Shown: positions 1-64,000 of the stretch, piece after piece
How the letters are laid out: each line of letters starts with the position of its first letter
Position numbering within the stretch: the first letter of the stretch is position 1
Origin: Colwellia sp. 75C3
Lineage (GTDB): Bacteria > Pseudomonadota > Gammaproteobacteria > Enterobacterales > Alteromonadaceae
Direction of reading: 5' to 3'
DNA: 64,000 nt
Assembly (NCBI RefSeq): GCF_002836255.1
Contig: NZ_PJAU01000047.1
Location: 1 to 64,000 of the forward strand
The notes under the pieces: generated by a model
Seen by the model: only the letters and a program-made list of their open reading frames with translations
Told to the model about the DNA's origin: nothing
Database searches by the model: none
Program-made: the position numbers and the translations under genes

Positions 1-145
1 TACTTAGAGAGTTTACTCTCCAACGTTGAATCAAGCTGATATGAACCACCGCGAAAGTAAAACACCTCACATACTCTTGATATCCCACATAGTGAAATGT
101 CATTTCATTAGATTCATACATTGAATAACTCGAAAGTCATGTATC

Positions 146-177
146 ATGGCTGAATATAACAATGGCTGAATATAACT
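146..177. repeat. 16-bp tandem direct duplication
   Basis: The 15-mer ATGGCTGAATATAAC plus one variable base occurs twice head to tail, at 146-161 and 162-177. It lies directly upstream of the ytoQ start region. No coding role is seen. The rest of 1-204 holds only a 6-bp hairpin (GAGAGT/ACTCTC near 7-20) and nothing else I recognise. Confidence 0.8.
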
Positions 178-204
178 TTGGCTCATTATAATAGAGGCTT
201 AATC

Positions 205-645
205 ATGAAATTAGCAGTATATCTTTCCGGTGAAATTCATACCGATTGGCGTGAAAAAATCATTCAAGGTTGCCAAGAAAGTGACTTAGATATCACTTTT
301 TCTTCGGCGGTTACTCATCATGAAACAAGTGATGGTGCTGGTGATCATCTTGGCGCTGAAACCGAGCAGTTTTGGCGAGATAATAAATCAGCCAAAGTAA
401 ATGCAATGAGAACCAAAACACTTATTGAGCGCTGTGATGTGGCGATTATCCGCTTTGGTGATAAATATAAACAATGGAATGCCGCTTTTGATGCCGGATA
501 TTGTGCAGCACTTAACAAGCCTTATATAACATTACATGGTGAAGCGTTAATTCACCCATTAAAAGAAGTTGATGCAAGTGCGCAAGCTTGGGCTACCTCG
601 GTTGAGCAAGTTATCACCACGTTAAAATATATCAGTAGCAACTAG
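205..645 (+). CDS. ytoQ: YtoQ family protein (nucleoside deoxyribosyltransferase-like fold)
   Basis: This is a 146-residue cytoplasmic protein. The N-terminus MKLAVYLSGEIHTDWR is the family signature (YLxGEIHTxWR), and the length matches Bacillus YtoQ. The fold is related to nucleoside 2-deoxyribosyltransferases, but the substrate and reaction of YtoQ proteins are not established. I chose the ATG at 205 over an in-frame start at 178 because AGAGG (192-196) sits 8 nt upstream and the family begins at the MKL strand. The gene stands alone; a strong hairpin follows at 720-749. Family assignment is fairly sure, function is not. Confidence 0.82.
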   Translation: MKLAVYLSGEIHTDWREKIIQGCQESDLDITFSSAVTHHETSDGAGDHLGAETEQFWRDNKSAKVNAMRTKTLIERCDVAIIRFGDKYKQWNAAFDAGYCAALNKPYITLHGEALIHPLKEVDASAQAWATSVEQVITTLKYISSN

Positions 646-719
646 CTTTAATCAGTAAACTCCTGGTCGCTGCTAACGTGTAGTCGCTAGATAATTACCC
701 ATATTAGTCTCTTTCATTC

Positions 720-749
720 TAGCTGTTTAACTATTAGGTTAAACAGCTA
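720..749. terminator. 12-bp perfect hairpin between ytoQ and the urea transporter
   Basis: TAGCTGTTTAAC (720-731) pairs perfectly with GTTAAACAGCTA (738-749) around a 6-nt loop. No U-tract follows, so it could be a weak terminator for ytoQ or a leader hairpin or operator, 46 nt before the next ATG. Confidence 0.4.
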
Positions 750-795
750 CGTTCATTGTTACCGTTGATCGTAATTTTTTGGTCTATAAATATTC

Positions 796-1713
796 ATGAA
801 TTATCCCTTTGAGCATTTTGCTAAAAGTGCTTTAAACAGTTCAGCTCAAATTATGCTGCAAAAAAATGCGGTTACTGGTCTGTTATTTTTAGTCGGTATT
901 GGCATCAATTCAACTACGATGTTACTCGGATGCGTACTAGCAATATTGTCGAGCTTAGTAACCGCTAAATTACTAAAGTATGACTTAGATTCAGTGGCTA
1001 AAGGTCTGTATGGCTTCAATGCTGCACTGGTTGGTATTGCTGTTTTTTACTTTATACCGCTTAGTTTTACTGCTCTGTTTTTAGTGATTGTCGTTGCTGT
1101 TTCATCGACATTGCTGATGCACTTTATGCTAACTAAAATGCCCGCTATCCCAGCTCTGACTGCGCCATTTATTCTATCAACATGGATGTTAGTGCTGATA
1201 ATTGATTATGCAGGGCTAGTCATTTCAAGCCAAGAAAACCAAGAGAGTGTTGTTGCACCTATTACATTGTCATTTATAACGGCATTGTCTGGTGTTCTTC
1301 GTGGAGTAGGGCAAGTTATGTTGCAAGATAACTGGCTTACAGGTGCTGTGTTTTGTTGTGCATTGCTATGTAATTCTTATCAAGCGGCAGTATGGGCAAT
1401 ATTTTCTTCACTTATTAGTTTTCTTATTGCTATTGGTTTAGATTTTCCTCAAGAGAAAGCAATGATGGGACTTTATGGCTTTAATGGCTGTCTTGTTGCT
1501 ATCGCGCTTATCGATCGCTACCCAAACAAGTACAGTATTACCATTTTTGCTATTTTACTCTCAGTATTGCTTACAAGAGCTTTTGAGATAATAGCACTAC
1601 CCACATTAACTGCGCCTTTTGTTATCACTACTTGGTTTATGATTGGCCTTGTTAAATTAAAGTCAACTTTTGATAAAAAAAGACTAAGCAAAATTGATTT
1701 TAAGCCTGGGTAG
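796..1713 (+). CDS. Urea transporter (UT family)
   Basis: This 305-residue integral membrane protein is predicted to be a channel-type urea carrier. It shows the internal duplication typical of UT proteins. GLYGFNAALVGIA in the first half (about residue 70) is mirrored by GLYGFNGCLVAIA (about residue 225), and LTAPFILSTW (about 130) is mirrored by LTAPFVITTW (about 275). Each half forms half of the pore, and ten hydrophobic helices fit the length. No urease or urea-carboxylase genes are nearby, so the partner pathway must be elsewhere. The ATG at 796 lacks a clear Shine-Dalgarno, but the N-terminus fits the family. Confidence 0.88.
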   Translation: MNYPFEHFAKSALNSSAQIMLQKNAVTGLLFLVGIGINSTTMLLGCVLAILSSLVTAKLLKYDLDSVAKGLYGFNAALVGIAVFYFIPLSFTALFLVIVVAVSSTLLMHFMLTKMPAIPALTAPFILSTWMLVLIIDYAGLVISSQENQESVVAPITLSFITALSGVLRGVGQVMLQDNWLTGAVFCCALLCNSYQAAVWAIFSSLISFLIAIGLDFPQEKAMMGLYGFNGCLVAIALIDRYPNKYSITIFAILLSVLLTRAFEIIALPTLTAPFVITTWFMIGLVKLKSTFDKKRLSKIDFKPG

Positions 1714-1829
1714 TAGCATTCGCTGTCAATAGAGCAAAAATCGATATAAAACAGGCATTGTATCTATTCAAAACGATATTTTTATTAAGTATGGTTTAGT
1801 TATTGTTCAATCAACGTTTTAATTCAATC

Positions 1830-3815
1830 ATGTCGACACGCAGTACTTTACCTCTTTTAAAAACGCTTATTATCGGCTTTATGTTGTTACATAGCTTAAC
1901 GGTATTTTCTCAATCTAGCGTAAATGAAATTGGCGTATATTATCTGATTTCAGCGGATGACCGAAGTGGTCAGGGGGCGAGTGCAACAGAGGCACAATTG
2001 AACCAGGGTATTGATCAGCTTAATCGTGACTTTAAGGCTTTAAATATCAGTTTTGTTTTACGGGATAAAATCTATTTAACCAATAATGATGTCGCGGGCA
2101 TACATGATGGTAAATGGGATACTAACAATGAAGAACAAGTAAGGGAATTCCTTCGTTATGGTTCTTTAAATGTTGTTGTTGCAAATCTTGATGGTAAAAA
2201 TGGTCATGCTTATTGGAATTATGAAGCGACTGATATGATTGAGGTTGAGCCAGAAGATTTAGCAACTTCTACTATATCCCATGAGTTTGGGCATAATTTA
2301 GGATTATTGCATACTTATCAAAGTATTGATGATGGCCCAATCACATTACTTGAAGGAGATGGGGGATGGCAGTATGGTGATAAAGTTATTGATACTGCGG
2401 TAGACCCTGGCGAACGCAGCTACTATAACGATTGTGTCTATTCAGCAAGTACAGTTGATTCAACAGGTAATGCCTACCACCCCGACGGATTTAATATTAT
2501 GGGTAAAGGGCATAATACGTGTCGGAATCGTTTTAGCGCCGGACAAATCAAGCGGATCGAAAGAGTATTACTGAGTGATAAATTCCATTTATTCAATAGC
2601 TTTGCAGCCGCAAAAAATCCGACGTGTCGTGATTTAGCTATTCATACAGCGCAAGGTTTGCAGGAAGGCTTTAATTACAACGAGTCACCACAAAATAATA
2701 GTTGGCGACAAGATAGTTATTTAGATAACTTTAATTGGAAATATTATAACAGTACGAGTACCTCAAGTACCGGAGCGAGTAAACCACAAGAAGGCCATAC
2801 TTTTTTACATATTGATGCATCACATGAATTAATTTCAGCTAATGATAGGGTCAATCTTATTAGCCCTTGTTTCAGGTTTGAAGCGTCTTCAGCAGCAGAA
2901 TTAAGCTTTTATTATTCTATGTATGGCTCAGATACGGGATCATTAAGCGTACAGATTACTCAAGATAATGGGGGAAGTTGGCAAACTCTTTGGCACAAAT
3001 CAGGTCCGCAACATCAAAGTGGTTTGAGTTGGTCACTCGCCACCATATCACTAGGGCAATATAAAGCTTCGCCTTTTCAGTTAAGACTTTCTGGACAGGT
3101 TATTGGTGGAAGTAAAGGTGATATTTCAATAGATAATCTGAGAGTTACCTCTGAGCCGTCAGATATAGATGAGCAAGTTCAGGAGATTAGCTTTACGGAG
3201 CAATTGGATGTTGAACTAGATGTAGCTGTTTATTCTGAAGCGGTTATTATTACTGGCATCAACACTAATATTAAGCTCAGTATTAGTAATGGGGAATACT
3301 CAATTGGTTGCATAGCGGATGCTTATAATACTGATGTGATACAAGTCAGTGAAGGTGATAAGTTATGCTTACGACATAGCAGTGGCAATACTTATCAAAA
3401 ACAGGTTGAAACAATACTGACTCTGGCTCAACAAGAGTTCATTTTTAGTAGTACAACAATGACAGAGCTGCTGGTGCTGCCAGATCCTGTTATTATTCCC
3501 GAACCAGACGTTATTCCCGAGGCAGAAATTACACCAGCCCTTGATCCAGATCCGACACCGGAACTTGCAGCGATACCAGACCTTGTCACTGATCCTGTGG
3601 TGATATCTGATTCAATTACCATGCCGGTATCAAAAGACTCCTCTGATATGACACAAGAACAGCAAACCAGTGCTGGTAGTATGGCAATTACATGGCTTAT
3701 CTTTTTAATGGGAATATTATCGGTACGCAGAAAGCTAACTATACAAGTTATACCAATTCGATTAGTTTGTGTTCTTGTTTTGCATAGAGGAAATAAATTA
3801 GGGGAAGGTGCTTGA
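1830..3815 (+). CDS. Secreted zinc metalloprotease, M43 (pappalysin/cytophagalysin) type, with Pro-rich stalk and C-terminal membrane anchor
   Basis: The protein has about 661 residues. An N-terminal signal peptide (MSTRSTLPLLKTLIIGFMLL then a VFSQ cleavage region) is followed by a catalytic domain with HEFGHNLGLLH (about residues 151-161). This is the HExxHxxGxxH metzincin zinc site; NIMGKGH downstream is the probable Met-turn. A jelly-roll or MAM-like domain spans about 285-450. A stalk rich in Pro, Glu and Asp (about 550-595) precedes AGSM, a hydrophobic stretch and RRK (about 614-635). That resembles a GlyGly-CTERM/rhombosortase tail. About 25 residues follow the RRK; the last of them are encoded by a repeat-element end (from 3750). 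I used the ATG at 1830; a TTG at 1803 in the same frame is possible. Confidence 0.78.
   Translation: MSTRSTLPLLKTLIIGFMLLHSLTVFSQSSVNEIGVYYLISADDRSGQGASATEAQLNQGIDQLNRDFKALNISFVLRDKIYLTNNDVAGIHDGKWDTNNEEQVREFLRYGSLNVVVANLDGKNGHAYWNYEATDMIEVEPEDLATSTISHEFGHNLGLLHTYQSIDDGPITLLEGDGGWQYGDKVIDTAVDPGERSYYNDCVYSASTVDSTGNAYHPDGFNIMGKGHNTCRNRFSAGQIKRIERVLLSDKFHLFNSFAAAKNPTCRDLAIHTAQGLQEGFNYNESPQNNSWRQDSYLDNFNWKYYNSTSTSSTGASKPQEGHTFLHIDASHELISANDRVNLISPCFRFEASSAAELSFYYSMYGSDTGSLSVQITQDNGGSWQTLWHKSGPQHQSGLSWSLATISLGQYKASPFQLRLSGQVIGGSKGDISIDNLRVTSEPSDIDEQVQEISFTEQLDVELDVAVYSEAVIITGINTNIKLSISNGEYSIGCIADAYNTDVIQVSEGDKLCLRHSSGNTYQKQVETILTLAQQEFIFSSTTMTELLVLPDPVIIPEPDVIPEAEITPALDPDPTPELAAIPDLVTDPVVISDSITMPVSKDSSDMTQEQQTSAGSMAITWLIFLMGILSVRRKLTIQVIPIRLVCVLVLHRGNKLGEGA
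3750..3768. repeat. End fragment of the ATACCAA repeat family
   Basis: ATACCAATTCGATTAG matches the terminal sequence of the 265-bp elements at 4842 and 52531. Here it lies inside the 3' end of the metalloprotease reading frame and encodes residues after the RRK cluster. Confidence 0.6.
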
Positions 3816-3926
3816 TTGAGTAATAGCTGACTATTTGTATTGAGAGAACGCTGGTATGGCGTATTTTTACGTACCTAGCGATGAACAATTACGCTAGATA
3901 CGTCGAGAAATATAGATAACATACAG

Positions 3927-4793
3927 TTAGGTTAGATCAACTTGCAGATTATCAATCAAACGTGCTTTACCGCAATGTGCCGCGGCTAAAATAACTAACT
4001 GAGTGTCATCTTCACTTGCAGGTTGCAATGTCTGTGCGTGGCAAACATGCAGATAATCAGTATGTAAACCTGAATCATTTATTGCTTTAGCTGCTTGCTT
4101 AGACAATCCAATAAAATCAATGCTATCGCTCTGAGCAAAACCAATGCTAATTTGTTCAGCCAGCCACTGTAAATTTTGTTGAAGCACAGGTGCGATAGCT
4201 TTTTCTTCAGCAGTTAAATAACCATTACGAGAACTTAAGGCTAAACCACTTTCTTCTCTGGTGGTTGCCACGGGAATAATAGTAATTGGCAGCGACAAGT
4301 CTTCAACCATCGTTTGGATAACTTGTACTTGCTGATAATCTTTTAAGCCAAAACAAGCGACGTCCGGTTGTACTAGATTAAATAGTTTACAAACTACTGT
4401 AGCAACACCGCGAAAGTGACCTGGGCGACTCTCCCCACAATACCCGTCAGAGATGTTTGGTACTTCTACAAAGCTTTGCTTCGCCAACCCTTTTGGGTAA
4501 ATAATGTCAGGTGTTGGTGTGAATAGTAAATCAGTGCCAGCAACGGTTAATTTCTGCTGATCATCAACCATGGTACGTGGATAGTTATCAATATCTTCGT
4601 TTATACCAAACTGCATTGGATTGATAAATATACTGGCAACAATTTTATCGGCATGTTTGTGTGCTTCATCCACTAATGAAATATGACCTGCATGTAAGTT
4701 ACCCATGGTAGGCACAAAAGCAACGGTTAAACCTTGTTGACGCCATGCTTTGACTTGCGCACGTAATTCACTAATTTGACTGACTGTTTTCAT
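3927..4793 (-). CDS. panC: Pantothenate synthetase (pantoate--beta-alanine ligase)
   Basis: PanC joins pantoate and beta-alanine with ATP to make pantothenate in the cytoplasm, the last step before coenzyme A synthesis. The 288 residues match the family length. [10 protein letters not shown] (residues 28-37) carries the HxGH nucleotide-binding motif. FGLKDYQQ and the SSRN segment of the KMSKS-like loop follow. It lies downstream of panB on the same strand. The two genes are separated by 388 bp that contain a 265-bp repeat element, so cotranscription is less certain than in relatives where they abut. Confidence 0.97.
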
Positions 4794-4841
4794 AAATTTA
4801 TTTTGCCGTTATTTTTTATAATTATTTATTATTAGTATCTT

Positions 4842-5106
4842 ATACCAAGTACATTAATTAATTGACCACTTAGCGAGAATTAAAAGACATAGAGGCAAGG
4901 CATTGATTGAAGAGAATGGTTACTCCCTTCTCGAAATTAATAACGCTGCATGTAAGTCTTTTAAACTCGCCCTTTGGGAGTTTATTAGCAAACTAATAAC
5001 GGCATAAAATTAAAGAAATATAGAATAACTATGTTTAAGTAATTTTACTTGTTCTAAGCTCGCTAATATAACTCTAAGCTGATCAATTTATTAGTGTAAT
5101 TGGTAT
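4842..5106 (-). mobile_element. 265-bp MITE-like repeat element, copy A
   Basis: The element is bounded by ATACCAA and TTGGTAT and has imperfect terminal inverted repeats of about 35 bp. It has no reading frame of note. The reverse complement of the element at 52531-52795 aligns along its whole length (both 265 bp) with clear similarity by eye, including CGAAATyAATAACGCTGCAT, AACTCGCCCTT and ATATAGAATAACTATGTTT. It fills most of the gap between panB and panC. No transposase is present, so mobility would depend on enzymes elsewhere. I saw no clear target-site duplication. Confidence 0.8.
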
Positions 5107-5181
5107 TATTAATAGAGCTATATTTTTAGTGTTTTCTGGTAATGCTTTCTGATTGTTTTTTAAGTAATTTACTTGTGTTGA

Positions 5182-5976
5182 TTACTTAAATATATGTTCA
5201 TCGCCAGGGAAATTACCTTGACTCACTTCACTGATATAAAGCTCAACTGCTTTTTTAATATCGCCAGTATCTTTTAAGAAATTACGCGAAAACTTAGGCA
5301 TATAATTACAGGCAATACCTAGGGCATCGTGCATAACTAAAATTTGTCCATCAGTATCTTTACCTGCGCCAATACCAATAGTAGGAATTGTTAGCGCTTT
5401 AGTGATGGCTTCACCTAAAATGGCGGGAATACATTCAAGTACCAATAATTGCGCGCCAGCTGCTTCAAGTGCTTTTGCATCAGCGATCATTTGCTCTGCT
5501 TTATCATCATCACGACCTTGTACTTTAAAACCACCAAAAATATTGACTGATTGTGGTGTTAATCCAAGATGAGCGCAAACGGGAATACCACGTTCAACCA
5601 ATGCAGAAATGGTGTCATTAAGCCAAGCGCCACCTTCCATTTTTACCATGCTAGCACCAGCTTGCATTAGCAGTGCGGCATTTGTTAAAGCTTGCTCTTT
5701 AGTGGCATAGCTCATAAAAGGCATATCAGCGATAATAAGGGTTTCTTCAACGCCACGTTTTACGCAACGTGTATGATAAGCCATATCTTCAATAGTCACG
5801 GGTAAGGTGCTGTCTTGACCCTGTAGTACCATGCCTAAAGAGTCGCCAATCAATATGGCGTGAATACCTGCTTGGTCAAATAGTTTTGCGAAGCTGGCAT
5901 CATAGGCGGTAATGGTTGATATTTTTTCGCCTTGTAATTTCATGTTCAGCAAGCTTGCGGTAGTTATTTTAGCCAT
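5182..5976 (-). CDS. panB: 3-methyl-2-oxobutanoate (ketopantoate) hydroxymethyltransferase
   Basis: PanB transfers a hydroxymethyl group from methylene-tetrahydrofolate to ketoisovalerate, the first committed step of pantothenate synthesis. The 264 residues match the E. coli enzyme. Family motifs are present: [15 protein letters not shown] near the N-terminus, [13 protein letters not shown] with metal-binding Asp, VKMEGG, and TIGIGAG near residue 200. It follows folK on the same strand, the common pcnB-folK-panB-panC order. The folate gene beside a folate-dependent enzyme is part of that conserved cluster. Confidence 0.97.
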
Positions 5977-6052
5977 GATTTTTCCGAATAGGTTAATTAG
6001 CAGTAGTTCTAATTATTTATTATAGTGTTAAGGGAAATAGTTTTAATATTTA

Positions 6053-6553
6053 TTATTTTAATAGCGATAATTTCACTATGCCATTGCTGTTGATTTCACT
6101 AGCAAGAGAGCTGATAGAGGTACCGTCAGGTAAATGTAAAGTAGGCGCAATCTCTGCTAATGGCAGTAAAACAAATTCTCGAATTTTCATACCGTAGTGA
6201 GGAACCGTTAATCGTTCATTCTCTATCGATTCATTACCGAATAATAGAATATCACAATCGAGAATTCGTGCGCCCCAACGGTTATCTTTTCGTACACGTC
6301 CTGCTGCATTTTCTATTGCTTGTAAGGCGTCTAATAACTCAAGGGCAGGTAAAGTGGTTTCTATGGCTATGACTGCATTGATGTAATCATCTTGGTCTTG
6401 AGGACCCATAGGCTTACTCAAATATAAAGCCGATAATGCAATTACATTACCCGCTTTAATCTGAGAAATTTCGTCAGCAGCCTTACTTATTTGTAATCTA
6501 GGGTTTGATAAGTTACTACCTAACCCTATGTAGGCAATGGTCGTTTTTTGCAT
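6053..6553 (-). CDS. folK: 6-hydroxymethyl-7,8-dihydropterin pyrophosphokinase (HPPK)
   Basis: FolK transfers pyrophosphate from ATP to hydroxymethyl-dihydropterin in folate synthesis. YIGLGSNL lies at the N-terminus. KPMGPQDQDDYINAV is mid-protein, and DNRWGARILDCDILLFG contains the ATP- and metal-binding residues. From the ATG at 6553 the product is 166 residues, the usual size. A GTG at 6586 would extend it by 11 residues and overlap pcnB; the ATG, 10 nt past the pcnB stop, fits the family start better. Translational coupling to pcnB is likely. Confidence 0.95.
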   Translation of the reverse strand: MQKTTIAYIGLGSNLSNPRLQISKAADEISQIKAGNVIALSALYLSKPMGPQDQDDYINAVIAIETTLPALELLDALQAIENAAGRVRKDNRWGARILDCDILLFGNESIENERLTVPHYGMKIREFVLLPLAEIAPTLHLPDGTSISSLASEINSNGIVKLSLLK

Positions 6554-6563
6554 TTTTTTGCCG

Positions 6564-8039
6564 TTATGATTCAGTTGGCTTTGCACTAGGTTTACGACGT
6601 TTTTTTGGATTACGTCGTTTTGAGCCTTGTGGCACGTTTACGCCTTTAATCATTTGAAGCTGGGCATCATTCGACACTTCTTGAAAGTCTGTCCACCACA
6701 GTGCTAATTCTTCTAGTTCAGGTGTGCCTTCTATTTGTGCGCGTAATAATAAGAAGTCATAACCAGCTCTGAACTTAAGGTGCTCTAATGTTTTAAATGC
6801 ACGTTTACCTTCGCGGCGACTTAACTTATCTTGCAGGATCCAAATATCTTTAATGACTGCTTGGAAACGTTTAGGGATCGCAATACTGCGTTGCTGCTCG
6901 GGCATAATTTCATTGAGGGCAGCAAAGAAGATATCTTGTGGCGTTAGTTGAGTAGTCGCCTTAATTTGATGCATATGCTTTTGTAATGGATACCAAAGCA
7001 TGGCGGCAAATAGAAATGCCGGTGTTACGCGTTGGTCATTGTTTATGCGTTTATCAGTGTTTTCCATTGCTAGCATAATAAAATCTAACAAATAGCTTTG
7101 TTCGTCTGATTCATTGTTAAGCGCTTGGTCAACAGCTGGGAAGAAGTAACCAAATAGGTCATAACTACGCAGTTGCTCAAAGTTTGCAACAGCTTTACCT
7201 GCAATGAACATTTTCAAGAACTCTTCAAACAAACGAGCCGCAGGAATATTGGCCATTAATGTTGATAGTTCTTTAATGGGTGCTTTAGTCGCATCACTTA
7301 TTTTCATATCAAGTTTAGTGGCAAAACGAATCGCTCGTAACATACGTACGGGATCTTCGCGGTAGCGCGTTTCAGGATCACCAATCAAACGTATGATTTT
7401 ATCGTTTACATCTTGCACGCCATTGGCAAAATCATACACCTTAAAATCTTTAGATGAATAATATAAAGCATTGATAGTAAAGTCTCGACGCTCAGCGTCT
7501 TCTTCTATGCTGCCGTAGATGTTGTCTCGCAATAACATGCCATCTTCGCTTTGCTTAGAGGTTGTTTTACAGCTTTTCTCTTGCTCGGACGCATTATCAT
7601 GATGGCCTCTGAAAGTGGCTACTTCAATAATTTCACGACCAAAAACAATATGTGCTAATCGAAAGCGTCTTCCAATTAAGCGACAATTACGGAATAAATC
7701 TTTAATTTCATCAGGAGTTGCATTGGTTGCGATATCAAAATCTTTAGGCTCGAAACCTAATAAAATATCACGGACGCCGCCACCAACAAGGTAAGCTTCA
7801 AAACCACCTCTATTTAAACGGTGTAATACTTTAAGTGCATTAGGGCTCATTAATTGGCGCGAGACAGGATGCTGATCACGTGAGAAAACCAATGGGTTAT
7901 CAAAGGATGCAGTAGCAACATTTTTTTTGTTACTGGTGCTTTTCTTAGCGTTTTTTTTAGGGGTCGTTTCAACGATAGTTTTACTCACTTTTTTGGAGAA
8001 AACTCGTTTGCATAAATTAATAACGCTTTTGATAGTCAC
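6564..8039 (-). CDS. pcnB: Poly(A) polymerase I
   Basis: PcnB adds 3' poly(A) tails to RNA and promotes decay. The protein has 491 residues. A Lys-rich N-terminal region (about 1-45) precedes the nucleotidyltransferase head. LVGGGVRD (84-91) and the DFD metal site (100-102) are followed by RRFRLAHIVFG and the tRNA-nucleotidyltransferase-like domain RRDFTINALYY. The C-terminus ends in a basic Arg/Lys tail (GSKRRNPKKRRK), as in E. coli PcnB, where it contributes to RNA binding. The GTG start at 8039 gives the expected basic N-terminus. The gene heads the pcnB-folK-panB-panC group. Confidence 0.95.
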   Translation of the reverse strand: MTIKSVINLCKRVFSKKVSKTIVETTPKKNAKKSTSNKKNVATASFDNPLVFSRDQHPVSRQLMSPNALKVLHRLNRGGFEAYLVGGGVRDILLGFEPKDFDIATNATPDEIKDLFRNCRLIGRRFRLAHIVFGREIIEVATFRGHHDNASEQEKSCKTTSKQSEDGMLLRDNIYGSIEEDAERRDFTINALYYSSKDFKVYDFANGVQDVNDKIIRLIGDPETRYREDPVRMLRAIRFATKLDMKISDATKAPIKELSTLMANIPAARLFEEFLKMFIAGKAVANFEQLRSYDLFGYFFPAVDQALNNESDEQSYLLDFIMLAMENTDKRINNDQRVTPAFLFAAMLWYPLQKHMHQIKATTQLTPQDIFFAALNEIMPEQQRSIAIPKRFQAVIKDIWILQDKLSRREGKRAFKTLEHLKFRAGYDFLLLRAQIEGTPELEELALWWTDFQEVSNDAQLQMIKGVNVPQGSKRRNPKKRRKPSAKPTES

Positions 8040-8186
8040 AGGCCTTTAAGACAGACATAAAATAGTGCCGCAATGATATAACAGTGCAGGGCAAAAGAGA
8101 ATAACAGACGGGATAATTAGCATGAAAAAACAGCAAAAAAGGACAGAGAAAGCACCATGAGAAGCAAAGCTCACTTTTCTTTCTTC

Positions 8187-8498
8187 ATACCCGCTCCATT
8201 TGAAGGTGCTCATTTCAGGAAACCTGAGCGAATCATACTCAAGGCACATTTTTTTGTTAAGGGTATTCAGGATAATGTGCTCCTGCATTTTCTATTAAGT
8301 TACATCCATGTAGCGTCCTTAAAAATAAAGGTAACGACGGGGATGTTTTGCTCAGGCTTCCCCAAAGGGCTGGTTTATAAGCGTTTTATGCTACGTTATT
8401 GATTTCGACAAGGGAACAACCATTCTCTTCAATCAATGCCTTGTCTAAAAGCGTTTATAATTCCAGCTGAATCCAGCATCTTCAAGTGGAACGGGTAT
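8187..8498 (+). mobile_element. 312-bp MITE-like element, copy C, with different ends and a shared internal module
   Basis: The ends are imperfect inverted repeats: ATACCCGCTCCATTTGAAGG at 8187 against ATACCCGTTCCACTTGAAGA on the other strand from 8498. Inside, about 8345-8460 is clearly related to the middle of the 265-bp elements (compare CGTTATTGATTTCGACAAGG here with CGTTATTGATTTCGATAAGG at 52690). The element thus looks composite: ATACCCG-type ends around an ATACCAA-type core. It fills the intergenic region 8040-8521. Short ORFs on both strands here are not credible genes. Confidence 0.7.
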
Positions 8499-8521
8499 TT
8501 ACTAATTTCTCTAGTCTCAAA

Positions 8522-9214
8522 CTACCACGGTAATGTTTCACCATTTGAGTGTTTAAATACACCTGAATCCGCCATGGTTAAATTATCCATTAAGGCGATT
8601 AGACGCTCTGCTGCAACTGCGGCGCTGATATCACCATTACTTAATATACCACTACTATTTACCATCTCCGTTTGTACATAACCAGGGTGATAAATACCGA
8701 CTGAAATATCTTCATCAGCAAGATCTCTGGCTAATGATACCGCCGCGATATTAAGGGCAACTTTAGACATGCGATAACCGTATCGACCTCCTGAAGTATT
8801 ATCTGTAACTGAGCCCATTCTAGAAGTAATGAAGCCAATTTTACTACCCGAAGATAAGTTAGCTAATAAAGCGTGGCTCAAGAAGAGTGGTGCAACAGCA
8901 TTGACATTAAATTGTTCAACAATTGTTTCTTGGTTCAAATCACTCAATTGCTCGTTACGTAAAATACCGGCATTGTTGATCAATAAATCAATGCTAACAT
9001 CGCTGAGAGCTGATACGGCTTTATCGATGCCAGCTTGTGTCGCAACATCTATTTGCTCTACAACGTTTACGCCAAGCGCATCTAGATCTTTAGAGCTTTG
9101 ACGACAAAGTGCATAAACGGTATCACCACGTTGTTGACAAATGTTAGCCATGGCATAACCGATACCACGATTAGCGCCAGTAATTACAATGGTTTTATGT
9201 GTATTAGTAGACAT
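8522..9214 (-). CDS. Short-chain dehydrogenase/reductase, C-factor (CsgA)-like
   Basis: The 230-residue NAD(P)-dependent oxidoreductase has a Rossmann fold. ITGANRGIG (residues 11-19) is the TGxxxGxG dinucleotide motif and NNAG is also present. The catalytic set is Ser near SRMGSV, with Tyr and Lys in YGYRMSK (YxxxK). The substrate is not predictable. It resembles short C-factor-like SDRs common in marine gammaproteobacteria. It stands between gluQ and pcnB, genes that are adjacent in enterics, so it and the neighbouring repeat element appear to be inserted into a conserved block. Confidence 0.88.
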   Translation of the reverse strand: MSTNTHKTIVITGANRGIGYAMANICQQRGDTVYALCRQSSKDLDALGVNVVEQIDVATQAGIDKAVSALSDVSIDLLINNAGILRNEQLSDLNQETIVEQFNVNAVAPLFLSHALLANLSSGSKIGFITSRMGSVTDNTSGGRYGYRMSKVALNIAAVSLARDLADEDISVGIYHPGYVQTEMVNSSGILSNGDISAAVAAERLIALMDNLTMADSGVFKHSNGETLPW

Positions 9215-9289
9215 TATATTTCCTTTATTTAATGTATTTTAGTCGTTTCGGTATAAGTGATTTAACCGGTGGTATTTTTACCCGTTAGC

Positions 9290-10246
9290 TTAATCAATGT
9301 TTATTTCAACCGCTTTAGGAACATTGCCTCGTTGCCAATTATTTATGGCCCATTTAATTAACTCTTCAACGCTAGCATTATGTAACTCAGGTGCTGGTGA
9401 TTGACCTAAAAATTGTAACGCTGCAATAATGGCTGGCTGTGGTCTGTCATTATCAATAGCAGGCGCTTTATTTTGCTTGCTAAGTTTGTAACCATCGCTG
9501 GTTATTGCTAAGGGAATATGACCGAATAGAGGGGTATTACATTTCAAAAAGCTATTGTTTAATGTTTGATAAAGGGTCAATTGTCTGGCTGTCGGTTCGA
9601 GTAAGTCACAGCCGCGGACAACATGGGTAATACCCTGTGCAATATCATCAGCAACTACGGCAAGCTGGTAAGCGAATAAGCCGTCTTTACGGTGGATAAT
9701 AAAGTCTTCATCAGCTAATTTTTTGTCACAAAGCACATGGCCTTGAAATAGATCATTAAATTGATGTAAACCGTATTGATTAACGAGTCTTAAAGCGCTG
9801 TGTTGGGGCGGATGATTAGCACTAAGACAATGACCTTGATATATACCGCCGATAGCTTTGATCTGAGCGCGAGTGCATTGGCAATAATAACTTAGTTTTT
9901 GTTCTGACAGGTTAGATAAAATATCACGGTAGTATTGAGATTGAGAACTTTGATAAAGCTCGGTTTCATCCCAGTGTAGCCCAAAAGCTTCAAGGCTCGT
10001 TAATATTGCTGTGCTGGCACCTTGTTGTTCACGGGGCGGATCGATATCTTCAATTCGAATTAACCACTTTCCTTGCTTGCCATGATCATTAATAAACGAT
10101 TTAGCATCTAGAAAACTCGCAAGAGCAGCGATAAGGGAACCAAAATGAAGTAAGCCTGAAGGGGATGGAGCAAAGCGACCACGATATTGAGAAGCCTGAT
10201 TGGCCTCCTGTGGTCGCTTGATATGCAAATTTTGCATGTGAACCAT
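9290..10246 (-). CDS. gluQ: Glutamyl-Q tRNA(Asp) synthetase
   Basis: GluQRS activates glutamate and attaches it to queuosine in the anticodon of tRNA(Asp). It is a paralogue of the GluRS catalytic domain without the anticodon-binding region, which fits the 318 residues. RFAPSPSGLLHFGSL carries the HIGH-like motif. YYCQCTRAQI and a later QGHC form the probable zinc site, and KLSKQNKAP is the KMSKS counterpart. Two in-frame ATGs (10246, 10237) are possible. It follows dksA directly, the conserved dksA-gluQ pair. Confidence 0.95.
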   Translation of the reverse strand: MVHMQNLHIKRPQEANQASQYRGRFAPSPSGLLHFGSLIAALASFLDAKSFINDHGKQGKWLIRIEDIDPPREQQGASTAILTSLEAFGLHWDETELYQSSQSQYYRDILSNLSEQKLSYYCQCTRAQIKAIGGIYQGHCLSANHPPQHSALRLVNQYGLHQFNDLFQGHVLCDKKLADEDFIIHRKDGLFAYQLAVVADDIAQGITHVVRGCDLLEPTARQLTLYQTLNNSFLKCNTPLFGHIPLAITSDGYKLSKQNKAPAIDNDRPQPAIIAALQFLGQSPAPELHNASVEELIKWAINNWQRGNVPKAVEINID

Positions 10247-10289
10247 GTCTAGTAAATACTAGCTAGAACTAGGTATGGTTAGCTAATAA

Positions 10290-10736
10290 TTAGCCAGCCA
10301 TTTGACGTTCTTTAATTTCAGCTAACGTTTTACATTCAATACAAAGATCGGCAGTTGGACGGGCTTCTAAACGACGAATACCAATCTCTATACCGCAAGA
10401 TTTGCAAAAACCAAAATCGTCATCTTCAATTAATTGTAACGTTTTTTCAATTTTCTTGATAAGTTTACGTTCACGGTCTCGTGTACGTAATTCAAGACTG
10501 AACTCTTCTTCTTGAGCTGCTCTATCCACAGGATCTGGAAAGTTTGCTGCTTCATCTTGCATATGCGAAACAGTACGATCAACTTCTTCCCGTAATTGTA
10601 AGCGCCAAGCATCTAAAATCTTTTTAAAATGCTCTTGTTGAGGCTCTTCCATGTACTCTTCGCCAGCTTTTTCTTGATATGGCGCAACGCCTGCTAAGGC
10701 AAGGATACCTAATGGCTTGTGTTTACTTTTTGGCAT
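10290..10736 (-). CDS. dksA: RNA polymerase-binding transcription factor DksA
   Basis: DksA binds the RNA polymerase secondary channel and, with ppGpp, mediates the stringent response. The product has 148 residues from the ATG at 10736, which has a GGAG Shine-Dalgarno; an upstream in-frame start at 10823 would add 29 unrelated residues. A coiled-coil hairpin carries the tip acids D68 and D71 (FPDPVDRAA), equivalent to E. coli D71 and D74. A four-Cys zinc finger is formed by C111, C114, C132 and C135. Similarity to E. coli is very high. The 274 bp upstream (10737-11010) hold nothing else I can name. Confidence 0.98.
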
Positions 10737-11010
10737 GCTTATTCTCCAAATGCTACATAGACCAAGGCGATTTACTAATATACCACGTTTAAGGTGGTAT
10801 GGTGCCTTTGTTGTAAGTACCAATATTTTTATATATGACCCGATTAATCAGGACTATATTGTGTCGCTCATGATAAAAATCAACAAATTAGTTAAAATAA
10901 ATATTTTATCTAATTTTATCAACTAGTTAATGGTAATGGTAATTTTTATTCTGTTATTTAAACATTTTTAGCAAGCTCTTTTAGCAAATTTCAGTGGTAC
11001 TAGTCAATAT

Positions 11011-11724
11011 TTATCGTTCAATAAAGGGAATATTTTCAATTAAATTAATATCTAGCTCTCCGTTTTCGAGGGTGAACCCAGCTTTATAGGCTATTATTTC
11101 AACGCCAGCAGCTTTGGCCTCTTCGAGTAACTTTGCATAGGTTGGATCAATATGACTCGCGGCAGAAATAGCATTAATACCGGAATGCAAAACGGCAAAT
11201 AATAATACGGCTCTATGTCCCTGTGCGACCATGTCCATTAATTCACGTAAGTGTTTTTGACCGCGCGTGGTAACCGCATCAGGGAAGTAACCATGACCTT
11301 TGTCTAATAAAGTAACTGACTTTACTTCAATGTAGGTGTCAGGCGCATGAATATAGGTTGCTAAAAAATCAACTCGACTGTTCTCATTTCCATATTTCAC
11401 TTCTCGTTTTAATTCATCAAAGCCAGATAGTTCACTGATCAAACCTTTGTTTAATGCCTCTTCGACCAGTTGGTTGGCGCGTAAGGTATTTACGCAAATA
11501 AAGTGGTCATTCTGGGTTTGGTTGATTTCCCAACTAAAGGGATATTTTCGTTTCGTGTTGGTTGACGTACTATACCAAACGGTATCATCAGGCTCAGCAC
11601 AGCCTTTCATTGCACCTGTGTTAGCACAATGTATAGTCGTTTCTTCCCCACTGGGAAGTTCAATGTCGGCGAGAAAACGTTTGTAACGCTTAATTAATTT
11701 TGCTGATTGCAGTTGAAGTATCAT
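11011..11724 (-). CDS. sfsA: Sugar fermentation stimulation protein SfsA
   Basis: The 237 residues match the family length (E. coli 234). Typical segments are [12 protein letters not shown] near the N-terminus, [29 protein letters not shown] and [13 protein letters not shown]. The last three resemble a PD-(D/E)xK nuclease-like core. SfsA was described as a nucleic-acid-binding protein affecting maltose metabolism, but its biochemical role is unclear. Position next to dksA is conserved in enterics. Confidence 0.95.
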
Positions 11725-11795
11725 ATTAAAATGAGCTAATTAGGGGCTATTGAACTTTAGCTAATCATAACGTAATTTTTTATTGGCATAGTTAT

Positions 11796-12239
11796 TTAAT
11801 TAACTCGCGCTGTTTTTCGTTGTTTATTTTTTAATAATATTGCTTGCTCTATAAAACCATTGAGCCAATCGGTAGCACTTTCCCTATCGCTGAAAACATG
11901 AAATTCTATTTGGCAGTCGTGATAGATACGCTGTAATTGCATTTGTTGCATATCCGCATAGGCGCTATTTAAAATAACAACAGCGATAGCAATCATGCCT
12001 TTTTTTTGTCTATATTGAGTTGTTTCTCTTAATTGTTGTTCAGCATCAGGAGTAAAAACACTATTACCACGAAAGGTGATTAATGAGCCCCACGGTTCAC
12101 CACTCATTTGTTCGGTTAGCTGTTTTATATCTTGATGGTACTTTTCTGCTGTAACCTCATTAAACGGTCCATGTGCATCGACTAATAAAATATTGTTTTG
12201 TTGCTCAATAACATAACGTCCATGTGCTGAGTATTCCAT
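11796..12239 (-). CDS. Small conserved protein, STAS-like
   Basis: The product is a 147-residue soluble protein without signal peptide or membrane segment. The order is a short strand-rich N-terminus (GRYVIEQQNNILLVDAHG), a helix with EKYHQDIKQL, a strand SLITFRG, then a second helix and AIAVVILNSAYAD. This strand/helix alternation resembles STAS/SpoIIAA-like folds, as seen in several uncharacterised gammaproteobacterial proteins, but I cannot assign a family firmly. The start is secure: AGAGGAG precedes the ATG at 12239. Its role is unknown. Confidence 0.65.
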   Translation of the reverse strand: MEYSAHGRYVIEQQNNILLVDAHGPFNEVTAEKYHQDIKQLTEQMSGEPWGSLITFRGNSVFTPDAEQQLRETTQYRQKKGMIAIAVVILNSAYADMQQMQLQRIYHDCQIEFHVFSDRESATDWLNGFIEQAILLKNKQRKTARVN

Positions 12240-12425
12240 GGTAACTCCTCTCTGATTAGTTCTGATTAGTAGAAGGGGAACGTTTAGTAATAACAGGCTT
12301 TAAATAACTTGCCAAGTAAGCAGATAAATTTTTATTTGCAAGTTTTTTACATATTTATTTAGTTTCTTAATTATCGTTCATAATTAAATGTAAGTGGCTG
12401 TTATTGTTGCTATGTTTAGGGAACG

Positions 12426-12911
12426 TTATTTCCAACCTAACTGCTGCTCAAAATCTTGGTCTAGTTTTATAGCAAACTCTTTTGCGTGCATTGCCACTTG
12501 CTCTAATTTTTTCTCCTCTTCATTTTGTGGTTCAAATTTAGGAACTTTTACCGGATAACCACTTTCATCAGTTGCCATGAAAGTAATGAAACATCGGTTG
12601 GTAACGACATAACTATGTTCTTTAGGGTCACAGGCTCTCACGACCACATAAATGTGCATGCTACTACGCCCAGTGTGTACTATCTGAGCTGTGACTGTAA
12701 TCATTTGACCGACTAATATCGGACGAATAAAGCGGATACCATTAGCAGAAATAGTCACACTGTAACGTTTACTCCATTTTGCAGCGCAAGCATAAGACGC
12801 TTGGTCTATCCATTTCATTACCATGCCGCCATGAACCTTACCGCCAAAGTTAACGTCTGTAGGCTCAGCTAAAAAACAAAATTCAACCACATTATCGAGA
12901 GACTTTTTCAT
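12426..12911 (-). CDS. Acyl-CoA thioesterase, hotdog fold (YciA/ACOT type)
   Basis: The 161-residue protein hydrolyses acyl-CoA by family inference. FGGKVHGGMVMKWIDQASYACA is the hotdog helix region; the catalytic acidic residue is the Asp in MKWIDQ. VTISANGIRFIRPILVGQ and the TGRSSMHIYVVV strand follow. The charged C-terminal tail is typical of the group. Cellular substrates cannot be deduced. It is divergent from hrpB. The 186 bp between it and the STAS-like gene contain no recognised feature. Confidence 0.9.
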   Translation of the reverse strand: MKKSLDNVVEFCFLAEPTDVNFGGKVHGGMVMKWIDQASYACAAKWSKRYSVTISANGIRFIRPILVGQMITVTAQIVHTGRSSMHIYVVVRACDPKEHSYVVTNRCFITFMATDESGYPVKVPKFEPQNEEEKKLEQVAMHAKEFAIKLDQDFEQQLGWK

Positions 12912-13045
12912 TTAATAGACACCTTTAAAGCGTATTTAGTCGAAGATATATCAATTATAGACAAATTCAATTGCTTATCGAGTTATGCCCGACAAGTAAT
13001 AATTGTTATGATAATAGCCATTATATTAATAACTATATTTTATCG

Positions 13046-15577
13046 ATGGCCGTGACTACTTCATTACCCATAGAGGCAATTAAACAACAATTTTGCCAAA
13101 CTCTTGATGAGCAAAATACCCTTATTTTATCGGCTCCACCAGGAGCAGGTAAATCAACGTGTTTACCTTTATGGTTATTGACGTTGCCAAGTTTGGCTAA
13201 TAAAAAAATTTATTTACTACAACCTAGACGTTTAGCCGTTAAAAACATAGCAATATTCCTAGCAAAACAACTCAATGAAAAAGTAGGCGAAACCATTGGT
13301 TATCGGTTACGTAACGACAGTAAAACGTCAGCGAAAACGCGTCTTGAAGTCATTACTGAAGGCATCTTAACGCAGATTATTCAAAAAGATGCCGAACTCT
13401 TAGATACCGCGTTAGTAGTTTTTGATGAATTTCATGAGAGAAGTTTACAGGGGGATTTAGCCTTTGCGCTCACCCGCGAAGTACAAACCGAGCTGCGCGA
13501 TGATTTAAAAATATTGCTCATGTCTGCAACGCTAGATATCGAGTATTTAAGCCAAGCATTGCCCGATGCTCATATATTGAATAGTGAAGGGCGAAGCTAT
13601 CCGATAGAGGTGAGTTATCAAGCTCCTAGGGGACATCAACGTTGGCGTGAACATGCATTGACGGTGATCAAAGATAAAATGTTTGATCATATGGGATCAA
13701 TCTTAGTTTTTTTACCTGGTGTCGCCGATATTCGTTTTTTACTTGAACGTTTGATGGCCCATCAAACGCAAGGTGTGAAAGTTTGTCCTTTATTTGGTGA
13801 ATTGAGTCTCAAGGAACAACAGCAAGCAATAGCACCTTGTGAAAATGGCCACCGTAAAATTGTTTTAGCGACTAATATCGCAGAAACATCACTGACCATT
13901 GATGGTATTGATCTTGTTATTGATTGCGGGCTTGAAAAAGTGGCTGTGTTTGATAGTGCCAGTTTGATGAATAAACTCATGCAAAAGCAAATATCAAAAG
14001 CGTCAGCGGTACAAAGAGCAGGGCGAGCAGGGCGATTAATGCCTGGGCATTGTATCCGTTTATATGGCAAAGATGATTTTGAGCGCAGACCGCTGCACAG
14101 CGTTAATGATATTCAACAAGCCGATTTACTACCGACCTTGATTGAAGCCGCTCGATGGGGCGTTTCTACTTTAGCTGACTTACCTTTATTAGAACTTCCG
14201 AGTAAGGTTAAAGAGCAACAAGCTTGGCAAGAGTTACAAAGTCTAGCCATTGTCGATAATAAATATGTACTCACCAAACACGGTGAAAAAGCGTCCAATT
14301 TACCTTGCCATCCACGTTTCGCTCACATGATTTTAATGGCACAAGCGAAAGGGCAGAATATAACTATCTTAGCTTGTTTGATTGCAGCGTTACTCGAGGA
14401 ACGTGATATTTTCAAAGGTGAGCAATCTAAATTCGATTGTGATCTAGTGCACCGATTACAATTATTAATTCAGCATAAGAGTAATAAAAACCCCTTGTTA
14501 GAACGGATTTTATTACAGGCAAATCGACTCGCTCAAAATTTACAATTACGTTTTAACGTACATTCCTTAGATTTATCAAAGACTGGTATATTAATCGCTT
14601 ATGCTTATCCAGAACGGGTGGCGAAAGCTAGGATTAATCATGGTGAATATATTTGCGTAAATGGCAAAGGGGCATCAGTTAATGAACAAGATGCCTTAGC
14701 AAGTGAAGACTTTATTGTTATTGCTCAAACGAGCCAAGATGATAATCAGTTAACTGTACGGCTAGCGAGTCAAATTAGTCTAGTCGAAATAACTGATGTT
14801 TTTTCGGCACAAATTAAGACGCAAGATATTGCAAACTTTGATAGCAAGAGCGGTAGAATTATCGCTAAAAGACAAACTACATTGGGCGGAATAGCCTTAT
14901 CAGAACAGCCACTAAAACAAGAAGTCACGACAGAAACAATTAGTGCTATGTGGTGTGAACTGGTGATGAAAAAAGGCTTGAGTTTTTTACCCTGGCAAGC
15001 CAAAGATTTAGCGCTCAAGGCTCGTTGGCAATGGTTAAATCAATACTTTCCTGAATATGATTTAGCGGTTATTGATGATAATCGACTATTAGAAAAACTA
15101 AGTACTTGGTTTGCGCCATTTGTTGGTGAGATAAAAAATAAAGCACAACTAGCCAAGCTGGATTTATCACAAATGTTATTGTCTTTACTTAGTTATCAAA
15201 AACAAAAAATATTAAGCCAAGCAGCGCCTACTGTTTATGTAGGACCGACAGGAAGACATTGCCCTATTAGTTATTCTCAAGATAAGTCGCCAAAAGTGTC
15301 ATTGCCGATGCAAGAGTTATACGGCTTAACAGAAACACCGAGTATTGGTGTTGTCGAAGGCATAGCTGGAGGAAATCAAAGTGTGCCCTTATTGTTAGAA
15401 TTGCTTTCACCCGCGCAACGACCTATTCAAGTAACACAAGATTTAGTTACCTTTTGGTCTGGTAGCTATCAAGCCGTGCAAAAAGACATGAAAAGCCGTT
15501 ATCCTAGACATTATTGGCCAGACGATCCTGTTAATGCTAAGGCAACCAATAAAATGAAACGACATCTAAAACTCTGA
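13046..15577 (+). CDS. hrpB: ATP-dependent RNA helicase HrpB (DEAH family)
   Basis: The protein has 843 residues. Walker A is APPGAGKST (30-38). Motif II is DEFH (127-130), the HrpB variant of DEAH. Motif III is SATL and motif VI is QRAGRAGR. A helicase-associated region and the C-terminal HrpB domain follow (GPTGRHCPISY, PRHYWPDDP near the end). The ATG at 13046 begins MAVTTSLPIEAI, the normal family start; an upstream TTG at 12971 would add an unrelated 25 residues. It precedes mrcB as in E. coli. The RNA substrate is unknown. Confidence 0.95.
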   Translation: MAVTTSLPIEAIKQQFCQTLDEQNTLILSAPPGAGKSTCLPLWLLTLPSLANKKIYLLQPRRLAVKNIAIFLAKQLNEKVGETIGYRLRNDSKTSAKTRLEVITEGILTQIIQKDAELLDTALVVFDEFHERSLQGDLAFALTREVQTELRDDLKILLMSATLDIEYLSQALPDAHILNSEGRSYPIEVSYQAPRGHQRWREHALTVIKDKMFDHMGSILVFLPGVADIRFLLERLMAHQTQGVKVCPLFGELSLKEQQQAIAPCENGHRKIVLATNIAETSLTIDGIDLVIDCGLEKVAVFDSASLMNKLMQKQISKASAVQRAGRAGRLMPGHCIRLYGKDDFERRPLHSVNDIQQADLLPTLIEAARWGVSTLADLPLLELPSKVKEQQAWQELQSLAIVDNKYVLTKHGEKASNLPCHPRFAHMILMAQAKGQNITILACLIAALLEERDIFKGEQSKFDCDLVHRLQLLIQHKSNKNPLLERILLQANRLAQNLQLRFNVHSLDLSKTGILIAYAYPERVAKARINHGEYICVNGKGASVNEQDALASEDFIVIAQTSQDDNQLTVRLASQISLVEITDVFSAQIKTQDIANFDSKSGRIIAKRQTTLGGIALSEQPLKQEVTTETISAMWCELVMKKGLSFLPWQAKDLALKARWQWLNQYFPEYDLAVIDDNRLLEKLSTWFAPFVGEIKNKAQLAKLDLSQMLLSLLSYQKQKILSQAAPTVYVGPTGRHCPISYSQDKSPKVSLPMQELYGLTETPSIGVVEGIAGGNQSVPLLLELLSPAQRPIQVTQDLVTFWSGSYQAVQKDMKSRYPRHYWPDDPVNAKATNKMKRHLKL

Positions 15578-15599
15578 TAACTCAGCATATCGAAAAATA

Positions 15600-17909
15600 A
15601 TGCCAAAAATTAAAATAAAAAAACGTAGCACAGCAGTGAAAAAAGAAAAATCAATATTACGTAAAACCGCTATGACGTTAGGCAAGTTAATGATTGCCGG
15701 TCTATTTACGTTAGGAATTTTCTGCATTTACCTTGATGCTAAGGTAAGACAAACATTTGAAGGTCAGCGCTGGCAAGTGCCTGTACAAGTGTACGGTCAA
15801 ATCGAAACATTGCAGTTAGGTGAACAAGCTAATTTGGAAGAAATAGCCCAATCACTAAAAATTAATAACTATCAGAAAGTGAAGTTTGCCACGCGAGCGG
15901 GGCAATTTTCTCAATCGGTAGAGCGTTTAAATATCTTTCAGCGAGCATTCGATTTCACTGATGGTACTAACAACACGCAGCAACTGAGTATTGAAGTTGT
16001 TAGCGATATTGTTGTTTCCTTGAGTGTGGATGAGCAGCCTGTTGCCACTGTAATGCTTGAGCCACAATTACTGGCACGTTTAGTTCCTGATAATAAAGAA
16101 GATCGTGTCTTGGTGTCGCTAGAAGAGTTACCTAGCCAATTAATTGATACATTGTTGCTTATTGAAGATCGCGATTTTTATCATCACCATGGCGTATCAC
16201 CTGTTGGGATTTTTAGAGCGTTATTCAATAATATCCGTGCAGGGCGCACGGTGCAGGGCGGTAGTACGTTAACACAACAGCTAGCTAAAAATATGTTTCT
16301 TAGTCGAGAGCGGACACTTTCTCGGAAAATTAAAGAAGCGCTAATGGCGGTGATTTTAGAGTTAAGGTACAGTAAAGATCAACTACTAGAAGCTTATATT
16401 AATGAAGTGTACTTAGGGCAAAACTATGCCAACGGTGTCTATGGCTTTGGCTTGGCTGCGCAATTTTACTTTGGTAAAAAAATTAATGAATTAAGTCATG
16501 GTCAAATGGCTTTATTGATAGCCCAAGTTAAAGGCCCAAGTTATTACGACCCATGGCGTCATCCAAAACGTGCAATAGAACGACGAGATCTTATTCTCAG
16601 GCTTATGTTTGAACAACACATGTTATCACTGGTCGATTTTGAGCAGGCTGCAGAGTCAGAATTATCTGTTAGAGTGCAACGTCGTTTAGCTAAAAAAAAG
16701 TACCCAGCCTATTTGCAGCTAGTCAGCGCGGAACTAAATCAGCATCTTTCAAGTGTTACCCAAAAATCTGGTATCAAAGTCTTCACTGGCTTCTCGCACC
16801 GCAGTCAGCAGTTATTAGAGCAGAGTGTTGCTCAGCAACTGCCCTTACTTGAGCGCAAGTATAAACAAAGCGATTTAGAAGCGGCAATGATAGTCACTGA
16901 TATCAATAGTGGCGAGATTCGAGCGTTAGTTGGTGGCCGAGAAAGTGGTTATGCCGGTTTTAATCGTGCACTTAATGCAAAACGACATATCGGTTCATTA
17001 ATCAAACCAGCGATTTATGTCGCGGCACTTGAGCGTTATCAACAATATAATTTTGCTACTATTTTAGATGATAAAGCGATTACCCTAAAAAAAGGCTCAG
17101 GTAAAAAATGGCAACCTAAAAACTATGATGGAAAATACCGAGGGCAGGTATCGTTAATCGAAGGTTTAGTATACTCCCTTAATATACCAACGATTAATCT
17201 GGGCATGAGTTTAGGCCTAACCAGTGTAGCTGACGTTATTAAAGCACTTGGCTATCAACATCACCTGCAAATGCGTCCGTCAGTTTTATTAGGTGCTGTT
17301 AATATGTCGCCATTGGAAATTAACCAGTTATATTTAGCGATTGCAAATAAAGGTTATTACCAAAAGAGCCATACTATCACTAAAATACTGTCCTCAAAAA
17401 ATGAGACACTCTGGCAAAAAGAGCAAGTAAGTGAGCAGCGACTATCAAGCCAAGCAGCTTACTTGCTTGATTACGCCTTAGAGCAAGTCACTCAAGTGGG
17501 CACTGCTAGATCACTCACTTGGCGTTTAGATAATAAGAGAGTTGCGGGTAAAACGGGTACCAGTAATGCCTTACGAGATAGTTGGTTTATCGGCTATGAC
17601 AACAAACACTTAATCACAACCTGGTTGGGAAAAGATAATAACAAGCCAACAGGGTTAACAGGAAGTAGTGGAGCGCTACCATTGTTTGCCGATTTCATGA
17701 AGCGGCAAGGTGTAGTAAATAAAATTGAAGATAAACCCGAAGGCATTGTAGTTACCTTATTTGAACAACAAACGGGTAATGCAGTAACAGAAGAATGTGC
17801 TAATACTGTCATCTATCCAGCGGTTGAAAACGGAATAGTTACTTCGAAAGAATGTTTACAAGAAAAAGTTGATCGTCGTTCTTGGTTTGAAAAAGTTTTT
17901 GGTGATTAG
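15600..17909 (+). CDS. mrcB: Penicillin-binding protein 1B (bifunctional peptidoglycan synthase)
   Basis: This 769-residue inner-membrane protein polymerises and crosslinks peptidoglycan in the periplasm. A basic N-terminus and one transmembrane helix (about 27-44) precede a UB2H-like region (about 60-145). The GT51 domain has catalytic E189 in EDRDFYHHHG and GGSTLTQQLAKN (220-231). The transpeptidase domain has SLIK (S466 nucleophile, K469), SLN (526-528) and KTGT (651-654). All catalytic motifs are intact. The start is 22 bp after hrpB, so the two are probably cotranscribed. An inverted repeat follows at 17947. Confidence 0.97.
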   Translation: MPKIKIKKRSTAVKKEKSILRKTAMTLGKLMIAGLFTLGIFCIYLDAKVRQTFEGQRWQVPVQVYGQIETLQLGEQANLEEIAQSLKINNYQKVKFATRAGQFSQSVERLNIFQRAFDFTDGTNNTQQLSIEVVSDIVVSLSVDEQPVATVMLEPQLLARLVPDNKEDRVLVSLEELPSQLIDTLLLIEDRDFYHHHGVSPVGIFRALFNNIRAGRTVQGGSTLTQQLAKNMFLSRERTLSRKIKEALMAVILELRYSKDQLLEAYINEVYLGQNYANGVYGFGLAAQFYFGKKINELSHGQMALLIAQVKGPSYYDPWRHPKRAIERRDLILRLMFEQHMLSLVDFEQAAESELSVRVQRRLAKKKYPAYLQLVSAELNQHLSSVTQKSGIKVFTGFSHRSQQLLEQSVAQQLPLLERKYKQSDLEAAMIVTDINSGEIRALVGGRESGYAGFNRALNAKRHIGSLIKPAIYVAALERYQQYNFATILDDKAITLKKGSGKKWQPKNYDGKYRGQVSLIEGLVYSLNIPTINLGMSLGLTSVADVIKALGYQHHLQMRPSVLLGAVNMSPLEINQLYLAIANKGYYQKSHTITKILSSKNETLWQKEQVSEQRLSSQAAYLLDYALEQVTQVGTARSLTWRLDNKRVAGKTGTSNALRDSWFIGYDNKHLITTWLGKDNNKPTGLTGSSGALPLFADFMKRQGVVNKIEDKPEGIVVTLFEQQTGNAVTEECANTVIYPAVENGIVTSKECLQEKVDRRSWFEKVFGD

Positions 17910-17946
17910 TCATTTTTTAATTTTTTAGTTTATTAGCGGTAAATAT

Positions 17947-17976
17947 GAACGCTCAATAATATCCTGTTGAGCGTTC
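17947..17976. terminator. Hairpin between convergent mrcB and DUF3718 genes
   Basis: GAACGCTCAA (17947-17956) pairs with TTGAGCGTTC (17967-17976), a 10-bp perfect stem with a 10-nt loop. It sits between two gene ends that face each other. The U-tract is short, so the terminator call is moderate. Confidence 0.55.
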
Positions 17977-17992
17977 TTATTTAGCCATCATA

Positions 17993-18337
17993 TTAAAAAG
18001 TTACTTTTACTTTTGATAAGGCTGCAACATCAGTGATGCTAACATTACCAATACTTCTTTGTAATCTCGCTGCTGTTTTCTCTGCACCATTGCTTTGAGC
18101 GAAACTAATTACATCTTCTCCATTACACATTAATTTTAAAGCGACGGTTTTAGTTTGTAAGCGGTAAGATTTGGTTGTGCTGTTAAGTTTTAAAAGACTA
18201 TCACTTTTCGCTGCTTTACAAACGTCGATTAAGGCTTTTTCCATATAAGGTGTCATTGCTGCTTGGCTTGGTAAACTCATAGCTAAAACAGGTAAAGCGG
18301 CGGTAAGAGCAAGTAATGTTTTTTTGAAAGTAGTCAT
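17993..18337 (-). CDS. DUF3718 domain protein, exported
   Basis: The 114-residue protein has a clear signal peptide (KKTLLALTAALPVLAMSLPSQA) and a short mature part. CKAAKSDSLLKLNSTTKSYRL and a second Cys in LMCNGEDVISFAQSNGA follow the DUF3718 pattern, a small periplasmic family found mainly in Alteromonadales. The two mature cysteines could form a disulphide. The function of the family is unknown. It is a single-gene unit, convergent with mrcB. Confidence 0.8.
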   Translation of the reverse strand: MTTFKKTLLALTAALPVLAMSLPSQAAMTPYMEKALIDVCKAAKSDSLLKLNSTTKSYRLQTKTVALKLMCNGEDVISFAQSNGAEKTAARLQRSIGNVSITDVAALSKVKVTF

Positions 18338-18665
18338 GGTAATTCTCCAGAGAGTTATTGTATATCGTTAGTGTTTTGTTCGGCCTAGTTATGTAAGGCA
18401 CATCATAATAGTGGACCCTTTTTAGTAAAAAGTTGTAACCATTCACCCAGAGAATGTAAGTAAAAATCAAGCGTTAAATAGTGTATTTTTGCTAAGTCAT
18501 TGATTGTCTGTTTGTTCAATAATTAATGTTGTGCCTTGCTGACATTAATATTTACATTTGGTGTTATTTTGACATACGAAAGCTGGTGTAGACGTGATTA
18601 AACTTGCGATGATTGGCTTGTTGTTAAATGTTTATATTGAGCACCATTTTTGAAATAGCTAGGTT

Positions 18666-18685
18666 AACTGGTTTTATATACAGTT
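18666..18685. promoter_or_regulatory. LexA (SOS) box upstream of yebG
   Basis: AACTGGTTTTATATACAGTT fits the gammaproteobacterial LexA consensus CTG-N10-CAG with an AT-rich alternating core and flanking AA/TT. It lies 7 bp upstream of a TTGATT-N16-TATAAT promoter for a YebG homologue, and E. coli yebG is an SOS gene. The rest of 18338-18791 shows no other gene. Confidence 0.8.
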
Positions 18686-18691
18686 TTTGTT

Positions 18692-18719
18692 TTGATTATG
18701 CTATTGTGGTAAATATAAT
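18692..18719 (+). promoter_or_regulatory. Predicted sigma-70 promoter of yebG
   Basis: TTGATT (18692-18697), a 16-bp spacer and TATAAT (18714-18719) form a good promoter about 75 bp before the ATG. Its position just after the LexA box suggests repression by blocking polymerase. Confidence 0.6.
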
Positions 18720-18791
18720 TTGGGTTTAGGTATTATTTTTTACAGTATTATCTAATCTTTAATAAGATTAATGTAGGAATGGGGAAAACTA

Positions 18792-19154
18792 ATGGCAGTT
18801 GAAAGTCGGTTTGTAGTAATTAGAAACGGGATCGAGGCGAAAACATTTATGGATAAGAAATCAGCTGATGAATATGACAAAATGTTGGATATGGCTGATA
18901 ACTTAAGCCAAATGTTCTCTCAATCTTCGGTAGAGTTAAGTGATAGTGCCAACGAAGAGTTAAGCATTTTCTTAGCAGAACATCGAGAAGATGTACTTGT
19001 TGCGCTGTTAGCTAAAAAGCCGACAAAGGTTGCCACTAAAAATTCAATTGATACACCTATTGTTGAAGTTGTCAGTGACGAGCCAAAGCAGGCTAGCAAA
19101 GCCAAAAAAAGTAAAGTGAAAGCAACAACCACAAAATTAAGTGAAGCCAGTTAA
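18792..19154 (+). CDS. yebG: YebG family SOS-response protein
   Basis: The 120-residue protein aligns at its N-terminus with E. coli YebG: MAVESRFVVIRNG against MAVEVKYVVIREG, then FMDKKSADEYDKMLDMADNL against the YebG FTSKKEADAYDKMLDTADLL segment. The C-terminal third is Lys/Ala/Thr rich and low in complexity, possibly a nucleic-acid-binding tail. The Shine-Dalgarno AGGAATGGGG precedes the ATG. The biochemical role of YebG is unknown; it is DNA-damage inducible in E. coli, and the LexA box here supports the same. Confidence 0.9.
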   Translation: MAVESRFVVIRNGIEAKTFMDKKSADEYDKMLDMADNLSQMFSQSSVELSDSANEELSIFLAEHREDVLVALLAKKPTKVATKNSIDTPIVEVVSDEPKQASKAKKSKVKATTTKLSEAS

Positions 19155-19249
19155 TTGGATATATGCAAGTACCATTCAAAGTGCTCAAGCACTCTTAAAG
19201 CTATATCTTGATTAGCCTCTTGATTAGTAAAGTGTGTGGTTAATTTTCT

Positions 19250-20005
19250 ATGCTTGAATATCAACTTATTCGTAGTAAGCGTAGGAAAACACTTGCCTTA
19301 CAAGTTAGGCATGGTCATGTCACTGTGCGAGCCCCTTATTATGTCACAACAAGCTTCATTGATACTTTTATTCAAGAAAAGTCAGCTTGGTTACTGACAA
19401 AGTTAGCTGAGCAAAAGGACAAACCAGATTTTTGTGATTTCAGCCAAAACTCAAATCTATTGTTTTTAGGTGAACCCCTCACGCTGAATATCTATTTGGC
19501 AAAGAAATCTAATGTATTCATCGATAACAGTTTAGTAAATGAAGTTGATTTATTCAGTACTTATAAACCATCACTTAGACAACTTAATGTTGTTATTAGT
19601 GAAAGAGTAGGTCTCAGACTAACAGAGCCTTTAGCCAGAGCTAAGCAGGTTAAAAAACTATTAGAAACTTACTTTAAGCAGCAGGCTGAGCAGTTGATTA
19701 TTGAGCGGCTTGAATTTCTTAGTAGACAGACATCATTAATCCCAACAACCGTAAATATTCGTCAATATAGGGCACGATGGGGAAGTTGTAATAATCGGGG
19801 TGAGCTCAGTTTCAATTATCTTTTAATGATGGCACCAATATTCGTTATTGATTACGTTATTATCCATGAGTTGTGCCACTTAGAATATTTAAATCATTCT
19901 AAAGAATTTTGGCAACTGGTGGAAAAATACTGCCCGAACTTCCAAACAGCTAAAAAGTGGCTAAGTATTAATCAATCACAATTACACTGGCAAAATCCTA
20001 GCTAA
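19250..20005 (+). CDS. YgjP-like zinc metallopeptidase (DUF45)
   Basis: The 251-residue cytoplasmic protein has an N-terminal region with RSKRRKTLALQVRHGHVTVRAP, typical of the family. RYRARWGSC-like sequence (QYRARWGSCNN) and the zinc-binding HELCHLEYLNHSKEFW (HExxH with downstream His) place it in the YgjP/SprT-related metallopeptidases. Substrates are unknown. Members often lie beside type I restriction genes, but none are here. No good Shine-Dalgarno is visible before the ATG. Confidence 0.88.
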   Translation: MLEYQLIRSKRRKTLALQVRHGHVTVRAPYYVTTSFIDTFIQEKSAWLLTKLAEQKDKPDFCDFSQNSNLLFLGEPLTLNIYLAKKSNVFIDNSLVNEVDLFSTYKPSLRQLNVVISERVGLRLTEPLARAKQVKKLLETYFKQQAEQLIIERLEFLSRQTSLIPTTVNIRQYRARWGSCNNRGELSFNYLLMMAPIFVIDYVIIHELCHLEYLNHSKEFWQLVEKYCPNFQTAKKWLSINQSQLHWQNPS

Positions 20006-20153
20006 AGATAATAGAAGCAACAAAAACCTCCCTGTTCAATGATTTCGATCACAAATTTAGACAAAACGACAACCGTTAACTACACTTTTCTATATCCCCA
20101 TAAATTATAATGTTTCTCATTAATTAACGGTTTAAATTTTAAAAGGCAACGTG

Positions 20154-20249
20154 ATGAAAACTACCTTTCATAGTATTAAGATCTCAGCTATTTACTTTAG
20201 CTCAGCTGTATTATCTCTCGCTTTTGCTTCGTTTATTCTTGGCGGCTAG
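20154..20249 (+). CDS. Possible 31-residue membrane peptide
   Basis: A short reading frame starts MKTTFHSIKISAIYFSSA and ends in a hydrophobic stretch (VLSLAFASFILGG). An AAGG Shine-Dalgarno-like sequence lies 7 nt upstream and a TATAAT at 20106-20111. A short basic or polar N-terminus followed by one hydrophobic helix fits a small membrane protein, or a signal-peptide remnant. I recognise no family. Coding is inferred from start context and composition only. Confidence 0.4.
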   Translation: MKTTFHSIKISAIYFSSAVLSLAFASFILGG

Positions 20250-20397
20250 TTTATAGCAGCGCTAAAGACTGCCTTAAATAAACACTTCCTCAGATTGTAC
20301 TTTTATCTTATTTTTTAATAAAAAAACAAATTTAAAATGCGTGGCTTAGCGTAATCAAGTCTGATTTTTACACTTGAAAATAACAATCTTTATAATT

Positions 20398-20445
20398 ACC
20401 CTAAAAAAAAGCAATTGTTGATTAACAATTGCTTTTTTTTAGGGT
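20398..20445. terminator. Strong bidirectional terminator with perfect 22-bp stem
   Basis: The left arm 20398-20419 begins ACCCTAAAAAAAAGC; the right arm 20424-20445 is its exact reverse complement, with loop GATT. A-tract and T-tract flank the GC core on both sides, so it can stop transcription from either direction. It insulates the downstream signalling operon. Confidence 0.85.
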
Positions 20446-20490
20446 AAATTACCTCCAACAAAATAAAAATAAAATAAGGTCCTTCCTGTT

Positions 20491-20856
20491 ATGAGCCCAT
20501 CGGTGCTTATTTGTGATGATTCAAACATGGCCAGAAAGCAAGTGCTTAGAAGTCTTCCTGAACAATGGAAAAGCTCTGTTCAAACTGCAACTAATGGTGC
20601 TGAAGCATTAACTATTTTACGTGATAATAGTATTGAGGTGCTCTTCCTTGATCTGACTATGCCAGGAATTGATGGTATTGGCGTTTTACAAGGTATTCAA
20701 AAGTTAAATCTTAATTGCAGTGTTTTTGTTATTTCAGCTGATGTTCAACCTGAAATGCAAAGTAAGGTAAAAGCACTCGGCGCGAAAGAGTTTTTGCGTA
20801 AACCAGTAAAACCAGATGATTTAATCAATCATTTACAACAGCATGGTCTTCTATGA
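20491..20856 (+). CDS. Single-domain response regulator (CheY-like receiver)
   Basis: The 121-residue receiver has acidic pocket D9/D10 (CDDS), phosphoacceptor D54 (LFLDLTMPG), a Ser at the switch position (ISADV) and K104 (LRKPVKP). There is no output domain. The downstream CheC-like gene overlaps its end by 4 nt (ATGA), and a diguanylate cyclase overlaps that. The receiver probably passes a phosphorylation state to one of these partners. The cognate kinase is not in the window. Confidence 0.92.
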   Translation: MSPSVLICDDSNMARKQVLRSLPEQWKSSVQTATNGAEALTILRDNSIEVLFLDLTMPGIDGIGVLQGIQKLNLNCSVFVISADVQPEMQSKVKALGAKEFLRKPVKPDDLINHLQQHGLL

Positions 20857-21461
20857 GTGAATTTCACCTAACTGAAGATCAGCAAGATTGCTTACAAGAG
20901 CTTATTAATATTGCTATGGGACAAGCAAGTGATCAACTTGCTCGTTATCTTGATACTTTTGTTTACTTGAAAGTGCCAAACATTGAAAGTGTTGATGCTA
21001 AAGAATTAATGCATACTTTGAGCCAGCAGAAAAATACTATGGCTGTAGTAAGCCAAGGTTTTTTTGGTTATGAAGGTATCCGTGGTGAAGCACTCTTAGT
21101 TTACCAAGAAGAAGACTCTGGTCGCATTGCCGATTTACTTGGTTATGAACCTGATGAGTTATCACAAGATGAACAATTAATTGATATTAGCTCTATTTTA
21201 ACGACAACATTTTTGAATGTATTTGCTCGTCAAATTGATAATCAAATGTCTTATAATGCTCCTAAGTTACTGCCCAGTGCCAAGGACAACTTATCTGAGC
21301 ACTTACAACAAATGCCATTTAGTTGGGATTTAGCATTAAAAGTGAATATTAACTATCAAGTTACTGACTATTCCTTTAATTGTAATATGATCTTGTTGAT
21401 CCCTGAAACGGCGATAACGAATATCAAAGACGTACTTGATCGGATATTGGCAGAATTCTAA
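20853..21461 (+). CDS. CheC/CheX-like phosphatase family protein
   Basis: The 202-residue protein has LQELINIAMGQASDQLARYL at its N-terminus, matching the CheC active-site helix ExxNxxxG. The equivalent second helix, near DISSILTTTFLNVFARQ, seems to lack the Glu/Asn pair, so one active half-site is likely. CheC-family proteins dephosphorylate CheY-type receivers, and the gene directly upstream is such a receiver. The ATG overlaps the receiver stop, giving tight translational coupling. A role as a phosphatase or adaptor for that receiver is inference. Confidence 0.8.
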   Translation: MSEFHLTEDQQDCLQELINIAMGQASDQLARYLDTFVYLKVPNIESVDAKELMHTLSQQKNTMAVVSQGFFGYEGIRGEALLVYQEEDSGRIADLLGYEPDELSQDEQLIDISSILTTTFLNVFARQIDNQMSYNAPKLLPSAKDNLSEHLQQMPFSWDLALKVNINYQVTDYSFNCNMILLIPETAITNIKDVLDRILAEF

Positions 21462-22474
21462 TGCTTGATTTTAACGCTCTTATTTCAACAACACCTGACA
21501 CATTGACTTTTAATGAGCAGGTGCTTAAACAAATAAATAGTCAAATCGCTAACCAATTAAATACCGGTATTTTGGTATTAGATGCTGATTTTAATATTGT
21601 TATTTGGAATCGTTTTTTACAGGTTCATACCGATAAAGTAGCTGAAAATACTCTGGGTCAGTCTATCTTTAGTGCATTTCCAGAGTTGCCACAGCGTTGG
21701 TTATCACGTAAGTTTAGCTCTGTTTTGCAATTAAATACCCCAAGCTTTTGTTCGTGGGAACAAAGACATCATCTATTTGAATTACCTCATACTCGTCCTA
21801 TCACAACGGATAGTGAGTTTATGGCACAAAACTGTACTTTTTTGCCAATAGAAACGGATTGTAAAGGTAAACACATCTGTATCTTAATTGAAGATGTTAC
21901 CGATGTTTGTCATTATCAAACACAATTACAAAAGACATTAGCTAAGCTGGCGCAAATTAGCCGTATAGATGGTTTAACTCAAATCTATAATAGAAGGCAT
22001 TGGCAAGAGTCACTAGAGCAAGAGTATGCAAAATCACGACGACATGGCAAACAACTATCACTAGTTATGCTGGATTTAGATCACTTTAAATTACTCAATG
22101 ATAATTATGGTCATCAATGTGGTGATATGGTGTTAATTGAAGTCAGCGCTTTAATAAGTTCTTTATTAAGAGTTGAAGATGTTTTTGGTCGTTATGGTGG
22201 TGAAGAGTTTGCCATTATTTTACCTGAAACAAGTTTAAGTGGCGCGATAGGACTAGCACAGCGGATTTGTAATAGCATAGCTGCAACAGCTTTAACTTAT
22301 AAAGATCAGACCCTCAAGGTAACGGTAAGTTTGGGGGTGGCACAACTCAGTGCTGAAGAAGTTAATTATGAAGAATTAATAACTCAATCTGACAACGCGT
22401 TATATCAAGCAAAAGCGCTAGGACGTAATCAAGTGTGCAGTACCGCTTGCTCTACCAGTTTAGTTATTGATTAA
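21461..22474 (+). CDS. Diguanylate cyclase with N-terminal PAS-like domain
   Basis: The 337-residue protein makes cyclic di-GMP. Residues 1-150 form a PAS-like sensor (GILVLDADFNIVIWNRF, then ICILIEDVTDV). The GGDEF domain follows. RIDGLTQIYNRRHW opens it. GGEEF is at 246-250 and an RVED inhibitory I-site lies five residues before it. No EAL domain or transmembrane segment is present. The ATG shares an A with the preceding stop (TAATG). The operon links a phospho-receiver and CheC-like protein with second-messenger output. Confidence 0.93.
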   Translation: MLDFNALISTTPDTLTFNEQVLKQINSQIANQLNTGILVLDADFNIVIWNRFLQVHTDKVAENTLGQSIFSAFPELPQRWLSRKFSSVLQLNTPSFCSWEQRHHLFELPHTRPITTDSEFMAQNCTFLPIETDCKGKHICILIEDVTDVCHYQTQLQKTLAKLAQISRIDGLTQIYNRRHWQESLEQEYAKSRRHGKQLSLVMLDLDHFKLLNDNYGHQCGDMVLIEVSALISSLLRVEDVFGRYGGEEFAIILPETSLSGAIGLAQRICNSIAATALTYKDQTLKVTVSLGVAQLSAEEVNYEELITQSDNALYQAKALGRNQVCSTACSTSLVID

Positions 22475-22639
22475 TACCCCGATAAACATCCTCCACGCTA
22501 CACCATCAGGTCTAGTTCTATATCATTATGAATAAAGCAGAATGTTTTATTTGTTTTTTTGCATAAACTATAACTTTTTATTTACTGGTTTTTGTCATTA
22601 AACATTGACACTCTTCATAACTTAAGGCATTTTAAGCTT

Positions 22640-22711
22640 ATGAAAATAAACAACAGCCACATTATTATTATTACCACCACCACCCGAATTAGGATGGCGG
22701 TCGCTGGCTAA
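22640..22711 (+). CDS. thrL: thr operon leader peptide
   Basis: This is a 23-codon leader, MKINNSHIIIITTTTRIRMAVAG. The block of four Ile followed by four Thr codons is the ribosome-stalling region sensing charged tRNA(Ile) and tRNA(Thr). It is followed by an attenuator and thrA, as in E. coli, although the peptide sequence is different. It is too short for normal gene prediction. The start lies inside 22475-22876, which otherwise has no gene. Confidence 0.93.
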   Translation: MKINNSHIIIITTTTRIRMAVAG

Positions 22712-22739
22712 CGTGTAAAAAATAAAAATTTTATCGAAG

Positions 22740-22770
22740 CCCGTGACCTGAAAAGGTTACGGGTTTTTTT
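22740..22770 (+). terminator. thr operon attenuator
   Basis: CCCGTGACC (22740-22748) pairs with GGTTACGGG (22755-22763) around TGAAAA, with one G-U pair, followed by seven T. It is 28 bp after the thrL stop and 106 bp before thrA, the expected arrangement for transcription attenuation. Confidence 0.92.
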
Positions 22771-22876
22771 ATGCTTACAATGAAGAGTATTAGCTCTAAT
22801 AGCTTGTGGTAGCTTACAATAGCTTAAACAATAAAAGAGTATATTTATTCATTATCTCTTTATAAAGGAAGAAAAC

Positions 22877-25354
22877 ATGCGTGTACTTAAATTTGGTGGC
22901 TCTTCACTAGCTTCAGCAGAGCGCTTTCGTCAAGTTGCTGATATTATCAAAGACAAAAGTGAATCTTCAAATATTGCTGTTGTTGTCTCTGCACCACAAG
23001 GGGTGACCAATCACCTCGTAGCTATGGCTGAGAATATCAGTGATGAAGCAAAGCTGGTAACAGACTTAGGCCACTTCAAACGCGCAATAACAACAATTAT
23101 TGATGACTTATCAGCAAGTATTAGTAACTTTAATCACCAGCATTGTGAGCAAGCGTTAACTAATTATGAGCATCAACTACAACGTTATATGCAAGGTGTA
23201 ACCTTATTAACTTATTGCCCTGCTCATATTAGAGCGCGAATCATCAGTACAGGTGAGCGTTTAAGCGTGGCGATCCTTGATGCGGTATTACAAGCTTATG
23301 GTTTACAGGTCTCATTATTAGCGCCAGAGAAGTTTTTATATACCAATAACTCTTCACTGAATGCGGTAGCCGATTTAGTACTATCAAAAGAAAAGTTTGC
23401 GCGTGAATACAATAAATTAAGTAAAGTATCGTTAATGCCTGGTTTTATTGGTGTTAATGCTGATAACAACAGCAATATGCCACAAGTAACTACCTTAGGG
23501 CGTAATGGCTCGGATTATTCTGCTGCCGTATTAGCTGTTTGTGCAGAAGCTGAGTGTTGTGAGATTTGGACTGATGTAGACGGAGTCTACAATGCTGATC
23601 CTCGTTATATTAAAGAAGCTAAATTGCTTGATTATTTATCTTATCAAGAAGCAATGGAGCTATCTTATTTTGGTGCCAGTGTTTTACATCCAAAAACAAT
23701 TGGGCCTATTGCTCAATATCATATCAATTGTCTAATTAAAAATACCAGTAACCCAAGTGCACCAGGTACGTTAATTTCTAGTGAGAATGACCAACAAAAA
23801 CGCGTTAAAGCAATTTCCAACCTTGACGACTTAACCATGGTAAATGTGTCTGGACCAGGCATGAAAGGTATGGTCGGCATGGCAAGTCGTGTTTTTGCCA
23901 CTATGAGTAGAGAGAATATCTCTTTGATACTTATTAGCCAGTCGTCGAGCGAGTATTGCATTAGCTTTTGTATTTATTCAAGTGATGCAGAGCGTGCAAA
24001 ACAAAGTTTACAAGATGAATTTGAATTAGAGCTTTTGAATGGTTTACTTGAGCCTTTATCGTTAAAGGGTGAACTATCTATTGTGTCACTAGTGGGTGAT
24101 GGTATGCATCATCAACGAGGTGTGGCAGCTAAATTCTTTAGTTCATTAGCTCAAGCTCGGGTTAACGTAGTTGCTATTGCTCAGGACTCCTCTGAACGTA
24201 GTATCTCTGTAGTTGTTGAACAACGAAAATGTATGGATGCGATGAAAGTTAGTCATCAAAACTTCTTTTCCCATAAACCAACGATTGATGTTTTCTTGGT
24301 AGGTTGTGGTGTTGTTGGCAGTGAGCTAATCGCGCAAATATCACGTCAACAAGCGAGTTTGAAAAAGCAAAATATCGTTTTGAAAGTCTACGGAATTGCT
24401 AATTCTAAAGGTATGGTTTTTGACAAAGAAGGCATTGATTTAAATAACTGGCAAGAAGCTGTTGCCAATGCAACTGACGCGTTACCCGTTAATGTCGATA
24501 ACCTTAAAGGTTTTGTTCGTGATAATCATCTAATTAACCCTGTGTTTGTTGACTCAACGTCAAATGAAGCATTAGCGATGAGTTATGTTGATTATTTAGC
24601 TGAAGGTTTCCATATCGTCACGCCAAATAAAAAAGCCAATACAGACTCTTGGGAATATTATCAAGAGTTGCGTAGTACGGCACAGAAAACTAATCGTCGT
24701 TTCTTATATGAAACAACGGTAGGTGCTGGCTTGCCGGTTATTGATACCTTACAAAGCTTAATTAAAGCGGGTGATGAGTTACAGCGTTTTGAAGGGGTAT
24801 TATCTGGCTCTTTATCTTACATGTTTGGTAAGTTGGAAGAGGGTATGTCGTTATCAGAAGCTACCGCTATTGCCAAAGAAAATGGCTTTACGGAACCAGA
24901 TCCTCGCGATGATTTAAGTGGTATGGACGTCGCTCGTAAATTATTAATCATGGCACGTGAAGCCGGTATGCAATTAGAGTTATCAGATATTAATATTGAA
25001 TCAGTATTACCTAGTGATTTTGATGCCAGTGGCGATGTGAGTCAGTTTATGAGTAACATATCTAAACTTGATAGCGGTTTTGCTGAGCGGGTAGCAAATG
25101 CAAAATCTGAAGGTAAAGTACTTCGTTATATTGGTAATATTGTTGACGGTAAATGCCAAGTTTCTATTGAGTCGGTCGGATCTGACCACCCGTTATATAG
25201 CATTAAAGATGGCGAAAACGCTTTAGCTATTCATAGTCGTTATTACCAACCATTACCGTTTGTTTTACGTGGCTACGGTGCTGGCGCAGCGGTTACAGCG
25301 GCAGGTGTTTTCGGTGATCTATTAAGAACTTTAGCTTGGGAGCAACAGCACTAA
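22877..25354 (+). CDS. thrA: Bifunctional aspartokinase I / homoserine dehydrogenase I
   Basis: The 825-residue protein carries out the first and third steps from aspartate to threonine. The aspartokinase domain begins KFGGSS (5-10) and includes [12 protein letters not shown] and [13 protein letters not shown]. Two ACT regulatory segments follow (about 315-460). The homoserine dehydrogenase domain begins [13 protein letters not shown] (about 474) and includes TTVGAGLP and GSLSYMFG. Length matches E. coli ThrA (820). Feedback inhibition by threonine is expected from the family. AAGGA precedes the ATG. It is the first gene after the attenuator. Confidence 0.98.
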
Positions 25355-26346
25355 TGTCAGTTACTAATACTAACGCTAATATTGAGAACAGTGTTTCAGT
25401 ATTTGCACCGGCTTCTATTGGTAATGTCAGCGTAGGTTTTGATGTTTTAGGGCTGGCAGTAAAACCAATAGATGGTACATTATTAGGTGATGTTGTTACT
25501 GTTAGTGCAACGACATCTAATGAAAGTAGCCTAACGGTTACTGGTAGTTTTGCCGATAAGTTGCCAACGAACAAAGAAGATAATATTGTTTGGTCTTGCT
25601 TATTACTTTTTAATGAACAATTGATCAGCACTGACAGAGTTCCTGTATTTTTAGATATCAGCTTGGATAAAAAAATGCCTGTTGGCAGTGGTTTAGGTTC
25701 AAGTGCCTGCTCTGTTGTTGCCGCGCTAGCAGCCTTAAATGCATTTTATGCTAAATATCAGGATTTTAGTTTTTCTGAAAATCACTTGTTAAAAATGACA
25801 GGCCAAATGGAAGCACAAATTAGTGGCAGTTTACATTACGATAATGTTGCGCCATGTTATTTAGGTGGTCTGCAGTTAATGGTGCCGGATGAAAACGTGA
25901 TCTCACGCATTTTACCAAACTTCGATGATTGCTACTATGTCATGGCATATCCTGGTATAGAAGTCTCGACTAAAGCTGCTAGGGATGTTTTACCAACAAC
26001 TTATAGCCGTAGTGACGTTATTAGTTATGGTCAAAACTTAGCAACCTTTGTCGATGCATGTCACCGTCAAGATAAGAGCCAAGCATTCTCGGTATTAACC
26101 GACGTTATTGCAGAGCCGTACCGGACTAACTTGTTGCCTAGATATCAAGAGTCTCGAGACTATCTGACCGCACAAGGCGCTTTAGCTGTTGGTATTTCAG
26201 GCTCAGGACCGACACTATTTTGTGTTTGTGATAGCGAGCAACAGGCAGAGCAATACGCGCTATGGTTACAAGATAACTACCTACAAACAGCATTAGGCTT
26301 TGTCCATGTTTGTAAAGTCGATAAAGTTGGCGCAACAGAAATTTAA
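25354..26346 (+). CDS. thrB: Homoserine kinase
   Basis: This GHMP-family kinase phosphorylates homoserine to O-phosphohomoserine. The 330-residue product begins [41 protein letters not shown] is the N-terminal substrate region. PVGSGLGSSA (109-118) is the ATP-binding GHMP motif, and GISGSGPTLF lies near the C-terminus. I placed the start at the ATG overlapping the thrA stop (TAATG) with GGGAG upstream; an in-frame start 18 nt earlier is less likely. It is translationally coupled to thrA. Confidence 0.97.
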   Translation: MSVTNTNANIENSVSVFAPASIGNVSVGFDVLGLAVKPIDGTLLGDVVTVSATTSNESSLTVTGSFADKLPTNKEDNIVWSCLLLFNEQLISTDRVPVFLDISLDKKMPVGSGLGSSACSVVAALAALNAFYAKYQDFSFSENHLLKMTGQMEAQISGSLHYDNVAPCYLGGLQLMVPDENVISRILPNFDDCYYVMAYPGIEVSTKAARDVLPTTYSRSDVISYGQNLATFVDACHRQDKSQAFSVLTDVIAEPYRTNLLPRYQESRDYLTAQGALAVGISGSGPTLFCVCDSEQQAEQYALWLQDNYLQTALGFVHVCKVDKVGATEI

Positions 26347-26416
26347 GATCATCGTGCTTTTAAATATATAAGCACGATGGCGAAACAATTTAGTAAACAG
26401 ATTATTAGGAAAGAAA

Positions 26417-27721
26417 GTGAAATATTATAATTTAAAAGAAAATGATGAACAGGTATCTTTCTCACAAGCGGTAAAGCAAGGCTTAGGTAAGAATCAGGGG
26501 TTATTTTTCCCTAGTTCAATGCCTAAATTAGATAACATAGATGAGTTACTAGCACTGCCTTTGGTCGAGCGTAGTGTCAAAATATTACAGCCTTTCGTTG
26601 AAGGTGATTTAACGAAAAGTGAATTAACTGACATTGTTACCGACGCTTTTAATTTCCCCGCTTTATTACAGCCGATAAGCCCAGACCGAGCTATTTTAGA
26701 ATTATTTCACGGACCAACGTTAGCATTTAAAGATTTTGGTGCTCGTTTCATGGCGAAATGTTTGCAAACATTTGTTGCTAAGGATGCTAAAGCCAGTGGC
26801 GAAACTAAGCCGTTAACTATTTTAACCGCTACTTCAGGTGATACCGGCGCTGCTGTTGCTCATGCATTCCATGGTATTGATAATATTCGTGTTGTTATCA
26901 TGTATCCAAAAGGAAAAATTAGTTTACTGCAAGAAAAAATGTTTACCACCCTAGGTGGTAATATTGAAACATTAGCCGTTGATGGTGACTTTGATGATTG
27001 TCAGTCGTTAGTTAAGCAGTCTTTTGACGATAAAGAATTAGCAAATACCATTGGTTTAAACTCGGCAAACTCTATCAATATCAGTCGATTATTAGCACAA
27101 GTATGTTATTACTTCGAAGCAGTAGCACAGCTATCAAGAGTAAAAAGTGACTTAAGCAGCATCGTATTCTCTATTCCAAGTGGCAACTTTGGTAACCTTA
27201 CAGCAGGTTTGTTTGCTAAAGCAATGGGGTTACCTATTAAACGCTTTATTGCAGCGACTAATGCTAACGATACTGTGCCACGTTACTTAGAAACAGGAGA
27301 ATGGACGCCGAATAAAACGGTAGCGACTATTTCAAATGCAATGGATGTGAGTAACCCGAATAACTGGCCACGCGTAGAACATATGTTGAAGAGCGGTATT
27401 GTTGAGCAAGGTTGTGTAAGTTCAGTATCCATCGACGAAGAGCAAACGCAGTCTACTGTTATTGGGCTTAGAAAATTGGGTTACATTAGTGAACCGCATG
27501 CAGCTGTAGCGTATAAAGCATTACAATACAGTGCTACTGAAGATGAGTTTGGCGTGTTCTTAGGAACGGCTCATCCAGCTAAATTTAAAGAAGTTGTTGA
27601 AAGTATTCTTGGTCAGCCATTAGGTTTACCAAAAGAACTTGCTGATTGCGCAGGCGAGCCTATTTTATCGCAAGATCTGACTACTGACTTCAGTGATTTA
27701 CGTAGCTATTTACTAAGTTAA
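26417..27721 (+). CDS. thrC: Threonine synthase
   Basis: ThrC converts O-phosphohomoserine to threonine with pyridoxal phosphate. The 434 residues match E. coli ThrC (428). FHGPTLAFKDFGARF contains the PLP-binding K105. TATSGDTGAAVAHAF and PSGNFGNLTAGLFAK are the phosphate-binding loops. Translation starts at GTG (26417) behind AGGAAAG. It ends the thrABC operon, followed by a clear terminator at 27801. The 70-bp gap after thrB contains no other feature. Confidence 0.97.
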   Translation: MKYYNLKENDEQVSFSQAVKQGLGKNQGLFFPSSMPKLDNIDELLALPLVERSVKILQPFVEGDLTKSELTDIVTDAFNFPALLQPISPDRAILELFHGPTLAFKDFGARFMAKCLQTFVAKDAKASGETKPLTILTATSGDTGAAVAHAFHGIDNIRVVIMYPKGKISLLQEKMFTTLGGNIETLAVDGDFDDCQSLVKQSFDDKELANTIGLNSANSINISRLLAQVCYYFEAVAQLSRVKSDLSSIVFSIPSGNFGNLTAGLFAKAMGLPIKRFIAATNANDTVPRYLETGEWTPNKTVATISNAMDVSNPNNWPRVEHMLKSGIVEQGCVSSVSIDEEQTQSTVIGLRKLGYISEPHAAVAYKALQYSATEDEFGVFLGTAHPAKFKEVVESILGQPLGLPKELADCAGEPILSQDLTTDFSDLRSYLLS

Positions 27722-27800
27722 TCTTGGATAAAATCTCTAAATAACACTTTTGACAATGCTTAACGGTATTGCTTAAGTTAAAATAAGAATTCAAAATATA

Positions 27801-27829
27801 AAGCTATCACCTTTGGTGATAGCTTTTTT
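27801..27829 (+). terminator. Rho-independent terminator of the thr operon
   Basis: AAGCTATCACC (27801-27811) and GGTGATAGCTT (27815-27825) form an 11-bp perfect stem with a 3-nt loop and a following T-run. Confidence 0.9.
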
Positions 27830-27856
27830 ATTGGTAACAGGTATAAATCTTTGGAT

Positions 27857-28546
27857 ATGAATATGATCAAACCACAATGGCAGCAGTTAATTAATCGTGA
27901 AACTAAGCAAAGCTACTTTAAAAACTTAATCACTGAAGTCGAAAAACAAAGAGCATCAGAAATTTCAATTTATCCAGCAGAAAAAGATGTGTTTAATGCT
28001 TTTAATCATGTTGATATAGCCGATGTAAAAATTGTTATTCTTGGCCAGGATCCTTATCACGGCAAAGATCAAGCCCATGGTTTAGCTTTTTCAGTTCAAG
28101 ATGGTATTAAAGTGCCACCATCACTCGTTAATATGTATAAAGAGCTGTCAACGGATATCAAGGGCTTTAAAGCACCAAAGCATGGTTGTTTAACGCATTG
28201 GGCGGAGCAAGGGGTCTTATTGCTAAATACAGTGTTAACTGTGCAGCAAGGTAATGCGCATTCTCATGCGAAACTGGGTTGGGAAATGTTTACTGAGCAA
28301 GTTATTAACGAATTGAATGAATATAATAATGGCTGTGTGTTTATCTTGTGGGGCGCACATGCGCATAAAAAAGGTAAAAATATAAACCAAGAAAAGCATT
28401 TAGTTTTAGCGGGCCCACATCCATCGCCATTGTCTGCCTACCGAGGTTTTTATGGCTGTCAGCATTTCTCTCAAGCCAACACTTGGTTGGCTAAACACGA
28501 GATTAATCAAATCGATTGGCAATTACCTGCAGAAGTATCCGTTTAA
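27857..28546 (+). CDS. ung: Uracil-DNA glycosylase (family 1)
   Basis: Ung removes uracil from DNA to start base-excision repair. It is about 229 residues long. The water-activating motif GQDPYHG (Asp about 65), GLAFSV, LLLNTVLTV, and HPSPLSAYRGF with the catalytic His are all present. The exact start is uncertain: ATGs at 27857 and 27863 and a TTG at 27851 are in frame, the TTG being best spaced from CAGG. It is monocistronic after the thr terminator. Confidence 0.96.
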   Translation: MNMIKPQWQQLINRETKQSYFKNLITEVEKQRASEISIYPAEKDVFNAFNHVDIADVKIVILGQDPYHGKDQAHGLAFSVQDGIKVPPSLVNMYKELSTDIKGFKAPKHGCLTHWAEQGVLLLNTVLTVQQGNAHSHAKLGWEMFTEQVINELNEYNNGCVFILWGAHAHKKGKNINQEKHLVLAGPHPSPLSAYRGFYGCQHFSQANTWLAKHEINQIDWQLPAEVSV

Positions 28547-28650
28547 AGTTATACAAAAGTTAGTTACGGTAAACACTTAACAATTTTATAATTGTATTGA
28601 GTCTGCTATATTTTAAATAGAGAGCTACTTTATAGAACATAGGAAATACA

Positions 28651-28953
28651 ATGGGTGTCAATTTTTCACAATTCGATGAGTCGTCAGTAGTAATACTAAA
28701 ACGATTAGCACTACATTTTCCTAGCCCAACAGAGATTGGCTTTAATGATGTCTTTCCAGAGTCAGAGGCTGAAATTGATAAACGTGCTGCCCATATAGGT
28801 ACACTCGCCTTTTTACGTCATGAAGACCTTATTGCTCATGACGTTGGTAGCGCATCATCTTTTATTCTTACCCGTAAAGGCATAGCGTTATTTAATGAAG
28901 ATATCTTTCAGCATATAAAAAACCAGCTCAATAGTGAAGTCGATAGTATTTAA
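28651..28953 (+). CDS. Small uncharacterised protein
   Basis: The 100-residue soluble protein is acidic, with no signal peptide or membrane segment. The order helix (SSVVILKRLALHFPSPTEI), helix (EAEIDKRAAHIGTLAFLRHEDLI), turn and strand (SSFILTRKGIALFNEDIF) resembles a winged-helix module. The segment LTRKGIALF is typical of the wing and last helix in small wHTH proteins. I do not recognise the family. AGGA precedes the ATG. It may be a compact transcription factor or toxin/antitoxin-like regulator, but neither is supported directly. Confidence 0.6.
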   Translation: MGVNFSQFDESSVVILKRLALHFPSPTEIGFNDVFPESEAEIDKRAAHIGTLAFLRHEDLIAHDVGSASSFILTRKGIALFNEDIFQHIKNQLNSEVDSI

Positions 28954-28995
28954 TTAGTAGCTAGTCACTGTGTTTCTTAGATGCTTTTAATAGTA

Positions 28996-29574
28996 TTAAT
29001 TGCCAAAGTGAATAATCATTTCTGCCGCTTCACAGTGGCAGTTATGACCACATAAAATGCAGTTATAACCTTGTTTACTCTCCTCATTCCATTTATTCGG
29101 GTGGGACTTTATTAATTTCCCTCCACATTTACTGAAATATGACACGGCACTATTATTAGGGCTTTGTTTCCATAAATGGCTAATACCTGCTTGGGCGCCT
29201 TGTTGCTGCGCAGCGTTAATGGCAAGTTGTAATAGTTGTTTACCAATACCTAAACCGCGATATTTCTCATCAACGGTATTACATTTAAAGTAACAACATT
29301 TTTGACTGTCGAGCTGCCATAATTCGGGCGTACACCATTGATCTATTCGCCAATTATTGGCGGAATAAGTGCTACGAAAGCCAACAACTTGCTTATTAAG
29401 TAAAGCAACAAAACTACAATTTATCTCGTTAACTATACCTTTATTGGTCCATGCAACTATTTTTTCATCATCTAAATAACCATCACCATGAACATGATTG
29501 GCAAGGGCAATAACTTGAGAATAATACTCACTAGTTAAAGGAAAATACTTAATTTTTTCTTTTATAATAGTCAT
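28996..29574 (-). CDS. GNAT family N-acetyltransferase with C-terminal Cys cluster
   Basis: The 192-residue acetyltransferase has the acetyl-CoA motif RGLGIGKQLLQLAI (R/QxxGxG/A) at about residues 100-113 and the substrate-side strand VVGFRSTYSANNW. The last 24 residues include CILCGHNCHC followed by EAAEMIIHFGN, four Cys and two His in a compact stretch that could bind a metal. The substrate is unknown. It runs convergently with the preceding small gene. Confidence 0.82.
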   Translation of the reverse strand: MTIIKEKIKYFPLTSEYYSQVIALANHVHGDGYLDDEKIVAWTNKGIVNEINCSFVALLNKQVVGFRSTYSANNWRIDQWCTPELWQLDSQKCCYFKCNTVDEKYRGLGIGKQLLQLAINAAQQQGAQAGISHLWKQSPNNSAVSYFSKCGGKLIKSHPNKWNEESKQGYNCILCGHNCHCEAAEMIIHFGN

Positions 29575-29668
29575 GGTTTATTAACACATCTAATGGGGTA
29601 TCTCAACATTAAGATAGCAAAGCTTTAGACAAGTTGCAGTTAAAAAAATTTATATTAAACGTATCCAT

Positions 29669-30622
29669 TTAGTCTAAACGATTTAATTCTTTACCTTGTT
29701 CGAAGGCAATAATATTTTGACTTAATAAATTAATTAACCGCTGCTGCGCCTCAATACTTGCCCAGGCGATATGAGCAGTAATTTTTAAATTCGCTAAATT
29801 ACTGTTAAGTAACGGGTGTGAAGCGGGTGGCGGCTCTTGTGTTAATACATCTAAAATAGCACAAGCAATCTCTTTGCTTTTTAAGGCATTTAATAAAGCA
29901 GGTTCATCAATCAAAGCACCCCGAGCAGTATTGACTAACACTGCGGTATTTTTCATACGTGATAAAACATCAGCATTGATTAAGTTTTCTGTTTCAGCAG
30001 TTTGTGGGCAATGTAAGCTAATAATGTCAGCTTGTTCTATGACTTGATCAAACGTAACTCTGTCTGCTCTAATTACACTGGCCGTAGGTCGCTCACTAAT
30101 AAGCACTTTCATATTAAAAGCCTGTGCAATAGCTGTAACGGCTTTACCTAAACTACCATAACCAACAATGCCCAGTGTTTTGCCCGCTAATTCACTGATG
30201 CTATTACCGTGGTAACAAAAAGCATCACTTTTAGACCATAAACCTTGCTCTGTATTATTATTTTGGTGGCTGGTTTGTTGATAATACTCGAGTAATTGGG
30301 CGAAAACATATTGTGCTACTGCTTGCCCGGCATAACCGCTGACATTAGTGACGGCAATATTTAAATGGCTAGCCGCTTTTATATCTACATTGTTATAACC
30401 GGTAGCGCTGATACAAATGAGCTTTACCTTAGGTAAGGATGATAATATTTCGGCAGTTAATAGCACCTTATTAGTAATAATAATATCGGCATCAAGGCAG
30501 CGCGGTATAATTTCAGTAGCAGAGGTATTCTCATAACAGACTAACTGTGAAACCTGTTGTTTAATCGCTGAAAACTCAATGGCAGAACTGAAGGTGTTTT
30601 TATCTAAAAATACTGCACGCAT
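29669..30622 (-). CDS. D-2-hydroxyacid dehydrogenase (glycerate/hydroxypyruvate type)
   Basis: The 317-residue NAD(P)-dependent enzyme has GIVGYGSLGKAV (GxGxxG, about residues 149-160), then HCPQTAETENLI, NTARGALIDE with the catalytic Arg region, the Glu in DVLTQEPP and the catalytic His in KITAHIAW. This order fits 2-hydroxyacid dehydrogenases of the glycerate dehydrogenase group (HprA-like). The exact substrate cannot be fixed by sequence. It stands alone between a GNAT gene and NnrS; a terminator separates it from NnrS. Confidence 0.88.
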   Translation of the reverse strand: MRAVFLDKNTFSSAIEFSAIKQQVSQLVCYENTSATEIIPRCLDADIIITNKVLLTAEILSSLPKVKLICISATGYNNVDIKAASHLNIAVTNVSGYAGQAVAQYVFAQLLEYYQQTSHQNNNTEQGLWSKSDAFCYHGNSISELAGKTLGIVGYGSLGKAVTAIAQAFNMKVLISERPTASVIRADRVTFDQVIEQADIISLHCPQTAETENLINADVLSRMKNTAVLVNTARGALIDEPALLNALKSKEIACAILDVLTQEPPPASHPLLNSNLANLKITAHIAWASIEAQQRLINLLSQNIIAFEQGKELNRLD

Positions 30623-30713
30623 ATTATTTACTCTATTATTTTTAATTGTTATCTAATTATTTTATTGCTGGTTTAGTCATTACTTAGCAAAGTTCTTTAG
30701 CTCCCCGCAATAA

Positions 30714-30754
30714 AAATAAGCTAGGTAATTCTTAGAGAACTAGCTAGCTTATTT
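30714..30754 (-). terminator. Terminator downstream of nnrS
   Basis: On the minus strand AAATAAGCTAG (30744-30754) and CTAGCTTATTT (30714-30724) form an 11-bp stem followed by T-rich sequence. A second hairpin without U-tract, ACGACTGTAA/TTGCAGTCGT at 30764-30787, lies between it and the nnrS stop. Confidence 0.65.
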
Positions 30755-30811
30755 ACCTATTCAACGACTGTAATAAATTGCAGTCGTGATAATTAGATAG
30801 TGTAAATCACG

Positions 30812-32017
30812 TTATCCAGGGCGACCATCTTTTCTTGCGTTTATTAACATAGGACCGTAACCAATAATAAAGATGGCAAAAGCGATAAGCCAAAATCCGC
30901 CACTGATATCAATAAAGAGTAACGTTTTTTCAGGCACAGCCCAAGGACCAAAAGCACGAACAAGTGCAGCTAAGCTTATTAATACATAGGCAATGGTCAT
31001 CGATTTTGGTGGTGTTAGCGGACGACCAGTATGGCCTAAAGAAACACGCGAAATCATAGCTAAAATCAAACCACCAATACCGCCAACCGTCAGTAAGTGC
31101 CAAACATGATTACTCGGTACTTCGGGTATTAAGTAACTTGCACCCAGTACGAATAAACCAAAACAGATAAATTTCATCGCGCCGTGGATAGACCATAAAA
31201 GCGGTACCTGTAAAGTGATCCAAGGTCGCCATCTTAGCCAACGCATCGTTTGAAATAGACTCGAAATGATAAGTAATATGCCAAAAAATAGCGCTGAAAA
31301 GCCAACTATTGGTTGTAATAATAAACTGAACATCGCAATGGCTAAACTACCATTGGCTGCTTTATCTAACCAAGGTAGTGGTATCGCTTTATCGGTTTTT
31401 GTCCCATTACTGGTAAACATAGGAACAACACGACCAGCCATTACCGACATTAAAAACGTAACGAGCATAACGCCAGCATAACCAGAATAAATGCTATTAA
31501 ATGTTGTTGGGAAGTGTATTGCTAGGTGCATCTCTGCATTAGCGATAGTAAATAATGCTAATAGTGGTACAAAGAATAAATTACGATACTGCTTGATGGC
31601 CAAAATGGGTTTAGCTAAAACATAAGCAACCGTTGGCAGAAAAAGTAAGTCAATTATGCTTGAAAGCGTTGAACCAAGTAACTCAGGCATTACTAGAAAA
31701 ATTCGACCCGCTAACCAGAGTAGGAATAACGCGAGTAGTGTTGTACCTTGGGCACCTCTAACGCCGGTCCAATTTTGTACTGCTGTTAGGAGAAACCCTG
31801 CAATAATGGCACCGCCAAAACCAAAGATCATTTCATGAATATGCCACCAATAACCGCCCCCCAAAGGCGATAAGTCAATTGTTCCCTTATACATTAATAG
31901 CCAAAGCGTGATGGCGAAAACACTAAAGATCGCGCCACTAAGGAAAAAGGGTCGAAAGCCTAAGCGTAATAGTGGTGGAATTTTTTGTTCTGTTGCTAAG
32001 TCGGTGATTTGCATCAT
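30812..32017 (-). CDS. nnrS: NnrS family protein
   Basis: This 401-residue integral membrane protein has about 12 hydrophobic helices. LRLGFRPFFLSGAIFS near the N-terminus, WWHIHEMIFGFGGAIIAGFLLTAVQNWTG and AGRVVPMFTSNG are the NnrS hallmarks. NnrS contains haem and copper and protects against nitric-oxide stress in other bacteria. Its His-rich motifs (HIHEM) are intact. No denitrification genes are in the window. I did not find a convincing NsrR or FNR site upstream. Confidence 0.92.
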   Translation of the reverse strand: MMQITDLATEQKIPPLLRLGFRPFFLSGAIFSVFAITLWLLMYKGTIDLSPLGGGYWWHIHEMIFGFGGAIIAGFLLTAVQNWTGVRGAQGTTLLALFLLWLAGRIFLVMPELLGSTLSSIIDLLFLPTVAYVLAKPILAIKQYRNLFFVPLLALFTIANAEMHLAIHFPTTFNSIYSGYAGVMLVTFLMSVMAGRVVPMFTSNGTKTDKAIPLPWLDKAANGSLAIAMFSLLLQPIVGFSALFFGILLIISSLFQTMRWLRWRPWITLQVPLLWSIHGAMKFICFGLFVLGASYLIPEVPSNHVWHLLTVGGIGGLILAMISRVSLGHTGRPLTPPKSMTIAYVLISLAALVRAFGPWAVPEKTLLFIDISGGFWLIAFAIFIIGYGPMLINARKDGRPG

Positions 32018-32156
32018 TTGTGTGCCTTATGTACATCGAAGATGATTATGACGATATTGTTAGGAATGATTGTTATAAATGATTGTAATGAATAGTCAGT
32101 GGCGATGCCCGAAATAGATCAATGAATAGTGAATAATTAGGTGGATATAATATAAA

Positions 32157-32184
32157 ACTAGGCTATCGATGTTGATAGCCTAGT
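32157..32184 (-). terminator. Terminator downstream of thioredoxin
   Basis: ACTAGGCTATC (32157-32167) and GATAGCCTAGT (32174-32184) form an 11-bp perfect stem; on the minus strand it is followed by TTTTATATTAT. Confidence 0.8.
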
Positions 32185-32207
32185 GAGCTAAGTAGCAAGG
32201 GATTTTA

Positions 32208-32537
32208 TTACTGCTGAACGAATTTTTTAACTTGGCTAACCGAAGCTGCGCCTACTTGTGTTGCAACGCGTTCTCCATTGTTCATTAATAATAATGTAGG
32301 AATGCCTCGGATACCCAATTTAGTCATTAGCTCCTGGCTGTCATCAGCGTTAATTTTGATGACTCTAATATCTTGATGTTCTTGTGCTATTTGCTCAACA
32401 ACGGGCGCTATCATCTTACATGGCGCGCACCATGGTGCATAAAAATCGATTAATACTTTACCTTTGACTTGCTCTACTTGTTGTGAAAAATTCTCGGCTA
32501 AAACGTCTTCAACTTTTATCAATGTTGCTGTGCTCAT
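32208..32537 (-). CDS. Thioredoxin
   Basis: The 109-residue protein contains WCAPCK with redox cysteines C37 and C40, preceded by LIDFYAP, and the cis-Pro segment RGIPTLLLM. It is a cytoplasmic disulphide reductase. I chose the ATG at 32537 because GGAG lies six bases upstream; starts at 32549 and 32573 are in frame but less well placed. It is divergent from a LysR regulator with an inverted-repeat operator between them, which suggests that the regulator controls it. It is probably an accessory thioredoxin rather than TrxA, but this is inference. Confidence 0.93.
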   Translation of the reverse strand: MSTATLIKVEDVLAENFSQQVEQVKGKVLIDFYAPWCAPCKMIAPVVEQIAQEHQDIRVIKINADDSQELMTKLGIRGIPTLLLMNNGERVATQVGAASVSQVKKFVQQ

Positions 32538-32566
32538 GATGTACTCCATTATGTAGGGGGTATTTA

Positions 32567-32588
32567 ATACCATACGGATTAATTACTG
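32567..32588. repeat. End fragment resembling the ATACCAA repeat family
   Basis: ATACCATACGGATTAATTACTG resembles the left end of the element at 52531 (ATACCAAACGAATTAATTTA) but no partner end or internal module is nearby. It lies between thioredoxin and its divergent regulator. Confidence 0.45.
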
Positions 32589-32699
32589 TTGTTTTTCTGT
32601 AGTGAATCAAGCTTCAACGAGTTTTACTTAACGCTTAATCAGTAAATGCAGTGTACTTAAGTTGTAATTACTTTATTAGATGTGTTTAATGGGATTCAT

Positions 32700-32717
32700 T
32701 GTTCTGAAAATAGAACA
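32700..32717. promoter_or_regulatory. Probable LysR-type operator
   Basis: TGTTCTGAAAATAGAACA is a perfect TGTTCT-N6-AGAACA inverted repeat containing a T-N11-A core, centred about 41 bp before the lysR ATG and about 170 bp from the thioredoxin start. Position and symmetry fit autoregulation and divergent control. Confidence 0.6.
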
Positions 32718-32749
32718 GTTATCGAAAAGTTCATAAGGCAAGGGGAAGC

Positions 32750-33688
32750 ATGAAATTGAGCAATTTAGATGATTTGCATTTATTTGTATGCTTAGTAGAA
32801 GCGGGATCGTTTACCTTAGCGGCAAAAGAATTAGGCATAGCAAAATCAAAACTAAGTCGACGCTTAGTCTCGTTAGAAAAAAAATTAGGCTGTGAACTGC
32901 TGTTGCGCACTACACGAAAGCAAGAGCTTACCGATAGTGGTCGACTACTCTTTTGTGCCAGTAAAGAGCATATAGATGCCTTAGCTAAAGTAGAAGAAGA
33001 GCTTTCTTCTTCATTGAGTCAACCGCAAGGTAAACTGAACATTTTATTACCGTTAGAATTTTTTAATAAAATTATAAGTACCTTAATTGGCGACTTTTTG
33101 AGACGTTACCCTAAAATTAAATTACATTGTCAGCATTACTCTGGATCGGTTCCTGAATTTGATCCCAAGTTTGATCTTTGTTTTGTGTTACACGAACAAG
33201 CGCTGCCCACAACAAATTGGATTGCGAAAGAATTATTAAGCTTCCCACAATCTATTTACCTTTCGGCAACTATGTCGTCTAAGGCAGAAAGTAAACTGCT
33301 GCAAGAAAAGCTGATTAAACCAGAACAACTTAGCCAATATGACTGTATCTTAGAAGAAGAAAATCAGCCTTGGCACTTTCGTAATGGTGATAAAATCGAG
33401 CAAGTGAATGTTGGCGGTAGAGTGGTACTTTCTAGTCCTGAAATGCGTCTTCAAGCAGCGGAACAAGGTCTTGGTCTGTGTAAATTACCTGATTATATTA
33501 TCAGGAACATTGCGTTAAAAACGGATACTTTAAAAGATACTGCACCAGTACAGCCGCTACAACGATTGTCGCTCAGTAATGAAAGTGTCGCCCAGCGTTT
33601 AAGTGTGCTTTATCAAAGCCGTAATATTGCCAGTAAAACTCGAACCTTTTTAGATTACTTCCAAAGTAATGTTGGGCAATTACTGTAA
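32750..33688 (+). CDS. LysR family transcriptional regulator
   Basis: The 312-residue protein has an N-terminal winged HTH (LDDLHLFVCLVEAGSFTLAAKELGIAKSKLSRRLVSLEKKLG, about residues 5-46) and a periplasmic-binding-like effector domain beginning GKLNILLPLEFF (about 93). It belongs by look to the AaeR/DsdC-like CRG clade (SRRLVSLEKKLGCELLLRTTRK). The effector is unknown. It is divergent from thioredoxin, with a perfect inverted repeat in the shared region. A strong Shine-Dalgarno (AAGGGGAAG) precedes the ATG. Confidence 0.93.
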   Translation: MKLSNLDDLHLFVCLVEAGSFTLAAKELGIAKSKLSRRLVSLEKKLGCELLLRTTRKQELTDSGRLLFCASKEHIDALAKVEEELSSSLSQPQGKLNILLPLEFFNKIISTLIGDFLRRYPKIKLHCQHYSGSVPEFDPKFDLCFVLHEQALPTTNWIAKELLSFPQSIYLSATMSSKAESKLLQEKLIKPEQLSQYDCILEEENQPWHFRNGDKIEQVNVGGRVVLSSPEMRLQAAEQGLGLCKLPDYIIRNIALKTDTLKDTAPVQPLQRLSLSNESVAQRLSVLYQSRNIASKTRTFLDYFQSNVGQLL

Positions 33689-33783
33689 GTATCCAATGAA
33701 TATTCGATATGCAGTTTTGCCACAGGCACTAACGATTGTTATGATGTGGCATCTTTTTATTAACGAATAAATCATTGAATTTT

Positions 33784-34455
33784 ATGTCAGCAACGTCACT
33801 TGAACGAATTACTATAGAGCCTAAATCTCCTGCAACTTCCTGTGTAATTTGGTTACATGGCCTGGGAGATTCAGGTGCTGGCTTTGCGCCTATCGTACCA
33901 GTATTAGCTTTGCCAGAAAATCACGGTATACGCTTTATCTTCCCCCATGCACCAGAGCAAGCGGTAACCATCAATCAAGGTTATGTTATGCGCTCTTGGT
34001 ATGACATAAAGAGTATGGATTTACATAACCGCGCCGATATGAAAGGTGTATTAGAATCTGAAAAGCTGGTGCAAGCATTAATCCAAGAGCAAATTGATTT
34101 GGGTATAGCAGCAAAGAATATTGTTTTAGCAGGATTTAGCCAAGGTGGCGTATTAAGCTTATTTACCGGTTTACGTTTCTCGCAAAGTTTAGCGGGGATC
34201 TTAGCATTATCTTGTTATTTACCCACCGCAGATAAATTACCAGAGCAATGTCATAGTGCTAATGTTGCTACGCCAATTTTACAAAACCATGGTGATCGAG
34301 ATGATGTTGTACCTATGAGTGCGGGTAAAATGGCCAATACTTTACTTACAGCAGCTAACTATAAAGTAACTTGGCAGAGTTACTCGATGGAGCATTCGGT
34401 ATTACCAGAGCAGCTCGCTGATATTTCAACTTGGTTACAAGCTAGATTACTTTAG
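33784..34455 (+). CDS. Carboxylesterase / phospholipase, alpha/beta hydrolase
   Basis: The roughly 223-residue hydrolase has VIWLHGLGDSGAGFAP (oxyanion region), nucleophile Ser in GFSQGG, Asp in HGDRDDVVP and His in MEHSVLPEQ. The order and size match the small carboxylesterase (EstB/YpfH-like) family. No signal peptide is present. The physiological ester is unknown. The ATG at 33784 is chosen; a TTG at 33775 is in frame. It may be cotranscribed with lysR (about 95 bp gap). Confidence 0.88.
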   Translation: MSATSLERITIEPKSPATSCVIWLHGLGDSGAGFAPIVPVLALPENHGIRFIFPHAPEQAVTINQGYVMRSWYDIKSMDLHNRADMKGVLESEKLVQALIQEQIDLGIAAKNIVLAGFSQGGVLSLFTGLRFSQSLAGILALSCYLPTADKLPEQCHSANVATPILQNHGDRDDVVPMSAGKMANTLLTAANYKVTWQSYSMEHSVLPEQLADISTWLQARLL

Positions 34456-34511
34456 AGCTCACGACTTAAGGTTCTTTTTTTCATTTGAATTATATAATTT
34501 AAGGGTGATGA

Positions 34512-35444
34512 ATGGACAACATCAAAAGACAAAACGGAATTGAAAACACGATGAAAGCAAAAGCAACAACAACAGCAATGAAAGCGATAAAGGCAAGGCT
34601 AACGTCTCAACGACTTATTCGCTACTTTACTGTTGCTAACGTGCTAAAGCTCATTGTTTTATTGTGCTTGTGCCTTTTCATTTATAAAAAATCGAACCAA
34701 TCTCAACAAGAAGATAATAACAGTTTAGCCTATCTTGCTAGTCCTAAAGTAGACGATATTTATTTTTTAGACTTTCGTCTGCTCAGTGAAAGCCTGAGGC
34801 CTAATCAAAAATATCGCATTGCCAAAGTAGTCGATATTACCGGTGATATCGTGACACTGCTTTATGGCAATGTTTTATATCTTCGTCAGCAATCATTAAA
34901 AGATAGTATTCGCTACGGACAATTAAGGTACAAAGGTTATTTTGAATCTAAGCGGTATGATTTAAAGCTTTCCAAGTTAAAAAGTATGCATGACTCTGCG
35001 GCAATTTATATGATTAAACGGCCAGATCAAAATATGCTTTATGGAAATTATATTAATGATCCTAAGCCTGAACTTAGTTCAACATTATATATTCCTGGTA
35101 AACGAGAAAACCTTGCAGGGCTAAGCTTTAAAAAATCGAGCTATCTAGAAAATAACTTACAGCAAGCTTTTGAGCGATTTAGCCTATCAGCTCAGTTAGG
35201 GTTTTCTCAAGGGCAAGTTAACTTGGCTGAAATGTATTTGAGTGGTGAATATATTGATAAGGACCTTAGCCAAGCGATGTATTGGTTTAAACAAGCCGCA
35301 TTGCAAAGTAATAAAGCTGGAGTGCTTAAGTACGTGATTGTTTGTCGACAAGTGAGTTATTGCCAAGAGGGTGATTTATACCAAGAGTTAACCGATGCAG
35401 GCGTCAATATTAAAGTGAGGAAGGTAGACTTCAAGCTTAACTAA
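34512..35444 (+). CDS. Membrane-anchored Sel1-repeat protein
   Basis: In this 310-residue protein a basic Thr/Lys-rich N-terminus precedes one transmembrane helix (about residues 44-60, VLKLIVLLCLCLFIYKK), giving a probable periplasmic or extracytoplasmic body. Two or so Sel1-like helical repeats lie near the C-terminus (AFERFSLSAQLGFSQGQVNLAEMYLSG, then DLSQAMYWFKQAAL). The middle (about 70-200) is not recognised. Sel1 repeats mediate protein contacts. AAGGG precedes the ATG at 34512. It is convergent with glrR through a shared terminator. Confidence 0.75.
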   Translation: MDNIKRQNGIENTMKAKATTTAMKAIKARLTSQRLIRYFTVANVLKLIVLLCLCLFIYKKSNQSQQEDNNSLAYLASPKVDDIYFLDFRLLSESLRPNQKYRIAKVVDITGDIVTLLYGNVLYLRQQSLKDSIRYGQLRYKGYFESKRYDLKLSKLKSMHDSAAIYMIKRPDQNMLYGNYINDPKPELSSTLYIPGKRENLAGLSFKKSSYLENNLQQAFERFSLSAQLGFSQGQVNLAEMYLSGEYIDKDLSQAMYWFKQAALQSNKAGVLKYVIVCRQVSYCQEGDLYQELTDAGVNIKVRKVDFKLN

Positions 35445-35492
35445 AAAGTAACAAGCCTTAATGGTCTAGCAGACTTTACTCGTTCACAGTCT

Positions 35493-35523
35493 ATAAAGTC
35501 ACATCAACTTGATGTGACTTTAT
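35493..35523. terminator. Bidirectional terminator between Sel1 gene and glrR
   Basis: The sequence ATAAAGTCACATCAA (35493-35507), a single C, and the exact reverse complement (35509-35523) form a 31-bp near-palindrome with A/T tracts at both ends, between convergent genes. Confidence 0.85.
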
Positions 35524-35534
35524 TTTATCCATGA

Positions 35535-36908
35535 TTAGTCTTCGCGGTATGATTCTGCGACTAAGTGATGACGATTTAACAATTTATAAAACTCGGTACG
35601 ATTTCGTTGTGCAATACGTGCAGCTTGCGAGACATTACCCGCAGTAATCTTTAATAATTTAGCTAAATAATCTCGCTCAAAATGATCACGCGCTTGCTGG
35701 AAAGAGGGGAACTGAGTTGAATCATCACGCAGTGCATTTTTCACTAAATTAGCACTGATGACACTTTCACTCGATAGCGCAATACTTTGCTCTACAACAT
35801 TCTGCAACTGTCTTATATTACCAGGCCAAGGCGCACTAATAAGTAACTCCATGGCTTCTTGGCTAATGCTTTTTATAGGAACATTTGAACGAGCAACTGC
35901 TTGATTTAGAAAGTACTGTACTAGCAGTGGAATATCTTCTCGTCGTTGCATTAACGTGGGTAATTCCAACTCAACAACATTCAATCGGTAATACAAATCT
36001 TCTCTAAATGTGCCCGCTTTAATGGCTTTAGTTAAATTAACATGCGTTGCCGATATGATGCGTACATCCACTTTTATCGCTTGCGTACTGCCTACTGGTC
36101 TGATTTCTCTTTCCTGTAAAACGCGTAATAGCTTCACTTGAAAGCTTAGTGGCATATCTCCAATTTCATCTAAGAATAAAGTACCACCATCGGTTGCTTG
36201 AAATAAACCTTGGTGATTTCTCTCTGCACCGGTAAATGCGCCTTTAATGTGACCAAAGAGTTCAGACTCAAGTAGTTGTTCAGGGATCGCGGCACAATTG
36301 ATGGCAGTAAAAACTTTATCTTTACGATTACTGGCTTGATGAATGGCTTTTGCCAGTAGCTCTTTACCTGTACCACTCTGACTGTGAATAAGTACACTAA
36401 AGTCACTGTTAGCTACTTGCTTAGCTTGTTGCAATAGTGAAGTCATTACAGTACTGCGACTAATAATATTATTACGCCATTGTTCAGCTTCACAAGGTTG
36501 TTCACCACTTGAAGGCTGTAAACGTATCGCCTGCTCAACGGTATCGAGTAACTCTTGGCTTTCAAAAGGCTTAGTTAAAAAACTAAATACACCTTGCTTA
36601 GTCGCACTAATCGCATCAGGAATAGTACCGTGGGCGGTCATGATCACGACGGGAATATTGGGATGCTGTACTCTAATTTGCTCAAATAAAGCCATGCCAT
36701 CCATACCTTCCATGCGCAAATCACTAATAACGACTTGAGGAATAAAGTTTTGTAATGTTCCTAGCGCTATTTTTGCATTGGCGGCAGATTCAACATTATA
36801 ACCAGCAGCGGATAAACGAATACTGAGTAAACGTAATAAACTTGGATCGTCATCTACAATGAGAATTTTGGCTGAATTTCGGGTAACTTTTTGGCTGCTT
36901 AGGTTCAT
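35535..36908 (-). CDS. glrR: Sigma-54-dependent response regulator GlrR (QseF)
   Basis: The 457-residue protein activates sigma-54 promoters when phosphorylated by GlrK. The receiver domain has D63 (ISDLRMEG). The AAA+ domain has Walker A SGTGKE (178-183), the sigma-54 contact loop GAFTGA (223-228) and Walker B GGTLFLDEIGD (241-251). A Fis-type HTH is at the C-terminus (GNVSQAARIAQRNRTEFYKLL). Architecture, length and the glrK-qseG-glrR order match enterics. In E. coli GlrR recognises TGTC-N10-GACA sites; one such site lies upstream of the divergent EF-hand gene at 39174. Confidence 0.94.
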   Translation of the reverse strand: MNLSSQKVTRNSAKILIVDDDPSLLRLLSIRLSAAGYNVESAANAKIALGTLQNFIPQVVISDLRMEGMDGMALFEQIRVQHPNIPVVIMTAHGTIPDAISATKQGVFSFLTKPFESQELLDTVEQAIRLQPSSGEQPCEAEQWRNNIISRSTVMTSLLQQAKQVANSDFSVLIHSQSGTGKELLAKAIHQASNRKDKVFTAINCAAIPEQLLESELFGHIKGAFTGAERNHQGLFQATDGGTLFLDEIGDMPLSFQVKLLRVLQEREIRPVGSTQAIKVDVRIISATHVNLTKAIKAGTFREDLYYRLNVVELELPTLMQRREDIPLLVQYFLNQAVARSNVPIKSISQEAMELLISAPWPGNIRQLQNVVEQSIALSSESVISANLVKNALRDDSTQFPSFQQARDHFERDYLAKLLKITAGNVSQAARIAQRNRTEFYKLLNRHHLVAESYRED

Positions 36909-36929
36909 AAAACGTTCTCTGTGAGGTTT

Positions 36930-36955
36930 ATACCAATCGAATTAACTGATCACTT
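36930..36955. repeat. End fragment of the ATACCAA repeat family
   Basis: ATACCAATCGAATTAACTGA with CACTTA following matches the terminal sequence of the 265-bp elements. It lies alone in the 63-bp gap between glrR and qseG on the minus-strand operon. Confidence 0.65.
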
Positions 36956-36971
36956 ATTTAATCCGCTGATC

Positions 36972-37565
36972 TTAGTCTCGTTCGTTAATATTTTGGTCAA
37001 TTTGTTTGAGTAACATCAGTTGCTGGTTTGCATGGTTTAATTGTTGGTTTAATTGCTCAATTATCTTGTGATGCTCATCGCTCTGCTTAGTAAAGCCTTG
37101 CTCAGATAGCGCTTGTTTTTCCAGCAAATGCAATTGAGTATTTAATTGGTCTCTTAATAACATGGTAAAGGCCAAATTCTCTTTACTGAGGATATTGCTT
37201 GTTAATAAATGTTCATTGAGCAATCTTTTAGCTTTGTAAGGTTGATAAATTACTGGGTTTGGCAAGCTATAAATTAGGATGAGTTTGCCTTGGCTAAAGG
37301 CTTTGTCCTTAAGTTGGTTAGTCATCAAGACGTATTGTTGCTTTTCTTCTAGCAAAAGTTGTTTATTATTTAGGGTTTTTAGCCATAAGTAATACTGACT
37401 ATATTTAACCGAATCATGAGATGTCTCAGTCTTAGTCTCAGTTACGGGTGCTGTAACTTGGCAAGCACTTGATAAACTCACTAATAGAATAATAAAGGAG
37501 ATGGAAAAGCACTGCTTAGCCCGGCTAATTATTGAAACCTTTATATGAGGGTTAATCATTTTCAT
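36972..37565 (-). CDS. QseG-like outer-membrane lipoprotein of the GlrK/GlrR system
   Basis: The 197-residue protein has a signal sequence with lipobox LSSAC (Cys at about 35) and a long helical, Gln/Leu/Lys-rich body with probable coiled coil near the C-terminus (KIIEQLNQQLNHANQQLMLLKQI). QseG in enterics is a lipoprotein that binds and stimulates GlrK (QseE), encoded between glrK and glrR, as here. Sequence similarity is weak, so the call rests on position, lipoprotein signal and helical content. It overlaps glrK by 4 nt. Confidence 0.7.
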   Translation of the reverse strand: MKMINPHIKVSIISRAKQCFSISFIILLVSLSSACQVTAPVTETKTETSHDSVKYSQYYLWLKTLNNKQLLLEEKQQYVLMTNQLKDKAFSQGKLILIYSLPNPVIYQPYKAKRLLNEHLLTSNILSKENLAFTMLLRDQLNTQLHLLEKQALSEQGFTKQSDEHHKIIEQLNQQLNHANQQLMLLKQIDQNINERD

Positions 37566-39097
37566 AATACGTTATCTGTTTGAGCATTCGGTAAGGTGAT
37601 AGAAACACAGGTACCGCCTGTATTTGTAGCGCTAATTTTTCCCGCTGGTATTATTTTGATACTGCCATTGAGGCGCAGTAATAACTCTTTGACTATAGTC
37701 AGCCCTAAACCACTGCCTTTTATTTGACTGTTTATCGGTGCTGTACCCTGATAAAAAGCATCAAATACTTTCTCACTAAGTGATGGTTCTATCCCTGGAC
37801 CTTGATCAATGATATTAATGTTTATGCACTCCTTGCTATTGTTATACGTAATGGTGATATTTCCGTCTATGGGGGAGTATTTTATCGCATTAGATAAAAT
37901 ATTGTCTAAAATCACACTGAGTTGTTTACTGTTACTGTAAATAAAATAAGGACTGTTATTACACTTCAGGGTTAAATTTTTAGATTTGATATCAAGTTTT
38001 CTGTCCTTACAAGCAGCACTTATTAGCTCAGATAAATTCATTTTTTCTAAGCCATGCAAGCTAGTTGAATCCAATACAATATTGAAATCAAGTAAGTCTT
38101 CAATTAAACGCTGTAAGCGATTTACACTGGTGCGGATGATATCGCAAATTTCTTGCTGATCATCATTGAGTGGGCCAACACTATTATCATAGATAAGCTC
38201 AGTGCCTTCTCTAATAGCTGCTAATGGTGTTTTTAATTCATGGGAAATATGTCGAATAAAACTCGATTTCTGTAATTCAAGAGTATGAAGACGTTGCCTC
38301 ATATTCTCTAACGCATCTGCTATTTCCCTTACTTCGGCAGGGCCGTGCAAGTTGATTTTTTGTTCGAAATTTCCTTGCTCTAGTAGTTTGATTTTATCAG
38401 TAAGCCGCTTTAATGGTTTAGTGATCAAAATGATAAATATACCGGCAATTAAGAAGGTGATAGGAATAATATATAACCGCTCAAGGATATTATTACTAAT
38501 ATTTTCGGTAGTCTGGTGTATGTTTGAAACCTGTTCATTAACGACAAAATTACTGCGCTTTTCTAGTTGTTTATTAATCTGATGTAATGTTTTAAATTCT
38601 TTTTGGATTTGCGCCAATGACATCGTTTCAATCTCATTACTTAGCATCAATTCTCTTATTCGATCACTCTCAAAATGTAGCGACATAAGCCGTTCTTTTA
38701 ACAGCTTATCTTGCTGTTTTGTGGATGTTTCTTTGATGATACTTTTTAAAACGGCTTGGTGACGACCAAATAGGGTAAGTAATTCATCGTCTTTAAGTAC
38801 CACATATTGACTCGCAGAGCGTTCTATTTTGGCAATACTGTCATCTAGTTTGCTGTTTAGTTGAGTTAATTGTGCAACATGGTAAATAGCACTAGTGCTT
38901 TGTTTTGCTAATTGACTGACCTTATTCGCACCGAACAGTAAGGCCATTACTAAAGGCATGGCAACAAAAGTAAAACCAATTAATGTTAGTTTATTAATAG
39001 AAACCTTGTTAAGAAGTGACTGACTAAATATATAAAAAGAAAGTGTCAACTGTCTTAGCAATGCTTTACTTTTTTTTAATTTGCTAAGGGAAGTCAT
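37562..39097 (-). CDS. glrK: Sensor histidine kinase GlrK (QseE)
   Basis: The 511-residue inner-membrane kinase has TM1 at about 38-55, a helical periplasmic sensor domain of about 150 residues, TM2 at about 208-226 and a HAMP domain (227-280). The HisKA domain carries H286 in SHELKTP. The HATPase domain has NILSNAIKYSP (N box), DQGPGIEP (G1) and GSGLGLTIV (G2). It phosphorylates GlrR by inference from family and operon. In E. coli the pair controls the sRNA GlmY and rpoE through envelope signals; here the neighbouring EF-hand gene is the visible candidate target. Confidence 0.93.
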   Translation of the reverse strand: MTSLSKLKKSKALLRQLTLSFYIFSQSLLNKVSINKLTLIGFTFVAMPLVMALLFGANKVSQLAKQSTSAIYHVAQLTQLNSKLDDSIAKIERSASQYVVLKDDELLTLFGRHQAVLKSIIKETSTKQQDKLLKERLMSLHFESDRIRELMLSNEIETMSLAQIQKEFKTLHQINKQLEKRSNFVVNEQVSNIHQTTENISNNILERLYIIPITFLIAGIFIILITKPLKRLTDKIKLLEQGNFEQKINLHGPAEVREIADALENMRQRLHTLELQKSSFIRHISHELKTPLAAIREGTELIYDNSVGPLNDDQQEICDIIRTSVNRLQRLIEDLLDFNIVLDSTSLHGLEKMNLSELISAACKDRKLDIKSKNLTLKCNNSPYFIYSNSKQLSVILDNILSNAIKYSPIDGNITITYNNSKECININIIDQGPGIEPSLSEKVFDAFYQGTAPINSQIKGSGLGLTIVKELLLRLNGSIKIIPAGKISATNTGGTCVSITLPNAQTDNVL

Positions 39098-39173
39098 GGA
39101 ATTCAGCCTGAAATTTTTACGGTAAGTAAATCTGGATGCCCTTTGTATGACAAAAATAAAATAAAAACAAGGG

Positions 39174-39191
39174 TGTCTTTATTTTGAGACA
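39174..39191. promoter_or_regulatory. GlrR-type upstream activator site 1
   Basis: TGTCTTTATTTTGAGACA is a perfect TGTC-N10-GACA match, the motif recognised by GlrR upstream of glmY in enterics. It lies about 230 bp upstream of the predicted sigma-54 start site, a normal enhancer distance, and beside glrK itself. Confidence 0.75.
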
Positions 39192-39293
39192 AGGTTAAAT
39201 CATAAATGCCGAGTTATTAAGTAACTGTAAAACATTAGTTTATTATGATTTGTGTCGACGTATTAGTCAGCGATAGTCGGTAATATTTTATTG

Positions 39294-39311
39294 TGTTGGT
39301 ATTTAGCGACA
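39294..39311. promoter_or_regulatory. GlrR-type upstream activator site 2 (one mismatch)
   Basis: TGTTGGTATTTAGCGACA matches TGTC-N10-GACA in seven of eight fixed bases. Its centre is about 110 bp upstream of the predicted start site. Confidence 0.5.
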
Positions 39312-39386
39312 GTTTAACAAGGGTTTAGGTTATAAAAAACAGTAGGTTCTTTATTAAATCCTTTACAATCATGCGCTTGGGTTTGT

Positions 39387-39402
39387 TGGCACACTCCGTG
39401 CT
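39387..39402 (+). promoter_or_regulatory. Sigma-54 (RpoN) promoter of the EF-hand gene
   Basis: TGGCACACTCCGTGCT has the -24 TGGCAC and -12 TGCT elements with correct GG-to-GC spacing. The predicted start is near 39413, giving a leader of about 58 nt containing an 18-nt palindrome (39436-39453) before the AGAGG Shine-Dalgarno of the EF-hand gene. Confidence 0.82.
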
Positions 39403-39470
39403 ATATCTCTGTCAATAATGAATTATATTCAGCGCAATTAAAGCGCTTTAATTTTAAAAAGAGGATTACC

Positions 39471-39839
39471 ATGAATAGTATCAGTTTAACGCAAGTAACC
39501 ACATTTGTTGTAGCCGTAAGTCTGGCTTCTTTTTTTGTCAATGCTGATGATGCTCTAGCTGATACTACTGAAGCTAGTACCGTTATACATTCAGAAACGT
39601 CAGTGATCACAGAGATTGTTGAAGTTGCAGTTGAAGAAATAAAAGAGATGAACGATAAGTTTACTTTTACTTCACTAGATACTGACAAAAATGGCAAGTT
39701 AAGCCAACAAGAAGTTATTGCTGGCAAGAATGAGTGGTTGGTGAAGTCCTTTAGCCAAATTGATAGTAATACTGATAAGTCTCTTACAGAACAAGAATTA
39801 GTTGATTTTGTTACTACGACTGTAGCGACAAGTAAATAA
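39471..39839 (+). CDS. Exported EF-hand calcium-binding protein
   Basis: The 122-residue protein has an N-terminal signal sequence (about 1-30) and two EF-hand loops, D70xD72xN74GK76 to E81 and D98xN100xD102xS104 to E109, with the ligand positions filled. It is otherwise small and acidic and probably periplasmic. A near-consensus sigma-54 promoter and GlrR-type sites lie upstream, and glrK is divergent, so it is a candidate GlrR target. AGAGG precedes the ATG. The function of such small EF-hand proteins is not established; calcium buffering or sensing is inference. Confidence 0.88.
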   Translation: MNSISLTQVTTFVVAVSLASFFVNADDALADTTEASTVIHSETSVITEIVEVAVEEIKEMNDKFTFTSLDTDKNGKLSQQEVIAGKNEWLVKSFSQIDSNTDKSLTEQELVDFVTTTVATSK

Positions 39840-39884
39840 CGAGTAAGGACATACTCGGCAAAGTTTAAAGGGGAGCTCCCAATT

Positions 39885-39954
39885 ATACCCATTATCATTC
39901 AATATGCAGGTTCAGCGTTCTTGCTCAAGCACTTCATTGATTGGTGACGGGTAT
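39885..39954. repeat. 70-bp element with inverted ATACCC ends
   Basis: ATACCCATTATCATTCAAT (from 39885) matches the reverse complement of the right end, ATACCCGTCACCAATCAAT, at 15 of 19 positions. The ends resemble those of the 8187-8498 element. It lies in the 39840-40187 intergenic region, where the only other feature is the terminator at 40033. Confidence 0.45.
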
Positions 39955-40032
39955 GTATCAAATCATCTAGTCGTCATTCTTACGGACAGAGAAAACGGCT
40001 TGACCGAATTGTTATAAATCCACTCCCCTTTG

Positions 40033-40062
40033 GGCCGGCTACTTAGGTAGTCGGCCTTTTTT
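40033..40062 (+). terminator. Rho-independent terminator
   Basis: GGCCGGCTAC (40033-40042) pairs with GTAGTCGGCC (40047-40056) around TTAG, with one G-U pair, followed by six T. It probably ends the EF-hand transcript. Confidence 0.88.
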
Positions 40063-40187
40063 ATAGGTAAGGAAATATCAAACAGGATTAACCGTATAGA
40101 TATTGCGGTAGACGGTAGTTGCGGATATATCCTCTCCAGTTGATGCTTGTTAGACTAAGGGTAATTACTATAAAAAGAGAATATTCA

Positions 40188-42389
40188 ATGAAACCTCAGT
40201 TTATCAAAGCATTTTTAGTGTCTAGTATTTTGATGGGTTGCTCAACAGCAACGGAAACGACTAATGTTCAGCCTGCTGCTAATACAATAAATAAAGCTAC
40301 TGCGAGTGTTCAAAGCGTAGAAGAATCAAAAGCGCTGCTTTTGGCTAAATGGCAAGGACCATTTGAGGGCGTACCAGCATTTGATCAAGTATCACTTAGT
40401 GGTTTAGTTCCTGCTATGGAAGAAGCGATGGCTAAAGAGTTAGCTGAAGTTGATGTTATTGCCAATAATAATGACGCACCTACTTTTGAAAATACTATCG
40501 TAGCGATGGAAAGAACGGGCGCGGAACTTAATAGGCTTTTCAGCTATTACGGCATTTGGCGTTCAAATAAATCAAGCCCTGAATTTCGTCAATTACAAAG
40601 TGAATTAGCACCAAAACTGTCGGCTTTCTCTTCAAAAATCAAGCAAAATGATAAACTGTTTACGCGTATTTCAGCTGTTTATAATAGTGAAAAAACTAAA
40701 GCGATGAGCCCGGAAAATCAGCGTTTAGTATTATTAACGTATAACAGCTTTGCCCGTAATGGCGCGACATTAAATGCAGTTGATAAGAAAAGATATGCAG
40801 AGATAAACTTAGAATTATCTACCCTGCAAACAAAATTCGGTAACAATATCTTAGCCGATGAAGAAGGCTATGTGCTGTATCTAGATAAGTCACAATTGGG
40901 TGGGCTACCTGAATCTGTAGTTAATGTTGCAGCAGCGGCAGCTGAAGAGCGAGACCATAAAGGTCAATACGCTATCACCAATACTCGCTCATCAATGGAC
41001 CCGTTCTTAACGTATTCGACAGAACGTGAATTACGTAAGCAGGTTTGGAGTACCTACTACAGTCGTGGTGATAATGGCGACCAGTATGATAACAATGCCA
41101 TCATTGCTGAAGTTCTGCAGTTACGTCATGAACGTGTTGGTTTATTAGGTTATAAAAACTATGCCTCGTGGCGCTTAGAAGATCGTATGGCAAAGTCTCC
41201 TGAAAATGCTATTGCTTTGATGGAATCTGTATGGCCTGCGGCTATTGCCCGTGTTGATGAAGAAGTTGCTGACATGTTAGCAATCGGCAAAAAACAAGAC
41301 GGTATAGAGCAAGTTGAAGCATGGGATTACCGTTTTTATGCTGAGAAAGTACGTAAAGATAAATACAACCTAGACTCAGATGAAGTTAAGCAGTACTTAC
41401 AATTAAACAACTTACGTGAAGCTATGTTCTATGTAGCAGGGCGTTTATTTAACTTTAGCTTTAGTGAAGTGACTGATGGCTCAGTACCCGTATTTCACGA
41501 AGATGTACGTGTTTGGGAAGTAAAAGATAAAACCTCAGGTGAACACATTGGTTTATGGTATTTAGACCCGTTCGCTCGCAAAGGTAAACGTTCAGGTGCA
41601 TGGGCAACCACGTATCGTGCACATACCACCTTTGATGGTAAGAAAAATGTATTATCTTCAAACAACTCAAACTTTTCGAAAGGTGTAGCGGGTCAACCAA
41701 CATTAATCTCTTGGTCTGATGCTGAAACTTACTTCCATGAATTTGGCCATGCTTTACACTTTTTAGCCTCAAAAGTAGAATACCCAACATTGAATTCAGG
41801 TGTACGTGATTACACAGAATTTCAATCACAGTTATTAGAGCGCTGGTTATCTACCGATGAAGTGATTGATAACTACCTTGTACATTACAAAACTGGCAAG
41901 CCAATGCCAAAATCACTTATCGCTAAAATTAAGCAAGCGGCTACGTTTAATTCAGGTTTTAAAACCACTGAATATTTAGCTTCAGCCTTAGTTGATATGA
42001 AATTCCATACCGTTGATCCTACTGGTATTGATGCTGACAAGTTTGAACGTGAAACTTTAGCTGCACTTAAAATGCCTAAGCAAATTGTAATGCGTCATCG
42101 CAGCCCGCAGTTTGGCCATATCTTTAGCAGCGAAGGTTATGCTTCTAGCTATTATGGTTACATGTGGGCTGAAGTATTAACCTCTGATGCGGCTGAAGCA
42201 TTTGCTCAAGCACCAGGTGGTTTTTATGATAAAGACGTTGCTGATAAGTTGGTAGAGCATTTGTTTAGTGTGCGTAATGCGGTTGATCCAAGTGAAGCGT
42301 ACCGTGCCTTTCGAGGTCGAGATGCTAAAGTTGAAGCGTTAATGCGTGACCGTGGTTTTCCAGTGACAACGGTAAAGAGCAGTAAATAG
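40188..42389 (+). CDS. M3 family oligopeptidase (peptidyl-dipeptidase Dcp-like), lipoprotein
   Basis: The 733-residue zinc peptidase degrades oligopeptides. The start at ATG 40188 gives a lipoprotein signal, MKPQFIKAFLVSSILMGCS, with lipobox LMGC, so the enzyme is likely periplasmic and membrane-attached; an upstream start at 40119 would bury the signal. The zinc motif is H517EFGH521, with the third ligand Glu downstream, and GYASSYYGYMWAEV is the usual C-terminal M3 segment. Length matches Dcp-type enzymes (about 680-720). Dcp releases C-terminal dipeptides; that specificity is inferred from similarity. Confidence 0.92.
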   Translation: MKPQFIKAFLVSSILMGCSTATETTNVQPAANTINKATASVQSVEESKALLLAKWQGPFEGVPAFDQVSLSGLVPAMEEAMAKELAEVDVIANNNDAPTFENTIVAMERTGAELNRLFSYYGIWRSNKSSPEFRQLQSELAPKLSAFSSKIKQNDKLFTRISAVYNSEKTKAMSPENQRLVLLTYNSFARNGATLNAVDKKRYAEINLELSTLQTKFGNNILADEEGYVLYLDKSQLGGLPESVVNVAAAAAEERDHKGQYAITNTRSSMDPFLTYSTERELRKQVWSTYYSRGDNGDQYDNNAIIAEVLQLRHERVGLLGYKNYASWRLEDRMAKSPENAIALMESVWPAAIARVDEEVADMLAIGKKQDGIEQVEAWDYRFYAEKVRKDKYNLDSDEVKQYLQLNNLREAMFYVAGRLFNFSFSEVTDGSVPVFHEDVRVWEVKDKTSGEHIGLWYLDPFARKGKRSGAWATTYRAHTTFDGKKNVLSSNNSNFSKGVAGQPTLISWSDAETYFHEFGHALHFLASKVEYPTLNSGVRDYTEFQSQLLERWLSTDEVIDNYLVHYKTGKPMPKSLIAKIKQAATFNSGFKTTEYLASALVDMKFHTVDPTGIDADKFERETLAALKMPKQIVMRHRSPQFGHIFSSEGYASSYYGYMWAEVLTSDAAEAFAQAPGGFYDKDVADKLVEHLFSVRNAVDPSEAYRAFRGRDAKVEALMRDRGFPVTTVKSSK

Positions 42390-42410
42390 AGGCTATCTAT
42401 TATTGTAAAA

Positions 42411-42435
42411 AAAACTCGCTTCGGCGAGTTTTTTT
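42411..42435 (+). terminator. Terminator of the M3 peptidase gene
   Basis: AAAACTCGC (42411-42419), loop TTCG and GCGAGTTTT (42424-42432) with further T form a stable UUCG-capped hairpin. The remaining 42436-42704 contains no recognised gene. Confidence 0.9.
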
Positions 42436-42704
42436 ATGCCTGTAACATCTCATTTCATCACTTTAAGGTTAGTCGTAACAAGGCCGCTGATTCATATCGT
42501 CTTATGACATTGCTTTTGGGTAACATAAGCGAACAAAACTACAACATAAAAGACAAAGTTACGCGTGTAGACTCGGTCTATATTTACAGCTTATTACTAT
42601 GATTGCTCTTTGTGTATGTTCATCAATGCACTTGATATAGCGAAGCTGTATTGCTTTTAATTTAGTTAGGGAAATCCCCCTACATATATAATGGAAATGT
42701 ATTG

Positions 42705-44327
42705 ATGCAACACAAATTTACCGCAATTGCCGGCTTAGCTAGTTTATGTTTGTTTTTGTCTGCTTGTACAGAAGAAGATGCACCGGTTACTTACATTACC
42801 AGCTCAGGCGTGATCAGTGGCTTTGGTAGTGTTTATGTTAATGGTGTGCGTTATATCACCAAAGACAGCAACATTATTGGTAACGGCAATAAAAGTGATG
42901 AAGCGTCACTTAAAGTGGGCATGAAAGTTGTCATTAATGCGCAAAAATCATCGGATTTTGAACCAACAGCACAGGACGTGAAATATCTTGCTGATGCTAT
43001 TGGTACTGTTGATGCTATTGACCTTGCCAATAATTCATTAAGTATTTTAGGACAAACCTACTTAATTACACAAGCGACTCAATTTGACGATACACGCTTC
43101 AGTGAATTACGCACCGACATGATTGTTGAATTAAGTGCTTTTAAAAATGAATATGGTAATTTTGTTGTTAGTTATTTAGCAATTAAAGATGCACAAACCG
43201 AGCAGCAATTAACGGGGACTATTAGCGATATTAATAAGGTGAATAAGACCTTTACCATAGGTGAATTAGTTGTTAGTTATGAGGATGCTGACATTACTGG
43301 AATGTTAACTTCAGGTTCACTTGTTGAAGTAAAAAGCAAATTTCCGCCTATTAATAATAAACTTGTTGCTGATAAAATTAACGCACTAGGCTTGCTTTTA
43401 TATATTGATGGCTTACTTGAGGTTACGGGTATTGTTGAAGATTTTGACAAAGCGGGAAATACAATAATAATAAAAGTAGATGGCCGAAAATATGTATTAT
43501 CTGATGCCACTGACTTTAGTCAAGGTGATAAAGACGATCTGAAAATAGGTAGTCAAGTTAGCTTAGTTGCTACCGTGGTTGAGTCAGAATCTATTACAGA
43601 TACCCCAAATTACCCAGTTAATAATATTCGTCTTGAATTAGCTAATGAAATTAGCCTTGAAGGTATTGTTGAGTTAATTTCTGATGATAGCTTCACTCTA
43701 TTCGGTCAAGAGTTTACTGTTGATAATTATACTCAGTATGAGGATGATTCAGAGCAAGACTTACGTAACTTCAATTTCACTAATATTGCTATTGGTGACA
43801 AATTAGCTATTGATGCTTATGAAGATAACGGTGTTTTAATTAGTCGTAAAGTCGATCGTGAAGAAACGGGTGGAAATGATCAAGAGAGCCATGAAATTGA
43901 AGGTGTTGTTGATAACATAGACTTACCAAGTTTTTCTGTTAAAGGCATTATCGTGTTAACCAATGAAGAGACTGACTTTGAAGATGCACAAGGTAATGAT
44001 GTTGATCAAGATACCTTCTTCTTGAAATTGAAAGAGCAGGATGAAGTTGAAGTTGAACTAACGAAAATCGACAATGATTGGTTAGCTTTAGCGGTAGAAA
44101 TTGATAATGGCGATACAGAGTTACTCGGTACTATTGATAACTTTACCAATAGATTCAGTTTTACCGTAAATGGTCATGATGTTGTGACCAATATGCACAC
44201 AAAATTTGAAAATGGCTCTGTAAATGACTTAGTACTTAATGCCAAGATTGAAGTTGAAGGAACAGTAAATAGTGATGGTCAGCTAGTAGCTGATGAAATT
44301 GAATTTATCGAAATAAATGCAAACTAG
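42705..44327 (+). CDS. DUF5666 repeat lipoprotein
   Basis: The 540-residue exported lipoprotein has lipobox LSAC. The body is built from repeated beta-rich modules of roughly 70-80 residues: GVISGFGSVYVNGVRY, then ADAIGTVDAIDLANNSLSILGQ, LTGTISDINKVNKTFTIGEL, VTGIVEDFDKAGNTIIIKVDGRKY, LEGIVELISDDSFTLFGQEF, IEGVVDNIDLPSFSVKGI and LLGTIDNFTNRFSFTVNGHDV. That is the DUF5666 pattern (GxI...F.V.G...). It is Asp/Glu rich. Function is unknown; a surface or periplasmic binding role is possible. The start is the ATG at 42705, one codon after a TTG. Confidence 0.85.
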   Translation: MQHKFTAIAGLASLCLFLSACTEEDAPVTYITSSGVISGFGSVYVNGVRYITKDSNIIGNGNKSDEASLKVGMKVVINAQKSSDFEPTAQDVKYLADAIGTVDAIDLANNSLSILGQTYLITQATQFDDTRFSELRTDMIVELSAFKNEYGNFVVSYLAIKDAQTEQQLTGTISDINKVNKTFTIGELVVSYEDADITGMLTSGSLVEVKSKFPPINNKLVADKINALGLLLYIDGLLEVTGIVEDFDKAGNTIIIKVDGRKYVLSDATDFSQGDKDDLKIGSQVSLVATVVESESITDTPNYPVNNIRLELANEISLEGIVELISDDSFTLFGQEFTVDNYTQYEDDSEQDLRNFNFTNIAIGDKLAIDAYEDNGVLISRKVDREETGGNDQESHEIEGVVDNIDLPSFSVKGIIVLTNEETDFEDAQGNDVDQDTFFLKLKEQDEVEVELTKIDNDWLALAVEIDNGDTELLGTIDNFTNRFSFTVNGHDVVTNMHTKFENGSVNDLVLNAKIEVEGTVNSDGQLVADEIEFIEINAN

Positions 44328-44349
44328 TTATTAGCTCAACTCAAAGTTT

Positions 44350-44385
44350 CCGTCGTTAAGTTAATGACTTAATGGCGGATTTTTA
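44350..44385 (+). terminator. Terminator downstream of the DUF5666 gene
   Basis: CCGTCGTTAAGT (44350-44361) pairs with ACTTAATGGCGG (44367-44378) with two G-U pairs, then ATTTTTATT. Confidence 0.8.
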
Positions 44386-44422
44386 TTGCTTATCGTTTCA
44401 TTGTTAGGTGACGGAAGCAACA

Positions 44423-44680
44423 TTAACTCACTGGCTTTTCTATTTCACTTATTCCTTCATGTACCATCTCAGCAACATTTTCTAATTTGGCCGCAATAAC
44501 TGTTTGCGCATCAAACAAGCCACGATTATAAAAATAAGCACCAACTTCTTTCGAAAAAAAATCTAATAGAAATTCTGCATCAAATTGACCAAGGTCTTGG
44601 TCAAGCTCATTAGAAAAATAGCCTTGGATCTTAGTCACTAGTTGCTCTGTTTCTGTCGTTGAAAATTTTATTGGGCTCAT
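44423..44680 (-). CDS. DUF2164 family protein
   Basis: The 85-residue soluble protein fits the DUF2164 pattern: a helix with IQGYFSNELDQDLGQFDAEFLLDFF, then KEVGAYFYNRGLFDAQ. The start at ATG 44680 (MSPIKFS) matches the family; an in-frame start at 44701 would add seven residues. Function is unknown. It is convergent with the DUF5666 gene. The 248 bp between it and the next gene (44681-44928) show no other feature. Confidence 0.85.
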   Translation of the reverse strand: MSPIKFSTTETEQLVTKIQGYFSNELDQDLGQFDAEFLLDFFSKEVGAYFYNRGLFDAQTVIAAKLENVAEMVHEGISEIEKPVS

Positions 44681-44928
44681 AATAACTCTGTAAAAGGACA
44701 CTAAAAAGGGTGTGATATTTTATTATTATACCTAGATATACAGTAAAAGGAGCTTCTTAGTGAGGTAATCATTTTTTACTTAGGTACGTGTTCTATATTG
44801 TTGCTTAGTTGAGTGTTATTTGTTTGAGAAGTGTAAGATTATAAGTCGACTAGTAGACGCGAAGATCATTAACTGTCATATTCACTCTGTTTTTCATATG
44901 GATATTATAATTAAAGGGATCTTACACT

Positions 44929-45861
44929 TTGAAATTATCAAAACTATCAGGCCTAGTCGCTGTACTTTTAAGCAATGCAGCAATAGCTGAAAGCTATCAA
45001 TCATTTACAACATTAAGTTACTCCAAGACAGATTACTCATTTAACACACCCAAAAATATTTATTACAGCAAAGGTGACTCAAGTTCTGTGGGATTGTATA
45101 GCCAATACTTTTTTGATGAAAAACAAACCTTAGGTCCGTTAAATGAATTTAACTACATCAATACCAGCAGTAATTTTTCGGCTTCAATAAACAGTCTAGA
45201 TAGTAATGGATTCTCGTCTTATGATGCTCAAGAATCTAGTAGTGACTCTAGTGTTAAAAATGTTAGCGTCGGTGGTGAGTGGATAACTCATAATGTTATT
45301 CTTGGCGCAAGTTATAGCCACTATCAGTTTGAGACAAAAGCCCCTGCTTATACCATTGATTACAATGACAATGACAATATTTATTCGGCTACCTTAGGTT
45401 ATTTAGTTTCAGATGATTTTGTGATTCGTGCAAATTATAATGATGGCGGTGATGGCGATGACTCGTTTAGTTATAGTGCCAGTTATAACTTACAACTTGT
45501 CGATACGGATTATATTGGTTTTAGCTATAATGTGGACGAAGATTTTGATATTCATAACCTTTCTAGTCGATATTTTTTTGGCTTTGCTGAGCAGAGCTAT
45601 TTAGTGGTTGGAGGTAATTATACCCTTGATAATAGCGATAATTTTTTTGCTGACGATTACTGGAGTGCCAATGCTAGTTACTATTATGACGATAAAACAT
45701 CAGTGTCCGTAAGCTATGCCGATAATGACTTTTATAGTGTTGGTGCTCGTTATTTCATAAATAATAATTACTCAATACAAGCTGGCTATAATTCAGTTTC
45801 TGGTGATAAAAATCAAGGTGAATCTGAGGGGTATCATTTCAGCTTTTCTGCGCAATTTTAG
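44929..45861 (+). CDS. Putative outer-membrane beta-barrel protein
   Basis: The 310-residue protein has a signal peptide (KLSKLSGLVAVLLSNAAIAES) and a mature part of alternating aromatic/polar strands ending in the outer-membrane signature FHFSFSAQF (C-terminal Phe). It is rich in Asp, Ser, Tyr and Asn, typical of marine outer-membrane barrels. Translation starts at TTG behind AGGGA. No specific family is recognised; pore or structural function is possible. It is convergent with the TonB-dependent receptor gene 33 bp away. Confidence 0.75.
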   Translation: MKLSKLSGLVAVLLSNAAIAESYQSFTTLSYSKTDYSFNTPKNIYYSKGDSSSVGLYSQYFFDEKQTLGPLNEFNYINTSSNFSASINSLDSNGFSSYDAQESSSDSSVKNVSVGGEWITHNVILGASYSHYQFETKAPAYTIDYNDNDNIYSATLGYLVSDDFVIRANYNDGGDGDDSFSYSASYNLQLVDTDYIGFSYNVDEDFDIHNLSSRYFFGFAEQSYLVVGGNYTLDNSDNFFADDYWSANASYYYDDKTSVSVSYADNDFYSVGARYFINNNYSIQAGYNSVSGDKNQGESEGYHFSFSAQF

Positions 45862-45894
45862 CTAGATTCATAGGTCGAGACTACTATCGGTAAG

Positions 45895-48528
45895 CTAAAA
45901 GCCAACCCTTAAGCCGGCGTAATAACGTCGGCCATTTTTATAAATACCAATAGGCGCATATTCATTGCGTTCATAGGTATAAATAATTTCATCGGTTAAA
46001 TTAATTCCTTCAAAGACTAGTGATAGATACTCAGTAACGTTAAACGAAACGTTGATATCCCATTGACCATAATCATCAGTAATCTCTTCACCGACGCCAG
46101 TCGCAAATTCAGTTCTAAAATTATAAGACAAACGAGTACTTACCCAGTCATTTTCATAATAGGTGGTTAAGTTGCTACTGTGTTTTGAGTTACCTGGAAT
46201 ATTGATGTTTTCGCCACTCAGGGCATCTTTTCTATCACCTTCAACCAAGGTGTAATTGGCAATAAGACCAAAGCCGTAAAAAAGCTCCTGTTGTAGGTTT
46301 AATTCCAAGCCATAAATACTACCGCCGCTGCCATTTACCGGACGGTTTATGATCATGCTTTTACCTTCATAGGTTTCTTGGTAACGTTTAATATCGATAA
46401 ATGATTGAATATCTTTATGAAAAGCAGCGATAGAAAATAGTGCTGCCTCGTCAATATACCATTCTACGCCTAGATCAAAATTGGTTGCTCTAAAAGGCTC
46501 TAACTCTGGATTACCACCGGCACCTTGACGCTGGGTAACATTATAATTAGTTGATGGCATTAAGTGGTGATATTCAGCACGAGACATGACTTTTGAAGCA
46601 GCAACTCGAAAGAGTACATCTTCACTAAAATCCATAACAATATTAATGCTAGGTAAAATGTCGGTATAACTTTTATCAGTGTTATACCATTCGTAATCAT
46701 TATAGATAGTTTCAACCTCTTCTACCTTTTGAAAGGCAGAAGCATCTTGTAGGGTATGAACTACTCGAACACCTAAATTTCCTCGGTAATACTCACCAGA
46801 AAAGTTAATTTTACCGTAGGCGGCAAAAGTGCTTTCAGTAATATCAAAGGTGCTAGGCTTTTCTTCTCCTTGAACAAAATTTAGGGTTTGATAACTTTGT
46901 TCAAGAGAATTTATATCGGCAAAAGCATAGTTTTTCAATGTTTGGTTTGAACCAATATCGTTAAGATAGTCCGATGGGAAGGGCGCAGCATAGTCTGCTA
47001 ATGTCCAGCCTAGATCACCGGCCATACCGGTGTAACCACCATTTTTAGATCGTAACCGATAAAAATCTCTTTGATGTTGTTTGTATTTACCACCAAACTT
47101 TATTGATTGTATAAAAGGTTGGTCAAGTTGATGTTCAAAGTCTGCTTGAACAAAAAACTCACTGTCTGTTGATTCTTGTGAGTCTTCACGCACTTCACTA
47201 ATATGCCAAGCACTGGCATCATTTGGGTCAACTTGATAGTTGGCTATAATGTCTCTATTTTGCTGTAAATCTACAGAGTATTCAGTATTGGCAGACCATT
47301 GTGAGGTTGAATCTTTACTGGTACCACCCTCTGCTTGGGTTATGCCTACTTGGTACTGGGCATGCCAATAGTCAAAATCATGTTCAACCATTAGGTGTAC
47401 TAAGCTGGTAGTGATTTTTGATTGTCGCCAAATGGCTTCCATTGAAGTATTAAAAGGAGCACCTTCAGTATTTGTCTCTGGCACTTGGCTATACGTTGCT
47501 TGCACTAGCGTATTATCAATAATAGTGTGGTCAGAAATATGGCCACCTCTGTCGTAAACAGAGCTAGGTTGCCATAAAAAGTTCTGGTTAGAATTATCGG
47601 CATTTAATACGGAGTACAAGGTATTTAATTCAATATTCCAATCTTGATTTGGCTGATATTGCGCGGTAACCATAGCGCTAGTTAATTCTCGTTGTTGTTC
47701 AAATACGGCAGAGCCACCACCACCGGCAGACCAGATATTGGTTAAGTCAGCGTTTGGATTTTTAGTCGCAGTTAAATTGCCTTGGGCATCTTGATTAAAG
47801 TTTCTTTCAGCCCAGCCCCAAGACTCTAGGCCGTCACGCCTAAGACTTCGTTCGTGACGTGTAATAGAGACCAAAAAGCCAAAGTCTTTAGCATCATTAA
47901 TTTGGTTGAAAAATAACGACAGTTGCGGATCGCTCTCTCCTGATACATCACTATATTGCATTTGTGCTGTGCCGATAAATCTATTGTCAGGGGTATCTAA
48001 TGGCGCATGCGTTTTAATGTTAATTGAACCACCTAAAGAGCCTTCATCATGGTCAGCCTCGGGAGATTTTTGTACTTCCAGGGAGCTAACTATTTCAGCG
48101 GGTAATAAGGTGTAGTTAAATCCACGGTTGGGTTGTGATGAAATCCACCAATCAGCAGAAGCAATGTTTTGACCATTTATATAGGTTCTATTTTGACTAG
48201 GCGCAGTACCGCGAACACCAATGCGTTCACCTTCACCTTGTACTCGAGTAAGGGAAACTCCAGTGATTCGTTGCAAGGATTCTGCAACATTTTTATCGGG
48301 GAACTTACCTATATCTTCAGCGGTAATCGCATCAACAATAGCGTCACTATAACGTTTGGTTTCAATGGATTTAACAATGCTGCCGCGAATTCCACGGATC
48401 TGAATTTTTTCTAAGGAATCTAATTTATTAGCTGGTTGAACGGCTGCTTTTTCCGTGGCTAAAACCACTAAGGAATTAAGACTAAAAAATAGCGAGCAAG
48501 TGAGACCTAAAGCCGTTGAATTTCTCAT
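45895..48528 (-). CDS. TonB-dependent receptor 1
   Basis: The 877-residue outer-membrane transporter has a signal peptide (to about residue 25), a TonB-box-like segment EKIQIRGIRGSIV, then a plug domain (IGKFPDKNVAESLQRITGVSLTR, GVRGTAPSQNRTYINGQ, EIVSSLEVQKSPEADHDEGSLGGSINI) and a 22-strand barrel ending ...RVGF. It resembles the Xanthomonas/Caulobacter-type receptors often used for oligosaccharides. It is clearly paralogous to receptor 2 at 52916. The gene is divergent from the propeller regulator at 48660 with only 131 bp between, so regulation by it is likely. The substrate is unknown. Confidence 0.93.
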   Translation of the reverse strand: MRNSTALGLTCSLFFSLNSLVVLATEKAAVQPANKLDSLEKIQIRGIRGSIVKSIETKRYSDAIVDAITAEDIGKFPDKNVAESLQRITGVSLTRVQGEGERIGVRGTAPSQNRTYINGQNIASADWWISSQPNRGFNYTLLPAEIVSSLEVQKSPEADHDEGSLGGSINIKTHAPLDTPDNRFIGTAQMQYSDVSGESDPQLSLFFNQINDAKDFGFLVSITRHERSLRRDGLESWGWAERNFNQDAQGNLTATKNPNADLTNIWSAGGGGSAVFEQQRELTSAMVTAQYQPNQDWNIELNTLYSVLNADNSNQNFLWQPSSVYDRGGHISDHTIIDNTLVQATYSQVPETNTEGAPFNTSMEAIWRQSKITTSLVHLMVEHDFDYWHAQYQVGITQAEGGTSKDSTSQWSANTEYSVDLQQNRDIIANYQVDPNDASAWHISEVREDSQESTDSEFFVQADFEHQLDQPFIQSIKFGGKYKQHQRDFYRLRSKNGGYTGMAGDLGWTLADYAAPFPSDYLNDIGSNQTLKNYAFADINSLEQSYQTLNFVQGEEKPSTFDITESTFAAYGKINFSGEYYRGNLGVRVVHTLQDASAFQKVEEVETIYNDYEWYNTDKSYTDILPSINIVMDFSEDVLFRVAASKVMSRAEYHHLMPSTNYNVTQRQGAGGNPELEPFRATNFDLGVEWYIDEAALFSIAAFHKDIQSFIDIKRYQETYEGKSMIINRPVNGSGGSIYGLELNLQQELFYGFGLIANYTLVEGDRKDALSGENINIPGNSKHSSNLTTYYENDWVSTRLSYNFRTEFATGVGEEITDDYGQWDINVSFNVTEYLSLVFEGINLTDEIIYTYERNEYAPIGIYKNGRRYYAGLRVGF

Positions 48529-48659
48529 TTTTATTATATTCCGAAGCCTTTAACTTTCAATTGATATAGATGCCAGCGCAGCATAGAATAGTGCTTAATA
48601 ATAATACCCTTTGTTACGTCGATTGACCAATCATTCGCCCTAAAATTTGTAATAAATTC

Positions 48660-50837
48660 ATGCCACAAAGCCAATTAGATAAAGTGAAAGTTAATGAGGT
48701 TGAAGTCGATTTTATCGCACTGAAACTCTGTATTAACCATCAGTGGCATGATGTTGAAGCTAGACAGCTGAAATTATTAAAGTTATTGATTGAAAATTAC
48801 GGGCAGGCGGTCTCGCGCAATCAAATTATGGATGCGTTGTGGAACGATACAATTGTTAGTGATAACTCAGTTTCGCAGGCTATTACCCAACTACGTAAAT
48901 CACTACACGACGACAAAGAAACCCCTCGTTTTATTAAAACCGTACCTAGAGTTGGTTATCAACTTATTGCCGAACTGGTTTTTCCTGAGCCACCATCCGA
49001 ACAGGCGGAACAATTTAAAAAGAATAAATTCAATCTGACTCTGGTTGCTGCGGCAAGTACTTTAGTCGGTATTGGTATTACCATGGGCATTGTTGAATTG
49101 GCTAAGCCAAGTTTACAGGTGCCTGAATATACTTATGAATCACGATTAACGTCAACACCCGGTCCGGAAAACTTCCTACGTTATTCCCCTAAAGGCCGTT
49201 ACTTGGCCTTTAGTCAAAGCAGTAATAATCGTGACCAAATGGACATGGCAGTATTTGATGCTCAAACGCAGGCGGTGCATGTTATTAAAAGTACCGGCTA
49301 TAGTGAAGAAGCCCCAGAATGGTCACCGGATGGCAAATGGTTAATTTATTATCGGCACGATCCTATCAGTTGTGAAATTCGGGTTATGTCGGTTGTTAAT
49401 CCAGTTGAGACTTGGCGTCTGAGTCCTGACTTTCACCTTAGCGATTGTCAGGTTGGTTTTAGTCGGCAAAAAATGCACTGGTTAACGGACAACAGTTTAT
49501 ATATCCAGCGCTGGAAAAATAATTCACCGATTTTATCTAAATTAACGTTAGCGACAGAGGGTTATCCTAGCCTGTTAAAACAAGACGATTTAGAAAATAT
49601 TCACCCTATATTAATGGATATTGATAAAGCAACTAACCAGTTACTCTTTGTTGAGCAAAGCTCACAAGGTTATGTATTACAGCATATGGACTTAGTTAGT
49701 ACTAAACGCAATGTTATTGAAAGCCGAGAGCAAGAGTATTGGGGATTAAAGTGGCATGAAAGTGGGCAGAGCTTTTGGCTTGGTAATGAAAGTTTACGGT
49801 TAATGTCAGTAGATGGCAGTAGTGAAGTAATGCATCTTCCTATTGGTTTTATTCCTGATATTGATCTAAACCCGTTAACGAAACAATTAGCGCATGCTGA
49901 AGGTTTAGTTAATGTAAATTTATATAACTTACAACTTAAATCGCTGAATAATCACCAACAAGTAATAGCTAAGCAGCTATCTTCGTCAGCACGAACAGAT
50001 ATTTTACCCACTTTGTCGAAGAATGGTCGCCAAACTGCCTTTATTTCTTATCAAAGACGCTCTACTGATGGGTTAAAACATATTGAGATTTGGTTAAAAA
50101 ATAAAGATAAAAAAGCCGCTAATTTATTGGCTAACTTACCTGAGAATATTCACCCTAAATACTTATTGTGGTCACCAAACGGAGAAAACTTGCTGTTAGG
50201 CGACAGTCGTCAAAATATTCATTTGATCAATATTTATAGTAAACATTTGGTCGCTATTATTTTTGATTATAAAAATATAGATGAAGTTAATTGGTCTAGT
50301 GATGGCAAGTTTATTGTTTTTAGTGCAACCAATGGCGACAGTAAGCAGTTATGGCAGTATGACCTTCAGCTAGCTAGTACAAAATTACTCGAAGAAGATA
50401 AGCTGGTGGTGAATCAGATAACAGAGCAAGAAAGTAATGTGCAAGCACTACAAACTAGCGAAGTATTATCGGTAGAACAAATGAAGAAGCTCAATCCTTC
50501 ATACCATCATTATATTTCACACGTAGAATCGTTTTTAAGTGCACATGCCCCAGAGCAATTACCTGTTGATAATTTATCGCCATCATTACTGTTATATCGA
50601 CCACATATTTTTGATTTAGGGATATATTATGTTGTTAAGCAGGGTCACCAGTTAGCTTTGTATTTATACAAATTTGCAGAGCAAGATCATGTGCATATTG
50701 CAAACATTGGAAGGCATGAACAAGACATTAATTTGATGCTTAATATCAGCGCATCTAATGATGGAAAACAATTGGTTTTTTCGAAAGTAGAAGCCTTTGA
50801 AACAGATATATTGTTACAGCGAAAATCTCCAGAGTAG
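48660..50837 (+). CDS. CadC/ToxR-like membrane transcriptional regulator with beta-propeller sensor
   Basis: The 725-residue protein has an N-terminal OmpR/PhoB winged helix (residues 10-100; WNDTIVSDNSVSQAITQLRKSL, TPRFIKTVPRVGYQLIA), one transmembrane helix (about 124-147) and a periplasmic domain of about 570 residues. That domain carries TolB/WD40-like repeats: YSPKGRYLAFSQS, WSPDGKWLIYYR, LSKNGRQTAFISY, WSPNGENLLLGD and WSSDGKFIVFSAT. It resembles CadC-type one-component regulators with propeller sensors. Divergent from receptor 1, it probably regulates uptake genes nearby; the ligand is unknown. Confidence 0.9.
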   Translation: MPQSQLDKVKVNEVEVDFIALKLCINHQWHDVEARQLKLLKLLIENYGQAVSRNQIMDALWNDTIVSDNSVSQAITQLRKSLHDDKETPRFIKTVPRVGYQLIAELVFPEPPSEQAEQFKKNKFNLTLVAAASTLVGIGITMGIVELAKPSLQVPEYTYESRLTSTPGPENFLRYSPKGRYLAFSQSSNNRDQMDMAVFDAQTQAVHVIKSTGYSEEAPEWSPDGKWLIYYRHDPISCEIRVMSVVNPVETWRLSPDFHLSDCQVGFSRQKMHWLTDNSLYIQRWKNNSPILSKLTLATEGYPSLLKQDDLENIHPILMDIDKATNQLLFVEQSSQGYVLQHMDLVSTKRNVIESREQEYWGLKWHESGQSFWLGNESLRLMSVDGSSEVMHLPIGFIPDIDLNPLTKQLAHAEGLVNVNLYNLQLKSLNNHQQVIAKQLSSSARTDILPTLSKNGRQTAFISYQRRSTDGLKHIEIWLKNKDKKAANLLANLPENIHPKYLLWSPNGENLLLGDSRQNIHLINIYSKHLVAIIFDYKNIDEVNWSSDGKFIVFSATNGDSKQLWQYDLQLASTKLLEEDKLVVNQITEQESNVQALQTSEVLSVEQMKKLNPSYHHYISHVESFLSAHAPEQLPVDNLSPSLLLYRPHIFDLGIYYVVKQGHQLALYLYKFAEQDHVHIANIGRHEQDINLMLNISASNDGKQLVFSKVEAFETDILLQRKSPE

Positions 50838-50848
50838 CTGATTATTTC

Positions 50849-50906
50849 TAATCACTAATCACTAATCACTAATCACTAATCACTAATCACTAATCACTAA
50901 TCACTA
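50849..50906. repeat. Tandem heptanucleotide repeat, eight units of TAATCAC
   Basis: Eight perfect TAATCAC copies (50849-50904) plus a partial TA lie between the regulator stop (50837) and the convergent TonB/Sel1 gene end (50912). It is not in a coding region. Copy number in such repeats usually varies by slipped mispairing. Confidence 0.95.
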
Positions 50907-50911
50907 TTAAG

Positions 50912-51808
50912 TTAAGGTTTCGCTGTATCAATAAACGCAGCAATAGTTGATAAATACCACTGACGTGATTTTGCTTGCTTTAAGGCTTCATCTGCCTTTT
51001 TCTTACTTTGCGTATATTGCTTTTGTTGCTGTAGTATTTTTGCTTGCGCTAATAATAGATCGGGGTGCTCATCATCTTGTGCGAGAGCGAGTTTTAGGTA
51101 TTGAGCGGCTTTTTGGTGATCCTGCTCGTTCAACTCAATAGCGACCAGATCACGTAATGCTCTAAAATGGCCTTGTTGAGCAGCACTTTGCAACCAGCGT
51201 TTAGCTTTGTCAGCATCGTATTCAAGCGTTTTCTTGTCTAGCAATTCACGTCCGAGTCGGTATTGAGCATAAGAAAAGCCAGATTGAGCGGCATTTAATA
51301 GCCAATTCATGCCTTTTTTTCTATCTGTTTTTGTATATTCACCACGTAATAAATTACTACCTAATCGATATTGTGAATTTGGATAACCGTTAATAGCTGA
51401 AGCAAGTAACAAATCTGAGCCAGCGGTAGTTTGTTGCCAGTGAGAACGTAATAATCGCGTGGCGTTATGTTCATCGGCGACCAACCAATTAGCGATATAA
51501 TATTGCACCAAAGCATTACCTTGTTCAGCGCCCTCAATCAGTTGGTTAATCTTCTTTTGATAACTTTTCTTCTGTTGGCTAAAGCTCGCTTGGTAGCGTT
51601 TACCTTTAAACGTGGTGAAATGATAAAGTAGCGAACGGCTGGAATAACTCTGTTTTTTCCCATCAATGATGAACGGTTCATAGCGCCAGCGACGCACGGC
51701 ATTGTAAATCGCGCGATTAAACGTTTTATTTGGAAAAGCGTCGATAATATCAACATCTTTTACCGCGCCTGATTCATCTACGTCGAATTCTAACCAAACC
51801 CAACCCAA
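50912..51808 (-). pseudogene. TonB/Sel1 protein, C-terminal fragment (out of frame)
   Basis: The 298-residue frame begins within the TonB C-terminal domain (GWVWLEFDVDESGAVKDVDIIDAFPNKTFNRAIYNAVRRWRYEPFI) and continues with at least three Sel1 repeats (NGYPNSQYRLGSNLLRGEYTK, SGFSYAQYRLGRELL, QGHFRALRDLVAIEL) and a Gln/Lys-rich helix. The apparent ATG lies inside the TonB motif and would remove its first strand. It is read in +2 relative to the upstream frame, separated by a 5-bp repeat expansion at 51797-51811. Confidence 0.8.
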
Positions 51809-52308
51809 CCCTCAATACCTTTTTCGTACGCTTCTTTTGGGTATTTTGCATCGACTGTGTGCAGTCGTTGTGGCGGTATGCTTGTGGTCAGTTGATATTG
51901 TTTATCGTTAAAAACGGGCAATAAAGTATTTTGATAGCGTTCATAGCCAAATGTTTGGTTGAGTTTATTTAAACTAATCTCAAGTAGTTGGGGATCTTCT
52001 TTCTCGGCTAATTCTTGTTCTATTAATCGGGCAGCTGATCGTGCTTCATCTAAGCCGAAGTCGGCGGCTAAAGAAAACCATGAATGCGCGTCGATTAAAT
52101 TCTTACTTACACCTTGGCCATAGAGGTACATTACGCCAATATTATAAATGGCATCTTTATGGCCCAATTTTGATAGTCGCTTAAATTCATCGAAGGCTTG
52201 TTGGTATTTTCCGGTGTTGTAATCGAGCGTAGCCGAAAGAATGTCGGCTTTGCTTTGACAGCTAAAAGCCAGGGAGAAAAATACGAGAAAATAAGTAAAT
52301 AGTTTCAT
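51790..52308 (-). pseudogene. TonB/Sel1 protein, N-terminal fragment
   Basis: The 172-residue frame has a signal peptide (KLFTYFLVFFSLAFSCQSKA) and one Sel1 repeat (LGHKDAIYNIGVMYLYGQGVSKNLIDAHSWFSLAA). A linker follows, then the start of a TonB C-terminal domain (KYPKEAYEKGIEGWV), where the frame is lost and a stop follows within four codons. The next frame continues the domain exactly (WLEFDVDESG). A TonB domain with a cleavable signal rather than the usual N-terminal anchor is unusual. Confidence 0.8.
51797..51811. repeat. Five-base short sequence repeat (AACCC)3 at the TonB/Sel1 frameshift
   Basis: Three AACCC copies on the plus strand read GGGTT on the coding strand. With two copies the TonB motif GIEGWVWLEFDV is continuous; the third adds 5 bp and shifts the frame. 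Confidence 0.85.
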
Positions 52309-52530
52309 TGTTAAAGTCGACTGAATCGATTCAGACGTTTACTTAAAATAAGTATAAAAAGAGGGGGATAGTGCATGCACAAACTCAATATCAACAATAT
52401 CTTTAGCAATGAAAGGGATGAATTTATTCTACTGTGTTTATTTACTGATTGCTCTACTTTTTTAAGCTTTAAATAAAAAAACGAGTTTTAACCTGACGGC
52501 TAAAACTCGCGAAAAAACCAAGAGTGTGTA

Positions 52531-52795
52531 ATACCAAACGAATTAATTTATTGACCAACTTAGAGTTACACTAGCGAGCTTAGAACAAACAAAATGGATA
52601 AAACATAGTTATTCTATATTTCATTCATTTTGTGATGTTATCAGTTTGCTAATGTGCTCCCGAAGGGCGAGTTTAAAAGGCTTATATGCAGCGTTATTGA
52701 TTTCGATAAGGGAATAACCATTATCTTCAATCAATGCCTTGCCTCTATGCCTTTTAACTCTCGCTAAGTGAGCAATAAATTAGTCCGGTTGGTAT
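52531..52795 (+). mobile_element. 265-bp MITE-like repeat element, copy B
   Basis: The element is bounded by ATACCAA (52531) and TTGGTAT (ending 52795). Left end ATACCAAACGAATTAATTTA and the reverse complement of the right end, ATACCAACCGGACTAATTTA, are imperfect inverted repeats. It is the same length as copy A at 4842 but in opposite orientation, and similar throughout. It occupies the 52309-52915 gap upstream of the TonB/Sel1 gene and downstream of receptor 2. No protein is encoded. Confidence 0.8.
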
Positions 52796-52915
52796 AAGGG
52801 AAAGTCCTTGTCTTGGTCATAGCCAAGTAACCTCAAATTGCGAAGTCACTTGGCTATGAAATGTCGCTAGTAAAATAAGAGCCTACTAGCGACAAACTGG
52901 CTTTGTTAGTATTGC

Positions 52916-55489
52916 TTAGAAGTTAAAACGAACTCCTGCAACAACTCGGCGACCATCTGCGTAATAACCGGTTAGTGCTTGTTCAACGCCTTTTTCTTGA
53001 TAACTAAACGTTTTCTCATCGGTTAAGTTAATGCCTTCAAGCGTAAAGGTAATATTTTCATTTAAGTTATAAGAAAGGTTTGCATCGACTTGACCGTAGT
53101 CAGCAACATATCCAGGCCAGCCTTCACCAGTGTCATAACCGGTACGATAATTATATGAAACACGGCCACTGAACGTGTCTGTTTCAAAATAGGTACTTAA
53201 GTTGACTGTATGATCAGAGTTACCCGGGATAGTGACGTTATTGCCTTCACTATCTTTCGCTTCACCATCAACAAAGGTGTAGTTTGCCGACAAACCAAAA
53301 CCTTCGTATATCTCTTGCTGGTAGCCAAATTCTATTCCTTGAATTGTGCCGCCTTTACCGTTGACCGGGCGATTAATTAAAATCTCTACCCCTTCATGCA
53401 TTTCTAATGATGATTGTGTGTCGATAAAGGATTGAATGTCTTTTAGGAAAAGTACTGCTGAAACAATACCCGCATCGCTAAAGTACCACTCTAAACCCAA
53501 ATCAAACTGTGTTGCACGATATGGGTCAATGTCTGGATTACCACCAGTACCTGTTTGTGTTTCTTTATTATATGAGGTTGATGACGTCATTTTAGCGTAA
53601 TCAGGACGAGACATTACTCGTGCCGCACTCATACGAAGTAATAAGTCTTCGTCTAAATCTACAGCAAGGTTCAAGCTAGGTAGAATATCAAAGTAACTTG
53701 TTGATTCATCGATCCACAATTCACTGCCTGACGCTCCAACAAATGCCGCTGAACTTTGGTCGGTATAAACTAAGCGTACGCCAACGTTACCGCGTAAACC
53801 CTCTGAATCAATTTCAGCTTTAATATAACCAGCCGTGATTTTTTCGCTGATATCAAAGGTACTCGCTTTAAGTACTCGGTAATCCCAACCTAGGGCATCG
53901 CCTTCACTGCGAATCTTATTTGAATCTGTAATCGCGTAATCTTTTAAGGTACCAGCTGAGCCTTGACCTGATAAAAAGTCTGAAGGCATTGATAGTGAAT
54001 AATCAGCAAGGCTCCAGTTTAAATCTTCTCGTGCATCTGTCGTGTGTTTAGTATTGAAACGCGAATGGTCACGATATTTTGCACCAAACTTAATTGCGCT
54101 AAATGCACCTAGGTCAATGTCTCTACCAAAATCTACTTGCACATAACTTTCTTCATCTTGTGCATCATTGTTGTCGTAGCGTAAAAAATCTAAGCCCCAC
54201 TTACTGCCATCCGCTGGATCTGCATCATAGCTAGTTTGAACATCTCTTGCATTGGATGCGTCATAGCTATGTACATAGTTCCCGCCCCAACCAACGCTTC
54301 GATCTGCTTCAGAGCCACCGCTACCTTTGGTGTAACCAAAATGAACACTTGAGGTCCAAACATCACCATCATGATCAACTTTTAAGTCATATGAGCTTGT
54401 TTCTAATTTTGAGTTACGTACTTTGGTTTCATCAAGAATATTATTACCGTCGGCTGATAATCCGAATGTGCCGCCAACAGCCATGGCACCTACTTGGTCG
54501 TGCTCAATAATGGTAATGTCAGTGTATTCTGAGCCACCATAACCCGTTAGCCATAAGAAGTTTTGGTTTTCGTTATCCATTTCCATGGTGCTTTGTAAGG
54601 CATTGAAAGTAACTTCAGTATTATCTGTTGGACGGTATTGCAAGGTAAGGTTGCCACCGGTACGAACACGTTCTTGGCTAAACATTGCCGAGCCACCGCC
54701 ACCGGGGCTATAAACATCCTCATGCACAGTGCCATCAGCCATTGTTATATCACGATCTGTCCAGCTCCATGCTTCAATACCATCGCGACGTAAGTTACGT
54801 TCTTGGCGTACTAAAGAAATTAGCGCACCAAAGGTTTCATCTTCATTTTTCCAACTGTATAAGGCTGAAAGTTGTGGATCTGTTTCACCAGAAACCTCAG
54901 AGTACTGAGCTAATACAGAGCCGGCAAATTTGTTTGCTTCTAAATCAAGTGGCTTGCGCGTTCTAACAATAACGGTACCGCCAATTGAACCTTCATCAAT
55001 GTCTGCTTCGGGTGTTTTATAAACCTCTAAACCAGAAACAATTTCTGAAGGAAGCATAGTGTAGTTAAAACCACGACTTGCTGCTGAGTTTGTCCACCAG
55101 TCAGCTGAACCCACGGCTTGACCATTGAGTAACGTTCTGTTTTGGCTCTCAGTTGTACCACGAATACTAACGCGCTCTCCTTCACCAAAACTACGTGTAA
55201 TAGATACACCTGTTATGCGTTGCAATGACTCAGCGACGTTTTGATCAGGAAACTTACCTATATCTTCTGCGGTTACCGCGTCAACCACTGAGTTTGAATA
55301 ACGCTTAGTGTTGAGTGATTTCACCACACTACCGCGAATGCCGCGAACTTGTATTACTTCTACTTCTTCAGTTTTTGCTTGCTTCTCTGCGACTTCCTCG
55401 GCAAAAACTAGGGTAGGACTTGCCAATAGACCAAGTACAAGTGCTGATTTTACTGCGTTGTTCACCTTGCTAAATTTGTAGTGTTTCAT
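52916..55489 (-). CDS. TonB-dependent receptor 2
   Basis: The 857-residue outer-membrane transporter has a signal peptide (ALVLGLLASPTLVFAEE), TonB-box-like VEVIQVRGIRGSVV and a plug domain (IGKFPDQNVAESLQRITGVSITR, SIRGTTESQNRTLLNGQAVG, PEADIDEGSIGGTVIVRT). The barrel ends ...RFNF. It shares long near-identical plug segments and the SxADWW motif with receptor 1, so the two arose by duplication and probably take up related compounds. The locus suggests polymer or glycoside scavenging, but no hydrolases are present to name it. Confidence 0.93.
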   Translation of the reverse strand: MKHYKFSKVNNAVKSALVLGLLASPTLVFAEEVAEKQAKTEEVEVIQVRGIRGSVVKSLNTKRYSNSVVDAVTAEDIGKFPDQNVAESLQRITGVSITRSFGEGERVSIRGTTESQNRTLLNGQAVGSADWWTNSAASRGFNYTMLPSEIVSGLEVYKTPEADIDEGSIGGTVIVRTRKPLDLEANKFAGSVLAQYSEVSGETDPQLSALYSWKNEDETFGALISLVRQERNLRRDGIEAWSWTDRDITMADGTVHEDVYSPGGGGSAMFSQERVRTGGNLTLQYRPTDNTEVTFNALQSTMEMDNENQNFLWLTGYGGSEYTDITIIEHDQVGAMAVGGTFGLSADGNNILDETKVRNSKLETSSYDLKVDHDGDVWTSSVHFGYTKGSGGSEADRSVGWGGNYVHSYDASNARDVQTSYDADPADGSKWGLDFLRYDNNDAQDEESYVQVDFGRDIDLGAFSAIKFGAKYRDHSRFNTKHTTDAREDLNWSLADYSLSMPSDFLSGQGSAGTLKDYAITDSNKIRSEGDALGWDYRVLKASTFDISEKITAGYIKAEIDSEGLRGNVGVRLVYTDQSSAAFVGASGSELWIDESTSYFDILPSLNLAVDLDEDLLLRMSAARVMSRPDYAKMTSSTSYNKETQTGTGGNPDIDPYRATQFDLGLEWYFSDAGIVSAVLFLKDIQSFIDTQSSLEMHEGVEILINRPVNGKGGTIQGIEFGYQQEIYEGFGLSANYTFVDGEAKDSEGNNVTIPGNSDHTVNLSTYFETDTFSGRVSYNYRTGYDTGEGWPGYVADYGQVDANLSYNLNENITFTLEGINLTDEKTFSYQEKGVEQALTGYYADGRRVVAGVRFNF

Positions 55490-55993
55490 ATTGTATCCCG
55501 CTTGTTATAGTTTTTATGTTCTTAATTATTTTCAAAGAGAGATAAGCATCTTTAGCGCTCTATACACTCATTGCACTTTATTTGTTGCAGTCAAAACGTA
55601 TGCAGATTCAGTAATATACTTGGAGCTAATAAGCAGTCTGTTTCGTGTCATTAATGTTTGCTTGCTAATAAAAGCAGTAACACTAGCTAGCATTTAACTG
55701 AAAAATACTTAATGCACGGCAGTTAACGTTAGCGCAACGTCATTCATATAAAACTAAGCGGATTGAAGAGTCTTGAATTGGTATGAAAAGTTGTGAAATG
55801 TTTGTTGGTGTGTTTTATCTGCTTGTTATTAAAGAGAATTTATTTTGAGTTTTTTTGTTTTTTAGATTGGTATTTATGAAGTTATTGATATTTTAAATAG
55901 TTGTGAAGTTGATTTACTAACCATTTTAATGAATTGTTATGTAAAAAAAGAACAAAAAATGGTTAGTTGGGGCAAAGTGAGAGGCAAGTGAAC
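55490..55993. other. 504-bp intergenic region with no recognised gene
   Basis: This is AT-rich DNA upstream of receptor 2. It must hold that gene's promoter and any operator, but I see no clear match to a known site. Short reading frames here lack good starts and look spurious. Confidence 0.6.
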
Positions 55994-56452
55994 TTATATA
56001 TAGTCAACGGGTAGGGCTGTTGTGTATTTAATTTCTTCCATGGCGAAACTAGAGCTAATATCAGAGAAGTCGACGCGCGTGATAAGTTCCTTATAAAAGC
56101 GATCGTAAGCTTTCATATCGGGCACGACTACACGCATTAAGTAATCTACATCACCGCTCATACGATAGAATTCGACAATTTCAGGAAAGTCGTCTGCAAC
56201 TTTGGCGAAGGTCGCTAACCAATCAGGGTTATGTTGATTAGTTTTTACCATGACAAAAATAGACAAACCCACGTTTAACTTTTCTGGATCAGCAAGTGCA
56301 ACACGTCCTTTAATAATGCCTGACTTTTCCATGGCTTGAATTCTTCGCCAACAAGGGGTTGTGGATAGACCTACTCGCTCAGCGATGTCGCTGGTTGAGA
56401 GAGTACAATCTTTTTGTAAAATACTTAATATATGCTTATCAAATGAATCCAT
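55994..56452 (-). CDS. Lrp/AsnC family transcriptional regulator
   Basis: The 152-residue protein has an N-terminal HTH (FDKHILSILQKDCTLSTSDIAERVGLSTTPCWRRIQAMEKSGIIKG, residues 3-48) and a C-terminal RAM/AsnC effector domain (FVMVKTNQ, MSGDVDYLMRVVVPDMKAYDRFYKELI). These regulators sense amino acids and control their metabolism. The target is not evident; the neighbouring receptor gene is on the same strand downstream but 500 bp away. Size and motifs are standard. Confidence 0.94.
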   Translation of the reverse strand: MDSFDKHILSILQKDCTLSTSDIAERVGLSTTPCWRRIQAMEKSGIIKGRVALADPEKLNVGLSIFVMVKTNQHNPDWLATFAKVADDFPEIVEFYRMSGDVDYLMRVVVPDMKAYDRFYKELITRVDFSDISSSFAMEEIKYTTALPVDYI

Positions 56453-56634
56453 AGTGCAGCCTTATCGGTTATTTTTGGTATGTAAAACTAACTTATGGTT
56501 ATATGTTAGCACTTAGTTGCTTTATTTATCGCTTGAGTAGATTTTAGGAGATTATTTTTTTTGGGCGGTAACTACTATAACCTTGCTCATTAAATAAGTT
56601 AATATAAGTACAAGGCGTTTATTTTGGACAGAAG

Positions 56635-56760
56635 ATGAAGAACAAACTTAAAAAGTGGTGGCATACCGATTGCCCTTTTTGTCGAAAAGCTAGGTTGCTA
56701 TTCATTTGGCTTCTACTAATGTTAATTGTAGATTTCTTTTTCTTTCGATTGCTATATTAA
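56635..56760 (+). CDS. Small 41-residue membrane protein with CPFC motif
   Basis: The frame encodes MKNKLKKWWHTDCPFCRKAR followed by a hydrophobic helix (LLFIWLLLMLIVDFFFFRLL). A basic N-terminus, a CxxC pair and one transmembrane segment are coherent for a real small protein oriented with the Cys pair in the cytoplasm. The CPFC pair could bind metal or be redox active. Only a weak GAAG precedes the ATG, and I do not recognise the family. It is upstream of iscX on the same strand; 56453-56634 contains nothing else. Confidence 0.5.
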   Translation: MKNKLKKWWHTDCPFCRKARLLFIWLLLMLIVDFFFFRLLY

Positions 56761-56850
56761 TGTCTGACTGTATTAGTCAACGGGATCGGCTCATTGATTA
56801 TACCTAACAGGAAAAAGCTAAAGTAACATAACCCACATAGGTAGAATATT

Positions 56851-57057
56851 ATGTCAAAAGGACTACTTTGGAGTGACTCGCAAGAGATCGCTTTGGACTT
56901 AATTGAACAGCACCCTGACGTTGACCCATTTAAGCTACATTTCACCGATTTGAGACAGTGGATACTTGAGTTAGAACGCTTTGATGATGATCCAAAACAT
57001 TGCGGGGAACGCGTACTCGAAGCTGTTCAATTAGCTTGGATGGCTGAAGCAGACTAG
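56851..57057 (+). CDS. iscX: Fe-S cluster assembly protein IscX
   Basis: The 68-residue acidic protein has LLWSDSQEIALDLIEQHPDVDPFKLHFTDLRQWILEL and FDDDPKHCGERVLEAVQLAWMAE, close to E. coli IscX (66 residues). IscX binds IscS and iron and modulates cluster assembly. In enterics it ends the isc operon; no isc gene precedes it here, so it is separate or the operon is elsewhere. It is followed by malic enzyme rather than the peptidase genes seen elsewhere. Confidence 0.94.
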   Translation: MSKGLLWSDSQEIALDLIEQHPDVDPFKLHFTDLRQWILELERFDDDPKHCGERVLEAVQLAWMAEAD

Positions 57058-57305
57058 TTAAAGTCGTTTTTTGCAATAAAGCAGTGAAATTACCTACCTA
57101 GCGAATAGATATTTTGTCGACAAAGGCATGTTTATTTCGCATGACGGCATTGAAATATCTTTTTTAAATCGATTAAACTAATTATTCTCATTTTTAGCAT
57201 ATTCAAGCATGCTCATGCTTTGCAGCAGGATCAATATCATTTATACTTTGCTCCATTAATTAAGCATATACTCATTATTCATCAAACATATAAGTAGTCA
57301 GCCAA

Positions 57306-58994
57306 ATGCCTCAATCTAAACGCCCACTTTATATACCTTATGCTGGACCATCATTATTAGAAACCCCGTTATTAAATAAAGGTAGCGCCTTTAGTAAAGA
57401 AGAGCGCGGTAGCTTCAACTTAACAGGGCTTTTACCGCCACGTTTTGAAACCATTGATGAACAAGCTGAACGCGCATACCGTCAGTACAGTTGCTTTCAA
57501 ACCAATATCAATAAGCATATTTATTTACGTGCGATTCATGATAATAATGAAACGTTATTTTTTAAATTAGTACAAAATCATCTTGCCGAAATGATGCCTA
57601 TTATTTATACCCCGACGGTAGGTGATGCTTGTGAGCAATTCTCTGATATTTATCGTAGTTCACGTGGTTTATTCATCTCTTATGAAGATCGATTTAATAT
57701 CGATGACATGTTACGTAACGCGACAAAAAATAAAGTAAAAGTCATTGTGGTTACTGATGGTGAACGAATTTTAGGGCTAGGCGATCAGGGCATTGGTGGC
57801 ATGGGTATCCCAATTGGAAAACTGTCTCTTTACACTGCTTGTGGTGGTATTAGTCCAGCGCATACTTTGCCAGTGATGCTTGATGTAGGTACTAATAACC
57901 AGAAATTGTTAGATGATCCTATGTATATGGGCGCGCGACATAAGCGTATTGATCAAGATTCTTATGATGAATTCTTAGAGTTATTCGTCAGCGCAGTTAA
58001 AAGACGCTGGCCGCATGTTTTATTACAGTTTGAAGATTTTGCTCAACCTAATGCAATGCCTTTATTACAACGTTATAAAGATAGAATTTGTTGTTTTAAC
58101 GATGATATCCAAGGAACAGCGTCGGTTACTGTCGGTACTTTACTTGCCGCTTGTCGTAGTAAAGGTTCTAAATTATCAGAGCAGAGCGTTGCTTTTGTTG
58201 GTGCTGGCTCTGCTGGTTGTGGTATTGCGGAGCAAATTATCAGTCAGATGATGAGCGAAGGGCTTTCTGCAGAGCAAGCGCGCGGCCAAGTATTTATGGT
58301 CGATAGATTTGGCTTATTAACACAAGGTATGGAAGGTCTTCGTGATTTCCAGCAAAAATTAGTGCAAAGCACTGAATCTATTGCTGCTTGGGATATTGCT
58401 GGTGAGTTTGCTTCCCTTGTTGAAGTAATGCACGGCGCGAAACCTGATATTCTTATTGGTGTTTCAGGTCAAGCAGGCTTATTTACTGAACAAGTTATTA
58501 CGGCGATGAAGTCTCATTGTGAAATGCCAATCATCTTCCCGTTAAGCAATCCTTCTCGTCAAGTAGAAGCAACACCTAGCCAAGTTATCAATTGGACCAA
58601 AGGACAAGTAATTATTGCAACGGGAAGCCCGTTTGAGCCAATTGAATACGAAGGAAAAATCTATCCCATTGCACAGTGTAATAATAGTTATATCTTCCCT
58701 GGTATTGGCTTAGGCGTAGTTGCGGCGAATATCAGTCGCATTACTGATGATATGTTACAAGTGGCGAGTGAAACGTTAGCGGCGGCGTCACCTTTAGCCA
58801 ATAAAGAATCAGATGAACTATTGCCACCATTAACCGCTATTGCGCAGTTAAGTAAAGACATTGCTTTTGCTATTGCTCAAGTTGCTTTTAGAGAAAACTT
58901 AGCATTGCCTATGAGTGATGAAGAGTTATTGGCTAAAATAGAAAGAAATTTCTGGAAGCCTGTTTACCGTCAATATCGCAGAACAAGCGTTTAG
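57306..58994 (+). CDS. maeA: NAD-dependent malic enzyme
   Basis: The 562-residue enzyme oxidatively decarboxylates malate to pyruvate. [21 protein letters not shown] opens the protein as in E. coli MaeA (565). [11 protein letters not shown] contains the catalytic Tyr neighbourhood. [45 protein letters not shown] (metal Asp pair) and [14 protein letters not shown] (NAD-binding) follow. All expected motifs are intact. It is a monocistronic gene set between iscX and ndk; the 248 bp before it hold no recognised feature. Confidence 0.95.
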
Positions 58995-59090
58995 GCACCT
59001 CTGACAAAACCATTATCAATTGAGAGCCGCTACTTAAACTAATGATCTTGCTCAAACGCAATATTATTAGTTTTTTGTAGTGCTTTCGTC

Positions 59091-59096
59091 TATAAT
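59091..59096 (+). promoter_or_regulatory. Probable -10 element of ndk promoter
   Basis: TATAAT followed by a GC-rich GCGCCC discriminator, about 115 bp before the ndk ATG. No good -35 lies at the right spacing. The GC discriminator would fit growth-rate or stringent control, but this is inference. Confidence 0.45.
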
Positions 59097-59216
59097 GCGC
59101 CCAAAATTATAGTCATTTTACTAAGTGGCTATACCTAATATATATCTAATTTATAGAAAAATTTATTATAAATTACTATTTTTAACTTAACTTTAATCAA
59201 TTTAAAAGGGCTTATC

Positions 59217-59648
59217 ATGGCTATCGAACGTACTTTTTCTATCGTAAAACCAGACGCAGTTGCTAAAAACTTTATCGGTCAAATCTACAGCCGTTTTGAA
59301 ACTGCTGGTTTAAAAATCGTTGCATCAAAAATGATTCACTTAAGCCAAGAAAAAGCTGAAGGTTTCTACGCTGAACATAGCGAACGTCCTTTCTTTGGCG
59401 CTTTAGTTTCATTCATGACTTCTGGTCCTGTAATGGTTCAAGTTTTAGAAGGCGAAAACGCTGTTCTTAAAAACCGTGAAATCATGGGTGCTACTAACCC
59501 AGCTGAAGCTCTTGCTGGTACTATCCGTGCTGATCTTGCTGATAGCATTGACGAAAATGCTGCTCACGGTTCTGATGCTTTAGAATCAGCAGCACGTGAA
59601 ATTGCATATTTCTTCTCTGATGACGAGCTTTGTTCACGCACTCGTTAA
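59217..59648 (+). CDS. ndk: Nucleoside diphosphate kinase
   Basis: The 143-residue enzyme transfers the gamma phosphate between nucleotides. [18 protein letters not shown] at the start, [17 protein letters not shown], the NPAEA segment and catalytic H117 in HGSD are all in place. The length equals E. coli Ndk. AAGGG precedes the ATG. The codon use looks optimised (frequent GCT, GGT, GAA), in keeping with high expression. It is followed by a clear terminator, so it is transcribed alone. Confidence 0.98.
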
Positions 59649-59741
59649 TTAGACTTTAAATGTTAGCCCTTTGTATTCGCTTACTTTTGTAAGTAATTAA
59701 AAGGTTAATGTTTAATTGCTTAATAGTTTATTAAGCATTAG

Positions 59742-59776
59742 AAGGATTTTACTGAGCAATTAGTAAAATCCTTTTT
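59742..59776 (+). terminator. Rho-independent terminator of ndk
   Basis: AAGGATTTTACT (59742-59753) and AGTAAAATCCTT (59762-59773) form a 12-bp perfect stem with an 8-nt loop, followed by T-run. Confidence 0.85.
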
Positions 59777-59822
59777 GTTATTTTAAGCAGAGAGTAATTT
59801 GCCTAAATATAACCTAGTAAAA

Positions 59823-59851
59823 TTGCGATTGTCGCTTAAAAAGCGTACAAT
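59823..59851 (+). promoter_or_regulatory. Predicted sigma-70 promoter of rlmN
   Basis: TTGCGA (59823-59828), a 17-bp spacer and TACAAT (59846-59851) followed by a GC-rich discriminator, about 90 bp before the rlmN ATG and after the ndk terminator. Confidence 0.6.
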
Positions 59852-59939
59852 CTGCGCCTTGTTTTTTTAGGCTACTTTATTAATACGTTATTAACACGTC
59901 ATGTAAGTAGTTTAATATTAGTTATTGAGAGTTTGTTCT

Positions 59940-61100
59940 ATGAGTGATGTAAGCGGAAAAATAAACCTACTAAATTTTGATCATAAAGGTATGCGCGAAT
60001 ACTTCGAATCTATTGGTGAAAAACCTTTTAGAGCGGATCAAATAATGAAGTGGATTTATCACTTTGGTTACAGTGATTTTGAGCAAATGACCAATGTTAA
60101 TAAGAAATTACGTGAGAAGTTACAACGCAATTGCGTAATAACTGCGCCGGTAATCTCTGAAAAGCAAGTATCAGAAGACGGTACTATTAAGTACGCTTTA
60201 AAACTTGAAGGCGGTCAAGAAGTAGAGACTGTTTGGATCCCTGAAAATGATCGCGCTACGTTATGTGTCTCATCTCAGGTTGGCTGTGCATTAGAGTGCA
60301 CCTTCTGTGCTACAGCGCAGCAAGGCTTCAATCGCAATTTATCTATGGCCGAAATTATTGGTCAAGTATGGCGTGTCGCTAATGATATTGGCGCAACCCG
60401 CATTGCTGGTACTCGTCCCATTACAAATATTGTAATGATGGGCATGGGTGAACCATTATTAAATATGAAAAATTTAATTCCAGCCCTGGATACCATGTTA
60501 AACGATTTAGGTTATGGCCTATCTAAGCGTCGCGTAACTGTGAGTACGTCAGGTGTAGTACCCGCATTAGATATGCTTAAAGAAAAAATCGATTGTGCTT
60601 TAGCTATTTCAATTCATGCACCAAACAATAAGTTGCGTGATGAATTAGTACCGATTAATAAAAAGTATCCACTGGAAGACTTCATTGCTGCAGCAGGTCG
60701 TTATATCGATGGTTCAAAAGCAAATAAACAAGCCACTATTGAATACGTTATGCTTGATCATGTTAATGACAGCACCGAACAAGCACATGAGCTTGCACAT
60801 GCGTTAAAAGGATTACCGAGTAAGATTAATTTAATTCCTTTTAACCCTTACCCTGGTTCGCCTTATAAACGTTCAAGTAACTCGCGTATCGATCGTTTTG
60901 ATAAAGTATTACAAAGTTATGGCTTAACTGTTATTACGAGACGTACACGTGGCGGAGATATTGATGCCGCTTGTGGTCAGTTAGCGGGTGATGTTTTTGA
61001 TAGAACTAAGCGTAGTGTTATAAATGCAGCTAAGAACGCTGAAATAAGTTCATTGAAAAATGAGGCTAAAGCTGACACTATCTCTATAAAAATAGTCTAA
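59940..61100 (+). CDS. rlmN: Dual-specificity 23S rRNA/tRNA adenine-2 methyltransferase RlmN
   Basis: The 386-residue radical SAM enzyme methylates A2503 of 23S rRNA and A37 of some tRNAs. The cluster motif CxxxCxxC is C116, C120, C123 (CALECTFC). The methyl-carrying and radical-quenching cysteines lie near [14 protein letters not shown] at the C-terminus. GMGEPLLN and [10 protein letters not shown] are standard. I chose the ATG at 59940; a TTG at 59925 would add five residues. It heads the rlmN-pilF-rodZ group. Confidence 0.96.
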
Positions 61101-61154
61101 CCATTAGCATACTGATTTTTAGCGAAAAAATAACAATAAGAGGCGGTTAACGCA

Positions 61155-63149
61155 TTGCATATTATCGATAAAGCTATGGCTAAATATATTAAGCTAACAC
61201 TGTTAACAACGATTTCAATATCACTGTTAAGTGGTTGTATTACCCAAAGCTTTGAAAATAATGAGCCTATTGTAAAAAACCAAGCAAATCGTGATGAAAT
61301 GGCGGCAACCCGTGTTTCTTTAGGCTTAGGCTATTTGAACATGGGTGATATGTCCCAAGCAAAGCTTAACCTTGAGAAAGCGAAACAATTCTCGCCAGGT
61401 TTAGTGCAAGTGCATACCGCATTTGCTCATTACTATGAAACAGTAGGCGAAGGTAAACTCGCTATTGAGTCATTTGAACAAGCCTTAATGATAAAAGCTG
61501 ATAGTGCAGACACCTTAAATAATTATGGGGTGTTTTTATGTCGTCAAGACAATGTCGAGGCTGCGGAGGTTCAGTTTTTAAAAGCGATTGCCGTACCGAG
61601 TTATTTATTAGTATCACAAAGTTATGAAAACCTTTCGTCATGTTATTTGCAAATCAATGACTTTGACAAAGCAGAAATGTATTTGAATAAGGCTATATTT
61701 CATAGCCCAAACAGAACAAACACCTTATTAAAAATGGTACATTTACAGTATGCCATGGGTAACCTCAAAGAAAGTAAACGTTTTTTACAAAAATTTGAGC
61801 GTAATACCCAGCGATTTACTGCAGACTATTTAGCGCTAGCCTATAAACTCTATTGGAAGTTAGGTCAGCGTCGTACCGCCGGTAATTACGCTAATATGTT
61901 AGTGAAAATGTATCCTCAGTCATGGGAAGGTAAGCAATATCTTCTCAATGAACTTGAATTTATTGCATCGGATGAATTAGCAAAAAAATATCAGCTTACC
62001 CAAAAAGAAATAAACCGTCGATTATCGCCATCTAAAAATAAACGCGTAGTAAAGCTTTCTCCAAGAAAATCGGCTAATACGCCTTATACCAGCAGTGTTA
62101 CAACAATAACTCCGACAGTTAAAGCTAAAGATACTGTAGTGGCTTCAACAGCACCCGTCTTAGCCGCTGTTGCAGCAGAATCGATAGCTGTTAATACACC
62201 ATCGGTAACAACTTTAGCCGCAATGCCTGTTGCCCTTGTATCAACAGCAATTGCTGCACCTTCGATAATAGCTGCTAGCTCATTACCTGTTGCGACAGCA
62301 AATACGGAAGTCAACGCGCCCACAGAAATCACTGCGCCTTCAGTAATAACTACTGGTTCAACACCTGTTGTAGCAGCAAGTGAGGAAGTTATCGCACCTA
62401 CAGAAATCGCAGCGCCTTCAGTAATAACTACTGGTTCAGCACCTGTTGTAGCAGCAAGTGCGGAAGTTATCGCACCGGCAGTAGTGACAGCATCAATACC
62501 TGTTGCATTAGCAACACCGATTACAGCACCGCCAGTGGTTACAGCCACAACAGCCTCTGCAATTGCTTCAGAAGCAACCTTAGCTTCTACTGCAACAGCA
62601 GGAGCGGTAGTTGCCTCAATAGACACGGTAGCGGTATCAAATGATAGCTTAGTCAACAACGCAGAAATAGTTACTCCAATAACGGTAGAAGCGGAAAATC
62701 TTACCTCGGTAGCTATAGAAGCAGCAGTTATCGCTCAGCCAGCTTCAAATATAATAGAACCAACATCAACGCAGCCGGTACCTGCGAAACGTGATGTACC
62801 TTTACCGGAAGCGCTGCCTGTATCAGTCGAAGCAGAAGTTATGATTGAAGACACCTTAGTTGATAAAGATATTACTATAGATAAAGCGAATGACGTTACG
62901 GCAGTAACTCCTACTATCATTGCTGAAAGTGGTACTGAAGAAATTATCGATGAAGTTGAAATGGTTGAAGTTCAAGACGCTTTCCATAAAGTGACACCAG
63001 GTGAAAACCTTTACAGTATTTCTGTGAAATATAACGTTAAGTTAAAAACATTACGTCAATGGAATGATATAGCCGAAAAAAATAGAATCCGCATAGGCGA
63101 TAAACTCTATGTGGTCGATCCTCAAACAGTGAAAAATATTAATGAATAA
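61155..63149 (+). CDS. pilF: Long PilF/PilW type IV pilus TPR lipoprotein with LysM domain
   Basis: The 664-residue outer-membrane lipoprotein (lipobox LLSGC, Cys about 28) needed for PilQ secretin assembly in relatives. TPR repeats span about 45-260 (RVSLGLGYLNMGDMSQAKLNLEKA, AFAHYYETVGEGKLAIESFEQAL, LNNYGVFLCRQDNVEAAE). An Ala/Thr/Val/Pro-rich linker (about 290-600) contains 26-residue repeats. A C-terminal LysM (about 610-654, HKVTPGENLYSISVKYNVKLKTLRQWN) follows. Usual PilF is about 250 residues, so this is a long fusion. I use the TTG at 61155 with upstream AGAGG; an ATG at 61176 is possible. It overlaps rodZ. Confidence 0.88.
   Translation: MHIIDKAMAKYIKLTLLTTISISLLSGCITQSFENNEPIVKNQANRDEMAATRVSLGLGYLNMGDMSQAKLNLEKAKQFSPGLVQVHTAFAHYYETVGEGKLAIESFEQALMIKADSADTLNNYGVFLCRQDNVEAAEVQFLKAIAVPSYLLVSQSYENLSSCYLQINDFDKAEMYLNKAIFHSPNRTNTLLKMVHLQYAMGNLKESKRFLQKFERNTQRFTADYLALAYKLYWKLGQRRTAGNYANMLVKMYPQSWEGKQYLLNELEFIASDELAKKYQLTQKEINRRLSPSKNKRVVKLSPRKSANTPYTSSVTTITPTVKAKDTVVASTAPVLAAVAAESIAVNTPSVTTLAAMPVALVSTAIAAPSIIAASSLPVATANTEVNAPTEITAPSVITTGSTPVVAASEEVIAPTEIAAPSVITTGSAPVVAASAEVIAPAVVTASIPVALATPITAPPVVTATTASAIASEATLASTATAGAVVASIDTVAVSNDSLVNNAEIVTPITVEAENLTSVAIEAAVIAQPASNIIEPTSTQPVPAKRDVPLPEALPVSVEAEVMIEDTLVDKDITIDKANDVTAVTPTIIAESGTEEIIDEVEMVEVQDAFHKVTPGENLYSISVKYNVKLKTLRQWNDIAEKNRIRIGDKLYVVDPQTVKNINE
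62307..62462 (+). repeat. 78-bp tandem repeat in the pilF linker
   Basis: Two full units start at GAAG 62307 and 62385, with a partial third beginning at 62463. Each encodes 26 residues of the type EVIAPTEIAAPSVITTGSAP followed by VVAASA. Units differ by a few substitutions, giving an in-frame Ala/Thr/Pro-rich stalk. Confidence 0.85.
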
Positions 63150-64000
63150 TGAAGTATATCCTGTAAATCAAGCAGGTAAAGAAGAACAAAGTACTATCAC
63201 CGAACAAATCACAGAACTAAGTGAAGACATGGAAATGGTCAGCCCTGGGGCTATGCTGAGAGAGGCGCGCAAAGCGCTATCATTGTCACAGGAACATATT
63301 GCCAGTAAATTAAACTTCAAAGTGGGTATTGTTAAAAATATTGAAGACGATACCTTCGATCCCCTAATGCCAGTTACTTTTAATCGTGGCTATTTAGTGA
63401 ACTATGCTAAATTAGTTGGCGTAGAAGTCGAAGATGTATTGGCAAGTTATGATGCACTTGATGCAGCAACTATTCAACGTACTGAAATGTTAAGTTTTTC
63501 TAGAGAAACAGCTAAACAAGCAGAGCATAGCCGGGTAATGTGGTTAAGTTATTTTATTGTCGCCGTACTTATTGGTTTGACCGTTTTATGGTGGCTGCAA
63601 GAGAGCAGACAACAAGAAACTGACTCATCAAATATTACTCCCAATACTATAACAGCTAAAGACGTTAGCGATGCCGTTGTTGTGGAAAGTCTTGAATCAG
63701 TTTCTTTAAGTGATAAGAAAACGCTCACAGATAATGGTGCTCAAACCAACGAGAGTGAAAGTGCAGCAGAATTAACGTTAGGCACTGATACTGCACAACC
63801 TACCAGCAATGCTAGTACTGATATTAGTAACAATGTTAGTGCTGATGATAGTAATGTTGGTGTAGCAGCTAATACCTCAGTTAATGAAACTTCTAAACCT
63901 GACGTACCAACGATAAGCACCGCAGTGTTTACTTTTAATGGCGATTGTTGGGTGAATATTTTCGATGCTACTGGTGAAAGAATAGCTTGGGGTGTCAAAA
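63142..64000 (+). CDS. rodZ: Cytoskeletal protein RodZ (partial, cut by window end)
   Basis: The first 286 residues are visible. The N-terminal HTH_25 helix-turn-helix (about 35-100, GAMLREARKALSLSQEHIASKLNFKVGIVKNIE, RGYLVNYAKLVGV) precedes one transmembrane helix (about 132-155). A Ser/Asn/Thr-rich periplasmic linker leads to the start of the C-terminal domain (FTFNGDCWVNIFDATGERIAWG). RodZ links MreB to cell-wall synthesis and cell shape. The ATG overlaps the pilF stop (8 nt overlap), so translation is coupled. The gene continues beyond 64000. Confidence 0.94.
   Translation, partial: MNNEVYPVNQAGKEEQSTITEQITELSEDMEMVSPGAMLREARKALSLSQEHIASKLNFKVGIVKNIEDDTFDPLMPVTFNRGYLVNYAKLVGVEVEDVLASYDALDAATIQRTEMLSFSRETAKQAEHSRVMWLSYFIVAVLIGLTVLWWLQESRQQETDSSNITPNTITAKDVSDAVVVESLESVSLSDKKTLTDNGAQTNESESAAELTLGTDTAQPTSNASTDISNNVSADDSNVGVAANTSVNETSKPDVPTISTAVFTFNGDCWVNIFDATGERIAWGVK

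Follow-up and report, generated by a model that had tools for sequence, protein, structure and literature searches.

A conserved two-site sigma-54 regulatory unit, most likely under GlrR control, in front of an EF-hand gene beside glrK in Colwellia and related genera

The stretch of Colwellia sp. 75C3 DNA analyzed here (64,000 nucleotides; hereafter, the window) contains two TGTC-N10-GACA sites, a sigma-54-type promoter, and a gene for a small EF-hand protein, set divergently beside the glrK operon. Together, the two sites, the promoter, and the EF-hand gene form a regulatory unit that is conserved. The conserved layout, its helical phasing, the joint absence of gene and regulator from some genomes, and the identity of the DNA-reading region of the regulator together indicate that GlrR most likely activates the EF-hand gene, and on these sequence comparisons it is by a wide margin the strongest candidate activator of the unit. 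The unit in Colwellia is a newly described variant of the known GlrKR circuit. Among the matches listed in our literature search, the scope of which lay mostly outside subscription journals, no paper joined GlrR or QseF with an EF-hand protein. To our knowledge, experimental study of GlrKR/QseEF has been nearly confined to enterics, in which an sRNA is the output known best. In marine genera, a conserved and putatively calcium-binding target would offer a handle on the role of the GlrK sensor.

Layout of the locus and its conservation among relatives

The features of the locus are collected in Table 1. The first-pass annotation had placed a near-consensus -24/-12 promoter in front of an EF-hand gene, one perfect and one 7/8 copy of TGTC-N10-GACA upstream of it, and glrK-qseG-glrR as the divergent neighbor, and all of these features lie where it had put them, the promoter having one mismatch to the consensus. 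The lipoprotein gene of the operon has no Pfam or NCBIfam match; the order kinase, lipoprotein, regulator recurs in nine of the ten relatives listed, the tenth showing kinase and regulator only. Taken singly, the motifs are near chance in the 64 kb, with 13 TGTC sites at one mismatch (16 expected) and 48 promoter matches at two mismatches (36 expected); the combination of site, site, and promoter occurs once in the whole window, both strands included.

Table 1. Features of the glrK/EF-hand locus, with positions in the window
Feature	Position	Strand	Remarks
GlrR upstream site 1 (predicted), TGTCTTTATTTTGAGACA	39174..39191	+	perfect copy; center near -230 relative to the predicted start; has its counterpart at the 87 loci
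GlrR upstream site 2 (predicted), TGTTGGTATTTAGCGACA	39294..39311	+	7/8 copy; center about -110
IHF-like site AATCATGCGCTTG	39367..39379	+	one mismatch to WATCAANNNNTTR; found by eye at -20 from the promoter
-24/-12 sigma-54 promoter TGGCACACTCCGTGCT	39387..39402	+	predicted start about 39413; counterpart in 87 loci
Two-EF-hand protein, 122 aa, hydrophobic N-terminus (probably exported)	39471..39839	+	Pfam, codon-position differences, invariant EF residues
3'-UTR element GGGGAGCUCCCAA...CUCCCCUUU, interrupted by a repeat at 39883-39955	39870..40031	+	
Intrinsic terminator, EF-hand transcript	40032..40062	+	
glrK sensor kinase	37562..39097	-	
qseG-type lipoprotein gene	36972..37565	-	position and lipobox read by eye
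glrR sigma-54-dependent response regulator	35535..36908	-	best NCBIfam match NF011695 GlrR; DNA-reading region

For comparison, we used 133 GlrK loci, one per genome, from which 14 loci repeating a genome had been removed beforehand; of 65 genomes with a GlrK match, G154 and G192 were left out, and of a set of 103, 55 were looked at and 48, chiefly enteric-type and family f25, left out. The labels Shewanella-like, Alteromonas-like, and enteric-type are presumptive, taken from the neighboring genes. With at most two mismatches allowed over both sites together and at most four in the promoter, its GG and GC being fixed, the layout of two sites and promoter was found upstream of 87 of the 133 loci, a count whose members are not independent because the genomes share history. 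It appeared neither in 20 rounds of dinucleotide shuffling of the 133 upstream regions nor in the reversed sequences.

GlrK is present in 32 of 37 Colwellia genomes, and 30 of these loci have the layout, the other two having a weak second site in one case and a contig end cutting the region in the other. A divergent EF-hand ORF accompanies 31 of the 32; at the remaining one, the contig ends 308 bases upstream. The sites are thus shared by relatives, as the first-pass annotation had proposed to establish by alignment, and this conservation supports its reading of a putative GlrR/sigma-54 circuit before a protein gene. In other genera of the same family, the layout is found at 48 of 62 loci. Of these 48, 39 have a divergent EF-hand ORF, 7 lack an EF-hand but have a gene of a second family (U2, described below), and the remaining 2 have neither gene. 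Beyond the family, it occurs at seven of nine loci of family f9, all seven with U2 and no EF-hand, and at both loci of f16, and it is absent from f25 (0 of 13), f18 (0 of 7), f7 (0 of 3), f10 (0 of 2), and f5, f14, and f26 (0 of 1 each). Over the whole set, 71 of the 87 layout loci have a divergent EF-hand ORF no more than 1500 bases away; U2 is present in 14 of the other 16 (7 of them f9), and 2 have neither. TGTC-like pairs separated by 65 bp occur at two Alteromonas-like loci that lack the layout.

The distance from site 2, which in relatives reads TGTY-N10-GACA, to the promoter falls into discrete classes of 68-71 bp (35 loci), 80-83 bp (36), 91-93 bp (15), and 102 bp (1), with nothing between them, so that the classes lie whole helical turns apart. 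The clustering of the 12 distinct spacings was matched by none of 20000 random sets (periods of 10-11.5). Such phasing is the trace expected from a looping activator that is obliged to face the polymerase. It is less clean for the interval between the two sites (119-123 bp at 76 of the 87 loci, 110-142 bp at the others) and for that from site 1 to the promoter. Between site 2 and promoter, 65 of the 87 loci carry an IHF-like site with at most one mismatch to what we take to be the IHF consensus, WATCAANNNNTTR (15.5 in shuffles), and 29 a perfect one (0.5 in shuffles); in 45 of the 87, a site with at most one mismatch sits at -18 to -20. The window enters this count with an equal match at -72 rather than with the site in Table 1.

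An 18-nt palindrome that had been pointed out in the transcript leader (39436-39453) is present in the window, and it is not conserved across relatives: its left arm is deleted in one of them. We rejected it as an RNA element, with four predicted pairs, no compensatory change, and -1.5 kcal/mol over 14 relatives.

GlrR as the candidate activator

The GlrR of the window matches NCBIfam family NF011695 best by far, at 637.9 bits, under the 763-bit cut-off that was passed in 1 of the 22 genomes examined. It shares an operon with GlrK and the lipoprotein, and its DNA-reading region is enteric-like, both as expected of a GlrR ortholog: 19 and 20 of 24 residues are identical to two enteric-type GlrRs and 21 of 24 to an f9 GlrR. 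For one Alteromonas-like GlrR and one from f7, the corresponding identities are 13 and 14 of 24; neither of their loci showed the layout. Passages of two papers give the enteric GlrR/QseF consensus as TGTN12ACA (PMC6075780, where glmY is described as having three sites and using IHF) and as TGTCN10GACA (PMC8745638). The sites in the window fit the published consensus, with the sigma-54 promoter downstream of them.

The genome encodes at least six further sigma-54 activators, any of which might in principle use these sites in place of GlrR. We regard this as highly improbable. The sites match the published GlrR consensus and adjoin glrK, and the DNA-reading regions differ in the three other regulators of this genome that were compared (5-6 of 24 residues identical). 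In addition, the five Colwellia genomes of the 37 that lack GlrK also have no GlrR-grade regulator, their best regulator hits lying at 1e-100 to 1e-107 versus 1e-151 to 1e-275 in 17 others searched, and no match to the EF-hand protein; one of the five is only 76% complete. The same EF-hand search gave no match in four Colwellia genomes that do have GlrK. As three of these four have a divergent EF-hand ORF at the locus, a missing match can also reflect distance.

Alternatively, the TGTC sites could serve only to autoregulate glrK, with an ordinary promoter driving the EF-hand gene. Site 1 and the start of glrK are 76 bp apart, and an ATAAT at 39411-39415, just past the -12 box and shared by 14 of 17 close Colwellia loci, might act as a sigma-70 -10 box; an overlapping sigma-70 box is described for glmY in passages of PMC8745638 and PMC6075780. 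The promoter scan reported no overlapping sigma-70 promoter at the ATAAT. Because the phasing of site 2 is to the -24/-12 promoter that faces the EF-hand gene, and because U2 and X genes remote from glrK are also preceded by paired sites and a promoter-like box (see the last section), we consider sole autoregulation very unlikely.

Activation of the EF-hand gene by GlrR would proceed as follows. Phosphorylated GlrR would bind both TGTC-N10-GACA sites, and IHF-bent DNA would bring it to sigma-54 polymerase at the promoter. The polymerase would then transcribe the gene of a periplasmic EF-hand protein as far as the intrinsic terminator. By analogy with CpxP and CpxA, the likeliest role of this protein would be to bind calcium in the envelope and either report on the GlrK/QseG sensor or feed back to it. 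Taken as a whole, from GlrR, IHF, and sigma-54 to the periplasmic protein in this role, we hold the circuit to be probable, with good confidence.

The EF-hand protein and the 3' end of its transcript

The ORF behind the promoter, which the first-pass annotation had named an EF-hand gene, scores above the Pfam cut-offs and contains paired loops. Loop residues D70, G75, E81, D98, N100, D102, and E109 are invariant in 36 homologues; counts of the EF-loop pattern are not themselves evidence, since the pattern requires D at position 1 and E or D at position 12. A profile of the protein matches solved calcium-binding proteins (best E 9.5e-9). Differences among 17 Colwellia relatives fall mainly on third codon positions (0.22/0.20/0.44), and the ORF is under protein-level selection. 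The protein is probably exported. Its structure model is of low confidence (pLDDT 58), and we set it aside as too uncertain to serve as evidence.

The EF-hand gene also adjoins glrK at loci where the layout was not found, co-directionally in six loci of the same family and divergently in all three f7 loci. This persistence beside glrK suggests that the protein works with the GlrK sensor, and a role in calcium or stress sensing, as first proposed, may be envisaged.

Downstream of the EF-hand stop codon, GGGGAG is found in 18 of 30 Colwellia loci, mostly as GGGGAGCUCCCAAC, followed by CUCCCCUU and the terminator; L019 and L022 have a variant of this element. In 27 of 45 loci outside the window's clade, the first terminator hairpin carries CUCCCAAC or UUCCCAAC. 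Neither sequence was present in any of the window's 37 terminator-like hairpins or in any of 23 elsewhere in the loci. The motif CCCA[AG]C, which was chosen after looking at the same sequences, is present no more than 200 nt downstream of the EF-hand stop codon at 49 of 74 loci; the other strand has it at 0 of 74, and shuffling gives an expectation of 2.9. Six of eight pairs of the terminator stem covary over 25 sequences, a sample biased by its preselection as hairpins (alignment A5, 25 of 26 hairpins, L075 left out). A further alignment, A4, comprises 15 sequences and leaves out several near relatives as well as the window, with its insertion. In the window, a 73-nt repeat-like insertion splits the CUCCCAAC element; five diverged partial copies of the repeat are present elsewhere in the genome.

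The 3' element looks like the 3' portion of an sRNA whose seed is C-rich. It is conceivable that the chief product of the unit is an sRNA of the 3' UTR with a C-rich CUCCCAAC loop, cut or terminated from the EF-hand mRNA as a counterpart of GlmY or CpxQ, with the protein as a passenger or second output. The strand specificity of the (post hoc) motif, its place in the first terminator hairpin, and the covariation of the stem in the biased sample all speak for such an RNA. Against it, the motif is missing from 25 of the 74 loci, the window with its split element included; the consensus fold of the element in the window's clade has a 3-pair stem and the terminator only, without a long closing stem; Rfam searches with the element gave weak hits only, all under cut-off (best E 0.42); no target was found at the places searched; and the selection on the ORF acts at the level of protein. 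We consider an sRNA as chief product possible but doubtful.

The target search covered glmS and a general pattern. No complement to the 3' element lies beside either glmS start, and glmS was dropped as a target. The pattern GGTTGGGAG-N3-12-ATG gave 79 matches over 39 genomes, versus 26 with the pattern reversed, an excess that is the bias expected from ribosome-binding sites alone. Its most recurrent site (six genomes) lies inside a coding frame in the four cases examined and was likewise discarded; further sites recur in two to four genomes.

Comparison with known systems and further candidate targets

In passages of PMC6075780 and PMC8745638, the GlrKR/QseEGF-glmY system is described with the same components as seen or predicted here: sensor, QseG lipoprotein, regulator, TGTC-N10-GACA sites, and a sigma-54 promoter beside glrK, together with IHF, whose possible counterpart here is the IHF-like site. 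Unlike enteric glmY, the putative Colwellia target is a protein gene and is transcribed away from glrK, and there are two sites, about 120 bp apart, in place of three. Three upstream sites are present in most enteric-type loci among those listed. In families f18, f10, and f26, sites and promoter point toward glrK, and GlmY was identified by Rfam in all eight loci submitted. Covariance searches of whole genomes located GlmY in three of three enteric-type genomes and in none of 14 others, that of the window included, which bears out the contrast with glmY drawn in the first-pass annotation. The GlmY-like RNA for which a covariance search had been suggested was found neither in the 14 non-enteric genomes nor in the window, where GlmY/GlmZ (RF00128) gave nothing at the gathering score.

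That annotation had further suggested a system rewired from an sRNA to a protein. The apparent target is indeed a protein gene; the suggested switch from RNA to protein may oversimplify matters, and it is uncertain because the same transcript often ends in the conserved 3' element. The EF-hand transcript may carry both products, protein and RNA. More speculatively, and on balance unlikely in this full form, GlrKR in marine relatives might run a two-product transcript that supplies a periplasmic calcium-binding protein reporting to GlrK/QseG and, in the place of GlmY, an sRNA from the 3' UTR that exposes a CUCCCAAC seed, the conserved enhancer remaining beside glrK while the driven gene is swapped by lineage (EF-hand, U2, small charged protein, GlmY).

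A comparable arrangement, as described in passages of PMC6737893, is that of CpxP and CpxRA, in which the gene for a small periplasmic protein is divergent from the sensor operon and the cpxP 3' UTR bears the sRNA CpxQ, a precedent for the 3' element. Here, sigma-54 and GlrR would replace CpxR. At E 0.001, neither Pfam nor NCBIfam gave the EF-hand protein a match to a CpxP-type family, its Pfam matches being EF-hand families only. We know of no link between GlrR and EfhP of Pseudomonas aeruginosa. EfhP is likewise a bacterial EF-hand protein (PMC4053335).

A search of 39 genomes of the genus with the second site and a loose promoter pattern gave 37 matches, versus 3 with the pattern reversed. 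Seventeen lie clearly away from glrK, and 9 of the 12 examined have a further site 100-120 bp upstream, 5 of them before U2 and 4 before a protein that we call X. The -24/-12 box fits only the loose pattern in four of the five U2 cases. In the window's own genome, the only pattern match is the one at glrK, and a search for U2 gave no match. These sites predict a small regulon of EF-hand, U2, and X genes, open to testing in culturable Colwellia, and would make the unit an example of an enhancer that stays fixed while its outputs are exchanged.

U2 is a family of about 115 residues with the motif W[IV]FE[IV]KxVRA and no Pfam or NCBIfam match; it has paired GlrR-type sites of its own in several Colwellia (L168-L171, L175), and its gene adjoins the sites at the Shewanella-like f9 loci L105 and L118-L123. 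X (L172-L174, L176) is an exported-looking protein of about 370-430 residues with a CxxCH motif and a weak resemblance, under cut-off, to DUF1585. At L090, L091, L094, L095, L099, and L101, the first likely gene past the sites encodes a small, highly charged protein (about 68-86 residues, with a signal-like start) in place of the EF-hand protein; no promoter was found at L094. Sites of the TGTC-N10-GACA and -24/-12 types are also present near GlrK-like genes of Halomonadaceae and betaproteobacteria (L258, L265, L266, L269, L275, L290, and L297).
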